From a virus: a stretch of DNA of 43,446 bases. A program made the position numbers and the translations under genes. The stretch is from IMG/VR virus record IMGVR_UViG_3300021976_000034, positions 1 to 43,446 of that record; one strand, 5' to 3'. Under the pieces are notes generated by a model. That model saw only the letters and a program-made list of their open reading frames with translations. It was not told where the DNA came from and did no database searches. Positions 1 to 43,446 of the stretch are shown piece by piece (the first letter of the stretch is position 1; each line of letters begins with the position of its first letter).

Positions 1-107
1 CCCGCAAGGTCGACCTCGCGGTGGCGATGATCGGCGCCCGGATGGTGCGCCGGCTCTGGGTCGCCCAGCAGGGCCGCGTGAAGGTCCGCAGCGGCAACGT
101 CTGGTGA
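1..107 (+). CDS. C-terminal end of a large protein, probably terminase large subunit (partial)
   Basis: The window opens inside a gene; the last 34 codons are open and stop with TGA. The visible tail is basic (LAVAMIGARMVRRLWVAQQ, ending in SGNVW). No domain can be recognised in so short a piece. The call rests on position: in siphophages of this type the gene before the portal gene is nearly always the terminase large subunit, the ATPase/nuclease motor that packages DNA through the portal. The family call is inference; only the reading frame and stop are seen. Confidence 0.5.
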   Translation, partial: RKVDLAVAMIGARMVRRLWVAQQGRVKVRSGNVW

Positions 108-119
108 AGACGGAAAAGG

Positions 120-149
120 GTGGGCCTCCCGTTGCCCCAGGAAGCCCAC
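120..149 (+). other. Stem-loop in the gap before the portal gene
   Basis: Positions 120-129 and 140-149 form a 10-bp stem with one mismatch around a 10-base loop. There is no T-run after it. It lies in the 171-base gap between the upstream gene and the portal start and could be an mRNA processing or attenuation element. No promoter is evident in the gap. Confidence 0.3.
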
Positions 150-278
150 CCGCGTCCGGACCAACGGAACGCGGCCCGACGGTACCGCCCCGGTGTCGCC
201 TGTTCCAGCCCCACTGCCGCTGTGACGGCTGTCTGCTCCGTCAAGACGTTCTCCGACCAAGGAAGGCCAGGTGACACT

Positions 279-1778
279 GTGCTGAGCACCGAAGCCCTGG
301 CCTCTCTGGTTCAGGACAAGCTGCTGCCCGATTGGCGCAAGGAGCGGGAGCGGCTGGACCGGATCGACCGCTGGTACCGCTGGGATCCGGATGACATCCA
401 GTTGCCGAAGGGTGCGACTCCGGAGCTGAAGGCGCTGCGTGAGCTGTCTCGCGTGCCGTGGCTCGGTCTGGTGGTCACGAGCACGGCTCAGTGCATGTAC
501 GTGGACGGCTACCGGTCGCGGCTGGACCCGGTTGGGGCGCCGATCGACCCGCCTGGTTCGACGTCGGCGCCGGATGGGCCGCCGCACCCGATGGCTGAGC
601 CTGAGGGGCCGTGGCGGATCTGGCTGTCCAACGGCTGGGATGAGCGTCAGATCGCGGTGCACCGGGCGATGTTGGCCTACGGGTACGCCTACGCGACGGC
701 GCTGCCGGGCAAGGATTTCCAGGGCAACGAGATGCCGCAGATCCGTGGTGTGTCGCCTCGGAAGATGTTCGCCTGGTACGAGGACCCCGCCGAGGACGAC
801 TGGGCCACGTACGCGATGCAGGTCAAGGACAAGACCGAGGTCGTGACCACGGTCAAGGTGTTCGACGACGAGTTCGTCTACACCGTGAAGGTCGACGCTG
901 CCGCCGGGCTCGGGAAGAACCCCGTGGAGCTGCTGGGGCAGCCGCAGGCGCACGAGTCGGGTGTGTGCCCGGTGGTTCGCTACTGCAACCAGCTGGACCT
1001 GGACGGGCGCACTCCGGGCGAGGTGGAGCCGCACATTCCCCTGGCCGCGCGGATCAACAAGACCGCGTATGACCGCATGTTGACGCAGCATTTCAACAGC
1101 TGGAAGGTGCGCACGGTCGCCGGCATGGCGGAGCCGGACACCGAGGAAGCGGCGCGGCGTAAGAAGCTCCAGCTGCGCCAGGACGATCTCCTCGTCGCCG
1201 ACGACCCGGACACCAAGTTCGGGTCGCTGCCGGAGACCCCGTTGCAGGGGTTCATCCAGGCCCACGAGACCGACGTCCAGTCTCTCGCGGCGGTGTCGCA
1301 GACACCTACCCATGAGCTGACCGGGCAGATGGCGAACCTGTCCGCTGAGGCTCTCGCCGCCGCGCGCGCGAGCCTGACGCAGAAGGTCGCCGAGCGGCAG
1401 AAGTCCGCCGGCCGCTCCCACATCCAGCTGCTGCGCCTGGCTAGCGGCCTGCACCACGACGACGCGCACGCCACCGACATCACCAGCCGGGTCACCTGGC
1501 AGGACATGAACATCCGGTCGATGGCGCAGGCTGTGGACGCGCTCGGCAAGGCCGCGCAGATGCTCCAGGTCCCGGTCGAGGCGCTCTGGGGTCGCATCCC
1601 TGGTGTGGAGAAGTCCGACGTCGAGGAGTGGATCCAGATGCGCCTCGACGCGGACCCGATCACCCAGATGCAGATGGAGCTGGCCCGCCAGGGCGGCGGG
1701 AACCAGCCGGGCTCGGCGCCTCCGGGTGTGCCGGGGAACGACCCGGCGGTGGACCGCACACCCGTGGGCCCCCGGTAG
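279..1778 (+). CDS. Phage portal protein (SPP1 gp6-like)
   Basis: A 499-residue protein, the usual size for portals of this family. Portals form a dodecameric ring at one capsid vertex, through which terminase pumps DNA and to which the tail connects. The N-terminal region (LVQDKLLPDWRKERERLDRID, about residues 7-27) and the WLG.VV..TAQCMYVDGYR segment are typical of actinophage portals. The C-terminal 40 residues are Gly/Pro-rich. The reading frame is open from position 120, but I chose the GTG at 279 because GGAAGG lies upstream and the stretch before it is not portal-like. Position between the terminase-like end and the MuF-like gene supports the call. Confidence 0.85.
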   Translation: MLSTEALASLVQDKLLPDWRKERERLDRIDRWYRWDPDDIQLPKGATPELKALRELSRVPWLGLVVTSTAQCMYVDGYRSRLDPVGAPIDPPGSTSAPDGPPHPMAEPEGPWRIWLSNGWDERQIAVHRAMLAYGYAYATALPGKDFQGNEMPQIRGVSPRKMFAWYEDPAEDDWATYAMQVKDKTEVVTTVKVFDDEFVYTVKVDAAAGLGKNPVELLGQPQAHESGVCPVVRYCNQLDLDGRTPGEVEPHIPLAARINKTAYDRMLTQHFNSWKVRTVAGMAEPDTEEAARRKKLQLRQDDLLVADDPDTKFGSLPETPLQGFIQAHETDVQSLAAVSQTPTHELTGQMANLSAEALAAARASLTQKVAERQKSAGRSHIQLLRLASGLHHDDAHATDITSRVTWQDMNIRSMAQAVDALGKAAQMLQVPVEALWGRIPGVEKSDVEEWIQMRLDADPITQMQMELARQGGGNQPGSAPPGVPGNDPAVDRTPVGPR

Positions 1779-1868
1779 ATGGGCGAGTCGCTGCTGGTCC
1801 TCGCCGGCCTGTTCGTCATGGTCCTGCTCGCCGCCAGCATCTCGTGGATCCTGTACGGGCCCCGGTAG
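1779..1868 (+). CDS. 29-residue single-pass membrane protein between portal and MuF-like genes
   Basis: A tiny gene that starts directly after the portal TAG and whose own TAG is directly followed by the next ATG. The product is almost entirely one hydrophobic helix (LLVLAGLFVMVLLAASISWIL) ending in YGPR. The stop/start junctions on both sides carry nearly the same sequence, GGGCCCC(C)GGTAGATG, so the gene may have arisen by duplication or insertion at that repeat. Function is unknown; a membrane protein inside the head module is unusual. No separate ribosome site is seen, so translation is probably coupled to the portal gene. Confidence 0.55.
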   Translation: MGESLLVLAGLFVMVLLAASISWILYGPR

Positions 1869-2840
1869 ATGCCGAATCAGAGCACTCAGCTCTCCGAGGA
1901 GTACCGGCAGCGCCAGCTCGCCGTGCGGGCCGCGTTCCTGGCGCAGTTCATCCCGACGATGGCGTTGCTGTCGTGGACGGAGATCGACGCCACCTACCCG
2001 GCGTGGGTGCGCGTGGTGATGAACCTGATCCGCACCTACCGCCAGGCCTCGGCGGACATCGCGGTCGACTACTACCAGCGGGTGCGGTTGATCGAGGCCC
2101 CGCAGGCGCCCACGCCGGCGCCGACGATCCAGTTCGTGAACGCCCCGGACGCCCAGCTACCCGGCCCGGCCCGGCTCAACACCGGTCGCAACGCCCGGGT
2201 CGCCGGCCAGCTCGACACTGGGACACGGCGGGACAGCCGGCGGGACGACCGGCCGACGAAGATCGACGCCCCGCACTTCGGCGAGTTCAAGCCCGCCGTC
2301 CTGGACTGGGGTGACGCGGACAACGCCGCCGAGCGTTCGCTGCTGGTGACCGGGCCGGTGGCGATGAAGCGGGCCGCTCACAACGGGTTGGGGGAGACGC
2401 GGTCCCGGAAGGTGACTGTGGTGCTGGCCTCGGGGTCCGCGTCGCGTCACGTCCTCAACGGGGCCCGGGACACCACCCTGGAGTTGATCGACACGGACGA
2501 TGTGGCGCAGGGCTGGATTCGGATGCTGGGCCCGAGGCCGTGCGCGTTCTGCGCGATGTTGGCCTCCCGTGGCCCGGTGTTCTCCGAGGGCTCGATCGCC
2601 CGGTCCGACTCGAACTTCGACGGGCCGGGGACGATCAAGGTCCACGACCACTGCATGTGCTGGCCGAAGGCTGTGTTCCAGTCCAACCCTGAGTGGCCGG
2701 GGAACAACCGGGCCTACCAGCGGATGTGGAAAGAGAACATCGAGGGGAAGTACTCGGGCAAGGACGCGCGGAACGCGTGGCGCCGGCTCTGGGAATCCCA
2801 GCAACGCGAAGCCAAGCGCGCCGAAGAGATCACCGCTTAA
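1869..2840 (+). CDS. MuF-like capsid morphogenesis protein
   Basis: A 323-residue protein following the portal, the standard place for MuF-like minor head proteins that are packaged with or attached to the portal. The C-terminal half has a likely metal-binding set: CAFC (C225, C228) with the following LASRGPVFSE, then HDHCMCW (H259, H261, C262, C264). This CxxC...HxHCxC arrangement is typical of the VG15/MuF family in actinophages. The N-terminal half is helical and the middle is Arg/Asp-rich. No capsid protease triad can be recognised, so I do not call it a protease. The start is the ATG that abuts the previous TAG. Confidence 0.75.
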   Translation: MPNQSTQLSEEYRQRQLAVRAAFLAQFIPTMALLSWTEIDATYPAWVRVVMNLIRTYRQASADIAVDYYQRVRLIEAPQAPTPAPTIQFVNAPDAQLPGPARLNTGRNARVAGQLDTGTRRDSRRDDRPTKIDAPHFGEFKPAVLDWGDADNAAERSLLVTGPVAMKRAAHNGLGETRSRKVTVVLASGSASRHVLNGARDTTLELIDTDDVAQGWIRMLGPRPCAFCAMLASRGPVFSEGSIARSDSNFDGPGTIKVHDHCMCWPKAVFQSNPEWPGNNRAYQRMWKENIEGKYSGKDARNAWRRLWESQQREAKRAEEITA

Positions 2841-2868
2841 CCGCGAAAACCTTCGAACGGAGTCGGTT

Positions 2869-3132
2869 GTGGCCGGTCCCGATACTGATACGCGTCGTAA
2901 TTTGGCGAAACAGGGCAAGGCGATGCCCGATGCTGGCGGATCTGGTGGGAGATTCCCCATCCGCAACGGCTCAGACCTCGCTAAGGCCATCAAAGCTGTC
3001 GGCCGGGCGAAGGGCGGCGAGGAAGGCCGGCGGAAAGTGCGCCGGTTCATCATGCGCCGCGCGAAAGAGCTAGGCCTTTCCAGTCAGATCCCGGGCTCCT
3101 GGCAGTCCGACGGGTCGATGAAGGGCGTCTAG
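2869..3132 (+). CDS. Small basic helical head-module protein
   Basis: An 87-residue protein with a flexible N-terminus and a basic helical C-terminal part (GRFPIRNGSDLAKAIKAVGR, then KVRRFIMRRAKELGL, ending IPGSWQSDGSMKGV). This layout recurs in small actinophage head-module proteins and in C-terminal domains of some capsid proteases. The GTG at 2869 is preferred because CGGAG lies 6 bases upstream. It sits between the MuF-like and scaffold genes, so a structural or assembly role is likely, but no specific function can be assigned. Confidence 0.65.
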   Translation: MAGPDTDTRRNLAKQGKAMPDAGGSGGRFPIRNGSDLAKAIKAVGRAKGGEEGRRKVRRFIMRRAKELGLSSQIPGSWQSDGSMKGV

Positions 3133-3201
3133 CCCCGAAAGTTTCCCGCGCTACACGGGTGCGGATCGAAATACCCCGCAATGGGGGCGGAAAGGGGCGC
3201 A

Positions 3202-3837
3202 ATGTCCCAGCCAAACGGTGACCAGGGCGGCAAGCCCGCTGACTCGGGCACCAAGCCTGACGATCTCGGCATTGATGATGCCGACGCGCAGGCATTGCTC
3301 GCGGATGCGGTCGCGGATGACGACGACGACCCCGCCGGCGCCGATCAGCTCGGCGACGCTGGGAAGCGCGCGCTCGACGCGATCAAGGAACAACGCAAGA
3401 ACGCTCGAACCGAGCGGGACAAGTACAAGACCGAACTCGAAGAGGCGCGAGCCAAGCTCGCCAAGCACGAAGACAAGGACAAGACGGAGGCGCAGCGCCT
3501 GCAAGAGGACGCCGACCGCTACAAGTCCCGCGCTGAGAAGGCCGAGGCTCTCCACAAGCGCCGCGAAATCGCGGAGGAGTTGGCCCCGGACCACGCCACT
3601 GTCGCCCAGATCAGGGCGGTCGCCAAGCGACTGTCCGGCGAGAGTGACGACGAGTTGGAAACGGACGCCAAGGAACTGTTCGCGCTCATCGCGCCGGAAC
3701 CGTCCAGTGCTGCTCCGCCGAAGAACGCACCGCCCAGTAAGCCGAGAGCGAGTCTTCGTGGTGGCGGCGATCCCGATTCCGGGAACGACGAAACCGATCC
3801 GATGAAGCTCGCCGCGCTCATTCCTCGAAACCGGTAA
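3202..3837 (+). CDS. Capsid scaffolding protein
   Basis: A 211-residue, strongly charged protein directly before the major capsid gene. Residues about 50-125 form a long Glu/Lys/Arg/Ala heptad-like coiled coil (KNARTERDKYKTELEEARAK and onward). The N-terminus is acidic and disordered and the C-terminus is short and basic, ending IPRNR. Acidic start, coiled coil and basic capsid-binding tail are the usual scaffold plan. An in-frame ATG lies 21 bases upstream, but AAAGGGG five bases before the ATG at 3202 supports the shorter start. The protein is expected to guide procapsid assembly and then leave. Confidence 0.8.
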   Translation: MSQPNGDQGGKPADSGTKPDDLGIDDADAQALLADAVADDDDDPAGADQLGDAGKRALDAIKEQRKNARTERDKYKTELEEARAKLAKHEDKDKTEAQRLQEDADRYKSRAEKAEALHKRREIAEELAPDHATVAQIRAVAKRLSGESDDELETDAKELFALIAPEPSSAAPPKNAPPSKPRASLRGGGDPDSGNDETDPMKLAALIPRNR

Positions 3838-3882
3838 TCCCGCACGGCCCGCTCGCCACGGCCGACGCGGTTCCGCTTCTAA

Positions 3883-3897
3883 GAACCTTGGAGGTTC
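3883..3897 (+). promoter_or_regulatory. Small hairpin covering the major-capsid ribosome binding site
   Basis: GAACCT (3883-3888) and AGGTTC (3892-3897) pair around a 3-base loop. The GGAGG ribosome site of the capsid gene (3890-3894) lies across the loop and right arm. If it folds, it would partly hide the site. This is sequence observation plus inference; the stem has only 6 bp. Confidence 0.35.
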
Positions 3898-3900
3898 CCC

Positions 3901-5136
3901 GTGGCGAACACCTTCATTAAGTCGCAGAAGATCGCGGCTGCGGCCCTCGGGCTGCTCCAGCGCGAGATCATCCTGCCCGGCCTGGTCTGGATGGACGCCA
4001 CCACGGCGGCCGACTGGGTCGGCAACGCCGGTGACACCGTCTCCATTCGGGTGCCCGCGCGCACGACCGCCCGCACCCGCGTGCTCCGCCAGGCCCGAGG
4101 TACCGCCTCGGAGGGCGAGGGCATCATCACGATGGACAACCTGGTCGAGACCAAGATCGACGTCACTCTCGACACGGCCATCTACTCGGCGGTTCCGACC
4201 ACCGACGAGGAGGAGACCCTCGACATCGTGAGCTACGGCTCGCAGATCCTCACCCCCATGGTGCGGGCTGTCGCCGAGGGCGCCGAGAACAAGATCGCCA
4301 AGACCATGCAGAACGCGACCTACGCCAACTCGGTCGACATCAGCGCGGCGAACACGTTCAACGGCATGGTCGACGCCCGGCGCTTGCTGAACGACGCCAA
4401 CGTGCCCATGACTGAGCGCTATGTGGTCATCGGCTCTCTGATGGAGGCTGCGTTCCTGAAGGACGTGCACCTCAACCACGCTGACCAGGCCGGCGACAAC
4501 AACGCCCTCCGGGACGCCACCATCGGCAGCCTGGCCGGGTTCTCCCGGATTGTGGTCTCGCAGGCGATCGAGCCGAACGAGGGCTACGCCTTCCACCGGA
4601 CCGCCTACTCGGCCGTCATGGTGGCCCCGAAGGTGCCTCAGGGTGCCAGCTTCGGTGCTCGGCAGTCCCTCGCCGGTGTGGGTATGCGGTGGATCAAGGA
4701 CTACGACTTCAGGAACGCACAAGATCGTTCCATGGTCGACGTTTACATGGGGTCGAACATCATCGCCGACGGCCCCGGATCGAACGAAGTTCAGACGGTG
4801 ACGGTGACCGGCACCCCGACCGGCGGTTCCTTCACCCTGACCTACGAGGGCCGCACCACCGCCGCGATCGCGTACAACGCGACCGCGGCCCAGGTGAAGT
4901 CCGCGCTGGTCGCGGGCACCGACCTCACGGCTGGGCAGGTCACGACTGCCGGTGGTCCGTTGCCGGGTACCGCTGTGACGGTCACCGTCGACACGGGCAC
5001 CAACATCACCCAGATGACCGCGACCGGCAGCCTCACTGGCGGCACCACGCCGGCCGTGGCCGTCACCACGACCACCGCCGGTGGCGCTGGTGGCAACAGC
5101 TTCGTCCGGGCGGTCAAGCTGAACCTGGTCGCCTGA
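3901..5136 (+). CDS. Major capsid protein with a C-terminal Ig-like domain
   Basis: A 411-residue protein after the scaffold gene. The first ~290 residues are a capsid shell protein of the P22/HK97-fold kind: helical N-terminus (ANTFIKSQKIAAAALGLLQ), a TVSIRVPA strand, and a late segment (GMRWIKDYDFRNAQDRSMVD) like that of actinophage capsids. Residues about 295-397 are a separate Thr/Gly/Val-rich beta domain starting NEVQTVTVTGTPTGGSFTLTY. It closely matches the end of the tail-tube protein at 6831-7691 and probably projects from the shell surface. GTG start with GGAGG six bases upstream. In-frame placement of the extra domain, with the last residues (FVRAVKLNLVA) after it, shows it is not a frameshift product. 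Confidence 0.9.
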   Translation: MANTFIKSQKIAAAALGLLQREIILPGLVWMDATTAADWVGNAGDTVSIRVPARTTARTRVLRQARGTASEGEGIITMDNLVETKIDVTLDTAIYSAVPTTDEEETLDIVSYGSQILTPMVRAVAEGAENKIAKTMQNATYANSVDISAANTFNGMVDARRLLNDANVPMTERYVVIGSLMEAAFLKDVHLNHADQAGDNNALRDATIGSLAGFSRIVVSQAIEPNEGYAFHRTAYSAVMVAPKVPQGASFGARQSLAGVGMRWIKDYDFRNAQDRSMVDVYMGSNIIADGPGSNEVQTVTVTGTPTGGSFTLTYEGRTTAAIAYNATAAQVKSALVAGTDLTAGQVTTAGGPLPGTAVTVTVDTGTNITQMTATGSLTGGTTPAVAVTTTTAGGAGGNSFVRAVKLNLVA

Positions 5137-5139
5137 GCG

Positions 5140-5610
5140 ATGGTCCAGCTGCCGCCCCTCGCCGACATCGAGGATCTGGAGGTTCGGCTAGATCGCACCT
5201 TCACTGACGTGGAGAGCCCTCGCATTGAGGCGCTTCTCGACGACGTGTCGGCGATGGTGCGGCTGGTCGCGGGCAAGACCTGGGTGGATCCCGAAGACCC
5301 CACCCAGGTCATTGCCCCGGACATCGTGCGGGTCATCGTGTTGCGCGCCGCCGGGCGCTACATCAACAACCCTGGCGGGTTCTCCTCGGAGAGCGCGGGT
5401 GACTACAGCTACCAGCGCAACGGGCTCGATGCCCGGGGCGGGCTGTATCTCACCGATGAAGAGATGGGCTGGCTGAAGAAGGTTGCCGGCCGGCTCGGTC
5501 TCTGGCATCAGCCGCTCACCCGCAACGACCTCTGGTCGTCCAGAGGTGTGTTCCTGGAGGACAGCTTCGGCTTCGAGTTGTTCCCCGTCGGCGACCCCTA
5601 CGACTGCTGA
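5140..5610 (+). CDS. Head-to-tail adaptor protein
   Basis: A 156-residue protein starting four bases after the capsid stop. The N-terminal helices (LADIEDLEVRLDRTF, RIEALLDDVSAMVRLVAGKTW) and the VIVLRAAGRYINNPGGFSSE segment are typical of gp6/gp15-type connector proteins, which form the ring below the portal. It is the first of four short connector genes in the standard order adaptor, stopper, neck protein, tail terminator. Function rests on fold-like pattern plus position. Confidence 0.75.
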   Translation: MVQLPPLADIEDLEVRLDRTFTDVESPRIEALLDDVSAMVRLVAGKTWVDPEDPTQVIAPDIVRVIVLRAAGRYINNPGGFSSESAGDYSYQRNGLDARGGLYLTDEEMGWLKKVAGRLGLWHQPLTRNDLWSSRGVFLEDSFGFELFPVGDPYDC

Positions 5611-5623
5611 AGGGCGGTGGGTC

Positions 5624-5992
5624 ATGTCCCTGCTCGACAGCGGCCCGCACACCGTCACGATCTTCGTGGAGGAGACGGGTACCGATTTCCGGGGGAACGT
5701 CGTGAAGGCGCCCTCAACCACGGGTGTGGTGGTCACCGACTGCTGGATGCAGCCGGTGGCCTCCACCCGGGGCGCTTTCGCCGCGTTGAAAGTCTCCGAC
5801 GGCCAGAACGTGTCCGTGGCCTACAAGCTGATCTGCAAGGGGTCCAAGACCCCGGTGGGTTGGTGGTCGCGGATCGAATGGACCGATAACACCGGGACGC
5901 TCCGGAAGTTCGCCATTCTCGGTGGCCCTCAGGCCCGGGATTTCTCCGTGTCGACTGACCATGTCAGTTGCACGCTTCAGGAGATGCGCTGA
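5624..5992 (+). CDS. Head-tail stopper (head closure) protein
   Basis: A 122-residue, beta-rich protein (HTVTIFVEE, TTGVVVTDCWMQPV, FAILGGPQARDF). Size and position fit the stopper ring that closes the connector after DNA packaging. The frame is open further upstream, inside the adaptor gene, but the ATG at 5624 has AAGGGCGG just before it. Its TGA overlaps the ATG of the next gene by one base, showing tight coupling. Confidence 0.7.
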   Translation: MSLLDSGPHTVTIFVEETGTDFRGNVVKAPSTTGVVVTDCWMQPVASTRGAFAALKVSDGQNVSVAYKLICKGSKTPVGWWSRIEWTDNTGTLRKFAILGGPQARDFSVSTDHVSCTLQEMR

Positions 5993-6312
5993 TGGCCAGG
6001 GGCAAGTTCAGCTGGGGTCCGGGTAGGACCGCGAGAAAGTGCAACAAGACGGCGGCCTACCACAAGGAAACCGGGTTCGCGTTGAAGCGGACGGCGAACT
6101 CATTGTTCGCCAACGCTCGGCGCCGCCTCGCGGCGCACAGGCACTCGGGTGACGCGCAGATCGAACTCTCCCACGGCAAGTTGGACTACTTCGTGACCCT
6201 CGACGATTCGAGGGGCCAGAATGCGGCTGCCGCGATCGAATACGGGCACATCGCCCCGGACGGCACGTTCGTCGACGGCGTTCACGCGATCACTGGCGGT
6301 GTGCGCCGATGA
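5992..6312 (+). CDS. Neck/minor tail protein (gp10/DUF5403-like)
   Basis: A 106-residue basic protein. The pattern KTAAYHKETGFALKRTANSL, then ANARRRLAAHRHSGDAQIEL, then YFVTLDD and AAIEYGHI is characteristic of the small actinophage neck protein often named DUF5403 or HK97-gp10-like. It acts at the head-tail joint. The ATG overlaps the previous stop (TGATG) and follows CAGGAG. The tail terminator gene overlaps its end by four bases. Confidence 0.65.
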   Translation: MARGKFSWGPGRTARKCNKTAAYHKETGFALKRTANSLFANARRRLAAHRHSGDAQIELSHGKLDYFVTLDDSRGQNAAAAIEYGHIAPDGTFVDGVHAITGGVRR

Positions 6313-6779
6313 GCGCGCCGGCCCGGATGGTGCCGTTCGTTGACGGCATCGCGGTGCAGTTGTGGCTGATGCGGAATCCCCTCGCTGACCTGCGCGAAAG
6401 CCTCGGACTCTCCGAGGTGCAGGCGTTCGAGGACTTGCCCGACGAGTTGGCCAAGTACGTGCCGGTAGTGAAGCTCACCCGCACCGGCGGGGCCGCTGAC
6501 AATCCTCGGTTCACCTCCCAGTACTGGATGAGCTACAACGTCTGGTCCGGCGCGGAGGAATCCAAGGGTTGGGATCCGCACCAGGCGGCGTTCGAGCTGG
6601 CTAAGCAAGTCGCCAGGGTCCTGTACGAGGCGTGGGAAAACCAAACGGTCACTCCGTACGGCTCCATCAATAGATGGCGAGAAAGCACCGGATTCCGCAA
6701 GTTCGACGATCCGGAATTGCCGCACATTTCTCGTCAGGTCGCTGTGTACGACCTGATGATCAAAAATCCCCGCGTCTGA
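6309..6779 (+). CDS. Tail terminator protein
   Basis: A 156-residue protein just before the tail-tube gene, where siphophages encode the ring that caps the tail tube and sets its end. The pattern PLADLRESLG, VPVVKLTRTGGAADNPRFTS and the late helix-strand segment with HISRQVAVYDL fits the gpU-like terminator fold. It starts on an ATGA overlap with the previous gene. Confidence 0.7.
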   Translation: MSAPARMVPFVDGIAVQLWLMRNPLADLRESLGLSEVQAFEDLPDELAKYVPVVKLTRTGGAADNPRFTSQYWMSYNVWSGAEESKGWDPHQAAFELAKQVARVLYEAWENQTVTPYGSINRWRESTGFRKFDDPELPHISRQVAVYDLMIKNPRV

Positions 6780-6830
6780 CTCGCATTTCCCAATTAGCCC
6801 GTCTGTCCGGGCAACTCACAAGGAGAGATC

Positions 6831-7691
6831 ATGGCTCTCGATGATGCTGCTGTCATCATCCCCGGCACCGGGTTTGTTTACACGGCCCCGGCCGGCACAT
6901 CCGCCCCTGTCGATCTCGTCAACCCGGGGGCCCCGTGGGAGGACCTCGGGCACACCTCGATCGAGGACGGGCTCACCATCACCAAGGATGGTGGCGACTC
7001 GAACATCCTCGGGACCTGGCGTAACCCGGCCTTGCGTGATCGGCGCGACCCGGTCACGTTCGCCATCACGATCCACCTGCTCCAGCTGACCAACGAAACG
7101 TTGGCCTACTACTTCGGTGGCGGTGACGTCTCCGTGGAGGGTGTGTTCGGGGTCAACCTGATCACCCAGCCGCAGGAGCGGGCGATGTTCATCCGCATCG
7201 TCGACGGCGACGTGTCCGCGCCGCTGTACCTGCCCCGGGTGTCCCTGGCCTCCGATGACGACGTCGAGGTGGATGTTGAGAATTTCCTCGCGTTCCCCGT
7301 CCGGGCGACTGTGCTCGGTGTGACCGGCTCCAACCTCATGGAGTGGTACGGCGCCGGCCTCGGCATGCGCACCAACGAGGTCCAGTCGGTGGCCATCACC
7401 GGCACCCCTACCGGTGGCACTTTCACCCTCACCTACGACGGGCAGACCACCGCCACGATCGCCTTCAACGCCGCCGCCTCGGCGGTCCAGACCGCGTTGG
7501 AGGCGCTGTCGAACATCGCCCCCGGCGACGTGACGTGCGGCGGTGGCGCCCTGCCGGGCAGCCCGGTCACGGTCACGTTCGGCGGGTCGCTGGCCGACGA
7601 GGACGTGGCGCAGATGACCGGTAGCGCCGTAGGCCTGACCGGTGGCACCTCGCCGGCGGTTGTGGTCACCACGACCACGCCGGGCGGCTGA
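6831..7691 (+). CDS. Major tail (tube) protein with a C-terminal Ig-like domain
   Basis: A 286-residue protein with a strong AAGGAGAG ribosome site. Residues 1-180 are the tube subunit (DDAAVIIPGTGFVYTAPAGT, SIEDGLTITKDGGDS, RVSLASDDDVEVDVENFLAF), a typical gpV-like actinophage tube protein. Residues about 182-286 are an added beta domain starting NEVQSVAITGTPTGGTFTLT, homologous to the last domain of the major capsid protein. Hundreds of copies polymerise along the tape measure, so the extra domain would decorate the tail. A hairpin follows the stop. Confidence 0.85.
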   Translation: MALDDAAVIIPGTGFVYTAPAGTSAPVDLVNPGAPWEDLGHTSIEDGLTITKDGGDSNILGTWRNPALRDRRDPVTFAITIHLLQLTNETLAYYFGGGDVSVEGVFGVNLITQPQERAMFIRIVDGDVSAPLYLPRVSLASDDDVEVDVENFLAFPVRATVLGVTGSNLMEWYGAGLGMRTNEVQSVAITGTPTGGTFTLTYDGQTTATIAFNAAASAVQTALEALSNIAPGDVTCGGGALPGSPVTVTFGGSLADEDVAQMTGSAVGLTGGTSPAVVVTTTTPGG

Positions 7692-7698
7692 CCCGAGG

Positions 7699-7729
7699 CT
7701 GGCGGGCGACCGGTCTGGTCGCCCGCCAG
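7699..7729 (+). terminator. Hairpin after the major tail gene
   Basis: A perfect 13-bp stem (7699-7711 with 7717-7729) and a 5-base loop. TTCCAGTTCCC follows, not a true T-run. It lies between the abundant tube protein and the low-level chaperones, so it probably acts as a partial terminator or 3' end stabiliser that lowers downstream expression. Confidence 0.6.
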
Positions 7730-7767
7730 TTCCAGTTCCCAATCAACGAAGGAGTCACTCCCGTTCC

Positions 7768-8346
7768 ATGAACCAGCCATACGACATCTACGGCAACCAG
7801 GGCCCGCGCCAGGCGCCCGCGCCCGCGCCGACGGACCTTCGCTACGGGCAGACGGTCACCCAGGTTGACCCGTTGGGCAACCCGATCCGTCAGGCCCCCG
7901 TGCCGCAAAACGGGAACTTCTCCCTGCCGCCCGGGACCGCGCAGCAGGCCGCGCAGCAGGCCGAGGCGCAGCCCACCATCATCGACGCGATCGCCTCTGA
8001 CGCGGAGGCCGCGCAGCAGAAGGTGGAGTGGCCCGAGGGCGCGCCGAAGCTGCGCGCGATCCACCAGTTGCCATTCCGGGAGCGGGCGACCGCGATGCGC
8101 CTGTTCGGCGAGCTTCAGAAGATCGAGGGCCCGGAGAAGGGTGTCGAGCCGACGTTCGAGCAGGTCGCCAACATGTACGAGGGGTTGGCGCGGATCGACG
8201 ACTTCCTGGCCTCGGTCGCCGAGGACCCGGGGGCGTATCGGGCGTGGATTGCCGGGCCCGGCAACGACGAGGGCAAGTTCTCTCAGCTGTGGAACGCCTA
8301 CTCGGCGCAGCGCCAACCGGGGGAAGCCTCCAGCTCGTCAAGCTGA
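7768..8346 (+). CDS. Tail assembly chaperone, short form (gpG-like)
   Basis: A 192-residue protein with a disordered Pro/Gln-rich first third (GPRQAPAPAPTD, PPGTAQQAAQQAEAQP) and a helical remainder (PKLRAIHQLPFRERATAMRL). Position between tube and tape measure, followed by an overlapping reading frame shifted by -1, is the hallmark of the gpG/gpGT pair. The chaperones coat the tape measure during tail assembly. The ATG at 7768 follows AAGGAG at an unusually long distance (about 14 bases), fitting modest expression. The zero frame ends in five serines just after the slip site. Confidence 0.8.
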   Translation: MNQPYDIYGNQGPRQAPAPAPTDLRYGQTVTQVDPLGNPIRQAPVPQNGNFSLPPGTAQQAAQQAEAQPTIIDAIASDAEAAQQKVEWPEGAPKLRAIHQLPFRERATAMRLFGELQKIEGPEKGVEPTFEQVANMYEGLARIDDFLASVAEDPGAYRAWIAGPGNDEGKFSQLWNAYSAQRQPGEASSSSS

Positions 8347-8738
8347 TCGACGAGTACGGCAGCGCGCTGGTCAGCGACTTGCAGAGTCACTACCAGGTCG
8401 ACATCCGTGATCTGTGGCGTGACGACTGCGCCCTGACACCGCGCTACCTGCTCTGGCTTGTCGAGCACCTCCCGGAGGACTCCGCCGTCATCGCCCGAGC
8501 GCGGGGTGGGCAGCGGCACCGCCCGTGGACCAGCCAGGCGCATCTGCTGGCCGCCGCGGTGAACCTGCTCTACGTGGCGAACCGGCAGCGGGCTGGGAAA
8601 CCGGCTCGCCGGCCGCTGATCACTCCACCGAAGTCGAAGGCCCCGAAGAAGCGTGGCCGTGTGGTCCGCGTGGCCGACATGAACGCGCAGGCGCGCCGGA
8701 GGCGGCGGCTACAGCAAACCGAGACCCCAGGGGGGTGA
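7768..8738 (+). CDS. Tail assembly chaperone, frameshifted long form (gpGT-like)
   Basis: Joined product of 7768-8325 and 8325-8738 by a -1 ribosomal shift, giving about 323 residues. The second part reads SLQLVKLIDEYGSALVSDLQ right after the slip and ends in a very basic tail (KSKAPKKRGRVVRVADM, RRRRRLQQ). It has no good start of its own, while its codons read as real protein, so fusion is the natural explanation. Position directly before the tape measure and the conserved gpG/gpGT arrangement support it. Confidence 0.75.
8319..8325 (+). other. Predicted -1 ribosomal frameshift (slippery) site
   Basis: The heptamer GGGGGAA is read G-GGG-GAA in the zero frame. Slipping back one base keeps a perfect GGG in the P site and GGA in the A site (one G-U wobble for the GAA-reading tRNA). 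The next codon is then AGC at 8325, entering the long open frame of the second chaperone part. The zero-frame stop is at 8344-8346. The exact slip point is inferred. Confidence 0.65.
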
Positions 8739-8741
8739 GCA

Positions 8742-11700
8742 GTGGGCAGTCCCGGAGGCGAAGAGGTTGCACGGATCACCGTCCGGGTTCTGCCCGATAC
8801 CAGCAAGTTCGCGGCGGACCTGAAGGCGCAGCTCACGGGGAAGGATCTCCCTGAGGTCAAGGTCCCGGTCGAGTTCGACATCGACCTGGACGAGCTGTAT
8901 ACGAAGCTCGCGGCGATCAAGGTCCCGACGATCAAGGTCCCGGTCGAGACCGACAAGTTGAAAGACCTCACGATCCAGCTCGACGTCGACACGGCCAAGG
9001 CCACGGCGCAGGTCGATGCGTTCATTCAGAAGACCAAGGCCAAGTCGGCGACGATCAACATCAAGGTCACCATCGACCAGGCGACACTCGGTACGGAGAT
9101 CACCAAGCTGACCTCCACGCTCGGTGGCAAGAAGATCAAAATCGGCACCGAGATCGACAAGAACACGCTCAAAACCGGCCTGGAAACGGCGGCATCCGAC
9201 GCGGCGGCTTTCTTCACCAAGAAGAAGGTCAAGATCAACGTCGACGTCGACAAGGACCAGGCCGCGCTGGCGTTCGCCGGGTTCGGCAAGCAGATCACCT
9301 CGGTCCTCGGCGCGGTGGGCGGCGCGATCACCTCCGCGTTCGGTTCGGCCTTCGACTTCGTCAAGGAGGCGGGCGGCCAGGTCACCGCCCAGGTCGGTGG
9401 CGGGTTCCAGGAGATCGCCGGTTTCGCCCAGTCGGCGGGGTCCAAGATCGCTTCCGTCGCCGGGCCGATCATGGCGATCGCCGGGACGGTCTTCAGCATC
9501 GTCGGCGCCCTGGCTCAGTTTGCGGTGATCGCCACCGCCGTCGCGGTGGCCGGCGCCGCGATCACCGCCGCGTGGGGCGCGGTGTCCACAGCGATCGCTG
9601 CCGTACCGGGGGCGATCGCTCTCATCGGCGTGCCCATCGCCGCCGTGATGCTCGGCATGGACGGAATTAAGAAGGCGGCCAAGTCGGTCGAGCCGGCGTT
9701 CAACTCGCTGAAGGCGTCGGTGTCGGGCGCCTTCGAGAAGGGTCTGCTGCCGGTCTTCAAGCAACTGGCGACGATCTTCCCGCAGCTCAAGGTCGGGCTT
9801 GGTGGCACCGCGACCGCGCTGTCTGGGATCGCGCTGAGCCTGGCCAACGTGGTGACCAAGGGCGAGGGGCTGAAGACCCTCTCGGGGATCATCGGCAAGG
9901 TCAACACCGCGCTCACCGGAATGTCGCCCGGCCTGGACGCCCTGGTTCGTGGGTTCCTGGACCTGGCCAACACGCAGTCGGTATTCGACCTGCTGGTCGG
10001 CGTGGTCACCAAGTTGGGCACCTCGTTCGAGGCCATGGTCACCAAGATCAAGGGCGGTGACCTCGACGCCGCGATGTCGGGGCTCCAGGGCGTGCTGGAG
10101 TCGGTGACCCAGGGCTTCATGGACCTGGTCAACAACGGCATCACGCTGTTCGCCAACGCCGCCCCGGGGGTCAAGGCGGCCATCGACTCGATCACCGCGT
10201 TCTTCGACAAGTTCAACTGGGCCAGCCTCGGCCAGAGCGTCGGCGCAGTGTTCCAGGGCATCGCCAACGGCGTCAGCTCGATCCCGCAGAGCACCATCGA
10301 CGCGATCGCACTGGCCTTCGAGAAGCTCGGCGCGACCTTCCAGTCGGCGGATTTCGCGGCCGGCATCCAGGGGTTCGCCGACGCGATGCCGCTGCTGATC
10401 ACACTGCTGGACGCCGGTGTCCAGATGTTCGCCAAGTTCGGCGAGGCGATCGGCTTCTTCTCCCGGAACGTCGGCACGATCGGGACCATCCTCGGCGGGG
10501 TCGCTCCGATTCTGGGGCCGCTCGGCCCGCTGGCCTCGACCCTCGGTATCTCGTTCCAGCAAATGGGCAACCAGATGAAGGACGGGGTAGCGCCGCTGCC
10601 CTCGACCTTCCAGACCGCGTTCTCCCCGCTGCCCGGCATCGCCACCCAGAACGTCCAGGCGGTGAAGAACGCGGTCGCGGCCGGGCTCTACGGAGTGGCC
10701 CCCGCCGCCGCGACCGCACTGTCGCCCACCGTGCCGGCCGTGACCAAGGCCCTCGCGGACATGGTCCAGGCCTCCGGTGTGCCGGCCGCGCAGGTGCCGA
10801 AGGTCGTCGCCCAGAAGATGGGCACCACGGCGGCCGAGGTCAGGAAGGCACTACAAAATGTGCCGCTGACCGTGGCCGACGTGCTGAAGCCGACGCCGGA
10901 GGCAGCGGTCACCGCCGTCAACCCGACCACGGCGGCGGTCGGGAAGATCCTCGACAAGCTCGGGCCCTCCGCTGGTGCCTCGGCCGCGAAGGTCCCCGCC
11001 GCCGTGGGCAAGGAATTGCAGGGGACGGCCGGCGTCGCTGGCACCGCGCTCGCCCCGGTGCCTAAGACAGCGGACAGCGCCTTCGGCGCGCTGGGCCCCG
11101 CCGCGCAGCCGGGTATCGACGCGATGAACCAGGCGGTCACCTCCGGTCTGGGCGGCGTAGCTACCGCGCTCGGTACCAGCCTGAATGGGCTGCCCCCGGT
11201 CGTGACAGCGGCGTTCCAGGCCATGGCTCAGGCGGCGACCACCGGCGTCGGGCTGATCGGTATCGGGATCCAGGCCGGGATGCCTGGTGTGACGGCGGTA
11301 CTGGGCACGGCGTTCACCGCGCTGGGCACGACGGCGCTCACGCCCGCGTTCCAGGCCATGGCCGCTCAGGCGACCACGGGTGTTGGCCTGATCGGCATCG
11401 GGATCCAGGCGGGCATGCCGGGGCTGACCACCGTGATCCTCACGGCGTTCACCGCCCTGGGCACCACGGCGATCCTGCCCGGCTTCCGGGCGTGGTCGAC
11501 CACAGTCATCCCTCAAGGGCTGACGGCACTCGGCGCGGCCTTCACCACCGGCTTCACCACGGTCCTGTCCCCGGTGATCATCGCCGGTCTGACCGCGCTG
11601 GGCACCTCGGCGGTCGTCCCAGGCATCACGGCGTGGTCGACCACCGCCATCCCGCAGGGTATTACCGCGCTCGGTGCCGCTTTCACCACCGGCTTCGCCG

Positions 11701-12752
11701 CCACCTTGACCCCGATCATCCTGGCGGCGTTCACCGCGCTGGGCACGACGGCGATCGTGCCTGGTTTCACCGCGTGGGGCACCACCTCGGTCCCGCTCGG
11801 CCTGGTCGCGTTCGGTGCCGCGCTCACCACCGGCTTCGCCGCAACCCTGACCCCGATCATCCTGGCGGCGTTCACCGCGCTGGGCACCACCGCGATCGTG
11901 CCCGGCTTCACCGCGTGGGGCACCGTCAATGTGCCACTCGGGCTGACCGCGCTCGGTGCCGCTTTCACCACGGGGTTTGCGACGATCTTGACCCCGATCA
12001 TCCTGGCGGCGTTCACCGCGCTCGGGACGACGGCTTTCGTGCCCGGGTTCGCCTCCATCGTCACCACCGCGATCAACCCGGGAATCGTCACCTGGGGCGC
12101 CGCTATCACCACCGGTTTCACCACCACGTTGGTGCCCGCGGTGACCGCCGGAATGACAGCGCTGGCGCAGGCGGTGACCGACGGAGCCACACCGGTGGTC
12201 GACAACTTCAACACCATGATCACGACGATCCAGGACAACCTCCAGGTCCTGGTCGACAACATGGCCACGGTCGGCGACAACATCACCACCGCGCTCGCCG
12301 ACGCGATCACCGCCGGACAGTCCAAGGTCGTCAACGCGATCGTCGCCATGGTCCAGGCGGCCCTCGCCGCGGCCTTCGCCGTGCTCGGGATCAACAGCCC
12401 CTCGAAGGAGTTCCAGTACATCGGCACCTCGATCCCGGAGGGCACCGCGAAGGGCATCGACGACCACGTCGACATGGTCGTGAAGTCGGTCCAGAGCATG
12501 GGGAAGGCCGCGATCGACGCCGGCTCCGGGCTGGTCATCCCCGGGCCGACCGTCGGCGCCGCGACTGGTGATCTGCGCGGCAAGGTCGCCGCCGAACTCG
12601 CATCTGCCGTGGGTCCGAACTCGGGCTCCTCGATTGCCAACGGGACCGTCTTCAACATCACCGCACTGCCCAACGCCACCGCTGTGCAGTTGGCCAACGA
12701 GGTCTCCTTCCGTCAGAAGTACGCGAGGCAGGGTGTCCACAGTGGACGGTGA
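8742..12752 (+). CDS. Tape measure protein
   Basis: At 1336 residues the longest gene in the window, directly after the chaperones. It sets tail length and may act at the membrane during DNA entry. The first ~170 residues are Lys/Val/Asp-rich with repeated segments (IKVPTIKVPVETDKLKDL). From about residue 180 long Ala/Gly/Ile-rich hydrophobic helices follow. Residues about 858-1134 hold six copies of a 45-47-residue repeat built around FTALGTTAIVPGF. The end (INSPSKEF near residue 1220, then a helix to NEVSFRQKYA) is typical of actinophage tape measures. GTG start with a G-rich ribosome site; the TGA overlaps the next start. Confidence 0.9.
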   Translation: MGSPGGEEVARITVRVLPDTSKFAADLKAQLTGKDLPEVKVPVEFDIDLDELYTKLAAIKVPTIKVPVETDKLKDLTIQLDVDTAKATAQVDAFIQKTKAKSATINIKVTIDQATLGTEITKLTSTLGGKKIKIGTEIDKNTLKTGLETAASDAAAFFTKKKVKINVDVDKDQAALAFAGFGKQITSVLGAVGGAITSAFGSAFDFVKEAGGQVTAQVGGGFQEIAGFAQSAGSKIASVAGPIMAIAGTVFSIVGALAQFAVIATAVAVAGAAITAAWGAVSTAIAAVPGAIALIGVPIAAVMLGMDGIKKAAKSVEPAFNSLKASVSGAFEKGLLPVFKQLATIFPQLKVGLGGTATALSGIALSLANVVTKGEGLKTLSGIIGKVNTALTGMSPGLDALVRGFLDLANTQSVFDLLVGVVTKLGTSFEAMVTKIKGGDLDAAMSGLQGVLESVTQGFMDLVNNGITLFANAAPGVKAAIDSITAFFDKFNWASLGQSVGAVFQGIANGVSSIPQSTIDAIALAFEKLGATFQSADFAAGIQGFADAMPLLITLLDAGVQMFAKFGEAIGFFSRNVGTIGTILGGVAPILGPLGPLASTLGISFQQMGNQMKDGVAPLPSTFQTAFSPLPGIATQNVQAVKNAVAAGLYGVAPAAATALSPTVPAVTKALADMVQASGVPAAQVPKVVAQKMGTTAAEVRKALQNVPLTVADVLKPTPEAAVTAVNPTTAAVGKILDKLGPSAGASAAKVPAAVGKELQGTAGVAGTALAPVPKTADSAFGALGPAAQPGIDAMNQAVTSGLGGVATALGTSLNGLPPVVTAAFQAMAQAATTGVGLIGIGIQAGMPGVTAVLGTAFTALGTTALTPAFQAMAAQATTGVGLIGIGIQAGMPGLTTVILTAFTALGTTAILPGFRAWSTTVIPQGLTALGAAFTTGFTTVLSPVIIAGLTALGTSAVVPGITAWSTTAIPQGITALGAAFTTGFAATLTPIILAAFTALGTTAIVPGFTAWGTTSVPLGLVAFGAALTTGFAATLTPIILAAFTALGTTAIVPGFTAWGTVNVPLGLTALGAAFTTGFATILTPIILAAFTALGTTAFVPGFASIVTTAINPGIVTWGAAITTGFTTTLVPAVTAGMTALAQAVTDGATPVVDNFNTMITTIQDNLQVLVDNMATVGDNITTALADAITAGQSKVVNAIVAMVQAALAAAFAVLGINSPSKEFQYIGTSIPEGTAKGIDDHVDMVVKSVQSMGKAAIDAGSGLVIPGPTVGAATGDLRGKVAAELASAVGPNSGSSIANGTVFNITALPNATAVQLANEVSFRQKYARQGVHSGR
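11313..12145 (+). repeat. Tandem 141-bp repeats inside the tape measure gene
   Basis: TTCACCGCGCTGGGCAC-type starts recur at 11313, 11448, about 11589, 11730, 11871 and 12012. The first interval is 135 bp, the others 141 bp. At protein level each unit is 45-47 residues. The last three units are most alike at DNA level (CTGGCGGCGTTCACCGCGCT at 11721, 11862 and 12003), showing recent duplication. Adding or losing units would change tail length in steps. Confidence 0.85.
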
Positions 12753-13651
12753 ACATGCAGCTTGAGATGCCGGAGCTGTCCTACGAGCTGGACGGGGAGT
12801 TCTTCTTCGGCTCCAGCACGCCGTTCCTGGTGACCGACGTCGACTACGGGGGCGCGAGCGCGACCACGAACGACACGATCGCCCCGCGCGCGGACGGGAT
12901 GCTGTTCGGTCGGGACTTCGTCGCCGGCCCGGAGATGACCTTCTCCGTGGCTGTGGTGCCCGAGTACCCGATCTTCGGGAACGGGGTCGAGGCGACCGAC
13001 CTATGGGGGCAGTTCAAGGCCCGGTGGCGCGCGGACAAGGTGCGGGCCACCCCGGGGGCGACGTCGTTCCTGCGGATGTCGCGCAACGGGCGGATCCGCC
13101 GGGTCTACGGGCGTACCCGCAAGTGCGTCCCTCAGCCCGAGTTCAGCTCCAACGGTTGGTGGTTGGGCACGGCCACGTTCCAGGCCATGGACGACTACTT
13201 CTACTCCGACGAGGAGCGGACGAACTCGGTCACGATCGTCCCCCCGACGGCCGGCGGCTACCTGGTCCCGCCGGATGACCCGTGGACGTCGATCGGGGTC
13301 AGCTACGAGCCCGGTGTGATCCATGTGGCCGGGACCGATCCGGCGTGGATGACGTTCATGATCCGGGGCCCGATCATGCGCCCTGTCATTGAAGTGGTTG
13401 GGCATTGGGCGATCGGCCTGAACGTCACCTTGTTCGAGGGTGAGTGGATCGGTATCGACTCGCGGCCCTGGCAGCGCGGTGTGCGTTCCAGCGCCGGAAT
13501 TGACCTGGGCGGCGCATTGCTCCCCGGTAGCCCCGTGCTTTCGGCGGTGAAGCTCGACCCGGGCTCCTACGAAGTCGTTCTCCGGGGCACCAGCGCGGCC
13601 GGTACCGCGTCGATGACCGCCGCCTGGCGCGAAACCTACTCGGTCATCTGA
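12749..13651 (+). CDS. Distal tail protein (Dit-like minor tail protein)
   Basis: A 300-residue beta-rich protein right after the tape measure, the usual place of the Dit hub that joins tube and tip. Visible segments: ELSYELDGEFFFGSSTPFLV, then a Trp-rich middle (WGQFKARWRADKVR, RVYGRTRKC) and a C-terminal beta sandwich (GHWAIGLNVTLFEGEWIGID). A GTG at 12749 overlaps the tape-measure stop (GTGA); an ATG six bases later is equally possible. No clear ribosome site, so coupling is likely. Confidence 0.75.
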   Translation: MNMQLEMPELSYELDGEFFFGSSTPFLVTDVDYGGASATTNDTIAPRADGMLFGRDFVAGPEMTFSVAVVPEYPIFGNGVEATDLWGQFKARWRADKVRATPGATSFLRMSRNGRIRRVYGRTRKCVPQPEFSSNGWWLGTATFQAMDDYFYSDEERTNSVTIVPPTAGGYLVPPDDPWTSIGVSYEPGVIHVAGTDPAWMTFMIRGPIMRPVIEVVGHWAIGLNVTLFEGEWIGIDSRPWQRGVRSSAGIDLGGALLPGSPVLSAVKLDPGSYEVVLRGTSAAGTASMTAAWRETYSVI

Positions 13652-13768
13652 ATGGGCCGCTGGAAGCGGCTCCGAGACAACAGCGATTGGCACCACATCT
13701 GGGTGGCCAATGGGCCGCTCTGGTTCCTCTGTGGGGACTGCCGCGCACTTCATCGGAGGGAACTGTGA
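13652..13768 (+). CDS. 38-residue CxxC protein between tail genes
   Basis: A very small gene that starts at the base after the preceding stop and ends exactly at the next ATG. The product (starts MGRWKRLRDNSDWHHIWVAN) has WFLCGDCRALHRRE, a single CxxC knuckle with nearby His residues. It resembles half of a zinc ribbon and could dimerise round a metal. The ribosome site of the next gene (CGGAGG) lies inside its last codons. Function is unknown. Confidence 0.55.
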   Translation: MGRWKRLRDNSDWHHIWVANGPLWFLCGDCRALHRREL

Positions 13769-14815
13769 ATGAGCTGGGATGACGGTGTCCCGTGGGCGAT
13801 CGGCGGTGGCTCCGCGATGCCCGCCGAGATCCTGCGGTTGGTGTCGTGGGCCGCGCTGGGCGGACAGGAGGGTGTGTTCTCCTCCGCTGATCTGCGTATC
13901 AGCGCGCTAGAGACACCGGGTACCTCGATTCGTGCCATGCCCGGTGCGTGCAGCATCGGGAACAGGGCGCTGAATGCGTCCAAGGAGTTGTACGTCGGCC
14001 GGTTGTTCTCTCAGGACGAGGTGCCGATTACCCCGACCGGCGCCGGCGGCGGGCGCTCCGACCTGATTGTGGCGCAGGTGGAGAATCCGTACATCTCCGG
14101 TGAGCCGTGGCAAATCCCGGAGGACCCGGCGAATGGTCCCTACATTTTCACCAGGGTCATTTCGAATGTCGCGGCCACCGTGAAATCGGTGAAGGACCTC
14201 AACCTCGGCATTTCCGCGATCACCCTGTGCCGGGTCGACATTCCACCGTCCACGGGCACGGTCATCCAGTCGATGATCAAGGACCTGCGGACCGTCGTGA
14301 ACCCTATGACCGGGGCCGTGCAGCCCCCGGACGACGGTGGCGACGGTGACGACGGCGACCCGGTGGTCGTGTGCCCCGGCGGCGACGGTGACGACGGCGA
14401 CAACGACGACGGCGACGCCTGCGAGTCCACCCAGACCAGCTACGTGCCCTGGCCTTTTACCGGCAACGTCGACATCCCGGTGCCGGAGTGGGCCAACTAC
14501 GCCGACATCACCGTCACGGTGATCAGCGCGCAGGTCCGGTTCGACGGGGCGAACTTCCTCCTGGGGTTCTTGCGGCTGATCTTCGGCGGCATCCCGCAGG
14601 AGGAGCAGTCCTGGGCGGCCAACAGTGAGGGGCGCCAGGACATCGTCTGGCAGAAGGTCAACCTGCCGGTCCCGGCGAACCAGCGCGGCACTACCCAGCA
14701 TTTCCATCTGACGTGTCGGATGCTCAGCGGATTGGGCTCGGGCCGGCTGCTCTCCACGAAGAGCACGAAGATCCGCTTCGATATCAAATTCAAGCAGAGG
14801 CCGGGGACTGACTGA
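13769..14815 (+). CDS. Minor tail protein with Asp/Gly linker
   Basis: A 348-residue protein in the tail-tip cluster. The N-terminal ~190 residues look like a globular tail-tip domain (WAIGGGSAMPAEILRLVSWA, GTSIRAMPGACSIGN). Then comes a low-complexity acidic linker of repeated GDGDDGD (about residues 192-215). A C-terminal beta domain (VPWPFTGNVDIPVPEWANYA, VNLPVPANQRGT) follows and may face outward. It was chosen as a single gene because the frame is continuous across the linker. No enzyme motif is seen. Confidence 0.65.
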   Translation: MSWDDGVPWAIGGGSAMPAEILRLVSWAALGGQEGVFSSADLRISALETPGTSIRAMPGACSIGNRALNASKELYVGRLFSQDEVPITPTGAGGGRSDLIVAQVENPYISGEPWQIPEDPANGPYIFTRVISNVAATVKSVKDLNLGISAITLCRVDIPPSTGTVIQSMIKDLRTVVNPMTGAVQPPDDGGDGDDGDPVVVCPGGDGDDGDNDDGDACESTQTSYVPWPFTGNVDIPVPEWANYADITVTVISAQVRFDGANFLLGFLRLIFGGIPQEEQSWAANSEGRQDIVWQKVNLPVPANQRGTTQHFHLTCRMLSGLGSGRLLSTKSTKIRFDIKFKQRPGTD

Positions 14816-15165
14816 TGACCTCTTACTCGATGACTGCCCGCAACAAGGTGGTCGACAGCTTAGGTGTGAATGGCAACGGGGACTGGTTCTCGTTGCATAC
14901 CGATGACCCGGGAACGACCGGGCTCAACGAATTGGCGGGGTGTCCGCGTAAGAACGGGCCCTATCCGACCGCGTCCGCCGGCGAGGCCACGAACGGGGGC
15001 ACTCTGTTCGATGTCCCGGCCGGTTCCACCATTCGGTACTTCGGCCGGTGGAGTGCCTCGACTAGCGGCACGTTCCTTCTCGGCGGTCCATTGCCGGCGC
15101 AGGAAGTGTTCGGTGTGATCGGCCAGTACCAGCTGTCGAACAAGATCGTGCAAGGGGCGTCGTAA
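14815..15165 (+). CDS. Small minor tail-type protein
   Basis: A 116-residue protein that overlaps the previous stop by one base (TGATG). Segments DWFSLHTDDPGTTGLNELAG and TIRYFGRWSASTSGTFLLGG match the small beta-sandwich proteins common in actinophage tail clusters, where the phrase LHTxDPGxTGxNE is recurrent. The role is probably structural at the tail tip. It is followed by two bases and then the next GTG. Confidence 0.6.
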   Translation: MTSYSMTARNKVVDSLGVNGNGDWFSLHTDDPGTTGLNELAGCPRKNGPYPTASAGEATNGGTLFDVPAGSTIRYFGRWSASTSGTFLLGGPLPAQEVFGVIGQYQLSNKIVQGAS

Positions 15166-15167
15166 CT

Positions 15168-15485
15168 GTGGGGGCCCTGGAGAAAGTTCCGGGTGTCCAG
15201 AACTGGATTGAGCGCCTGCCGGCGGCGATGCGCGCGGCGTGGAACCGCTCGATCATCTATCGCGCGGCGGTGCACATGCACAGGGAACGTGGAATGGCGG
15301 TAGGCCACGCGATCGCGTCGGCCATCAACTGGTGCGAGCACATCGCGGAAACCGGCGACGTGAAGCAATGGCCCGGTCCGCAGGAAGTCAACCCGAAGTC
15401 GGTCGCCGAGTGCGTCGCGGCGCTCGCGCTGTGGGAGTCGATGAAGGCAGCGGCGAAGGCAGCGAAGGCAGCCAAGAAGGGATAG
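15168..15485 (+). CDS. Small helical tail-cluster protein
   Basis: A 105-residue, mainly helical protein (VQNWIERLPAAMRAAWNRSI, GHAIASAINWCEHIAETGD) with a C-terminal helix of repeated KAAAKAAKAAKKG. Small proteins of this pattern sit among minor tail genes in many actinophages, but I cannot name a function. GTG start two bases after the previous stop. Confidence 0.6.
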   Translation: MGALEKVPGVQNWIERLPAAMRAAWNRSIIYRAAVHMHRERGMAVGHAIASAINWCEHIAETGDVKQWPGPQEVNPKSVAECVAALALWESMKAAAKAAKAAKKG

Positions 15486-15488
15486 TCA

Positions 15489-17909
15489 GTGGCGCTTCGG
15501 CTATTCCTGACGAACACGGCGGCTGCGTTCACGCCGCCCACCATCCGGGGCACGTGGTCTGACAAGGTGCTCAACGGCACGTCGGGGATGTTGCGGCGCA
15601 AGACCGGCGTCAGCACCACGGCGGCCAAGGCGGAGACCTCGAACCTTGCGACGTGGGCCGTGCTTTTGCGCCGGTTCGTGTCCGAGCCGGTGAACAACCC
15701 GGGCACGTTGGCCGGCGCGTTCAACCTGGTCGCTGGCTGGCTGGAGTCGAACTCCGCCGCGAACATGGTGACCCGGATCCACATGTTCGTGACGGCGGGG
15801 GCCACCGACACGGTTCGGGGCACGCTCACCTCGCTGGCGCTCGACTCGACCACAGAGTTCCCCATCGTGGGGTTCGGCAGCGGCGCGGCGGGCGTCAAGG
15901 TGTCCGGCACGATGACCACGGTCGCGGTGCAGCCCGGTGACCGGATCGTTCTGGAGATTGGCTTCAAGGCCGCCAACACCGTGACGACGAGCTACACGGG
16001 CACGCTGTACTACGGCGGCACCGCGTCGGACCTCAGCGATGGCGACCGGAACCCGACGACGCGCCCGGGGTGGGTCGAGTTCACCGACGTCTCGGTGCAC
16101 GACGCGTTCGACATCCCGTTCCGCACTGGCACCACCACCACGACGGTCGGGGTCAGCCAGATCGCGTGGGATCCGAGCAAGGTCAAGGACGCCGACACCA
16201 CCACCACTGTGGGTCCGGTGTCGTCGTTGCCGGCGGCCCACAAGACGATGAAGACGACCACCGGGAACGTGCGCCCCCCGGGCCGCCCTCCGGTCGGGGT
16301 TCCGGAGACCGGGACTGTGAGCACGGGGGAGTCGTTCCGCGACGCCGGGGAGCTGACCACCGCACCCCACGCGACGCACCCTGGTACGGCGGTACGGGTG
16401 GCGTCGACGACCGCTGAGTCGCTCAGTGGGGCCACCCTGAAGTCGATCCCGTACGCCCTGATCCAGGGCGACCACGACATCTCCCCGCCGGACGTCGACC
16501 TGCTCACCTCGCCGCCGCCGCCGAACCCTCAGGCGCCGCTGCGGTTCATCTGCCAGGACATCAGGACCCACCGGTTCTTGACCTACGAATTGCCGCTGAT
16601 CGACGTGTCGATCACGTGGACGCTGTCCGGGCCGACGATGCTCACCGCGACGTTGCACCCGGAGTCTCCGACGCTGCGTGAGCTGGGCATCACCGCCTAC
16701 GCCACCTGGATTCACGTCGAGCAGGACGGGCAGCTGCTGGCCACCGTCATCCTGCAACCGGCCCGGATCGACGGCGAGGACTACACCGTCGAGGGGATGG
16801 GGTTCTCCGGCTACCCGCAGGGCATGTGGTACGCGAGCGAGGACAACCTCATCCAGACCGATGTGTGTGACGCCATGCGCCGGATCTGGAACCACCTCCA
16901 GTCCTACCCGGACGCGCGCCTGGGCGTGACGTTGGACAACACGATGTCCGGGATGCAGCTGGGCATCCCGTCGGTGCAGGAACTCGACGAGGACGGGTTC
17001 CTGCAATGGGTGGAGCCGGGCACCGAGGAGAAGCCGCCCACCCGCGAGCTGGCAGAGGACGAGGAAGTCGTCATCACCGGGCACAGCTACGACTACACGG
17101 TGACCGCGCCGTACGCGCCGGAGTTCCCCGACCTGATGGTCACCTACAACGACGGCGCGATTTACAGGTTCCACCCGAAGATGACCGAAGAGCAGCCCTA
17201 CGTGCTGGCCTGGTTCAACGATACGGACTGCGGCCAGGAGTTCGACAACCTCGCGCGCACAGCGAAGGTCGAGTACCGCGAGGTCGTCCGGTGGGCCACT
17301 ACGGGCGACATTGCGATCATCCCGGTGACCGAGCGGCGCATCGAACTCGCCTACCCGCGCCTCGGGCGCAAGCGCTACGAGCTGCGGTGCGCGCAGGACG
17401 AGAACATGCTCGCGGCGATTCCACTGGAGGAGTCCAGCGGTGCGTCGGGCTACGCGAGTCAGATCATGTCGCGGGGCGCGGGCGAGGGCCGGGACGCGAT
17501 CCGGGGCTACGCCGGTGGGGCTGATCCGCACCGGGTCCGCCGCTTCGCCATGGTCTCCGACGGGACTCTCACCACCCCGGCCGGCGCGAACCTGCTAGCT
17601 CAGGACGAGCTGCTGCGCCACCGCGCGGCGATCACCGTCGGGCAGGTCGTGGTGTCGGACTGGCACCCGAACGCCCCGCTGGGCTCGTACATGGTCGGCG
17701 ACGAACTCCTCCTAACCGGTTTTGTCCCGTGGGCCGGTTACATCGAATTCTGGCACCGCATCACCTCATACACCTGGGAGCCGCAGAAGAACACCGTCAC
17801 CTGGACCACCCGGCGGGCCGAGCAGTTCGCCTACGGCCGGCCCCTGCCGGACCCACAGCCCACCCCGGCGATCCCTTCCGGCGACGGTGAATCGGATGTG
17901 ATCACGTGA
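15489..17909 (+). CDS. Tail-tip protein (Tal / ReqiPepy6 Gp37-like) with an N-terminal beta domain
   Basis: An 806-residue protein. Residues ~1-225 form a beta-sandwich-like domain (LRLFLTNTAAAFTPPTIRGT, TTSYTGTLYYGG, GWVEFTDVSVHDAF) resembling carbohydrate-binding modules. Residues ~225-345 are a Pro/Thr-rich linker. From ~350 a tail-hub domain follows (LIDVSITWTLSGPTMLTATL, WIHVEQDGQLLATVILQPAR), as in the actinophage tail-associated proteins next to Dit. Such proteins form the tip and contact the host wall. GTG start; the TGA overlaps the GTG of the next gene (GTGA). Confidence 0.7.
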   Translation: MALRLFLTNTAAAFTPPTIRGTWSDKVLNGTSGMLRRKTGVSTTAAKAETSNLATWAVLLRRFVSEPVNNPGTLAGAFNLVAGWLESNSAANMVTRIHMFVTAGATDTVRGTLTSLALDSTTEFPIVGFGSGAAGVKVSGTMTTVAVQPGDRIVLEIGFKAANTVTTSYTGTLYYGGTASDLSDGDRNPTTRPGWVEFTDVSVHDAFDIPFRTGTTTTTVGVSQIAWDPSKVKDADTTTTVGPVSSLPAAHKTMKTTTGNVRPPGRPPVGVPETGTVSTGESFRDAGELTTAPHATHPGTAVRVASTTAESLSGATLKSIPYALIQGDHDISPPDVDLLTSPPPPNPQAPLRFICQDIRTHRFLTYELPLIDVSITWTLSGPTMLTATLHPESPTLRELGITAYATWIHVEQDGQLLATVILQPARIDGEDYTVEGMGFSGYPQGMWYASEDNLIQTDVCDAMRRIWNHLQSYPDARLGVTLDNTMSGMQLGIPSVQELDEDGFLQWVEPGTEEKPPTRELAEDEEVVITGHSYDYTVTAPYAPEFPDLMVTYNDGAIYRFHPKMTEEQPYVLAWFNDTDCGQEFDNLARTAKVEYREVVRWATTGDIAIIPVTERRIELAYPRLGRKRYELRCAQDENMLAAIPLEESSGASGYASQIMSRGAGEGRDAIRGYAGGADPHRVRRFAMVSDGTLTTPAGANLLAQDELLRHRAAITVGQVVVSDWHPNAPLGSYMVGDELLLTGFVPWAGYIEFWHRITSYTWEPQKNTVTWTTRRAEQFAYGRPLPDPQPTPAIPSGDGESDVIT

Positions 17910-19606
17910 CCCAACCCGTCGCTGGGGCTGATCAGCGGGCGATCGCGCAGATGGCCAACCAAGTGGCCGAGATGCAGCGCCAGATCGAGCTGATCAACAT
18001 GGGGAACAACACGGCTTCCCTGGGGTTCAGCTCGATCGAGGCCGGCTCGTTGGTGATCTACGACGCCGATGGGAATGTCAGAAACGTCATCGGGCAGCAG
18101 GATGACGGCTCCTACGTTGGCGGCGCTTCACCGATCGCGCTCGACCCGCCGGAGGTGCCGAACCCGCCGATCCTGACCGCCGGGTTCGGGACGATCAAGG
18201 TGATGTCGCAGGGCAGCACGGACCCGCCCTGGCCGCGCAGCTTCAGCCACCTGAACGTCTACCTGTCGCAGGGCACCGGCGGCACCGGCGACCCGATCAC
18301 CGAGGGCGTGATCGCCGGCACGATCATCGGCACCACCGACTCGTCCTACGTGATCGCCGGGCTCGACCCCAAGCCGTATCGGGTGTGGCTGACCAGCGTC
18401 GGGATCGACACCGCCGAGTCCGATGCCAGCCCCGCCGTGACCGCGACCCCGACCATGGTCGTCGGTCAGGACATTCTCGACGGGGCGATCACCGAGCTGA
18501 AGCTCGCCGACGACGCGGTCACCCAGGCCAAGCTCGCGGCGGCGTCGGTGGGCACCATCCAGATCCAGGGCGAGTCGATCGACGTCACCAAGCTCGCCGA
18601 CGGATCGGTGGACGGCGACAAGATCATCGCCAACGCCATCGGGGTCGGGCACCTGGCCGCCGCGTCGGTCACCTCGATTGCCATCGCCGCGCAGGCAATC
18701 CAGGCGGAGAACATCGCCGTCGGTGCGATCCAGGCCGGGCACCTGGCGGCCGACTCGGTGACCGCGGCGAACATCCTGGCGTTGTCGATCCAGTCCGACA
18801 AGCTCGCCGCGAACGCGGTCACCGCCGGGAAGATCGACGCGGGCGCGATCCGGGCCGATCACCTCCAGGCCGGCATCATCATCGCCGACGCCACCCTGGA
18901 GACCGGCACCTCCGGCCGCCGCGTGGTCATCAGTGGTCCGGGCAACGAAATTCGGTTCTTCCCGCAATTGAACGAGAACGCTTACGGGCGCATTTTCTCG
19001 TACGTGAGCGACGTCTACCCAGACGATGTGAACATCGAATTCCGGGCTATCGACTCTGACGAGGTCAACGTCCAGCCCCGGATCATCATGACCCCCGACT
19101 CGGTCTTCGCCGGTCTCACCGACCGTGGCGATGACACGGTCAACCGTGGTGGCCGGATGCAGCTCGAAGAGTCGGTCGCGGTGTTCGGGCTGAAGTCGGT
19201 CGACGGCAGCGAGACCGGGATCTACTTCTACCCCGACTCGGGCCTCAAGATCAAAGGCTACTTCAACAACTACCGGGCCCCGTCGGTCAACGACGCGATC
19301 TTCGTCATGAGTACCAGGGTGACCTGCACCGGCACCGGCGGTCTCGGATCGCTGGACTACAACATCAGCCAGACCATGACAAAGCCGTACGCCCCGGTCG
19401 CGTCGTGCGGCATGACCGTATTCGCCACCGACCCGGCGTGGTCGGTCCGCACCGCCAACCGAACAACCACCGGCTACCGAATCACCATCGGTTTCGACAC
19501 CGCATTGGACGGGCCGGGAATTCACGCGGGAGAGGTCATGGACATTTTCGTTTGGACGTTTGTGATTGACATGGAGCTGGCCCAGACCGTTACGGCGGCG
19601 AACTGA
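17906..19606 (+). CDS. Minor tail protein with FnIII-like and Ala-rich repeat regions
   Basis: A 566-residue protein. An N-terminal coiled coil (QRAIAQMANQVAEMQRQIEL) is followed by an FnIII-like domain (~residues 75-175; starts PPEVPNPPILTAGFGTIKV). Residues ~185-325 contain short repeats of the form D.A.T..KLA..AV (TELKLADDAVTQAKLAAASV). These are typical shafts of phage tail fibres. A C-terminal beta domain follows. Likely a trimeric fibre or tip spike involved in host contact. The GTG overlaps the previous stop. Confidence 0.7.
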   Translation: MTQPVAGADQRAIAQMANQVAEMQRQIELINMGNNTASLGFSSIEAGSLVIYDADGNVRNVIGQQDDGSYVGGASPIALDPPEVPNPPILTAGFGTIKVMSQGSTDPPWPRSFSHLNVYLSQGTGGTGDPITEGVIAGTIIGTTDSSYVIAGLDPKPYRVWLTSVGIDTAESDASPAVTATPTMVVGQDILDGAITELKLADDAVTQAKLAAASVGTIQIQGESIDVTKLADGSVDGDKIIANAIGVGHLAAASVTSIAIAAQAIQAENIAVGAIQAGHLAADSVTAANILALSIQSDKLAANAVTAGKIDAGAIRADHLQAGIIIADATLETGTSGRRVVISGPGNEIRFFPQLNENAYGRIFSYVSDVYPDDVNIEFRAIDSDEVNVQPRIIMTPDSVFAGLTDRGDDTVNRGGRMQLEESVAVFGLKSVDGSETGIYFYPDSGLKIKGYFNNYRAPSVNDAIFVMSTRVTCTGTGGLGSLDYNISQTMTKPYAPVASCGMTVFATDPAWSVRTANRTTTGYRITIGFDTALDGPGIHAGEVMDIFVWTFVIDMELAQTVTAAN

Positions 19607-19609
19607 ACC

Positions 19610-20350
19610 GTGGACATCAACATTCTGCATGCGGAGTTGTCGCTCATGGGCGGCAACATCCCGCACTACGTCGTCACCATCGAAGACCCCCGGTACGTCA
19701 TCGACGCCGAGAAAGGCATCTTCGGGGTGCGCGCGAGCATCATGCCGGCCGACATCTTCGAGTCCCGCGCGGCGGAATACGGCATCGACGTCAACGCCGA
19801 AGGCGGCTGGGACGAGGTGTTCGAGATGGTGTTCGGCGACATCGAGCACGCGGACAAGTCGGTAGCCGCTGAACTGGCGGACCCCGATCACCTCTACAAC
19901 GCGCCCACGGTGGAGCACGCGCGCAAGGTGCGGGTGACCCGGCTGCGCAAGAAGCGCGGCGCCGGCAAGCTGCGCGGAACGACCGGCATCGCGGAGACAA
20001 AGGTGCTGGCCGATGACGCGCTCGGGCTGGCCCACTCCGGGACGGAAGACCCGCTGGAGTTCATCAAGCGCACCGCCCCGATGTCCCGCGAGCACATCCG
20101 GGTCAAACAGGAGTTCGTCCGCCGGCACCGCAACGTGGTGCGCGCCCGCCGGCAGGGGCTCAACCCGCGCGACCTGACCGACCCCACCAAGGCGACGACG
20201 CAGGCCGAACAGGTTACGCGCCGAGAGGCCCTGGCTCAGCAGCGCGAGACCGCCGATGAGCTGGCCCGCCGGCTACTCGGCGGCGGCCTGGACGACATCG
20301 CCGAGATCAGTCTTCCCCCGCGCGAAGGCGTTCCCTCCAAGGACCTCTGA
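19610..20350 (+). CDS. Conserved actinophage protein after the tail tip genes
   Basis: A 246-residue protein. The first ~75 residues are globular (PHYVVTIEDPRYVIDAEKGI, FGVRASIMPADIFESRAAEY). The rest is a very basic, helical and probably extended region (TRLRKKRGAGKLRG, RVKQEFVRRHRNVVRARRQG). The globular part resembles proteins that follow minor tail genes in other actinophages, usually without a known role. GTG start three bases after the previous stop. Confidence 0.6.
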   Translation: MDINILHAELSLMGGNIPHYVVTIEDPRYVIDAEKGIFGVRASIMPADIFESRAAEYGIDVNAEGGWDEVFEMVFGDIEHADKSVAAELADPDHLYNAPTVEHARKVRVTRLRKKRGAGKLRGTTGIAETKVLADDALGLAHSGTEDPLEFIKRTAPMSREHIRVKQEFVRRHRNVVRARRQGLNPRDLTDPTKATTQAEQVTRREALAQQRETADELARRLLGGGLDDIAEISLPPREGVPSKDL

Positions 20351-20398
20351 ACAATAACTCCCCGAACGAATTCCGAGGGCTGATCGTGACAGGTAGAT

Positions 20399-20605
20399 AT
20401 GCTCCCTAGGCCCTTGGCCTCGGCGATCATCGTTTTAGTGTCCGTGATTTGGGCAGCCAACTTCGTATTGCAATTCATCGTCCCCGAGTATCACCCCGAC
20501 GTAACTTTGAATGGCGTTTTCATGGCCATTGTGGGTGGTGCTCTGGCGTTGAGTCGCAAAGATAGTGGTGGTGGTCCGCACGGAAGAAAAGACGACGCGC
20601 CGTGA
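20399..20605 (+). CDS. Two-helix membrane protein, holin candidate
   Basis: A 68-residue protein with two hydrophobic segments (ASAIIVLVSVIWAANFVLQF and LNGVFMAIVGGALAL) and a short charged tail. Size, two helices and position at the head of the lysis module fit a class II holin, which opens the membrane so the lysin can reach the wall. GACAGG lies just before the ATG. The next gene overlaps by GTGA. Holins have no diagnostic motif, so this is inference. Confidence 0.5.
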   Translation: MLPRPLASAIIVLVSVIWAANFVLQFIVPEYHPDVTLNGVFMAIVGGALALSRKDSGGGPHGRKDDAP

Positions 20606-21207
20606 CTCCCCAAGACATCCTCTCCTTCGTCATTTCCTCACTCATCGGATTCATCGCCGGATATGGAGTGTGCTGGCTCATGACCGCGCGGCCCGGCCGC
20701 CCCGATAGACCCGACCGACCGGACCGCCCCGACCGGCCGGACCGCCCCGATGACGGGTCGTATCGGGCGGACCGCCCCGACCGGCCGGACCGCCCAGATC
20801 GGCCGGATCGCCCGGACCGCCCTGGCTGGCGAGTAGGTCATGACGACGACGACAGCGGGTTCTTCACCGGGCGAACATTCTTCGGGATCATCATCCTGCT
20901 ATTGGCGATCGGTACCGCGCTCATGGCGTGGCAATCGGCGACCGCGCAGCGACACGCCGCCGAGGACTTGCAGCGCTTCACCGCCTGCCAGACACAGCAG
21001 AACAAGGCGTTCGTCGAGGACCTCGCCGCCCGATCGCAGGCCACGAAGCTGGGCAACGCGGCGTTGCGGAAATTCCTGCTGGCCGTGTCCGAGGCGAACG
21101 CCACCGAGGCGGACAAGAGACGAGACTTTGCCACCTACCTGGACGCATTGAACCAGGTCGACGCGATTCAGGCGGCGCACCCGCTCACCGTGGGGGACTG
21201 CCGATGA
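20602..21207 (+). CDS. Membrane protein with an Asp-Arg-Pro repeat
   Basis: A 201-residue protein with one transmembrane helix at ~8-28 and another at ~93-110. Between them is a rod of eleven DRP triplets (five, a short break DDGSYRA, then six). The part after helix 2 is helical and Ala-rich with Cys near residue 130 and at the end (TVGDCR). The repeat alternates charge with Pro and is probably an extended spacer. It overlaps both neighbours (GTGA, ATGA), so it is made with the holin candidate and the collagen-like protein. A role in lysis control (spanin- or antiholin-like) is possible but unsupported by any motif. Confidence 0.6.
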
Positions 21208-21962
21208 GCTTGATGCGTCGATTCGTAGACGGCCGGTGGGCCCCCAGCCTCACCAGCGCGGTCGTCGCGGCGATGTTCGTCGGGGCCATCGGGATCACCT
21301 GGTCCATGAGCCAACAGCAGGACCGGGCCGACCTCGCGGTCGATCAGGCTGAGGACGTCGCGGTGCAGACGAGCCGGGTCATTGATCCATTGCTGGCACT
21401 GTGCGCGCGGGGCGACGACTTGGGGCGACTGCTCGCCGAGGCACGGACGACGGACGGCCGGCCGCTGTGCGCCATGGCGGCGATGACCAGAACCATCCCG
21501 GTTGTCGCCAATCCGCAGCTGCTGCGAGGCCCGGCCGGCGCTGCCGGGCTACGTGGCCCAGCTGGGCCTGCCGGACCTCCCGGCCCGGCCGGGCGGGCGG
21601 GGCTAGCGGGACCTGCTGGGCCCTCAGGACCAGCTGGAGCTGCCGGCCCATCGGGTCCGGCCGGACCTGCCGGGGCAGCGGGCGCGGCCGGGCCAGCGGG
21701 ACCGTCAGGCCCTGCTGGCGCGGCGGGGCCCGCCGGACCCAGCGGACCAGCCGGACCGGCCGGAGCAGCAGGTCCCAGTGGCCCAGCAGGGCCGGCGGGT
21801 GCGAACGGTGCGGACGGTGCACCGGGCGAGGCGGGCCCGGCGGGACCGCCCGGTCAGGACGCCGTGTCCCCACCCACTGAGACGCCGGAACCACCTGTGC
21901 CCACCGAGACTCCCGACCCGGGCGGACTCGTGACGCCGCTAGTTGACGACCTGGTCGGGTAA
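21204..21962 (+). CDS. Membrane-anchored collagen-like protein
   Basis: A 252-residue protein. A short cytoplasmic start is followed by one transmembrane helix ([18 protein letters not shown]). Then comes a ~70-residue region with two Cys and about 37 uninterrupted Gly-X-X triplets, mostly GPA, GPS and GAA. It ends in a Pro/Thr-rich tail. Phage collagen-like repeats usually occur in tail fibres; here the repeat is anchored by a membrane helix and sits in the lysis region, so it could be displayed on the infected or lysogenic cell. ATGA overlap with the previous gene. Function unknown. Confidence 0.65.
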
Positions 21963-21986
21963 CTACTCGCAAAGGAATGGGCGCCC

Positions 21987-22391
21987 GTGAATCACCACTA
22001 TGCAGACGACGACTCGCGCGAGGACAAGCCGTCGTCTTCCCTATTCCGCTGGTTGTTCGCCCCTCGGGGATATCTGGACCGGCGGTTCACACGCATCGAC
22101 CGCTCACTCACGGCGGTTGAGTTGGCACTAACAAAGATGGGAGTCAAATTGTCTGAGGCAACTGACAAGCTGGACCGGATCGACGCCCGGACCAACGACC
22201 TGGGCATTCTGGTGCGGCAGCTGAAGGATGAGCTGGCGAACACGTCCGACGCTTCTCCCGAGGTGCTGCGGCGCCTGGGTGTTGTGGCGGATGCGCTGGA
22301 CGCAATTGCGGCCGATCCCAACAACCCCACCCCTCCGGTGGACGACCCGGATGTGCCGGACGACCCGACTCCCGACGTACCGAGCGTCTGA
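21987..22391 (+). CDS. Coiled-coil protein in the lysis region
   Basis: A 134-residue protein with a charged start, a long heptad region (~residues 30-75; LTAVELALTKMGVKLSEATD, KLDRIDARTNDLGILVRQLK) and an acidic Pro-rich tail (NNPTPPVDDPDVPDDPTPDV). No transmembrane helix is clear. It lies three bases before the lysin gene. It might act with the membrane proteins just upstream; no function can be named. GTG start with AAGGAATGG ahead of it. Confidence 0.55.
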   Translation: MNHHYADDDSREDKPSSSLFRWLFAPRGYLDRRFTRIDRSLTAVELALTKMGVKLSEATDKLDRIDARTNDLGILVRQLKDELANTSDASPEVLRRLGVVADALDAIAADPNNPTPPVDDPDVPDDPTPDVPSV

Positions 22392-22394
22392 GCC

Positions 22395-23240
22395 GTGTCT
22401 GAGCCGGTCGCGGGGATCGACGTCGCCAGCTGGCAGGGTTCGCCGGATTGGCGCAAGGTCGCCGCGGCCGGCGTCGGGTTCGCCTACATCAAGGCCTCCG
22501 AGGGCGACTCGTCGTCCTACCCCTCTCTGAGCAGCCAATATGCCGGGGCCCGCGCCGCTGGTTTGGCGGTCGGGTTGTACCACTACGCGCGGGTGGGGAA
22601 ATCGCCGACAGCGAACGCGGATGCTTTCGCTGCGCAGATCAACAGGCTCGGCGCGGTCGCCGGGCACCTCCCGCCGTGCCTCGATCTGGAGGAGGGCGCG
22701 GGGAATCTGTCGGGTTGGGCGGATGCTTTCATCGCCCGGCTCCGCCTGAAAACGGGCTGCAAGAAAGTGATGCTCTACACGGGTACGTCGTTCTTCAACA
22801 CCCATCTCGGCGAGGGGTGGATGGACGACGACATTGTGTTGTGGATCGCGCATTACGGGCGCCCGCCGGGGAAACCCGGTTATCTGTCGCCGCGTGTTGC
22901 GATGCACCAATATTCCCAGACCGGTCAGGTCGCGGGCATCGCCGGCGCCGTCGATCTCGACGTTGCTATGTGGCCGCTGGAGAAGCTCATCGTGGGGTCA
23001 CCGACTGAGGAGGACGATGCCGTGGCTGTGTCCGATGCCGATGTACGCCGAATCGCGGACGCAATCCTCGACACCCCTGTTGACCGCGAAGGTGACATTC
23101 CGAATCAGGGAAAGCCCACCACTCTGCGCGGAGTCATCGCCTGGTTCGACGCGGTCTCCACTCACGCACCGTGGGATGACGAGCGGGCGAAGGCCCTCAC
23201 CGCCTACGTGGACTCGATCCGAAAGAAGCCCGGCGCATGA
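22395..23240 (+). CDS. Endolysin, GH25 muramidase
   Basis: A 281-residue lysin. The first ~195 residues are a glycoside hydrolase family 25 domain that cuts the beta-1,4 bond between N-acetylmuramic acid and N-acetylglucosamine in peptidoglycan. Visible family features: GIDVASWQG (D9), VGFAYIKASEG, YHYAR, CLDLEE (D97, E99; the DxE catalytic pair) and VDLDVAMW (D187). Residues ~205-281 form a helical C-terminal region (SDADVRRIADAILDTPVD), probably for wall binding. There is no signal peptide, fitting holin-dependent release. GTG start; the next gene overlaps by ATGA. Confidence 0.9.
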   Translation: MSEPVAGIDVASWQGSPDWRKVAAAGVGFAYIKASEGDSSSYPSLSSQYAGARAAGLAVGLYHYARVGKSPTANADAFAAQINRLGAVAGHLPPCLDLEEGAGNLSGWADAFIARLRLKTGCKKVMLYTGTSFFNTHLGEGWMDDDIVLWIAHYGRPPGKPGYLSPRVAMHQYSQTGQVAGIAGAVDLDVAMWPLEKLIVGSPTEEDDAVAVSDADVRRIADAILDTPVDREGDIPNQGKPTTLRGVIAWFDAVSTHAPWDDERAKALTAYVDSIRKKPGA

Positions 23241-23554
23241 CCACACCTGTCCTCGGGCCGCAGCCAATCGGATTCCGAGTGAACCTGCCGGCCGACGCCG
23301 ATTTCACTGGTGAGGTCGTGTCCGACGGCGACCCGTTCGACCCGGACGCCTGGATCGAGCTGCGGTTCGAGGTGAACCCGATAGTCGCGTGGCGCGCGGA
23401 GATCGACCCTGACGACAACCACATCGCGCGCTGGTACGTCGACGAGATCGAAGTCGCGGCGCTCATCGCGGTCCGGCCCACCAGAGTCCGGCTGCACTAC
23501 GAGCTCGGCGAGGCGGACCTTCTCTGGGACACGGGGAGGGTTCGCGTTGTCTAG
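23237..23554 (+). CDS. Beta-sandwich protein (LtfC/p132/Gp6-like)
   Basis: A 105-residue all-beta protein. IELRFEVNPIVAWRAEIDPD, HIARWYVDEIEVA and RVRLHYELGEADLLWDTG follow the pattern of the small actinophage beta-sandwich proteins grouped as LtfC/p132/Gp6. They are encoded near tail fibre genes and are thought to be structural. It overlaps the lysin by ATGA, and the next gene begins inside its last codons. Confidence 0.6.
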   Translation: MTTPVLGPQPIGFRVNLPADADFTGEVVSDGDPFDPDAWIELRFEVNPIVAWRAEIDPDDNHIARWYVDEIEVAALIAVRPTRVRLHYELGEADLLWDTGRVRVV

Positions 23555-23792
23555 CCCATTCCCCACCCTCCCCGGCCGCCTGGTGATGGGGCCACCGGTG
23601 ACCGGCACCGTGCACGTGGTGCCCGTCGCTGGAGCCCCGGGAGACCAGGGGCCACCGGGCCCCACCGGCGACCCAAACCCCGTCGTCGACTGGTTCTTCG
23701 GCCACGGCCCACCCAACGGAACCATCGTCGGCGCCGCGCTCGGTGACATGTACCAGGACGTCGACACCGGCCTTCTCTACCAGCTGCGATAG
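23547..23792 (+). CDS. Small fibre-type protein with a mini collagen segment
   Basis: An 81-residue protein. GTVHVVPVAGAPGDQGPPGP shows a short Gly-X-X stretch, and the end (ALGDMYQDVDTGLLYQL) matches the GD.Y.D..TG..Y unit seen in the two larger fibre proteins downstream. The start is TTG at 23547, chosen because GGGGAGGG lies six bases before it. It is probably a tail-fibre or head-fibre part. Confidence 0.55.
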   Translation: MSSPFPTLPGRLVMGPPVTGTVHVVPVAGAPGDQGPPGPTGDPNPVVDWFFGHGPPNGTIVGAALGDMYQDVDTGLLYQLR

Positions 23793-23809
23793 CAGGGAGA
23801 CACCAAACC

Positions 23810-24664
23810 ATGGCGTGGCAGAGCACAGGGCTTGTCCTGAAGGGCGAGCAGGGTGATACGGGCGCAACCGGCGCGACCGGTTCAACCGGTCCGACGGGCG
23901 CAACCGGTCCGGCGGGCGCTGACGGCGCCGGCATCGAGATCTCGGGGTCGGTCGACACCTACGCCGACCTGGCCGCGATCGCGGCAGGCTTGGGGCCCGG
24001 CGACGCCGGACACTCGTACCTGAACCGCGAGGACGGGCTCCTCTACATCTGGGACGGCGACAGCTTCCCGATCGAGGGCGACGGCGTCGAGTTCAAGGGC
24101 GAGAAGGGCGACCAGGGCGAGCCCGGCACGGACGGTTCGGCCGGCGCGGACGGGAAGACTGTGCGCTCGGGCGCGGGTACCCCGTCCTCCGGGCTCGGGG
24201 TCGACGGCGACTTCTACGTCAACACGTCCGCCTCGACGATCTACGGGCCGAAGGCGGCGGGCGCGTGGGGGAGTCCCACCAGCCTGGTTGGGCCGACCGG
24301 CTCCACGGGCTCGACCGGATCCACCGGCTCGGCCGGCTCGGCCGGCGCGGACGGCAAGACGCTGCTCAACGGCGCGGGCGTGCCGTCGGGTGGGCTGGGC
24401 GCCAATGGTGACTTCTACATCGACACCACGAACAAGAACGTCTACGGGCCGAAGGCGGCGGGCGCGTGGGGCTCAGCGACCAGCTACGTGGGTCCTCAGG
24501 GCACGACTGGCAGCACCGGGTCCACCGGCTCGACTGGTGCCACCGGTACGCGGGGCACGCGCATCACGGACGGCTCAGGCGCCCCTGGGACGGTCTCTGG
24601 GCAGCTGGTCGGTGACTACTACATCGACACCGTGAGTGGCGATCTCTACCGGCTGGACGTCTGA
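23810..24664 (+). CDS. Collagen-like fibre protein with GDFY modules (copy 1)
   Basis: A 284-residue protein: MAWQSTGLVLKGEQGDTG and more Gly-X-X triplets, a spike-type unit (SVDTYADLAAIAAGLGPGDA, NREDGLLYIWDGD), another Gly-X-X stretch, then modules of the form GKT...G.GVPSGGLG..GDFY..T....YGPKAAGAWG (two full copies and one diverged). Each module is followed by a Gly-Ser-Thr collagen-like linker. Trimeric collagen-like shafts carrying small knobs are usual for tail fibres of Gram-positive phages. The TGA overlaps the next ATG (TGATG). Confidence 0.7.
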   Translation: MAWQSTGLVLKGEQGDTGATGATGSTGPTGATGPAGADGAGIEISGSVDTYADLAAIAAGLGPGDAGHSYLNREDGLLYIWDGDSFPIEGDGVEFKGEKGDQGEPGTDGSAGADGKTVRSGAGTPSSGLGVDGDFYVNTSASTIYGPKAAGAWGSPTSLVGPTGSTGSTGSTGSAGSAGADGKTLLNGAGVPSGGLGANGDFYIDTTNKNVYGPKAAGAWGSATSYVGPQGTTGSTGSTGSTGATGTRGTRITDGSGAPGTVSGQLVGDYYIDTVSGDLYRLDV

Positions 24665-25095
24665 TGGCCTGGACAGACACCGGGGTCTCGCTGGCGGGGA
24701 CTCCGGGCGCTGACGGTGCGGACGGCGCGGACGGCGACGACGGCTCCCCGGGGGCGGACGGCAAGACCGTCCGCAACGGCACCGGCACCCCGTCGGGCGG
24801 GCTTGGGGCCGACGGCGACTTCTACATCGACACCACCCCGGGCGCGATCAAGATCTTCGGCCCGAAGACGTCCGGCACCTGGGGCTCGGGTACCAACCTC
24901 GTCGGCGCGGCTGGCTCGACCGGCTCCGCGGGCTCGGCTGGTGCGGACGGGAAGACCGTCCGCAACGGCTCAGGCGTGCCCTCGGGTGGGCTCGGCGTGG
25001 ACGGCGATTTCTACCTCAACACCGCCGCGAACACCATCTACGGCCCGAAAGCGGCCGGGGCGTGGGGATCCGCGACCAGCCTCGTGGGCCCCACG
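24157..25095 (+). repeat. Four full GDFY fibre modules across two genes
   Basis: Modules start near 24157, 24355, 24758 and 24950, with related partial copies near 24560 and in the 23547-23792 gene. DNA is close enough that short stretches are shared (GGGCCGAAGGCGGCGGGCGC at two places). The shared modules make unequal crossing-over likely and would let fibre length change. Confidence 0.7.
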
Positions 25096-25473
25096 GGTGC
25101 GACTGGCTCGACTGGCGCGGCAGGCGCGGACGGGAATGGGCTGGTGTGGTCGCAGCGCGTGGAATCCATCGCCGACACTTCCTCGCTCACCGGCAACTCG
25201 CTGTCCGGCCTGATCCAGGTCGGCGTGTGTACCGCGCTCACACAGGCGGCGGCGGTCAACCCGCCGAGCAACGGGTCGGTCGGCGCCCCCTACCGCTACA
25301 TCCTCACCGCCTCGGGTGGCGCCCGCGTGGTCACCCCGACCGGGTTCGCCGGCTCCACCGACAACGGCACCGGCGTGGCGGTCAGCGTCCCGTCCGGCAA
25401 AACCATCGTGATCTTCACCCAGTACATCGGGTCCAGCGGCTGGCTGTACGGCGGCTACGAGCTGCTCCAGTGA
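24664..25473 (+). CDS. Collagen-like fibre protein with GDFY modules (copy 2)
   Basis: A 269-residue paralogue of the preceding protein (both open MAW..TG.) with two GDFY modules separated by Gly-X-X linkers. It ends differently: residues ~170-269 form a distinct beta domain (WSQRVESIADTSSLTGNSLS, then PYRYILTASGGARVVTPTGF) that is a good candidate for a receptor-facing tip. The one-base overlap with copy 1 suggests the pair arose by tandem duplication and is made together. Confidence 0.7.
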   Translation: MAWTDTGVSLAGTPGADGADGADGDDGSPGADGKTVRNGTGTPSGGLGADGDFYIDTTPGAIKIFGPKTSGTWGSGTNLVGAAGSTGSAGSAGADGKTVRNGSGVPSGGLGVDGDFYLNTAANTIYGPKAAGAWGSATSLVGPTGATGSTGAAGADGNGLVWSQRVESIADTSSLTGNSLSGLIQVGVCTALTQAAAVNPPSNGSVGAPYRYILTASGGARVVTPTGFAGSTDNGTGVAVSVPSGKTIVIFTQYIGSSGWLYGGYELLQ

Positions 25474-25487
25474 TCGGAGGCTGACCT

Positions 25488-27335
25488 GTGGGCACGATCG
25501 CCAACATCCTCGGCTTTGGCCTGAGCACCGGGCCGCACTACCAGCTGGACTACAGCACCGCGACCGGCGCCGGCATCACCACCGCCAGCCAGGCCACCCT
25601 CGCGTCCAGCAACGGCATCAGCAACATCTTGTTCGTCTCCGGTGACGGCGCGGGTGTCACGCTGCGCTCAGACGTGGACGTGGACCCCATCGCCGCCAAC
25701 GGCTACCCGCGTTCGGAGTGGCGCGAGTTGGCGACCGATGGCACGACGTTGCGCGCGTTCAACCGCAACACCGGGGACCACCGCCTCGACTTCCTGGTCC
25801 TCCCGGAGCGCCTACCACCGTTCAAGCCGAGCTTCGTATTCGGGCAGATCCACGACGCCAACCGGGACGTGCTGGAGCTGGCCGTGCAGCCGCGCTCCGA
25901 CTTCGCCACCACCGGCAAGATGGAGGTGGTGTTGCGGATCGACGACGACGGCAACGGCTCCAGCAGCTCCGGGATCCCGCGCCTCGTCGCCGACTTCGGC
26001 ACCGTCTCCCAGCTGGCCAGCAATCCGAAGTGGCTCGGCGGGTGGATCCGTACTGGCCTGATCGCCCCCGGCTCAGTGGCCGGGTGGCAGGTGTTCTGCA
26101 ACGGCGTCCTGATCCAGTCCTGGGACTCCGGCATGTCGCCGATGTTCGTCACCGGCGCGAGCGGCTCCTACTTCAAATCTGGCATGTACTTGCAGACCAA
26201 GTGGACCGGCTCGGACGGCGGCGACGGTGTGGAGACCGACCGCAACGAGTACGGGCAGGCGACCTGGCGCGTCTTCAAGACCACTCACCCGAGCGAGACC
26301 GCGCCCGTCGCCCCGGTCGTGGGGGCCCGGGTGGAGGACACCACCTCCGGGGTTGTCTGGGGTGCAGGGGTGACGGGCCGGCAGTCCGTCGCGCAAGCCG
26401 GCATCACTCTCAACCCGGCGCTGCCTACCGGTCTCGCCGCCAACGACATGATGATCTGCCTCCTCCGGTCCAGTCGTGGCATCAACAGCGCGACCACGCT
26501 CGGCACGGTGTCGGTGCCAAGCCCCAACAGCGCGCCGTCATCGCCGAACATCACCACCACCGGCTGGGACAAGTTGATCAGTACCCGGATGCTGGTATTG
26601 GCCACCGGGACGCAGAAGGGCGCCTACCCGGGCGGCCCAAACCTTCAATGCCATTCGGTGCGGTGGATGCTCTGGGCGAAACCCTGGGTGTCTGGGGACG
26701 CCGCGCCCACGGTCACCTACGGCGTTGGCAACACCACCACGGACACGATGACCGCGCAGGTCGGGAAGTGCTCCGGGGCGAAGCTGTCCACGCTGATCGA
26801 GGAGTTGCTCGACCAGCTGCCGGCCGGGCTGGACCCGGCGAACCCGGACGACAACAACACCACCGAGGTCGGCATCACCTTCGCCGCCGCGACCAGCACC
26901 ACCACGCTCGGGCCCACCGGGGCGACCCCCGGCACCCCGAAACCCGGCGCGCTCGCGGTGGCCTGCGTCTATCACGAGACCAACGCGACCACCACCACGG
27001 TCCCCGTGGTCACCGGCGGCTCCGACGCGCTGACTTGGGCTGAAGCCGGCCAGCTGACGCTCACCACCGTCACCCCCGCCTCCGGGTCCGGGCCGCCAAT
27101 GGCGGCGGAGAACGAACCGGCCTGGGCGCACGACTGGGCGATCGTGCCGATGTCCGGCTACAACCAGGTGATCCCAGCCAAGTCAGCCGTCGGCGCGGCT
27201 GGGTTGATCTCGAACGACTGCAACAAGCCGAACACCAGCGCCACCACCGCCGGCAAGGGCTGGGGTGTCGCGTTCACCGTCGAACCAGCGAAGCGGCACC
27301 GACACACCAACCGGGTCTGCACCTCGGTCGGCTGA
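25488..27335 (+). CDS. Tail-associated polysaccharide lyase-like protein (PL7 domain)
   Basis: A 615-residue protein, last of the late block. Residues ~15-265 carry the three signature motifs of family PL7 (alginate lyase type) in order: YPRSEWREL (R75, E77, R79), GQIHD (Q120, H122) and YFKSGMYLQ (Y228, K230, Y234). In PL7 the Arg, Gln/His and Tyr bind and catalyse beta-elimination of uronic-acid polysaccharides. The C-terminal ~340 residues are a separate Thr/Gly-rich beta region (ARVEDTTSGVVWGAGVTGRQ) of unknown role. It probably trims a host capsule or wall polymer during adsorption; the substrate is unknown. GTG start with GGAGG upstream. Confidence 0.7.
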   Translation: MGTIANILGFGLSTGPHYQLDYSTATGAGITTASQATLASSNGISNILFVSGDGAGVTLRSDVDVDPIAANGYPRSEWRELATDGTTLRAFNRNTGDHRLDFLVLPERLPPFKPSFVFGQIHDANRDVLELAVQPRSDFATTGKMEVVLRIDDDGNGSSSSGIPRLVADFGTVSQLASNPKWLGGWIRTGLIAPGSVAGWQVFCNGVLIQSWDSGMSPMFVTGASGSYFKSGMYLQTKWTGSDGGDGVETDRNEYGQATWRVFKTTHPSETAPVAPVVGARVEDTTSGVVWGAGVTGRQSVAQAGITLNPALPTGLAANDMMICLLRSSRGINSATTLGTVSVPSPNSAPSSPNITTTGWDKLISTRMLVLATGTQKGAYPGGPNLQCHSVRWMLWAKPWVSGDAAPTVTYGVGNTTTDTMTAQVGKCSGAKLSTLIEELLDQLPAGLDPANPDDNNTTEVGITFAAATSTTTLGPTGATPGTPKPGALAVACVYHETNATTTTVPVVTGGSDALTWAEAGQLTLTTVTPASGSGPPMAAENEPAWAHDWAIVPMSGYNQVIPAKSAVGAAGLISNDCNKPNTSATTAGKGWGVAFTVEPAKRHRHTNRVCTSVG

Positions 27336-27383
27336 CTTGTCCGGGGCCCCCCGCACGCGCCCCCGCTGCGGCCGGACATAGAA

Positions 27384-27436
27384 GAGGCGTCCGCACCTCC
27401 CCCCCATCGGGAGGTGCGGACGCCTCGGCTTTTTTG
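27384..27436 (+). terminator. Strong Rho-independent terminator of the late operon
   Basis: A perfect 18-bp stem (27384-27401 with 27409-27426), a 7-base loop and then GGCTTTTTTG. It lies where rightward late genes meet leftward genes. The T-run is on the plus strand, so it ends late transcription; the stem could also stop the opposing message. Confidence 0.95.
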
Positions 27437-27441
27437 TGCGC

Positions 27442-27618
27442 TCAGACGTGGTGGTGGAGCTGAGCGACGCTGGAGGTGCGGACGGTGAGCATGTCGTTGC
27501 GGGCGACCTCGTCCTCGGCTGTCTTGCGGAGGAGTCGCTGTGCCTCGATGGGGTCGGGGGCTTCGATGTCCTCGACGAACATCTCGATCTCGACGGTGAC
27601 CATCCCGCTGTAGATCAT
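27442..27618 (-). CDS. 58-residue acidic protein, last gene of the leftward operon
   Basis: A short gene with ATGA overlap to its upstream neighbour. The product starts MIYSGMVTVEIEMFVEDIEA, continues with a helix (PIEAQRLLRKTAEDEVARND) and ends in QLHHHV. The acidic, simple alpha/beta look gives no family. Coupling and sensible protein composition support a real gene. Its stop is just beyond the late terminator. Confidence 0.6.
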   Translation of the reverse strand: MIYSGMVTVEIEMFVEDIEAPDPIEAQRLLRKTAEDEVARNDMLTVRTSSVAQLHHHV

Positions 27619-28058
27619 GGCTTGGTCACGAACGACTCGGCCGCGGCTTCCAGGGTGTCGAAGTACCCGCCCGGGGCTGCGTCGGGGTTGGTGGCCTGGT
27701 GGTTGATGCTGATCGCCTTGTAGCGGGTGGTAGGTGGACCGTCACCGAGGACGTGCCCGATGGCGTCATCGCCGAGGTAGCCGGCGCGGTAGACCGCCCA
27801 GTAGTCGGTGCTGATTTCCTCGGTGCGGGTGCGCGTGGCCATGTCAGTTCCTCTCGTGACCTGGAAGGTTTCCAGCAGTTCTGGGTCGGGGGCGATCCAG
27901 CCGTCCCCCCGGTAGGTGAAGGCGTCCAGGCCGACGGCGTCGATGAACTGCTCCCAGACCTGGCGGCTGAACTTGGCGACCATGGCCGGATCGTCGGGGT
28001 TGCGCACCCACACCTCCGTGAAGGTGGGCTCGCCCATGAATGTGATCTCGACGCTCAT
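27615..28058 (-). CDS. Hypothetical protein (147 residues)
   Basis: Starts with ATG after AAGGAG. Segments include TFTEVWVRNPDDPAMVAKF, WEQFIDAVGLDAFTYRGDGW and a C-terminal YKAISINHQATNPDAAPGGY unit. No family is recognised. Its first 215 bases are also covered by the upstream reading frame, which here reads as low-quality Arg/Gly/His-rich sequence, so this gene is the real one in the overlap. Confidence 0.65.
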   Translation of the reverse strand: MSVEITFMGEPTFTEVWVRNPDDPAMVAKFSRQVWEQFIDAVGLDAFTYRGDGWIAPDPELLETFQVTRGTDMATRTRTEEISTDYWAVYRAGYLGDDAIGHVLGDGPPTTRYKAISINHQATNPDAAPGGYFDTLEAAAESFVTKP

Positions 28059-28344
28059 CGCCGGGCTCCTTCGGTCGGTGGTCGGTGGTCCAGTGGTGCA
28101 TGCAGAACACGCAGGCTCGAGTGGTGATCATGTCGTTGGTGCTGACGATCAGGTGGTAGCCGTCCATGTCGCAGGCCGGGTTGGGGCAGGTGCCGAACTG
28201 GTCGGCGGGTGCCTGGGGTTGCGCGGCGGCCATCAGCCGTAGGTAGGCCCTGACCTCCGCGATGCCCTGCTGCCGGCGCCGGGCGACGCCGGCCACCCGC
28301 TGCCGTTCCCTGTATGCCCGGATGGCGGCGACGAGAGCGGTCAA
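27844..28344 (-). CDS. Zinc-ribbon protein with an anomalous overlapping C-terminus
   Basis: The first ~90 residues look real: a helical basic start (LVAAIRAYRERQRVAGVARR) and a four-Cys knuckle (CPNPACDMDG ... CVFCMHHW). From about residue 95 the frame runs on through the next gene for 215 bases and becomes Arg/Gly/Pro/His-rich, as a shadow frame would. In the neighbouring frame a TGA lies exactly at the next gene's ATG (an ATGA overlap, as elsewhere here). A slip in the GACCACCGACCACCGACC tract just upstream may have altered the natural end. TTG start with GGAGG five bases upstream and overlap (TTGA) with the previous gene. Confidence 0.5.
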   Translation of the reverse strand: MTALVAAIRAYRERQRVAGVARRRQQGIAEVRAYLRLMAAAQPQAPADQFGTCPNPACDMDGYHLIVSTNDMITTRACVFCMHHWTTDHRPKEPGDERRDHIHGRAHLHGGVGAQPRRSGHGRQVQPPGLGAVHRRRRPGRLHLPGGRLDRPRPRTAGNLPGHERN

Positions 28345-28628
28345 CTGAGCCTCCGCTTCGCCTCGAATCGGCAGCCGACCACGAACGCCTCGTGGTAGGC
28401 CGCCGCGAGCTGTGTCGCCTGCTCGATCTGCCGGTTGAGCTGGCTCTGGGTGGTGATGCCCAGGATCCGCATGGCCCGTTGCAGCGCGACGTAGCCCAGC
28501 GACTTCGGGTCGACCACCTCGGCGACCACCGCGCCGAACTCCCGCTCCTTGCTCTCGGACTGCTCGTCGAGCCGGTTCACCAGCTCCGCCAGCCGCCAGA
28601 AGTCGGGGTGATCAGGACGTTGCGTCAT
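28341..28628 (-). CDS. Hypothetical helical protein (95 residues)
   Basis: The ATG at 28628 has AGGAGA six bases upstream, which decides it over a longer frame. The product is helical (FWRLAELVNRLDEQSESKER, RAMRILGITTQSQLNRQIEQ) and resembles small phage proteins of unknown function. It overlaps the genes on both sides (17 bases upstream, TTGA downstream). Confidence 0.6.
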   Translation of the reverse strand: MTQRPDHPDFWRLAELVNRLDEQSESKEREFGAVVAEVVDPKSLGYVALQRAMRILGITTQSQLNRQIEQATQLAAAYHEAFVVGCRFEAKRRLS

Positions 28629-29205
28629 TGGCGGTCTCCTTCGCTGGCCATTCGTGCCGGCCGCCGCCGCCGCTGGTGCAGGTGGCGTTGCGGGTGTCGT
28701 ATGGGGCGAGCGCGTCAATGCTCGCGTCGTACTGCACGGCCACGCCGCACTTCACGCACTCGTAGGAGCCGTAGCCGTAGCGCGGGTCGGCGATCAGGTC
28801 GACGCGGGGCTGGTGGTCGGGGAAGTACTGGCGCACCAGCGCGACGGCGGCGTGCCGGCCGGCCGGCAGCGCGTTGGCCGGGTCGGTTACCAGGTCCGAG
28901 ACGTCGCGGGATCCCGTCTCGGACAGGTACATGTTCCGGAAGTAGCCGTAGACGTGGCGCACCCACAGCTCGGAGCAGACCAGCTCGGCGGCGTCCATGA
29001 TCCGCTGGGCCTGTGCGCGCACCCGGGCGGGCACCCAGTCGGCGTCGAGGATCGAGTCGAGGGAGTAGTAGCCGTCCGCGTTGCGGGCGCGGGCGCTCGG
29101 GTAGGAGTGCACGCTGTAGGTGTGGTTGGGGTGTCCGGGCGGGCACATGAACCCGCCGACGGATTCGCGGGGGTCGGAGTGGATCCGGTAGTCCTGGTCA
29201 GGCAT
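28612..29205 (-). CDS. Hypothetical protein with CxxC motif (197 residues)
   Basis: Residues ~10-140 form a globular part (GYYSLDSILDADWVPARVRA, AAELVCSELWVRHVYGYFRN). The C-terminal part has YECVKCGVAVQYD, a CxxC knuckle, and a later Cys and His (NATCTSGGGGRHEW) that could complete a zinc site. No enzyme motif is recognised. AGAGAAG lies before the ATG. First gene of the leftward group after the 29239 hairpin. Confidence 0.6.
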   Translation of the reverse strand: MPDQDYRIHSDPRESVGGFMCPPGHPNHTYSVHSYPSARARNADGYYSLDSILDADWVPARVRAQAQRIMDAAELVCSELWVRHVYGYFRNMYLSETGSRDVSDLVTDPANALPAGRHAAVALVRQYFPDHQPRVDLIADPRYGYGSYECVKCGVAVQYDASIDALAPYDTRNATCTSGGGGRHEWPAKETANDATS

Positions 29206-29238
29206 GATCAGTCTTCTCTTCGTGTCGTGAAGTGATGA

Positions 29239-29277
29239 GCGCCCCCACCTACTTCGGGTAGGTGGGGGCGCGTTTTC
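29239..29277. terminator. Hairpin terminator between two leftward gene groups
   Basis: A perfect 14-bp stem (29239-29252 with 29258-29271) and loop TTCGG. GTTTTCT follows on the plus strand only. The flanking genes are leftward, so in their direction it is a U-poor, I-shaped terminator, common in actinobacteria. In the plus direction it would stop antisense read-through. Confidence 0.75.
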
Positions 29278-29462
29278 TATTTCCGGTGCTTGTCTCGCAG
29301 GGTGTCGGTCACGAGCGTGCCGATGATGATGCCGGCGATCAGCCCGAGACCAACCATGATCACGATGTCGCCGAAGTCCATCGAGTAAATCGGTCCGACG
29401 TGGACCCCGCCGGTGTCGACGACACCCGCGAGGTACATCGTCAGGATCATCGCGTCGATCAA
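29277..29462 (-). CDS. Small single-pass membrane protein
   Basis: 61 residues from a TTG that overlaps the previous stop (TTGA), or 57 from an ATG 12 bases later. One helix (DIVIMVGLGLIAGIIIGTLV) and a basic tail (DTLRDKHRK) place the C-terminus inside. It is co-expressed with the DUF4190/OB-fold membrane protein and may be its partner. Function unknown. Confidence 0.55.
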   Translation of the reverse strand: MIDAMILTMYLAGVVDTGGVHVGPIYSMDFGDIVIMVGLGLIAGIIIGTLVTDTLRDKHRK

Positions 29463-30274
29463 CCCACGACCTCGCAGTCCTTCAGGCTGATCACGCCGAA
29501 CGTCTGGTCGCCGTCGATCACACCGCGCACGGTGGCTGCGCGACCCTTGGAGATCGAGACCAGCTGGTTCTCGTCGGCGACGCGGCAGACGATCTGCGTG
29601 AACGAGAACTTGCTGGTGACCTTAGTGAAGGACACGCTCGGGCCGCCGAAGCCGTCGCTGATGTTGCCGACCTCGCTGGTGAACTGCACGAACTGGCCGT
29701 TCCACTTGCGCTCGGCCGCGATCTTGTTCGCCTCGTAGTCGTCGCCGATCGTCTTGGCGTTGACCACCCTCGGGGCGACGCCCTGTGCCGGAACGGTGGA
29801 CGCGACGGTCTGGACCGGCTGCGAGTAGGTGACGCTGGGCGCCGAGGACGTGTGACCGATCTTGCTCAGGTCGGTGGCCAGCTTGTTGGTGGCCGTGAAG
29901 ACGATGATGACCCCGATGAACCCGATCACGAGGGCGAGCGCACCCAGTACCAGGCCGGTGATCGTGAGGCGCTTGTTGTCGGCCTGGCCGCGCCGGACCC
30001 GGCCCAGGCCGAGGAGCGCGAATAGGACGGCGAGGCCACCGCAGATCAGGGCGATGAACCCGGTCAGCGGCACCAGCGAGAACACCAGCCCGACGATGGC
30101 GAGCACCAGGGCGGTGACCCCGTAGCCGTTGCGCGGCTGCGGCAGGTATCCCGGCGGGGGTGCCGGCATCCACTGCTGCTGCTGCTGGTAGTCGGACGGG
30201 CGGTAGAAGGGGGCCGGCGCCACAGGCGGAACCTGAGAGCTGGGCGGGGGTGTCTGGCCGGTGGGCTCGGACAT
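29459..30274 (-). CDS. DUF4190-type membrane protein with extracellular OB-fold domain
   Basis: A 271-residue protein: Pro/Gln-rich cytoplasmic start (~1-48), a hydrophobic pair-of-helices region of the DUF4190 type (~51-126; GYGVTALVLAIVGLVFSLVP, RLTITGLVLGALALVIGFIG), a linker, and an OB-fold (tRNA_anti-like) domain at ~172-271. The domain shows the usual DYEANKIAAERKWNGQFVQF start, IVCRV and a final LKDCEVV; C230 and C267 may form a disulfide. Such proteins are common in actinobacterial genomes with no known substrate. In a phage it may modify the lysogen surface. The frame is open further upstream, but the ATG at 30274 begins the protein-like part. Confidence 0.7.
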   Translation of the reverse strand: MSEPTGQTPPPSSQVPPVAPAPFYRPSDYQQQQQWMPAPPPGYLPQPRNGYGVTALVLAIVGLVFSLVPLTGFIALICGGLAVLFALLGLGRVRRGQADNKRLTITGLVLGALALVIGFIGVIIVFTATNKLATDLSKIGHTSSAPSVTYSQPVQTVASTVPAQGVAPRVVNAKTIGDDYEANKIAAERKWNGQFVQFTSEVGNISDGFGGPSVSFTKVTSKFSFTQIVCRVADENQLVSISKGRAATVRGVIDGDQTFGVISLKDCEVVG

Positions 30275-30363
30275 GGGATATGTTCCAATTCTCGTGTTAG
30301 AGCGAGGGAACGAGCCGGTTTCGTGGCGGCTCGTGGGCGAGATCGCCAGGTTGCGGTCTGGCG

Positions 30364-30558
30364 TTACAGGCGTGGGCTCGTGTTGCGCGGGTCCACGTCT
30401 GTTTCGTGTGCGGGTGGTTCGTAGTTGCGGGTGTCTGAGTTGAAAACCCAGCCCTTTCCTTCCATCCAGGTGTGAAGAGATTGGTCGGCGTGGTGCACGC
30501 CGTCGCAATATCTGAGTACGCACCGGTGGTTCCAGCAGGGCGGGCCGAAATTAGCCAT
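30364..30558 (-). CDS. Small Cys/His-rich protein (64 residues)
   Basis: Starts at an ATG inside the last codons of the upstream gene, with AAGGA before it. CWNHRCVLRYCDGVHHAD gives three Cys and three His in 18 residues, a likely metal site. The rest (WMEGKGWVFNSDTRNYEPP) is polar. A CTGTAAC motif lies at its extreme 3' end. Function unknown. Confidence 0.55.
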   Translation of the reverse strand: MANFGPPCWNHRCVLRYCDGVHHADQSLHTWMEGKGWVFNSDTRNYEPPAHETDVDPRNTSPRL

Positions 30559-30694
30559 GATCCTTCTTTTTCTTGTTCGCCCGGTAGACCTTCATCCGGC
30601 ACGCGGGAGAGCAGTACCGGGCTTGGGTGGCCGCGTCGGGCTGTAGGTAGTTCGAGCACCCTTGCCTGGCGCATGGCTTGCGGGTGCTCCGCAT
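30551..30694 (-). CDS. Small zinc-finger protein (47 residues)
   Basis: A very strong ribosome site (AAAGGAGGT) precedes the ATG. The product has KPCARQGCSNYL and RYCSPACRMKVYR, a four-Cys zinc knuckle of the YCS..CR..YR type common in phage and actinobacterial DNA- or RNA-binding proteins. The tail is highly basic (ANKKKKDH). It is the first gene behind the leftward promoter at 30726-30755 and overlaps the next gene. Confidence 0.7.
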   Translation of the reverse strand: MRSTRKPCARQGCSNYLQPDAATQARYCSPACRMKVYRANKKKKDHG

Positions 30695-30725
30695 AACTGC
30701 GCACCTCCTTTGCACAACACCGACG

Positions 30726-30755
30726 AGAGTAAGGCCGCTGAACGTTACAGTTCAA
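30726..30755 (-). promoter_or_regulatory. Leftward promoter with an overlapping operator-like site
   Basis: On the minus strand, TTGAAC (30750-30755) and TACTCT (30726-30731) are 18 bases apart. This resembles a vegetative sigma promoter and points at the zinc-finger gene starting at 30694. The CTGTAAC motif overlaps the -35 box, so binding there would block RNA polymerase. Confidence 0.6.
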
Positions 30756-30786
30756 CGGCCTGACCTGCTATTTGTTACAGTTCTAC
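30744..30786. promoter_or_regulatory. Pair of CTGTAAC operator-like sites
   Basis: GTTACAGTTCAAC (30744-30756) and GTTACAGTTCTAC (30774-30786) are direct repeats 30 bases apart, about three helical turns. The ten bases GTTACAGTTC are identical and recur inverted at 34221-34230. They lie in the 117-base gap between the Lsr2-like and zinc-finger genes. Confidence 0.55.
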
Positions 30787-30811
30787 CTGATTGGCCTAGC
30801 GTCCCGCGCCG

Positions 30812-31363
30812 CTAGCTCGCCCTCTCGATCGCCGCCCGGACGATCCGCGGCTTGTGCTCGTTCGAGAGGAGCGACAAGTCGTTGGCCAGGTACGCCTCCC
30901 ACACATCCTGCGGTTTTCGCCCCTTCGCCGGAATGTTCGGGATCCGGTTCACCTTGATCCACTCGCGGATCGCGGCGCGTTGCTTGGGGGTGTGAGACTT
31001 GTCGGCCTCCTGCCTGTCGTCCCCCTTGGCCGGAGCCTTGTTCACCACCGTGTACTCGGCCTTGGCGACAACAGGGTCGTCCTCGTCGACGACGACGATG
31101 AAGTCCTCGTCGTCCCGGGCCGCGCGGGACTCGACCGCGGGCACGGTGTCGCCGTTGAGGATGGCCCGGACCTCCGACGGCACCGTGCCAGGCTTGGACG
31201 TGATCCGCCCGGCCCTGATGAACGGGGCGAGGAAGTCCAGGAGCCTCTCCTGGTTTTCGAGGGTGAGGTCGATGTCGACCACGCACCCCCGCCACGCGAA
31301 GTGGCAGGGCTCGGCGCCGAGCTTGCCGTTGGTGTCGTCCCTCCACATCAGCACTTCGACCAT
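30812..31363 (-). CDS. lsr2: Lsr2-like nucleoid-associated protein
   Basis: A 183-residue relative of Lsr2, the actinobacterial H-NS analogue that coats AT-rich foreign DNA. The N-terminal ~50 residues match the dimerisation domain (CVVDIDLTLENQERLLDFLA). The middle is acidic and variable. Residues ~127-160 are the DNA-binding domain (IREWIKVNRIPNIPAKGRKP, then VWEAYLAN). The key loop here is KGR (147-149) instead of the usual RGR that enters the AT minor groove. It is longer than the ~110-residue host proteins. Expected role: silencing phage lytic genes or interfering with host Lsr2 by mixed dimers. It follows the Cys-rich gene by three bases. Confidence 0.8.
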   Translation of the reverse strand: MVEVLMWRDDTNGKLGAEPCHFAWRGCVVDIDLTLENQERLLDFLAPFIRAGRITSKPGTVPSEVRAILNGDTVPAVESRAARDDEDFIVVVDEDDPVVAKAEYTVVNKAPAKGDDRQEADKSHTPKQRAAIREWIKVNRIPNIPAKGRKPQDVWEAYLANDLSLLSNEHKPRIVRAAIERAS

Positions 31364-31366
31364 GGC

Positions 31367-31921
31367 TCAGCCTGCCTTGCGGGTGGAGCGACGGCGAGCC
31401 GGCTTCGCCTTCAAGACCACGCCATCCCCGGCTTCGATCACATCGGCGAACGTCAGCCCGGCCAGCGCTTGGGTCATGAGCGCGCCTTGGACCTGACGTG
31501 GTGCCATTCGCCCAAGGCCCTTGTCTTGCAGTAGGTACTGCTCGCCGTTCGGGCCGCGCACGTTGTAATCAAGGCGGCTATCGACCGGGTACCACCGGGT
31601 CTCCTCGACGCCCTTCCTAATCGCAATCTCGCCCTCCCACACGGTGAGCCGGTCGACGAGCTTGCAGTCGAGGCAGCGGGTCCGTTGGATCCGCTGCCCC
31701 TTCCTGTTCTTGCCCGCGAACGTGACACCATCGCGGGGGCGGATCACCGGGAATCGGTGATGGCCGGCGCGGCAGTTGATGCAGTCGTCGGGGATCTGGG
31801 TGATGACGTACTCGACGTCCTCTTGGTCCATCCGCCGATAGCGGGAGACAGCCTCGACCTCCTGCTCGCCTTGGATCGACTTCGACCTGATGTTCGTGAC
31901 GGGAGTTTCTGTCGTCGTCAT
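31367..31921 (-). CDS. Four-Cys zinc-ribbon protein (184 residues)
   Basis: DCINCRAGHHRFPVIRP (CxxC) and RTRCLDCKLVDRLTVWE (CxxC), separated by ~30 residues, form a classical zinc ribbon at ~residues 46-90. The C-terminal part ends in a very basic tail (AKPARRRSTRKAG), suggesting nucleic-acid binding. It lies between a BldC-type HTH gene (ATGA overlap) and the Lsr2-like gene, so a regulatory role is plausible but not proven. Confidence 0.65.
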   Translation of the reverse strand: MTTTETPVTNIRSKSIQGEQEVEAVSRYRRMDQEDVEYVITQIPDDCINCRAGHHRFPVIRPRDGVTFAGKNRKGQRIQRTRCLDCKLVDRLTVWEGEIAIRKGVEETRWYPVDSRLDYNVRGPNGEQYLLQDKGLGRMAPRQVQGALMTQALAGLTFADVIEAGDGVVLKAKPARRRSTRKAG

Positions 31922-32142
31922 CCTTCACTCTTTCTCTGTGGGGGTATTGCGGCTGAGTTCCTGAGGTGTTGCTGGACGGTGCTGCGGTAGACACGGAAGG
32001 ACCGTCCAATTCGGACGGCCGGGAGATCTCCGCTATTGATCATCCGATAGACAGTCATCTTCGAGCACCGGAACAGCGCGGCGATCTCGGCGGCGGTCAT
32101 CAGTTGGTCGCCTTGCACGGGGCTCGCGTTACGCCTGCTCAT
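31918..32142 (-). CDS. BldC/excisionase-type HTH DNA-binding protein
   Basis: A 74-residue protein with one winged HTH of the MerR/excisionase (HTH_17) class: MTAAEIAALFRCSKMTVYRM, then INSGDLPAVRIGRSFRVY and STVQQHL. This matches BldC-like regulators and phage excisionases. I use the ATG at 32142 because AGAGGTG precedes it; an ATG 21 bases upstream is also in frame. It may be a recombination directionality factor or a transcription regulator; it is far from the integrase, which favours regulation. Confidence 0.75.
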   Translation of the reverse strand: MSRRNASPVQGDQLMTAAEIAALFRCSKMTVYRMINSGDLPAVRIGRSFRVYRSTVQQHLRNSAAIPPQRKSEG

Positions 32143-32159
32143 GGGTTCACCTCTCGTGA

Positions 32160-32471
32160 TCATCCGAGCACGTACTCACGGTCGTCCGTGACATACGGCA
32201 GCTGCTGCCTCACCCCGTCTTTGTAGAGCGCGACCCTGGAGTGGGTACGAGCATCGACACCGTAACGGGTCACGCCGGCCCCGAGCACGCCCTCATCTTG
32301 AGAGGTCTCGTAAGCGTCCTTCAAGGCCTGGGCTTCGCTTGACCACAACGCCTCGGTCGGTGCAACGATGACCTTGCCGGACAGTGATCTTCTGGCTGCG
32401 TGCACTCCCCAAGACGTCGCCTGACCACGCGGTTGAGGAACCCCGTTAGTCGCTGGATCCCCGCTGCTCAT
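32160..32471 (-). CDS. Hypothetical protein (103 residues), coupled to a leader ORF
   Basis: The product has a disordered start and an alpha/beta end (GVTRYGVDARTHSRVALYKD, QQLPYVTDDREYVLG). No family is recognised. There is no ribosome site before its ATG; instead the ATG overlaps the stop of a tiny upstream ORF (ATGA), so it is probably translated by re-initiation. Confidence 0.5.
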   Translation of the reverse strand: MSSGDPATNGVPQPRGQATSWGVHAARRSLSGKVIVAPTEALWSSEAQALKDAYETSQDEGVLGAGVTRYGVDARTHSRVALYKDGVRQQLPYVTDDREYVLG

Positions 32472-32524
32472 GGCAGTAAAGCCGGGGGGTGGACCCGCTC
32501 GACGCGCTGAAGGTTCTTGGGCAT
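32468..32524 (-). CDS. Putative 18-residue leader peptide
   Basis: MPKNLQRVERVHPPALLP, preceded by AAGGAG at 32535-32540 with 10-base spacing. Its TGA overlaps the next ATG. It may simply load ribosomes for the following gene, or control it; the PP near its end is a known slow site. This is a prediction from coupling and ribosome site only. Confidence 0.4.
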   Translation of the reverse strand: MPKNLQRVERVHPPALLP

Positions 32525-32543
32525 AGGGACTGCGCTCCTTCTC

Positions 32544-33233
32544 TCATTTCCCGGTGTGCTTCCCAGCGGGTTTCCCGGTGGCCTTGTCCGCGAGCCGTCG
32601 CACCGTTATCACGGGCAGGGACAGCACAGACGTGACGATGAGCAAGACCCGGCGGGTCCGGGGCGGGTCCTCTTTGATTCTCGTCACGGCGGCGGCGCCT
32701 TTCCGGCGTTCGTCATCGCGGTGCTGATGGCGAACCGCCCACTGGTAGTTCTGGGTGAGGCACATGAAGATCGCGCCGAGCTGGTCGTTGACCAGCCCTG
32801 GGGGCACGGCGCGGAGGTAGCCCAGGAGTAGGTCCCGGGCGAGCACCTCGTCGGATCGGGCGTAGGCCATCTCCAACCGCACCGCGAGACGTGCCTCGGG
32901 GTCGGTGTGGTCGATGTCCACGAGTTCACCGGTCTGGCCGTCCTCGACGATCCAGGCGGCCAGGTCGTTGAAGCGCTTGGGGAGTAGCGCCGCGCACCGG
33001 CGAGCGAGAGCGGTCACCAGATCGGTCATGCGGATCGTGGTGACCTGGGCGGAGCAGGGGGACTGGTGCAGGTGATGGTGCAGCAGGGCCAGGGAGTCGA
33101 ACATCCGGGACGGGTCCTCGGATGCGGCGCTGGCTGTCCAGTCGTCGATGATGTCGGTGGTCCGGAAGGTTCGCAGAGCCTGCGCGGGAGTAGTGCGGTC
33201 CCCGTGGGAGCCGCACTCGCAGTCGTCGGACAC
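32544..33233 (-). CDS. Hypothetical protein with C-terminal hydrophobic helix (229 residues)
   Basis: GTG start with GAGG before it. A Cys-rich start (MSDDCECGSHGD) leads to a mostly helical body (LVTALARRCAALLPKRFNDL, ARDLLLGYLRAVPPGLVNDQ). A hydrophobic helix (RRVLLIVTSVLSLPVITV) and a basic tail follow near the end, suggesting tail-anchoring in the membrane. No family recognised. It is the first gene behind a leftward promoter at 33326-33354. Confidence 0.6.
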   Translation of the reverse strand: MSDDCECGSHGDRTTPAQALRTFRTTDIIDDWTASAASEDPSRMFDSLALLHHHLHQSPCSAQVTTIRMTDLVTALARRCAALLPKRFNDLAAWIVEDGQTGELVDIDHTDPEARLAVRLEMAYARSDEVLARDLLLGYLRAVPPGLVNDQLGAIFMCLTQNYQWAVRHQHRDDERRKGAAAVTRIKEDPPRTRRVLLIVTSVLSLPVITVRRLADKATGKPAGKHTGK

Positions 33234-33325
33234 TCAAATCCTCAGCTTCGGGAGTAGTTCTCTCAGCGTTGTGCGCCTAGTCACAAGCGCACGCGTGACT
33301 TTAGCCCCAATTCCGACCAGATGTG

Positions 33326-33354
33326 CAATCAGGTCACACGTCCGTGCGTGTCAA
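33326..33354 (-). promoter_or_regulatory. Leftward promoter candidate with perfect -35 box
   Basis: On the minus strand a consensus TTGACA (33349-33354) is followed, 17 bases on, by TGATTG (33326-33331), a weak -10 box. A strong -35 with a poor -10 suggests activator dependence. It would drive 33233 leftward, including the Lsr2-like gene. The surrounding 33234-33398 gap holds several ACGCGTG-type short repeats. Confidence 0.45.
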
Positions 33355-33398
33355 CCGCACGGAGACGGACGCGAACACACCCACACGCACGCGTTTCG

Positions 33399-33629
33399 TT
33401 ATTCGTCGTCGATGACGTAGTCGACGCCGAGAAGCTGATTCAGCAAGCTCGGGAACCACGGTTCGATGAGCAGCCACCCCGGCCGCAGCGCCGCGACCGG
33501 CACACCCTGCCGGACGATGAGACGCACCGCCTCAGGCGAATCTGCATCCCCCAATGCAAATCTGAGAGGCCTCAGGGGCGAAGTTGTGAATTCCCTGTGA
33601 GTGAATGGTAGGTTCGGGTCGCTCGACAT
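33399..33629 (-). CDS. Hypothetical protein (76 residues)
   Basis: The ATG at 33629 has AGGGAG four bases upstream. The frame is open to a GTG at 33743 and that extension (YAWTPAQRDEHVAAVRAGRP) also reads as protein, so the longer form (114 residues) is possible. The body (EAVRLIVRQGVPVAALRPGW, LLIEPWFPSLLNQLLGVDYV) gives no family. Confidence 0.5.
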   Translation of the reverse strand: MSSDPNLPFTHREFTTSPLRPLRFALGDADSPEAVRLIVRQGVPVAALRPGWLLIEPWFPSLLNQLLGVDYVIDDE

Positions 33630-33807
33630 CGGTCTCCCTGCTCGCACGGCTGCGACATGCTCGTCGCGCTGCGCGGGGGTCCAGGCGTAGCTCGGCGCCG
33701 TTCTGTGGGGCCAGGTGTGCGCCCCAGACGCGTCAGTGTGCACCCACCTGCTCGATTTGTCAGGTGGATCAACGGCCTCTTAGCGAGCCACGGCTGTCTA
33801 GGCCTGT

Positions 33808-34179
33808 CTAGTCCTGTCGGCGCATCTCCACCTCGAACGCGGCGACGAGTCCTCGCACCGCGCCGAGGAACATCTTCCGGGCGCGCTCGTTCAGCCGCCG
33901 AAAGAGGTGTACTAATTCGTCTTCGTCGTCGGTCAGCTGAGGCGGTTCGATCGGCATGCCGGTGTCGCGGCAGAACGCCACGAAAAGCGAGTGCGGATCG
34001 CAACGACATGCCTTGGCGAGCACGGCGAGCGTCGCCGCCGGTGGGACGCGTTCGAGGACCTCGCTGGGCTTCCTGAATCGGGCGATCTGGCCCTCGCGTA
34101 GGCCGGCCTCGCGTTCAAGCTGCCGAACAGGGACATCGGGGTTGAGGCGCTTGATCAGCGCCGCGACGTGCTGACCCAA
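33808..34179 (-). CDS. XRE-like regulator, immunity repressor candidate
   Basis: A 123-residue protein. An HTH-like region at ~15-70 (VRQLEREAGLREGQIARFRK, then PPAATLAVLAKACRCDPHSL) is followed by a helical C-terminal part likely used for oligomerisation. TTG start with GAGGG seven bases upstream. It lies beside the CTGTAAC sites at 34221-34255 and near the divergence point between leftward and rightward genes, the usual location of a repressor. The assignment is by HTH pattern plus context. Confidence 0.55.
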   Translation of the reverse strand: MGQHVAALIKRLNPDVPVRQLEREAGLREGQIARFRKPSEVLERVPPAATLAVLAKACRCDPHSLFVAFCRDTGMPIEPPQLTDDEDELVHLFRRLNERARKMFLGAVRGLVAAFEVEMRRQD

Positions 34180-34220
34180 TTGAGTGCCCTCTTTAGCTCG
34201 CGTGGTGACTGGGAGTCCGC

Positions 34221-34255
34221 GAACTGTAACGATCCTTGTGTTGCGGGTGTTACAG
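34221..34255. promoter_or_regulatory. Operator-like sites upstream of the putative repressor
   Basis: GAACTGTAAC at 34221-34230 is the exact reverse complement of the ten-base core of the sites at 30744 and 30774. GTTACAG at 34249-34255 is a second, inverted copy. Further copies lie at 34368-34374 and 34377-34382. The rest of the 34180-34342 gap has an AGGGTGAGT direct repeat (34269, 34309) and no clear gene. Confidence 0.5.
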
Positions 34256-34342
34256 AAATTTCCAAGTTAGGGTGAGTTAAGCCATTGGGAGCTGAGAGAT
34301 CACTCCTGAGGGTGAGTGGCAACAACGGACTACACAATGGGC

Positions 34343-34627
34343 TTATGCGTCTTGCGTGTCTTCCGGCGTTACAGGTGTTACATCCGGCAGCTGCCTGTAC
34401 CAGCTGCGCAACGTGCTGACCTCGGTCTGAGTCCGATCCTTCATCTGCTCCCACGTGAGCCGCCCCTTCATCGCCTCGATCAGCCGCGCGCCCCGCCGCG
34501 AGTTCAGTCTGCGCAGCTCCTTCGAGCCACGGAACGCCGCAATGAGGTCGTCCAGTTCGTTGTCGCTCCGCTCGGGCAGGTACGCCGCGATGACCTCGTC
34601 GAGCGTCTCTTCGTTATCCATGTTCAT
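34343..34627 (-). CDS. Small HTH-type protein near the regulatory divergence
   Basis: A 94-residue acidic protein. The C-terminal half (RRGARLIEAMKGRLTWEQMK, DRTQTEVSTLRSWYRQLP) looks like a helix-turn-helix. Several in-frame starts lie within 21 bases (34642 GTG, 34636, 34627, 34621); I use 34627 because GAGG is well placed. It ends within a pair of GTTACA motifs. It may be a second early regulator, such as a Cro-like protein, though it is leftward. Confidence 0.5.
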   Translation of the reverse strand: MNMDNEETLDEVIAAYLPERSDNELDDLIAAFRGSKELRRLNSRRGARLIEAMKGRLTWEQMKDRTQTEVSTLRSWYRQLPDVTPVTPEDTQDA

Positions 34628-34648
34628 GCCCCGCATCCTCACTACGTC

Positions 34649-34677
34649 TTGTACTTTTTAGCAAGGGCGCGGATAGT
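34649..34677 (+). promoter_or_regulatory. Rightward early promoter candidate
   Basis: TTGTAC (34649-34654) and GATAGT (34672-34677) are 17 bases apart, about 50 bases before the first rightward early gene. The match is partial. It lies in the gap between divergent leftward and rightward genes, where a promoter is required. Confidence 0.35.
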
Positions 34678-34734
34678 GGTCCTCCGGTAACGCGTGCGCA
34701 CCTAAGCCGCACACGTTCGGGGAGGAACCGCACA

Positions 34735-35034
34735 ATGTCGGGGACCAAGCGCCAGCGCTGCGACTGCCACCTAACACTCGCCACACCCACTGACCGCCCC
34801 TCCTGGATCCCATCACGCGACCCAGAGCCGCCCTCGCAGGTCAACACCGTAGTCGTCCTTTATCAACAGGACCCTGCCGTGCTGCGAAAGGTCCGTGTGA
34901 TCGGCGGCTGGCACACCAGAGGCGCCGCCGCGTCGCACCACGAGATCACCCCACCCGAAAAATGGGAGACCATCGGGTACTGCTGGGCCGGCACCGAACA
35001 CCCAGTCGTCGTCGCGCCGGACGCCCAGCCATGA
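34735..35034 (+). CDS. First gene of the rightward small-gene operon (99 residues)
   Basis: ATG with GGAGG nine bases upstream. The product has RCDCHL near the start and a beta-rich C-terminal part (NTVVVLYQQDPAVLRKVRVI, TIGYCWAGTEHPVVVAPD). No family is recognised. It overlaps the next gene by ATGA, the rule in this operon. Confidence 0.6.
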   Translation: MSGTKRQRCDCHLTLATPTDRPSWIPSRDPEPPSQVNTVVVLYQQDPAVLRKVRVIGGWHTRGAAASHHEITPPEKWETIGYCWAGTEHPVVVAPDAQP

Positions 35035-35273
35035 GCGTCTCCGACTTCCTGTGGATCACCAGCTGCAACGATCGGCTAGAGCACGGCATCGGGGACGACG
35101 AAGCGAGTACCGGCCACCGCGAGGGTGTCTACTCCGCCATCTGCGGCGAGCGAGTACTCCCACGCTCACTGGCCGCCCCGTGTGGTCCCCGCTGTCCACA
35201 CTGCGTCGAGATCGCCGACCCACCACTCCCACCACACCACCGCCTAATCCGGATCCTGCGACTGATCACCTAG
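35031..35273 (+). CDS. Small CPHC zinc-binding-type protein (80 residues)
   Basis: The order HRE..YSAICGERVLPRSL, then PCGPRCPHCVEIA matches small actinobacterial/phage proteins in which two Cys pairs bind zinc. The frame is open upstream, but the ATGA overlap with the previous gene fixes the start. Function unknown. Confidence 0.6.
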   Translation: MSVSDFLWITSCNDRLEHGIGDDEASTGHREGVYSAICGERVLPRSLAAPCGPRCPHCVEIADPPLPPHHRLIRILRLIT

Positions 35274-35282
35274 GAGACACAG

Positions 35283-35366
35283 ATGAGTTCGCCGCCGTAC
35301 GTGACCGCGCGCGGGCTCGACCACGATCCCGCCTCGCTCGGTGGCATACCCGCCGACCGCCCATGA
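35283..35366 (+). CDS. 27-residue peptide gene
   Basis: GGAGA five bases before the ATG, and an ATGA overlap with the next gene, support a tiny translated gene (starts MSSPPYVTARGLDHDPASL, ends PADRP). It may serve mainly to couple translation. No function can be assigned. Confidence 0.4.
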   Translation: MSSPPYVTARGLDHDPASLGGIPADRP

Positions 35367-35509
35367 CAACCACCGAGGAAACCCATCTCCAGCCCAATCC
35401 GCCGCCCGCCGTGTTCGAGGGGGTCTGGGTCAACTTCTTCGCCCTCATCGGCGCCCATGTCGCCGCGGGCTTGTTTCTCTGGCTAGCCTGGTACGTCAAC
35501 TCCCACTGA
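35363..35509 (+). CDS. 48-residue single-pass membrane protein
   Basis: Polar start (MTTTEETHLQPNPPPAVFEG) and one helix (WVNFFALIGAHVAAGLFLWL) ending AWYVNSH. Start fixed by the ATGA overlap. It is one of several tiny membrane proteins in this operon. Confidence 0.55.
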   Translation: MTTTEETHLQPNPPPAVFEGVWVNFFALIGAHVAAGLFLWLAWYVNSH

Positions 35510-35518
35510 AGGAACCGC

Positions 35519-35659
35519 ATGCCCAAGCCCCTGCCGCCCCGCGACTGCCCACACAACACGGGCACCTACGCCGAGCCCTACGACCACGACGGCAGGACCG
35601 GGTACCACCACCGCTGCAACGGCTGCAACATGATCCTGCGAACGGAAGAACCGCGATGA
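35519..35659 (+). CDS. 46-residue zinc-knuckle protein
   Basis: DCPHNTGTY and HHRCNGCNMILRTEE give Cys/His spacing of a small zinc finger. AAGGAA precedes the ATG and the stop overlaps the next ATG. Function unknown. Confidence 0.55.
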   Translation: MPKPLPPRDCPHNTGTYAEPYDHDGRTGYHHRCNGCNMILRTEEPR

Positions 35660-35931
35660 CCTCCACCGAGCAGTTGCCCGGCCGCAAGCGGTCCATGGAC
35701 CAGGACATCCGAATCGAGCACATCGGCACCTTCGCCACCCTGATCCTCACCATCCCGCTGATCGTCGTGGCGGTCGGTCTCCTGTTCGAAGGCGGCTACC
35801 TACACCTGGTCTACGCGGCCTGCGTGGCGGTCCCGGCCATCCTGTTCGTCGTCATGGCGCTCATCCGGGAACGGACCGTGCTGCCGGCGCCGCACGCGAG
35901 CCGGCGGAAAAAGCCAGGCATAGACCGGTGA
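35656..35931 (+). CDS. Two-helix membrane protein (91 residues)
   Basis: Two hydrophobic segments (FATLILTIPLIVVAVGLLFE and HLVYAACVAVPAILFVVMAL) flanked by a polar start and a basic tail (RRKKPGIDR). The ATGA overlap sets the start. The shape would suit a holin-like or superinfection-exclusion protein, but its place in the early operon argues against lysis. Confidence 0.6.
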   Translation: MTSTEQLPGRKRSMDQDIRIEHIGTFATLILTIPLIVVAVGLLFEGGYLHLVYAACVAVPAILFVVMALIRERTVLPAPHASRRKKPGIDR

Positions 35932-36104
35932 TGCTCGTCCGGGTCAGCCGCACCCGATGCGAGGAATGCCAGGGCGCCACGATGTGGTGCCAACCGAGGT
36001 GCCGGGCCGACACCGACGGCTGGCTCGGCACCGAGCACGAACCCCGCAAATGCGAAACCTGCGAAGGCCTGGGCTGGGTGCCCGGGTTCGTCATCCCCTG
36101 CTAG
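35931..36104 (+). CDS. 57-residue zinc-ribbon protein
   Basis: CEEC, a middle C...C pair and KCETCEGLGWVPG give six Cys in DnaJ-type knuckles. The last (CETCEGLGW) copies the CxxCxGxG rule. The ATG overlaps the previous stop by one base. Likely binds nucleic acid or protein; no specific function. Confidence 0.6.
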   Translation: MLVRVSRTRCEECQGATMWCQPRCRADTDGWLGTEHEPRKCETCEGLGWVPGFVIPC

Positions 36105-36109
36105 GAATA

Positions 36110-36138
36110 GGCCCCCGCCGCGCGTTGCGACGGGGGCC
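36110..36138 (+). terminator. Hairpin within the small-gene operon
   Basis: An 8-bp GC-only stem (36110-36117 with 36131-36138) with a second short inner pairing and a 13-base loop. It is followed by CGCTCTCATCTC, not a T-run. It sits in the only sizeable gap of this part of the operon and is likely an attenuator or processing stem. Confidence 0.5.
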
Positions 36139-36160
36139 GCTCTCATCTCTGGAGACCCCG

Positions 36161-36793
36161 ATGACCGTCCCCCACCCCATCCCGCCGTCCAGGATCGGGC
36201 AGCTGCCCCTCGATAAGCATGGGCGCCCGATCCCGTGGTTCGTCCACATCGAGGCCGGGGTACCGGACTTCCGGGTCATCCGACGCGACGGCATCGTCGA
36301 CGCCTACCAATTCGGCTGGTGCTGGATCTGCGGCACGCCGCGTGGCCGGCACGCCGCGTTCGTCATCGGGCCGATGTGCGCCGTCAACCGGGTCAGCGCC
36401 GAACCCCCGTCACACCTCGACTGCGCGATCTACGCCGCGCAGGCCTGCCCGTTCCTGGCCAACCCGAACATGGTCCGCCGCGAACGCGGGCTGGTCGAGA
36501 TGGGACGCGTCGAACCTCCCGGGGTCATGATCATGCGCAACCCTGGAGTCGCGCTCGTCTGGTCCTCCAAGACGTGGGCACCGTTCAAGGCACCCGACGG
36601 CGGGGCACTCTTCGGCATCGGCGACCCCACCGCCACCCGCTGGTACGCCCACGGCCGGGCCGCCACCCGCGACGAAGTACTCGCCTCCATCGACGCCGGG
36701 CTCCCGACACTGCGCGAGGCCGCCGACGCCGAAGGTGTGGGCGCGCAGCTCGACGACGAGCTGGCCCGCGCGCTGGAACTTGTGCCGCGATGA
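36161..36793 (+). CDS. Conserved actinobacterial/actinophage protein with Cys motifs (210 residues)
   Basis: A well-formed protein: LDKHGRPIPWFVHIEAGVPD, FGWCWICGTPRGRHAAFVIG, PMCAVNRVSAEPPSHLDCAI and ACPFLANPNMVRRERG. These fixed blocks (WxCG, GPMCAVNR, PPSH..C, CPFL) recur in actinobacterial genomes and phages, always as protein of unknown function as far as I know. The five or more Cys and one His in the first 105 residues suggest a metal site. It is the largest gene in the small-gene operon. Start after CTGGAGA; the next gene overlaps by ATGA. Confidence 0.75.
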   Translation: MTVPHPIPPSRIGQLPLDKHGRPIPWFVHIEAGVPDFRVIRRDGIVDAYQFGWCWICGTPRGRHAAFVIGPMCAVNRVSAEPPSHLDCAIYAAQACPFLANPNMVRRERGLVEMGRVEPPGVMIMRNPGVALVWSSKTWAPFKAPDGGALFGIGDPTATRWYAHGRAATRDEVLASIDAGLPTLREAADAEGVGAQLDDELARALELVPR

Positions 36794-37005
36794 GCGCCGA
36801 CCGCTACCAGGAGTTCCTGCGGGTCGCCGTCGAGTACCGGAAAGCGCACCCGCAGCAGCTGCTCGGCCAGGCGTACTTCAATGCCCTGTCGCAGTTCGAC
36901 CACGATGCCGCCGAGGCGATCCGAAGCACGCCACTAGATCCATTCTTCGGGAACGAGGTGCTGCCGGATTTCCGCGCGTGGCTGCGCGCCCGGTGGCAAG
37001 CATGA
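36790..37005 (+). CDS. 71-residue helical protein
   Basis: ADRYQEFLRVAVEYRKAHPQ, then QAYFNALSQFDHDAAEAIRS and FRAWLRARWQA. An all-helical small protein; similar ones occur in actinophage early regions without a known role. ATGA overlaps on both sides. Confidence 0.6.
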   Translation: MSADRYQEFLRVAVEYRKAHPQQLLGQAYFNALSQFDHDAAEAIRSTPLDPFFGNEVLPDFRAWLRARWQA

Positions 37006-37181
37006 GTGAGCCGCCGACCATGACCGACGAGCCGGTGCTGTGCACCAACTGTGGAACGGCGAAAGACGTCCGCCGGTGGTCACTCGACCTCGACCTACCG
37101 ACCCTGACGTTGTGCGTCATCTGCGCCCATCTCATGGTCAGCGACCGGGCTGCGTTCGAGCGGATGGGACGCAAGAAATGA
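37002..37181 (+). CDS. 59-residue zinc-ribbon protein
   Basis: LCTNCGTAKDVRRW and LTLCVICAHLMVSDRAAF form two CxxC knuckles ~20 residues apart, a minimal zinc ribbon. The basic end (RMGRKK) suits nucleic-acid binding. ATGA overlaps on both sides. Confidence 0.6.
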   Translation: MSEPPTMTDEPVLCTNCGTAKDVRRWSLDLDLPTLTLCVICAHLMVSDRAAFERMGRKK

Positions 37182-37312
37182 TCCACCTTACGAAGGTTCT
37201 GCTCGCTGCCCGGCGAGTCGCCGTCAAGCGCGGCGAGGTGAAGCGCATGTGGCCGGGCGCCATCGTGGACGTCATTCAGCTCTGGTGGTTCCGGGGCGTG
37301 TTGAGGCGATGA
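37178..37312 (+). CDS. 44-residue basic protein
   Basis: LTKVLLAARRVAVKRGEVKR followed by AIVDVIQLWWFRGVLRR: amphipathic and strongly basic. ATGA overlaps with both neighbours are the main support. Function unknown. Confidence 0.5.
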   Translation: MIHLTKVLLAARRVAVKRGEVKRMWPGAIVDVIQLWWFRGVLRR

Positions 37313-37494
37313 CCGACCCGGCGCAGCCGTGCCCGTGCGGACGGATCCTGGTCGGCGTCGAGCACATGAGCAGACCGGACTGGCACGGCGGGCACGACTG
37401 GATAGATGACGGCCGGGTGTGCTGCCTCGCCCGCGCTCAGTGGAAGGGGCAGCTGTGCTGGTGTCGAGCGACCCGATGGGTGCCCAACCAGTGA
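37309..37494 (+). CDS. 61-residue Cys/His-rich protein
   Basis: PCPCGRILVG, then HGGHDWIDDG and VCCLARAQWKGQLCWC give six Cys and three His, a probable zinc site. ATGA start overlap. Its stop touches the palindrome-rich tract that follows. Confidence 0.6.
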   Translation: MTDPAQPCPCGRILVGVEHMSRPDWHGGHDWIDDGRVCCLARAQWKGQLCWCRATRWVPNQ

Positions 37495-37628
37495 TGGCCG
37501 TGGCCAAGATCAACGGCCACGTGGCCACTCGATCTTGGCCACGGCCAACCGGTCCACATGGCCACGCAACTGCGTGGCCAACCCGCGCAGCTGTGCAACC
37601 TGGCCACGCAACTGCGTGGCCACGATGA
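37494..37628 (+). CDS. Possible 44-residue ORF inside the palindrome array
   Basis: An open frame from an ATG overlapping the previous stop (TGATG). The predicted product, with two GHATAWP repeats, only mirrors the DNA repeats, so it may not be a real protein. Listed because of the tight overlap. Confidence 0.25.
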   Translation: MAVAKINGHVATRSWPRPTGPHGHATAWPTRAAVQPGHATAWPR

Positions 37629-37645
37629 GACCATGGCCGTGGCCA
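37494..37645. repeat. Array of TGGCCA-centred palindromes (array 1)
   Basis: TGGCCA occurs eight times (37501, 37522, 37536, 37559, 37575, 37601, 37617, 37640). Two identical 22-base elements, TGGCCACGCA-AC-TGCGTGGCCA, at 37559-37580 and 37601-37622 are perfect 10-bp inverted repeats spaced 42 bases apart. A 17-bp inverted repeat (37495-37511 with 37531-37547) encloses the 12-base palindrome GGCCACGTGGCC (37515-37526). It is the longest gap between well-supported genes in this operon. Confidence 0.85.
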
Positions 37646-37673
37646 CACCTCCCCAACTCCCGAAGGAACGATC

Positions 37674-38024
37674 ATGACCGACGAACACTGGTGGGAGACC
37701 CGCCGCGAAGGCGAGCGCAGCAACGAGTACCTCGCCCGCGTGCTCACCGCCATGCACGCCGACGAGCTAGCCACCAACGCCCGCGCCTACCACTACGACG
37801 ACTTCGCCTGCCCGCCCGAGATCGACGACGGCATGCCCCAACACCGCCTCCTCAACGACCTCCACCGCTGGGCCCGCGCCTCACCCATGGTCAACGAAGC
37901 CCGCGTCAACGAAGTAGCGAGGGCAGTGATCAACGGCGAGTTCGACGGCACCGTGGCAGAGTCCGAAGCCTGGGCCAAGAGCCCCGAAGGCCAGAAGACG
38001 TTCAAGGATCTGATGGGCGGATGA
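37674..38024 (+). CDS. Hypothetical protein (116 residues)
   Basis: GAAGGAA before the ATG. A polar, helical protein (RSNEYLARVLTAMHADELAT, then VNEVARAVINGEFDG). A set of Trp residues near the start (DEHWWETRRE). No family recognised. It restarts the operon after the palindrome array. Confidence 0.6.
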   Translation: MTDEHWWETRREGERSNEYLARVLTAMHADELATNARAYHYDDFACPPEIDDGMPQHRLLNDLHRWARASPMVNEARVNEVARAVINGEFDGTVAESEAWAKSPEGQKTFKDLMGG

Positions 38025-38245
38025 TCAAAGCAACCGGGTGCGGCAAGGACGGCACCCCCGTGCTGTTCCTGGGACTGTCCGCCGAGAACAGAAAGCGACT
38101 CGGCGAGGACCAACCGATCATGGTCCGCGCCGATCACGTCGACCCCCGACTGCCCGCCATCACCGTGGTCCTGCTGGGCGGCGACACCGAGGAGTCCATC
38201 GCCGCCCAGCTGCAAGAGCAGCTGCCCCCCGTGGTGGAGTCGTGA
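38021..38245 (+). CDS. Hypothetical alpha/beta protein (74 residues)
   Basis: Starts MIKATGCGKDGTPVLFLGLS and continues with PAITVVLLGGDTEESIAAQL. A compact alpha/beta fold; similar small proteins occur in actinophages without known role. ATGA start; the next GTG overlaps its stop. Confidence 0.55.
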   Translation: MIKATGCGKDGTPVLFLGLSAENRKRLGEDQPIMVRADHVDPRLPAITVVLLGGDTEESIAAQLQEQLPPVVES

Positions 38246-38544
38246 AGTGGCCCGAGTGGTCCGACATCGAACCCTGGTCACTGCGAGCCGGCTTCGCATG
38301 GTTCCTCGGCTGTGCTGTCGGCTCCTGGGGCGCGGGGACTCCCGTGGCGGGGTGGCAAGTCTGGGCCGGCATCGCACTCACCGTCTGGGTACCCATCGCC
38401 GACCTGGTGATCCGGCTCGTCCGCTGCGGGCGGCCCACCCACAAGATCGTCAAGGTGTTCCACCACGACGGGACCGAGTGCATCCCAGACGACTTCGACG
38501 ACCTTCGCTACCACGAGGCTCGACCTGAGGATGGACACCTGTGA
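38242..38544 (+). CDS. Membrane protein (100 residues)
   Basis: Two hydrophobic helices (SLRAGFAWFLGCAVGSWGAG and WQVWAGIALTVWVPIADLVI) followed by a soluble tail (HKIVKVFHHDGTECIPDDFD). GTG in a GTGA overlap. Function unknown. Confidence 0.55.
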   Translation: MKWPEWSDIEPWSLRAGFAWFLGCAVGSWGAGTPVAGWQVWAGIALTVWVPIADLVIRLVRCGRPTHKIVKVFHHDGTECIPDDFDDLRYHEARPEDGHL

Positions 38545-38783
38545 AGTGGCACGAGATCGAGCCCAAGGACGCCGTAGGCATCGACCTGTCCGTGCGCCTG
38601 GACATCGAGGCACCGCTCACCTCCGACGGCGAACGCTGCCCGTGGCCGTGGGATCCCCAGCAACTCGTGGGGGCCCCGATGGGGCAGTACCACTGCCCGT
38701 ACTGCGGCGAGATGGTCCTCGCCGGAGTGCCGCACGTGGACTACCGCGAGCAGCCCGAGCCTGATCAAGGTGCAGGCTCATGA
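38541..38783 (+). CDS. Zinc-finger protein with GQYHCPYCG motif (80 residues)
   Basis: The core LVGAPMGQYHCPYCGEMVLA, GVPHVDY is a recurring actinophage small-protein signature. CPYC with an earlier Cys (ERCPWPW) and His residues could bind zinc. GTG overlaps the previous stop (GTGA). Function unknown. Confidence 0.65.
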   Translation: MKWHEIEPKDAVGIDLSVRLDIEAPLTSDGERCPWPWDPQQLVGAPMGQYHCPYCGEMVLAGVPHVDYREQPEPDQGAGS

Positions 38784-39046
38784 GTGACTGCTCCGTGACC
38801 GGCGGCACGCACGTGTTCGTTCCGGTCGAGACCAGCACCGACGCCGAGGGCCGCGTGACCGAGGTGTCCCGCTGCGGGTGCGGCGCGTCGCAGACGATCA
38901 CCGGCCCCAGCCCCGGCCCAGCTGACGACTTGATGATGAGGACCGGGAAGCTGCTGATCGAGTTGTACGGCAACCTTCCACCCGGCTCCATCGAACAAGC
39001 CGCGACGGTCTACGACCCGCCGAGCTGGCGGCCCCGGGCCTGGTGA
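38780..39046 (+). CDS. Hypothetical protein (88 residues)
   Basis: SDCSVTGGTHVFVPVETSTD, then VSRCGCGASQTI: Cys residues and a beta-rich start reminiscent of the small H-V-F..C.CG zinc-like proteins. A helical end (DLMMRTGKLLIELYGNLPP). Last gene before the 39068 hairpin. Confidence 0.55.
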   Translation: MSDCSVTGGTHVFVPVETSTDAEGRVTEVSRCGCGASQTITGPSPGPADDLMMRTGKLLIELYGNLPPGSIEQAATVYDPPSWRPRAW

Positions 39047-39067
39047 GGGGCGGTAGTCTGACGAATT

Positions 39068-39110
39068 GAGGCCCCCACCCGGTGCTCCAAGCTTCCTGGG
39101 TGGGGGCCTC
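39068..39110 (+). terminator. Terminator-type hairpin between operon segments
   Basis: A perfect 13-bp stem (39068-39080 with 39098-39110) and 17-base loop, without a T-run. A TAGTCT -10-like box lies just before it (39054-39059), so the stem might also sit at the very 5' end of a new message. The remaining 39111-39212 contains no recognisable gene. Confidence 0.6.
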
Positions 39111-39212
39111 GCTATGACTGCGGCAGCGGGCGGAACGCCCCTGACCTGGGGAGACACTGCTCCTAATAGGTGCTTTATCTGGGGCTCCGGCAACCCGAAA
39201 CCCGAGTTAACG

Positions 39213-39226
39213 TACTATCTCCGGCT
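39213..39226 (+). promoter_or_regulatory. -10 box of a probable leaderless promoter
   Basis: TACTAT (39213-39218) lies eight bases before the ATG at 39227. No ribosome site is present between them, so transcription probably starts at or near the A of the ATG. No good -35 box is seen. Confidence 0.45.
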
Positions 39227-39448
39227 ATGACGAACTCCCAAGCCCCTGACCAGGGGAAACCGGCCGAATTCGATTTGCTCTACAACACGCCGGTGTGCGA
39301 CCTGTCGCTCACCGACCTGCACCGGATCATCCGGCGCGCCCAGCGGCGCCAGAGGAAGGCCGCTTGGCTGCCGCATCGACAGCGGAGGATCCGGATCCTG
39401 GTGGCCGCGCGCCGACGTCGGATCGACGCGATCGCGGGATCCCGATGA
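39227..39448 (+). CDS. Small basic protein, probably leaderless (73 residues)
   Basis: The product has an Asp/Thr-rich middle (LLYNTPVCDLSLTDLHRI) and a long basic helix (IRRAQRRQRKAAWLPHRQRR, RILVAARRRRIDAIAG), suggesting RNA or DNA binding. The promoter -10 box is immediately upstream and there is no Shine-Dalgarno. ATGA overlap with the next gene. Confidence 0.55.
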   Translation: MTNSQAPDQGKPAEFDLLYNTPVCDLSLTDLHRIIRRAQRRQRKAAWLPHRQRRIRILVAARRRRIDAIAGSR

Positions 39449-39753
39449 CCGACAGCGGCCGGTCCGGGCTGGACCCGAGTTGCACGACGTTCATCGTTGA
39501 ACTCTCACCGCACCAGCTCGACCTCTCTGGGTACGCGGGTGACTTCGCTGACGACTACGACATGGACGCCGTGCGCGCCGACTTCATCTCGCTGATCAAC
39601 TGCGAGCTGCCCGACGGCATCAGCCTCTGCGCCAACGGGCAGGTGTACGCCACGCTCGACCAGGCCGACAACGCCCGCGACATCGACTGGTCCGACGTCT
39701 GCAACCGGCTCAACGTCGAACCGATCTTCGAGCGCCACGAGGTGAAGCGGTGA
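39445..39753 (+). CDS. Hypothetical acidic protein (102 residues)
   Basis: TTFIVELSPHQLDLSGYAGD, then DYDMDAVRADFISLINCELP and DISWSDV-like segments. Strong negative charge and a regular alpha/beta pattern could suit a DNA-mimic or regulator, but this is speculation. ATGA start, GTGA end. Confidence 0.55.
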   Translation: MTDSGRSGLDPSCTTFIVELSPHQLDLSGYAGDFADDYDMDAVRADFISLINCELPDGISLCANGQVYATLDQADNARDIDWSDVCNRLNVEPIFERHEVKR

Positions 39754-39986
39754 CCAGGTGGCGCTGTGAGTTCGAGCGGGTTGGGCGGCACCACGACGTG
39801 CCGCCTGTGGTCGTCGAGGCCGAGACCGCCGACCAGCTGGCCGAGAAGGTGTACCGGGCGGTGAACCACCGACTGCTGTCCAGCGCCGTCGAGGTCGTTG
39901 TCGATCTTGAAAAAGGTACCGGCAACATCTTCTGCGGCTTCCAGTCCGGCGGCACCTTCACCGTCCTCGCCGAGGAGCAGTCATGA
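39750..39986 (+). CDS. Hypothetical protein (78 residues)
   Basis: An alpha/beta protein (WRCEFERVGRHHDVPPVVVE, AETADQLAEKVYRAVNHRLL, VEVVVDLEKGTGNIFCGF). It looks like a small ferredoxin-like domain. GTG in a GTGA overlap. Function unknown. Confidence 0.55.
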   Translation: MTRWRCEFERVGRHHDVPPVVVEAETADQLAEKVYRAVNHRLLSSAVEVVVDLEKGTGNIFCGFQSGGTFTVLAEEQS

Positions 39987-40255
39987 CCTGTCGGTACTGC
40001 GGCGGCGCGCGGCTGGTGGCGCGTGGCCCGGTGCAGTCCGCGCACACCGACGCCCCGTGGCGCCGGTTCCGGTGCGCGGACTGCATGGCCGAGATGGACT
40101 TCGCCCAGCCCGCCGCCAACCGCTGGCGCCGGCTGAAGCTGTGGTACTGCGACCGGCGCCACCGGGCGACCGACCACCGCTTCGACTACTGCGAGTGCGG
40201 GCAGAGCTGGCCGTGCAACACCCGGCGGAACCTGCTGAGCGGGGGTCGCTGGTGA
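39983..40255 (+). CDS. Multi-Cys zinc-finger protein (90 residues)
   Basis: MTCRYCGGARLVARG, RRFRCADCMAEMDF and DYCECGQSWPCN supply eight Cys, enough for two zinc sites. The middle is basic (NRWRRLKLWYCDRRHRA). Resembles small transcription-factor-like ribbons. ATGA overlap in, GTGA overlap out. Confidence 0.65.
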   Translation: MTCRYCGGARLVARGPVQSAHTDAPWRRFRCADCMAEMDFAQPAANRWRRLKLWYCDRRHRATDHRFDYCECGQSWPCNTRRNLLSGGRW

Positions 40256-40470
40256 AGCGCTATCAGGTGATGGCCGGTTTGCCCATGGAGATCGAGGTGT
40301 ACCTCGGTGGCCGCTACGTGGCCACGATCCGTGGCCACGTGGATTCGATCCGGGGGTCGGGCGGGTCGATGGCCACGGCGCTGCGTGTCGTGGCCACGGA
40401 CATGACCATGGCCATGGTCACTGAGCCGGCGGTGGCCGTGGCCACGGAGGGGGAGTCATGCCAAGGCTGA
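40252..40470 (+). CDS. Hypothetical protein encoded over palindrome array 2 (72 residues)
   Basis: Starts MKRYQVMAGLPMEIEVYLGG. The second half is Val/Ala/Thr-rich (ATALRVVATDMTMAMVTEPA) because the DNA there is full of TGGCCA repeats. GTG overlaps the previous stop, and its last 13 bases overlap the integrase gene. The first half looks like a real beta-strand protein; the second may be shaped by DNA function. Confidence 0.5.
   Translation: MKRYQVMAGLPMEIEVYLGGRYVATIRGHVDSIRGSGGSMATALRVVATDMTMAMVTEPAVAVATEGESCQG
40319..40444. repeat. Array of TGGCCA-centred palindromes (array 2)
   Basis: TGGCCA occurs six times (40319, 40332, 40370, 40391, 40409, 40439), mostly inside CGTGGCCACG. The array ends 13 bases before the integrase start. 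It shares the core palindrome with array 1, about 2.7 kb upstream. Confidence 0.8.
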
Positions 40471-42116
40471 GTTCGAGGGTGTCCGGGCGGACGCTGACCG
40501 CTGCGGACGTGCAGCGGCGGCCACGGCTGCGCGTGTTGGAGGAGGTGCAGAAGCCGAAGAAGGCGACGCTGTGTGTGCGGATCTCCGATGCCCGGGACTA
40601 CATGGATGAGACCGGGCAGCGGATCACTGACACGGAGGGTGTGAACCTCCAGATCACGAACGGCCTGGAGTACGCCGACCGGATCGGCTGGATCATCGAC
40701 AAGATCCGTACCGAGAACGACGTGTCCGAGTTCAAGCGGAAGAAGGTGCTCCAGCCGAACGGCCGCTACGCGCTGCGGACGGTCCGCCCCGACTGGCAGG
40801 CCGTGCTGGACGATCTGGCCTCCGGCGCTCAGGACGGTCTACTGGTCATCGCGCTCGACCGATCCATGCGCGACCCCCGCGATCTTGAGGACCTGATCGA
40901 CGTCGTCGAGTCTCGGATGCCTCGGATCCCGGTCGAGTCGGTGTCGGGGTCACTGAAGCTGTCCTCCGACGCTGAAGTGACCATGGCCCGGAACATGGTC
41001 AACTACGCCAACCTTGCGTCGCGGGACACCCGCCGCAGGGTGATTCTCCGCCGGATCGACCAGGCGGAGAAGGGCTACTGGGGAGGCGGGCGCCGCCCTT
41101 TCGGGTTCGGAGTGCCGACGGGGCTGAAGACGCCGCGCGGGTTCCCCGAGTTCGACGTCACGCGGCAGGTCCCGGCAGAGGTCGCCGAGATCAAGCACGC
41201 CGCCGAGTCGCTTCTAGCGGGTGTGTCGTTGCGGGAGCTGGCCGCCGACCTGCGCCGGCGCAACGTGGCGACCGTGACCGGTGGGACGTGGACGAGTAGC
41301 AGCTTGCGGGACGTCCTGCTACGTCCCCGCAACGCCGGCCTGTCGGTCTACGACGGGTTGATTCTTGAGGGTGTCCTGATCGAGGGTGTCGACGAGGACC
41401 ACCCGCCGATCCTGGAGCGCGCGACGTGGGAAGCCGTGGCGGCCATCCTGACCAACCCACAGCGCCGCGTGGGGCCGGGCCCGGCCCCACGCTGGCTGGG
41501 CAGCGGTCTCTACCTGTGCGGCCACCCCAACTGCGTAGGCAGCAATCCTCGCCAGACGCTGATCGCGGGCCGAAGCTCGGGCGGGGGCACCCGCGCCTAC
41601 GTGTGCACAGGCGGCAAAGTGCACCTTGCTCGTGTGGCCGAGGCCACCGACGAGTACGTGGAGGGGGCGATCGTGCTGCGGCTGATGGACCCGGACGCGG
41701 TGGAGCTGTGCACCCCTCAGCCTGGTGTGGACACCGCCGCGTTGGCCGCCGAGGCGAACGCGATCCGAGAGGTCGTCGCTGACCTCGGTGATCTGCACCA
41801 GCGGCGCAAGATCACCAAGGCCGAGCGTGAGCGCCGGACCGACGAGCTGGAGACTGAGCTGGAGGGGATCAACAGGATGCTCCGGGGCACGGCGGGCACG
41901 GATCCACTCGCCGCGATCGCCGGGAATCCGAACGCCAAGGAACTGTGGGCGGACCTGCCGCTCGCCACGAAGCGCGCCATCATCCGCCGAGTTCTGCGGG
42001 TAACGATCTTGCCGTGCAAACCTGGACAGCCGCCTGGCTACAAGCGAGGCAGCCGGAAGAACCACGTGAGACCGGAGTCCATCAAGATGGAGTGGATCGT
42101 GCCGGACACACGATAG
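40458..42116 (+). CDS. int: Large serine integrase
   Basis: A 552-residue serine recombinase. After a 35-residue basic extension the catalytic domain begins (CVRISDARDYMDETG; R41 and nucleophile S43 of the RxS motif) and contains ALDRSMRDPRDLEDL. A recombinase domain follows (RRPFGFGVP, then VSLRELAADLRRRNV and SSSLRDVLLRPRNAGLSVYD). Then come a zinc-ribbon region (YLCGHPNCVGS ... YVCTGG) and a coiled coil (~residues 430-480). This is the normal plan of phage integrases that join attP to attB by double-strand breaks, with no host factor. A GGAGGGGGAG site precedes the ATG. Confidence 0.9.
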   Translation: MPRLSSRVSGRTLTAADVQRRPRLRVLEEVQKPKKATLCVRISDARDYMDETGQRITDTEGVNLQITNGLEYADRIGWIIDKIRTENDVSEFKRKKVLQPNGRYALRTVRPDWQAVLDDLASGAQDGLLVIALDRSMRDPRDLEDLIDVVESRMPRIPVESVSGSLKLSSDAEVTMARNMVNYANLASRDTRRRVILRRIDQAEKGYWGGGRRPFGFGVPTGLKTPRGFPEFDVTRQVPAEVAEIKHAAESLLAGVSLRELAADLRRRNVATVTGGTWTSSSLRDVLLRPRNAGLSVYDGLILEGVLIEGVDEDHPPILERATWEAVAAILTNPQRRVGPGPAPRWLGSGLYLCGHPNCVGSNPRQTLIAGRSSGGGTRAYVCTGGKVHLARVAEATDEYVEGAIVLRLMDPDAVELCTPQPGVDTAALAAEANAIREVVADLGDLHQRRKITKAERERRTDELETELEGINRMLRGTAGTDPLAAIAGNPNAKELWADLPLATKRAIIRRVLRVTILPCKPGQPPGYKRGSRKNHVRPESIKMEWIVPDTR

Positions 42117-42210
42117 AGTGACCCCGGCCACCCCTGCGAATCGGGGAAAGTTCGAAACCGACGCGAGTAGGTGCGAAACAGGGACATCTGAATACGAACA
42201 ACGCGCGAAC

Positions 42211-42254
42211 GCCGCCCGTCTGACGCTGTCAGATGGGCGGCTTTCGTCTGTTTG
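42211..42254 (+). terminator. Terminator after the integrase gene
   Basis: A 14-bp stem with one G-U pair (42211-42224 with 42228-42241) and a 3-base loop, followed by TTTCGTCTGTTT. It ends the integrase message. The 42117-42210 stretch holds no gene; attP could lie here but no half-site pair could be identified by eye. Confidence 0.8.
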
Positions 42255-42281
42255 GCAGGGCAGACATCCACGCCCTTAAAT
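42252..42281 (+). promoter_or_regulatory. Promoter for a leaderless XRE regulator
   Basis: TTGGCA (42252-42257) and TTAAAT (42276-42281) are 18 bases apart. The ATG follows 8 bases after the -10 box, so the message probably has almost no leader. It directly follows the integrase terminator, giving a new transcription unit. Confidence 0.5.
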
Positions 42282-42289
42282 ACCGCCCC

Positions 42290-42532
42290 ATGCACCCGCT
42301 GCACTACTCACCGGCCCGGCTCCGCGCCATCCGGGTTGAGACGGGGTTGACCCGATCGGACCTGGCTCTGGCCTGCGGAATGTCGCCCGGGACGATCAAG
42401 GACTACGAGGCCGGCCGGCACGCTCCAGGCGCGTTCGCATTGGGTCGGCTGGCCACCGCGCTGGGCTGCTCGGTGGACGACTTCTACACCCGGTTCCGCT
42501 TCGAGGCGGTGAGCGTCGATGTCGCAGCCTGA
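42290..42532 (+). CDS. XRE-family HTH regulator (80 residues)
   Basis: A classic Cro/C1 HTH fills most of the protein: LRAIRVETGLTRSDLALACG, MSPGTIKDYEAGRHAPGAFA, LGRLATALGCSVDDFYTRF. It lies beside the integrase at the start of a new rightward unit. It may control integrase/excision or replication genes. The frame extends upstream into the terminator, so the ATG at 42290 next to the promoter is chosen. Confidence 0.8.
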   Translation: MHPLHYSPARLRAIRVETGLTRSDLALACGMSPGTIKDYEAGRHAPGAFALGRLATALGCSVDDFYTRFRFEAVSVDVAA

Positions 42533-42710
42533 CGTGATCGACGCCGAGTTCGAGGCTCGCGTCGCCGAGATCAAGGCTCGGGCGGTCGCCGTGCTGGCCC
42601 CGCACCTCGACCTGGACTACTTGGCCCGGCAGGTCGCCGTGGCCCCACCCTTCACCGAGGAGCAGCGCGCCGCGCTGATTCCGCTGCTGCGGGTGCCGGC
42701 CAAGCAATGA
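42519..42710 (+). CDS. Small helical protein (63 residues)
   Basis: PDVIDAEFEARVAEIKARAV followed by DLDYLARQVAVAPPFTEEQR. Starts 14 bases inside the XRE gene and ends on an ATGA overlap. A short helical partner of a regulator is possible; no function is known. Confidence 0.5.
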   Translation: MSQPDVIDAEFEARVAEIKARAVAVLAPHLDLDYLARQVAVAPPFTEEQRAALIPLLRVPAKQ

Positions 42711-42940
42711 CGCACCACAACGCACACAACGCACACAACGCACACAAGGATCAGTTCGCAACAAATGCGATCAGGTTGAACAAGTGGAACATGTGGCGCG
42801 TTAAGCCCCTTATTCGCACTTACTCAACACAAAACGGCGGAACTTACCACTTGAGTGGTCCGGGATTTGACATTTCCGCCATGATCCACGAGCGTTTTGC
42901 GCTGAACGGCATAGCCGTATTGGGCCGAACGAACCCGTAG
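42707..42940 (+). CDS. Protein with NAH repeats, lower-GC gene (77 residues)
   Basis: MTHHNAHNAHNAHKDQFATN: a triple Asn-Ala-His repeat from a nine-base DNA repeat, giving five His near the start (possible metal binding). The body (YSTQNGGTYHLSGPGFDISA) is polar. Base composition is clearly lower in GC than its neighbours, suggesting recent acquisition. ATGA overlap with the previous gene. Confidence 0.5.
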   Translation: MTHHNAHNAHNAHKDQFATNAIRLNKWNMWRVKPLIRTYSTQNGGTYHLSGPGFDISAMIHERFALNGIAVLGRTNP

Positions 42941-42990
42941 ACCCGTTCCCCACGGGCATTCGGCCCGGAACCGCTCCCAAGGAGGAAGTA

Positions 42991-43248
42991 GTGACGAACG
43001 ATCCGTCATCCGCGCAGCCGGGCGATCTGGTTGAGAAGTTGGGCGACAAGCTTTACAGCGGAGTGCTCACGCTCGAACAGGCTCGCGCTGCATTGCGCGT
43101 CTCGAAGTACACCCTCGCCAAGATGATCAAGAACGGCGAACTGAAGGCCATCAAAATCGGCCCCAAGTACTACATCGGCGAGGGAACCCTCAACGCCTAC
43201 ATCGACAACGCGCAGGGAAACGCCACGAACGGCACCACACCCAGCTAA
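42991..43248 (+). CDS. Excisionase/HTH_17-type DNA-binding protein (85 residues)
   Basis: Strong AAGGAGG ribosome site and GTG start. The core LTLEQARAALRVSKYTLAKM, IKNGELKAIKIGPKYYI and EGTLNAYIDN is a MerR/excisionase-type winged HTH. Lying 0.9 kb after the integrase, it is a reasonable recombination directionality factor or early regulator. The protein is longer and more acidic at the N-terminus than the BldC-type one at 31918. Confidence 0.7.
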   Translation: MTNDPSSAQPGDLVEKLGDKLYSGVLTLEQARAALRVSKYTLAKMIKNGELKAIKIGPKYYIGEGTLNAYIDNAQGNATNGTTPS

Positions 43249-43269
43249 ACCCGAAGGGATCCCCACCCA

Positions 43270-43356
43270 ATGACCAAGGCTGTGCTGGCGATGCTCGCCT
43301 TCTTCGTCATCGTCGCACTCATGGCCTGGGCCCTCGGAATGACCGGAGGCAAATGA
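43270..43356 (+). CDS. 28-residue membrane peptide
   Basis: One hydrophobic helix (VLAMLAFFVIVALMAWALGM) between short polar ends. GAAGGGAT precedes by a suitable distance and the stop overlaps the next ATG. Function unknown. Confidence 0.5.
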   Translation: MTKAVLAMLAFFVIVALMAWALGMTGGK

Positions 43357-43446
43357 TGACCGTCGACGCCAAGGCGGTGCGCGCGCTCGTAGCTGAGGAA
43401 GCCCAGAAGATCCCGCTTCAGATCCAGCTTGTTCCCCGAAAAATGG
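43353..43446 (+). CDS. Start of an early gene (cut by the window end)
   Basis: Two in-frame ATGs (43353 and 43356) overlap the previous stop. The first 31 codons read AKAVRALVAEEAQKIPLQIQ then LVPRKM. Too short to place in a family. It continues the rightward early block. Confidence 0.5.
   Translation, partial: MMTVDAKAVRALVAEEAQKIPLQIQLVPRKM

Follow-up and report, generated by a model that had tools for sequence, protein, structure and literature searches.

Two TGGCCA palindrome arrays near the integrase gene of an actinophage-like genome: a putative multi-site protein-binding platform

What could two dense clusters of one short palindrome, TGGCCA, be doing on either side of a block of small genes ahead of a phage integrase? 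The question is raised by an IMG/VR record analyzed here in its entirety (43,446 bases, hereafter the window), which reads as an actinophage from its gene content, i.e. a portal protein, an Lsr2-like protein, a large serine integrase and HTH proteins. The portal protein (120-1778) has relatives in Gordonia, Mycobacterium and Streptomyces phages, as identified by tblastn. No terminase was seen upstream of it, and the record may therefore be a fragment. An earlier note had listed a replication origin, a partition or protein-loading site, integrase/RDF binding sites and a recombination hot spot as possible roles for the clusters; this list proved broad, and of its entries an element bound by protein at multiple sites fits best.

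Two arrays of an extended palindrome

TGGCCA occurs 33 times in the window, compared to 12.8 +/- 3.6 expected from 100 dinucleotide shuffles, with 14 of the occurrences in the two arrays and 19 outside them. Array 1 (37494-37646) contains eight copies within 145 bp (37501-37645), starting at 37501, 37522, 37536, 37559, 37575, 37601, 37617 and 37640; counted as GTGGCCA/TGGCCAC, these give 11 occurrences. Array 2 (40317-40446), 2.7 kb away, contains six within 126 bp (40319-40444), starting at 40319, 40332, 40370, 40391, 40409 and 40439. This count, which the earlier note had proposed, bears out both the clusters and the claim that they are too dense for a six-base word by chance, as the maximum per 150 bp in Markov sequence was 3 (third-order) or 4 (fifth-order) in 200 simulations each. 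Among 7-mers, the highest density in the window is that of GTGGCCA counted together with its complement (11 in 141 bp). In both arrays the sites have a longer consensus in common, the 10-bp palindrome CGTGGCCACG (symmetrised flanks). Its C-G extension after TGGCCA reaches 69/81% in array 1 and 75/92% in array 2, while it is absent at the 19 background sites.

The upstream ORF ends at 37494 and the downstream ORF starts at 37674, both being small genes, and array 1 occupies the 179 bp between them. The earlier note placed it in a gene-poor gap; a possible 44-aa ORF runs through it on the plus strand (37494-37628), with a start overlapping the upstream stop. Whether this ORF is coding, and with it whether array 1 is translated, is doubtful; the ORF contains seven TGGCCA, compared to 0.6 expected from its peptide. 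Near its beginning, the array has the perfect 17-bp inverted repeat reported before (37495-37547; TGGCCGTGGCCAAGATC / GATCTTGGCCACGGCCA, arms 37495-37511 and 37531-37547, 19 nt between). This is followed by a 25-bp direct repeat (37556-37622; copies 37556-37580 and 37598-37622, 96% identical), each copy of which contains the 22-base palindrome TGGCCACGCAACTGCGTGGCCA. The two 22-mers (37559-37580 and 37601-37622) are indeed identical and start exactly 42 bases apart, but since they sit within the direct repeat, this distance reflects one local duplication and not two independent sites. The attribution of the distance to four helical turns fails, and no consistent 10-11 bp phasing of the sites was found: at 10.5 bp, mean resultant lengths of 0.33 and 0.13 compare with about 0.31 for random placement.

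Local duplication with hairpin-templated copying could in itself account for such an array, in that a short palindrome would seed repeats in a tolerant spot, with little or no function. The identical non-core bases (GCAACTGC, AAGATC) in the 25-bp direct and 17-bp inverted repeats indicate that blocks were copied. On the other hand, the same 10-bp consensus is found in two separate arrays, and array 2 is devoid of long duplicated blocks and is situated inside an ORF with biased codons.

This ORF encodes 72 aa on the plus strand (40252-40470), has no match in PHROGs or the phage collection, and overlaps the start of the large serine integrase gene (40458-42116, plus strand; Resolvase and Recombinase domains). 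The last site of array 2 ends 13 bases ahead of the integrase start codon, which agrees with the previous observation that the array ends at the integrase start, although the array is not intergenic. When the peptide was redrawn 20,000 times with genome codon usage, 1.5 TGGCCA were expected against the six found, and at least six were obtained in 1 of the 20,000 draws (P 5e-5); with the gene's own usage, which already includes the array, P was 0.025. The codons are biased to make TGGCCA, which places the signal in the DNA and not in the peptide: it is the DNA word that has been kept or built in array 2. That the word merely encodes Val-Ala-Thr or Gly-His stretches, as fits some matches in our viral scan (one within a repetitive structural-type protein, L014, and one with all spacings multiples of three, L019), is rejected for array 2 by this synonymous-codon test. 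Spacings divisible by three also make up just 1 of 7 in array 1 and 3 of 5 in array 2, and we consider protein-level repeats a very improbable explanation.

If transcribed, the arrays might instead act as structured RNA, with stem-loops acting as a leader, an attenuator or a signal for processing. The fold of array 1 has an energy of -104 kcal/mol (z -10.9), and that of array 2 a z of -5.4. Yet strong z-scores are expected from the DNA word itself, since any palindrome array folds well on both strands. Neither an Rfam match nor homologues for covariation were found for the arrays, and in a prophage family with similar arrays (see below) the sites are separate rather than paired stems. An RNA role accordingly appears improbable.

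Relatives, and tests for origin, partition and attachment sites

The arrays are separated by a block of small genes on the plus strand (37674-40255), for which homologues in related phages were found only for 37674-38024 (six loci, best 48%) and 39750-39986 (one locus). Searches with the integrase, 37674-38021, the array-2 peptide and 39980-40252 found no close relatives in those collections (viral, genome or phage) to which each was compared; the only phage relatives of the integrase are distant ones, at about 28% identity. With the portal protein as bait, 47 relatives were obtained, the closest of which (89-96%) are shorter than 20 kb and lack the right arm, and no TGGCCA array was present in the 25 records examined. 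Nor was one found in the best 80 of 160 relatives obtained with 36098-36790. The positional conservation that the earlier note had suggested looking for was thus not observed: flanking genes are kept (48% identity for 37674, 72% for 36098) in phages that have no arrays, the syntenic L309 has packed genes where the window has array 1, and no relative encodes the array-2 peptide. Since relatives carry the flanking genes without the arrays, these are a lineage-specific gain, compatible with a role in regulating the neighbouring integrase as well as with neutral growth through local duplication, the marks of which are visible in array 1.

Like iteron origins, the arrays consist of several copies of one short motif at one locus. 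Two other defining features of such origins, a linked initiator gene and an AT-rich segment or DnaA box, were not found, so we do not claim membership in this class. Among the window proteins scanned, a subset of the ORFs of a record that may be incomplete, none was recognised as a replication initiator, primase or helicase. The arrays coincide with neither an AT-rich segment nor a DnaA box, GC content being lowest near 34.2 and 42.8 kb, and origin mapping by GC skew, as proposed earlier, gave no switch at the arrays. Taken together, these four results argue against an origin, as do the array-free relatives that have the neighbouring genes.

Partition was considered in the light of mycobacteriophage RedRock, which has no integrase and whose ParB recognises directly repeated copies of an 8-bp motif, eight each in parS-L and parS-R (PMC7157519). 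The window resembles RedRock in having two multi-copy loci in an actinophage. Its sites are palindromes and not directly repeated 8-bp motifs, though, no parA or parB was recognised among the window proteins scanned, and an integrase is present. As for attachment, the attP of a large serine integrase is one short site with inverted symmetry that adjoins the integrase gene. The arrays are likewise near the integrase gene and have inverted symmetry, but there are two of them, 2.7 kb apart, and this multi-site layout argues against attP. No attP-like repeat was found directly downstream of the integrase.

A further reading is an operator of the integrase operon or lysogeny switch, where a repressor at array 2 would block integrase transcription or start, helped by array 1 through looping. 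The short distance from the last site to the integrase start codon and the HTH proteins encoded at 42233-42532 and 42991-43248 are in line with this, as is another phage locus (G007), where of two arrays one precedes a serine integrase by about 200 bp and the other is upstream of a small ORF. No similarity between the G007 and window integrases was detectable by BLASTP. Against an operator, array 2 is located inside a reading frame overlapping the integrase rather than at a promoter; a scan for sigma-70 promoter-like sites, of a kind poorly suited to actinobacteria, gave none; and arrays adjoin a PF07508 recombinase in only two of the seven array-bearing records with that recombinase (window counted). 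We therefore regard an operator as rather unlikely.

The word in other phages, prophages and actinobacteria

In phage contigs, clusters of three sites are frequent for any 8-bp GC palindrome, with 38 loci for GTGGCCAC as compared to 45 for GTGCGCAC and 65 for GGTGCACC. This speaks for duplication, as do the array-free relatives and the finding by phmmer of no DNA-binding protein common to array-bearing elements. Large arrays point the other way: at least 10 core sites per 500 bp were found in 14 loci for GTGGCCAC and in three for each control, although one prophage family, whose members are closely related, supplies several of the 14, which makes for fewer independent cases. Besides the window, matches included 38 sites within a DUF2637 gene (G001), where 9.5-19 would be expected from its peptide, arrays at DUF2637 or DUF2637-like genes (G002, G005), 17 noncoding sites upstream of replication-like genes (G006), and TTGTGGCCACAA boxes beside a small ORF of recurring sequence (G017-G019). 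Others (G003, L019) were protein repeats. DnaA boxes beside arrays of any word were weakly enriched (four in three loci, about 1.6 expected).

In actinobacterial genomes (397, plus 299 of the Pseudonocardia acaciae family), dense three-site matches were isolated and no commoner than those of a reversed control. The sole exception among these roughly 700 genomes was one 8.2-kb P. acaciae contig with 10 dense three-site matches, which reads as a plasmid. Its array has 27 sites in 404 bp, is noncoding and irregular in layout, and has a CG extension resembling that of the window. It lies upstream of a small ribbon-helix-helix-like ORF, a replication-protein-like gene and parA-parB (identities read from the sequence), the latter about 3.4 kb from the array. 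The array is not kept by relatives of the plasmid's Rep, as plasmids with related Rep proteins are without arrays. Dense irregular TGGCCA arrays are thus almost absent from actinobacterial genomes, yet recur in unrelated phages. A genome-wide host word of the Chi, KOPS or HIP1 type is not indicated either: across 10 actinobacterial genomes, CGTGGCCACG is not over-represented, occurring at about the frequency of its reversed control.

The most informative comparison is with a prophage family encoding a DUF7146-Toprim_3-DUF927 primase-helicase (L008, L009, L015, L016, L017, L022, L024, L032, L036 and L038). Between this gene and a RuvC-like gene, directly downstream of the former, these prophages have 8-13 TGGCCA, mostly as GTGGCCAC; control-word arrays were sought in the same gap and not found. 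The position of the array is kept while site number, spacing and spacer sequence change, and variable columns make up 5 of 70 in the sites but 74 of 280 elsewhere (P 3e-4). The sites are hence under constraint and evolve slower than the spacers, which speaks against the duplication reading. In SaPIs the origin is made up of short iterons that immediately follow the gene for the Rep helicase, and the Rep helicase of SaPIbov1 has DUF927 as a relative (PMC7581432). Array position, conserved sites and this layout together make the array a good candidate for the iteron origin of the prophage family, and by analogy this candidate shows that a TGGCCA-type word can serve as an iteron origin. The family is an analogy for the window and not a homolog, as the two have no protein or flanking DNA in common apart from weak recombinase similarity. 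Weighing the evidence on both sides, we see local duplication as a possible but not a probable explanation of the window arrays.

A putative iteron-like binding platform

The most likely reading, which we hold with about as much doubt as confidence, is that the arrays are a putative iteron-like, multi-site protein-binding platform. It builds on the clustering of sites, their shared extended consensus, the DNA-level maintenance of array 2 and the existence of two separate arrays. It draws further support from the DUF927-family arrays, from the P. acaciae array upstream of ribbon-helix-helix-like and Rep-like genes, from the G006 sites upstream of replication-like genes, and from the G007 array near a serine integrase. 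Counting against it, besides the four results on replication genes, DnaA boxes, AT content and GC skew given above, are relatives without arrays, plasmids with related Rep proteins without arrays, the lack of a common DNA-binding protein and the lack of helical phasing. On the platform reading, the arrays would be clusters of a recognition site of about 10 bp, CGTGGCCACG, acting in cis as a docking platform, and several copies of one sequence-specific DNA-binding protein, probably phage-encoded, would load on each. Candidates in the window would be the proteins at 42233-42532 (XRE), 42991-43248 and 31918-32163 (HTH_17), and the integrase. The two arrays could be looped or paired, like iterons and two-part origins, and protein occupying array 2, which comes shortly before the integrase start, could also keep integrase expression low. 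As to the end result, replication or copy control ranks first, as a tentative suggestion, integrase-operon control comes second and is doubtful, and partition is third and improbable.

Iterons as a kind of element are already known, and a literature search for the word found nothing relevant, in agreement with the earlier note that no element with a TGGCCA core is described. The arrays share with the SaPI Rep and DUF927/Cch iteron origins (PMC7581432) the clustering of several copies of one short word in a mobile element, but have no helicase or AT-rich segment, and one of them is in coding sequence beside an integrase. The iterons of PLE are semi-palindromic initiator repeats recognised by RepA and the nuclease Odn; there are three of about 30 bp, and a natural variant arose by local duplication (PMC8263062). 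Palindromic-type repeats and local duplication are features of the window too, with 6-8 sites of about 10 bp instead.

That unrelated actinobacterial phages and a plasmid should independently build CGTGGCCACG arrays, partly within genes by synonymous codons, and without a detectable common binding protein, is a proposition we put forward as unlikely. If true, it would mean that an undescribed factor, host- or element-encoded and diverged beyond detection, is recruited by actinobacterial mobile DNA through such arrays. Arrays written into a coding frame via synonymous codons are in any case unusual. The comparison also yields a testable candidate origin for the DUF927 primase-helicase prophage family, namely the GTGGCCAC array after the helicase gene. 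For the window phage itself, should the arrays be sites of an initiator or regulator, they would offer a cheap and specific DNA bait for isolating the protein that binds them, and a direct way into the control of replication or lysogeny in a little-known group of actinophages.

TGGCCA-rich loci outside the window

Further accumulations of TGGCCA were found. Within a DUF2637 gene (L018:81-1253) the word occurs 38 times, in several codon contexts and well above synonymous expectation. The other, with 27 copies in about 400 noncoding bases (L203:257-660), lies on an 8.2-kb plasmid-like contig of Pseudonocardia acaciae whose genes resemble ribbon-helix-helix, Rep, ParA and ParB genes; this array is absent from relatives of the contig's Rep.

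Other features of the window

Between the window's two TGGCCA arrays just one noncoding gap is of any notable size; it holds a strong GC hairpin (39068-39110, GAGGCCCCCACCC...GGGTGGGGGCCTC), after which a promoter region of the integrase operon is possible. The gene at 36098-36793, with 160 relatives among viral contigs and no match in Pfam or PHROG, encodes a widespread phage protein without a name. Downstream of the structural genes, ORFs carry collagen-like Gly-Pro-Ala and Gly-Ala-Thr-Gly-style repeats (21530-21760 and 23810-25200).

Arrays in other phages and prophages

A phage sharing the 36098 gene has seven ACCGGT palindromes in 143 bp (L322:4442-4584). Irregular arrays of GTGCAC or TGCGCA palindromes occur at L235:61-230, L062:2862-2986, L273:6429-6560 (adjoined by AT-rich sequence) and L247:1104-1192 (adjoined by an exact DnaA-box match), and are perhaps other phage origins using other words. 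In three phages, TTGTGGCCACAA boxes, spaced mostly 24-35 bp apart (L031:1008-1106, L035:4069-4168, L011:8292-8389), lie upstream of a recurring small ORF of about 73 aa with a REFIRWY motif.

In a separate prophage family, 8-13 GTGGCCAC sites are flanked by a DUF7146-Toprim-DUF927 primase-helicase gene and a RuvC-like gene (L009:4034-4680, with equivalents in L008, L015, L016, L017, L022, L024, L032, L036 and L038). These arrays are candidate iteron origins, and their sites are constrained.
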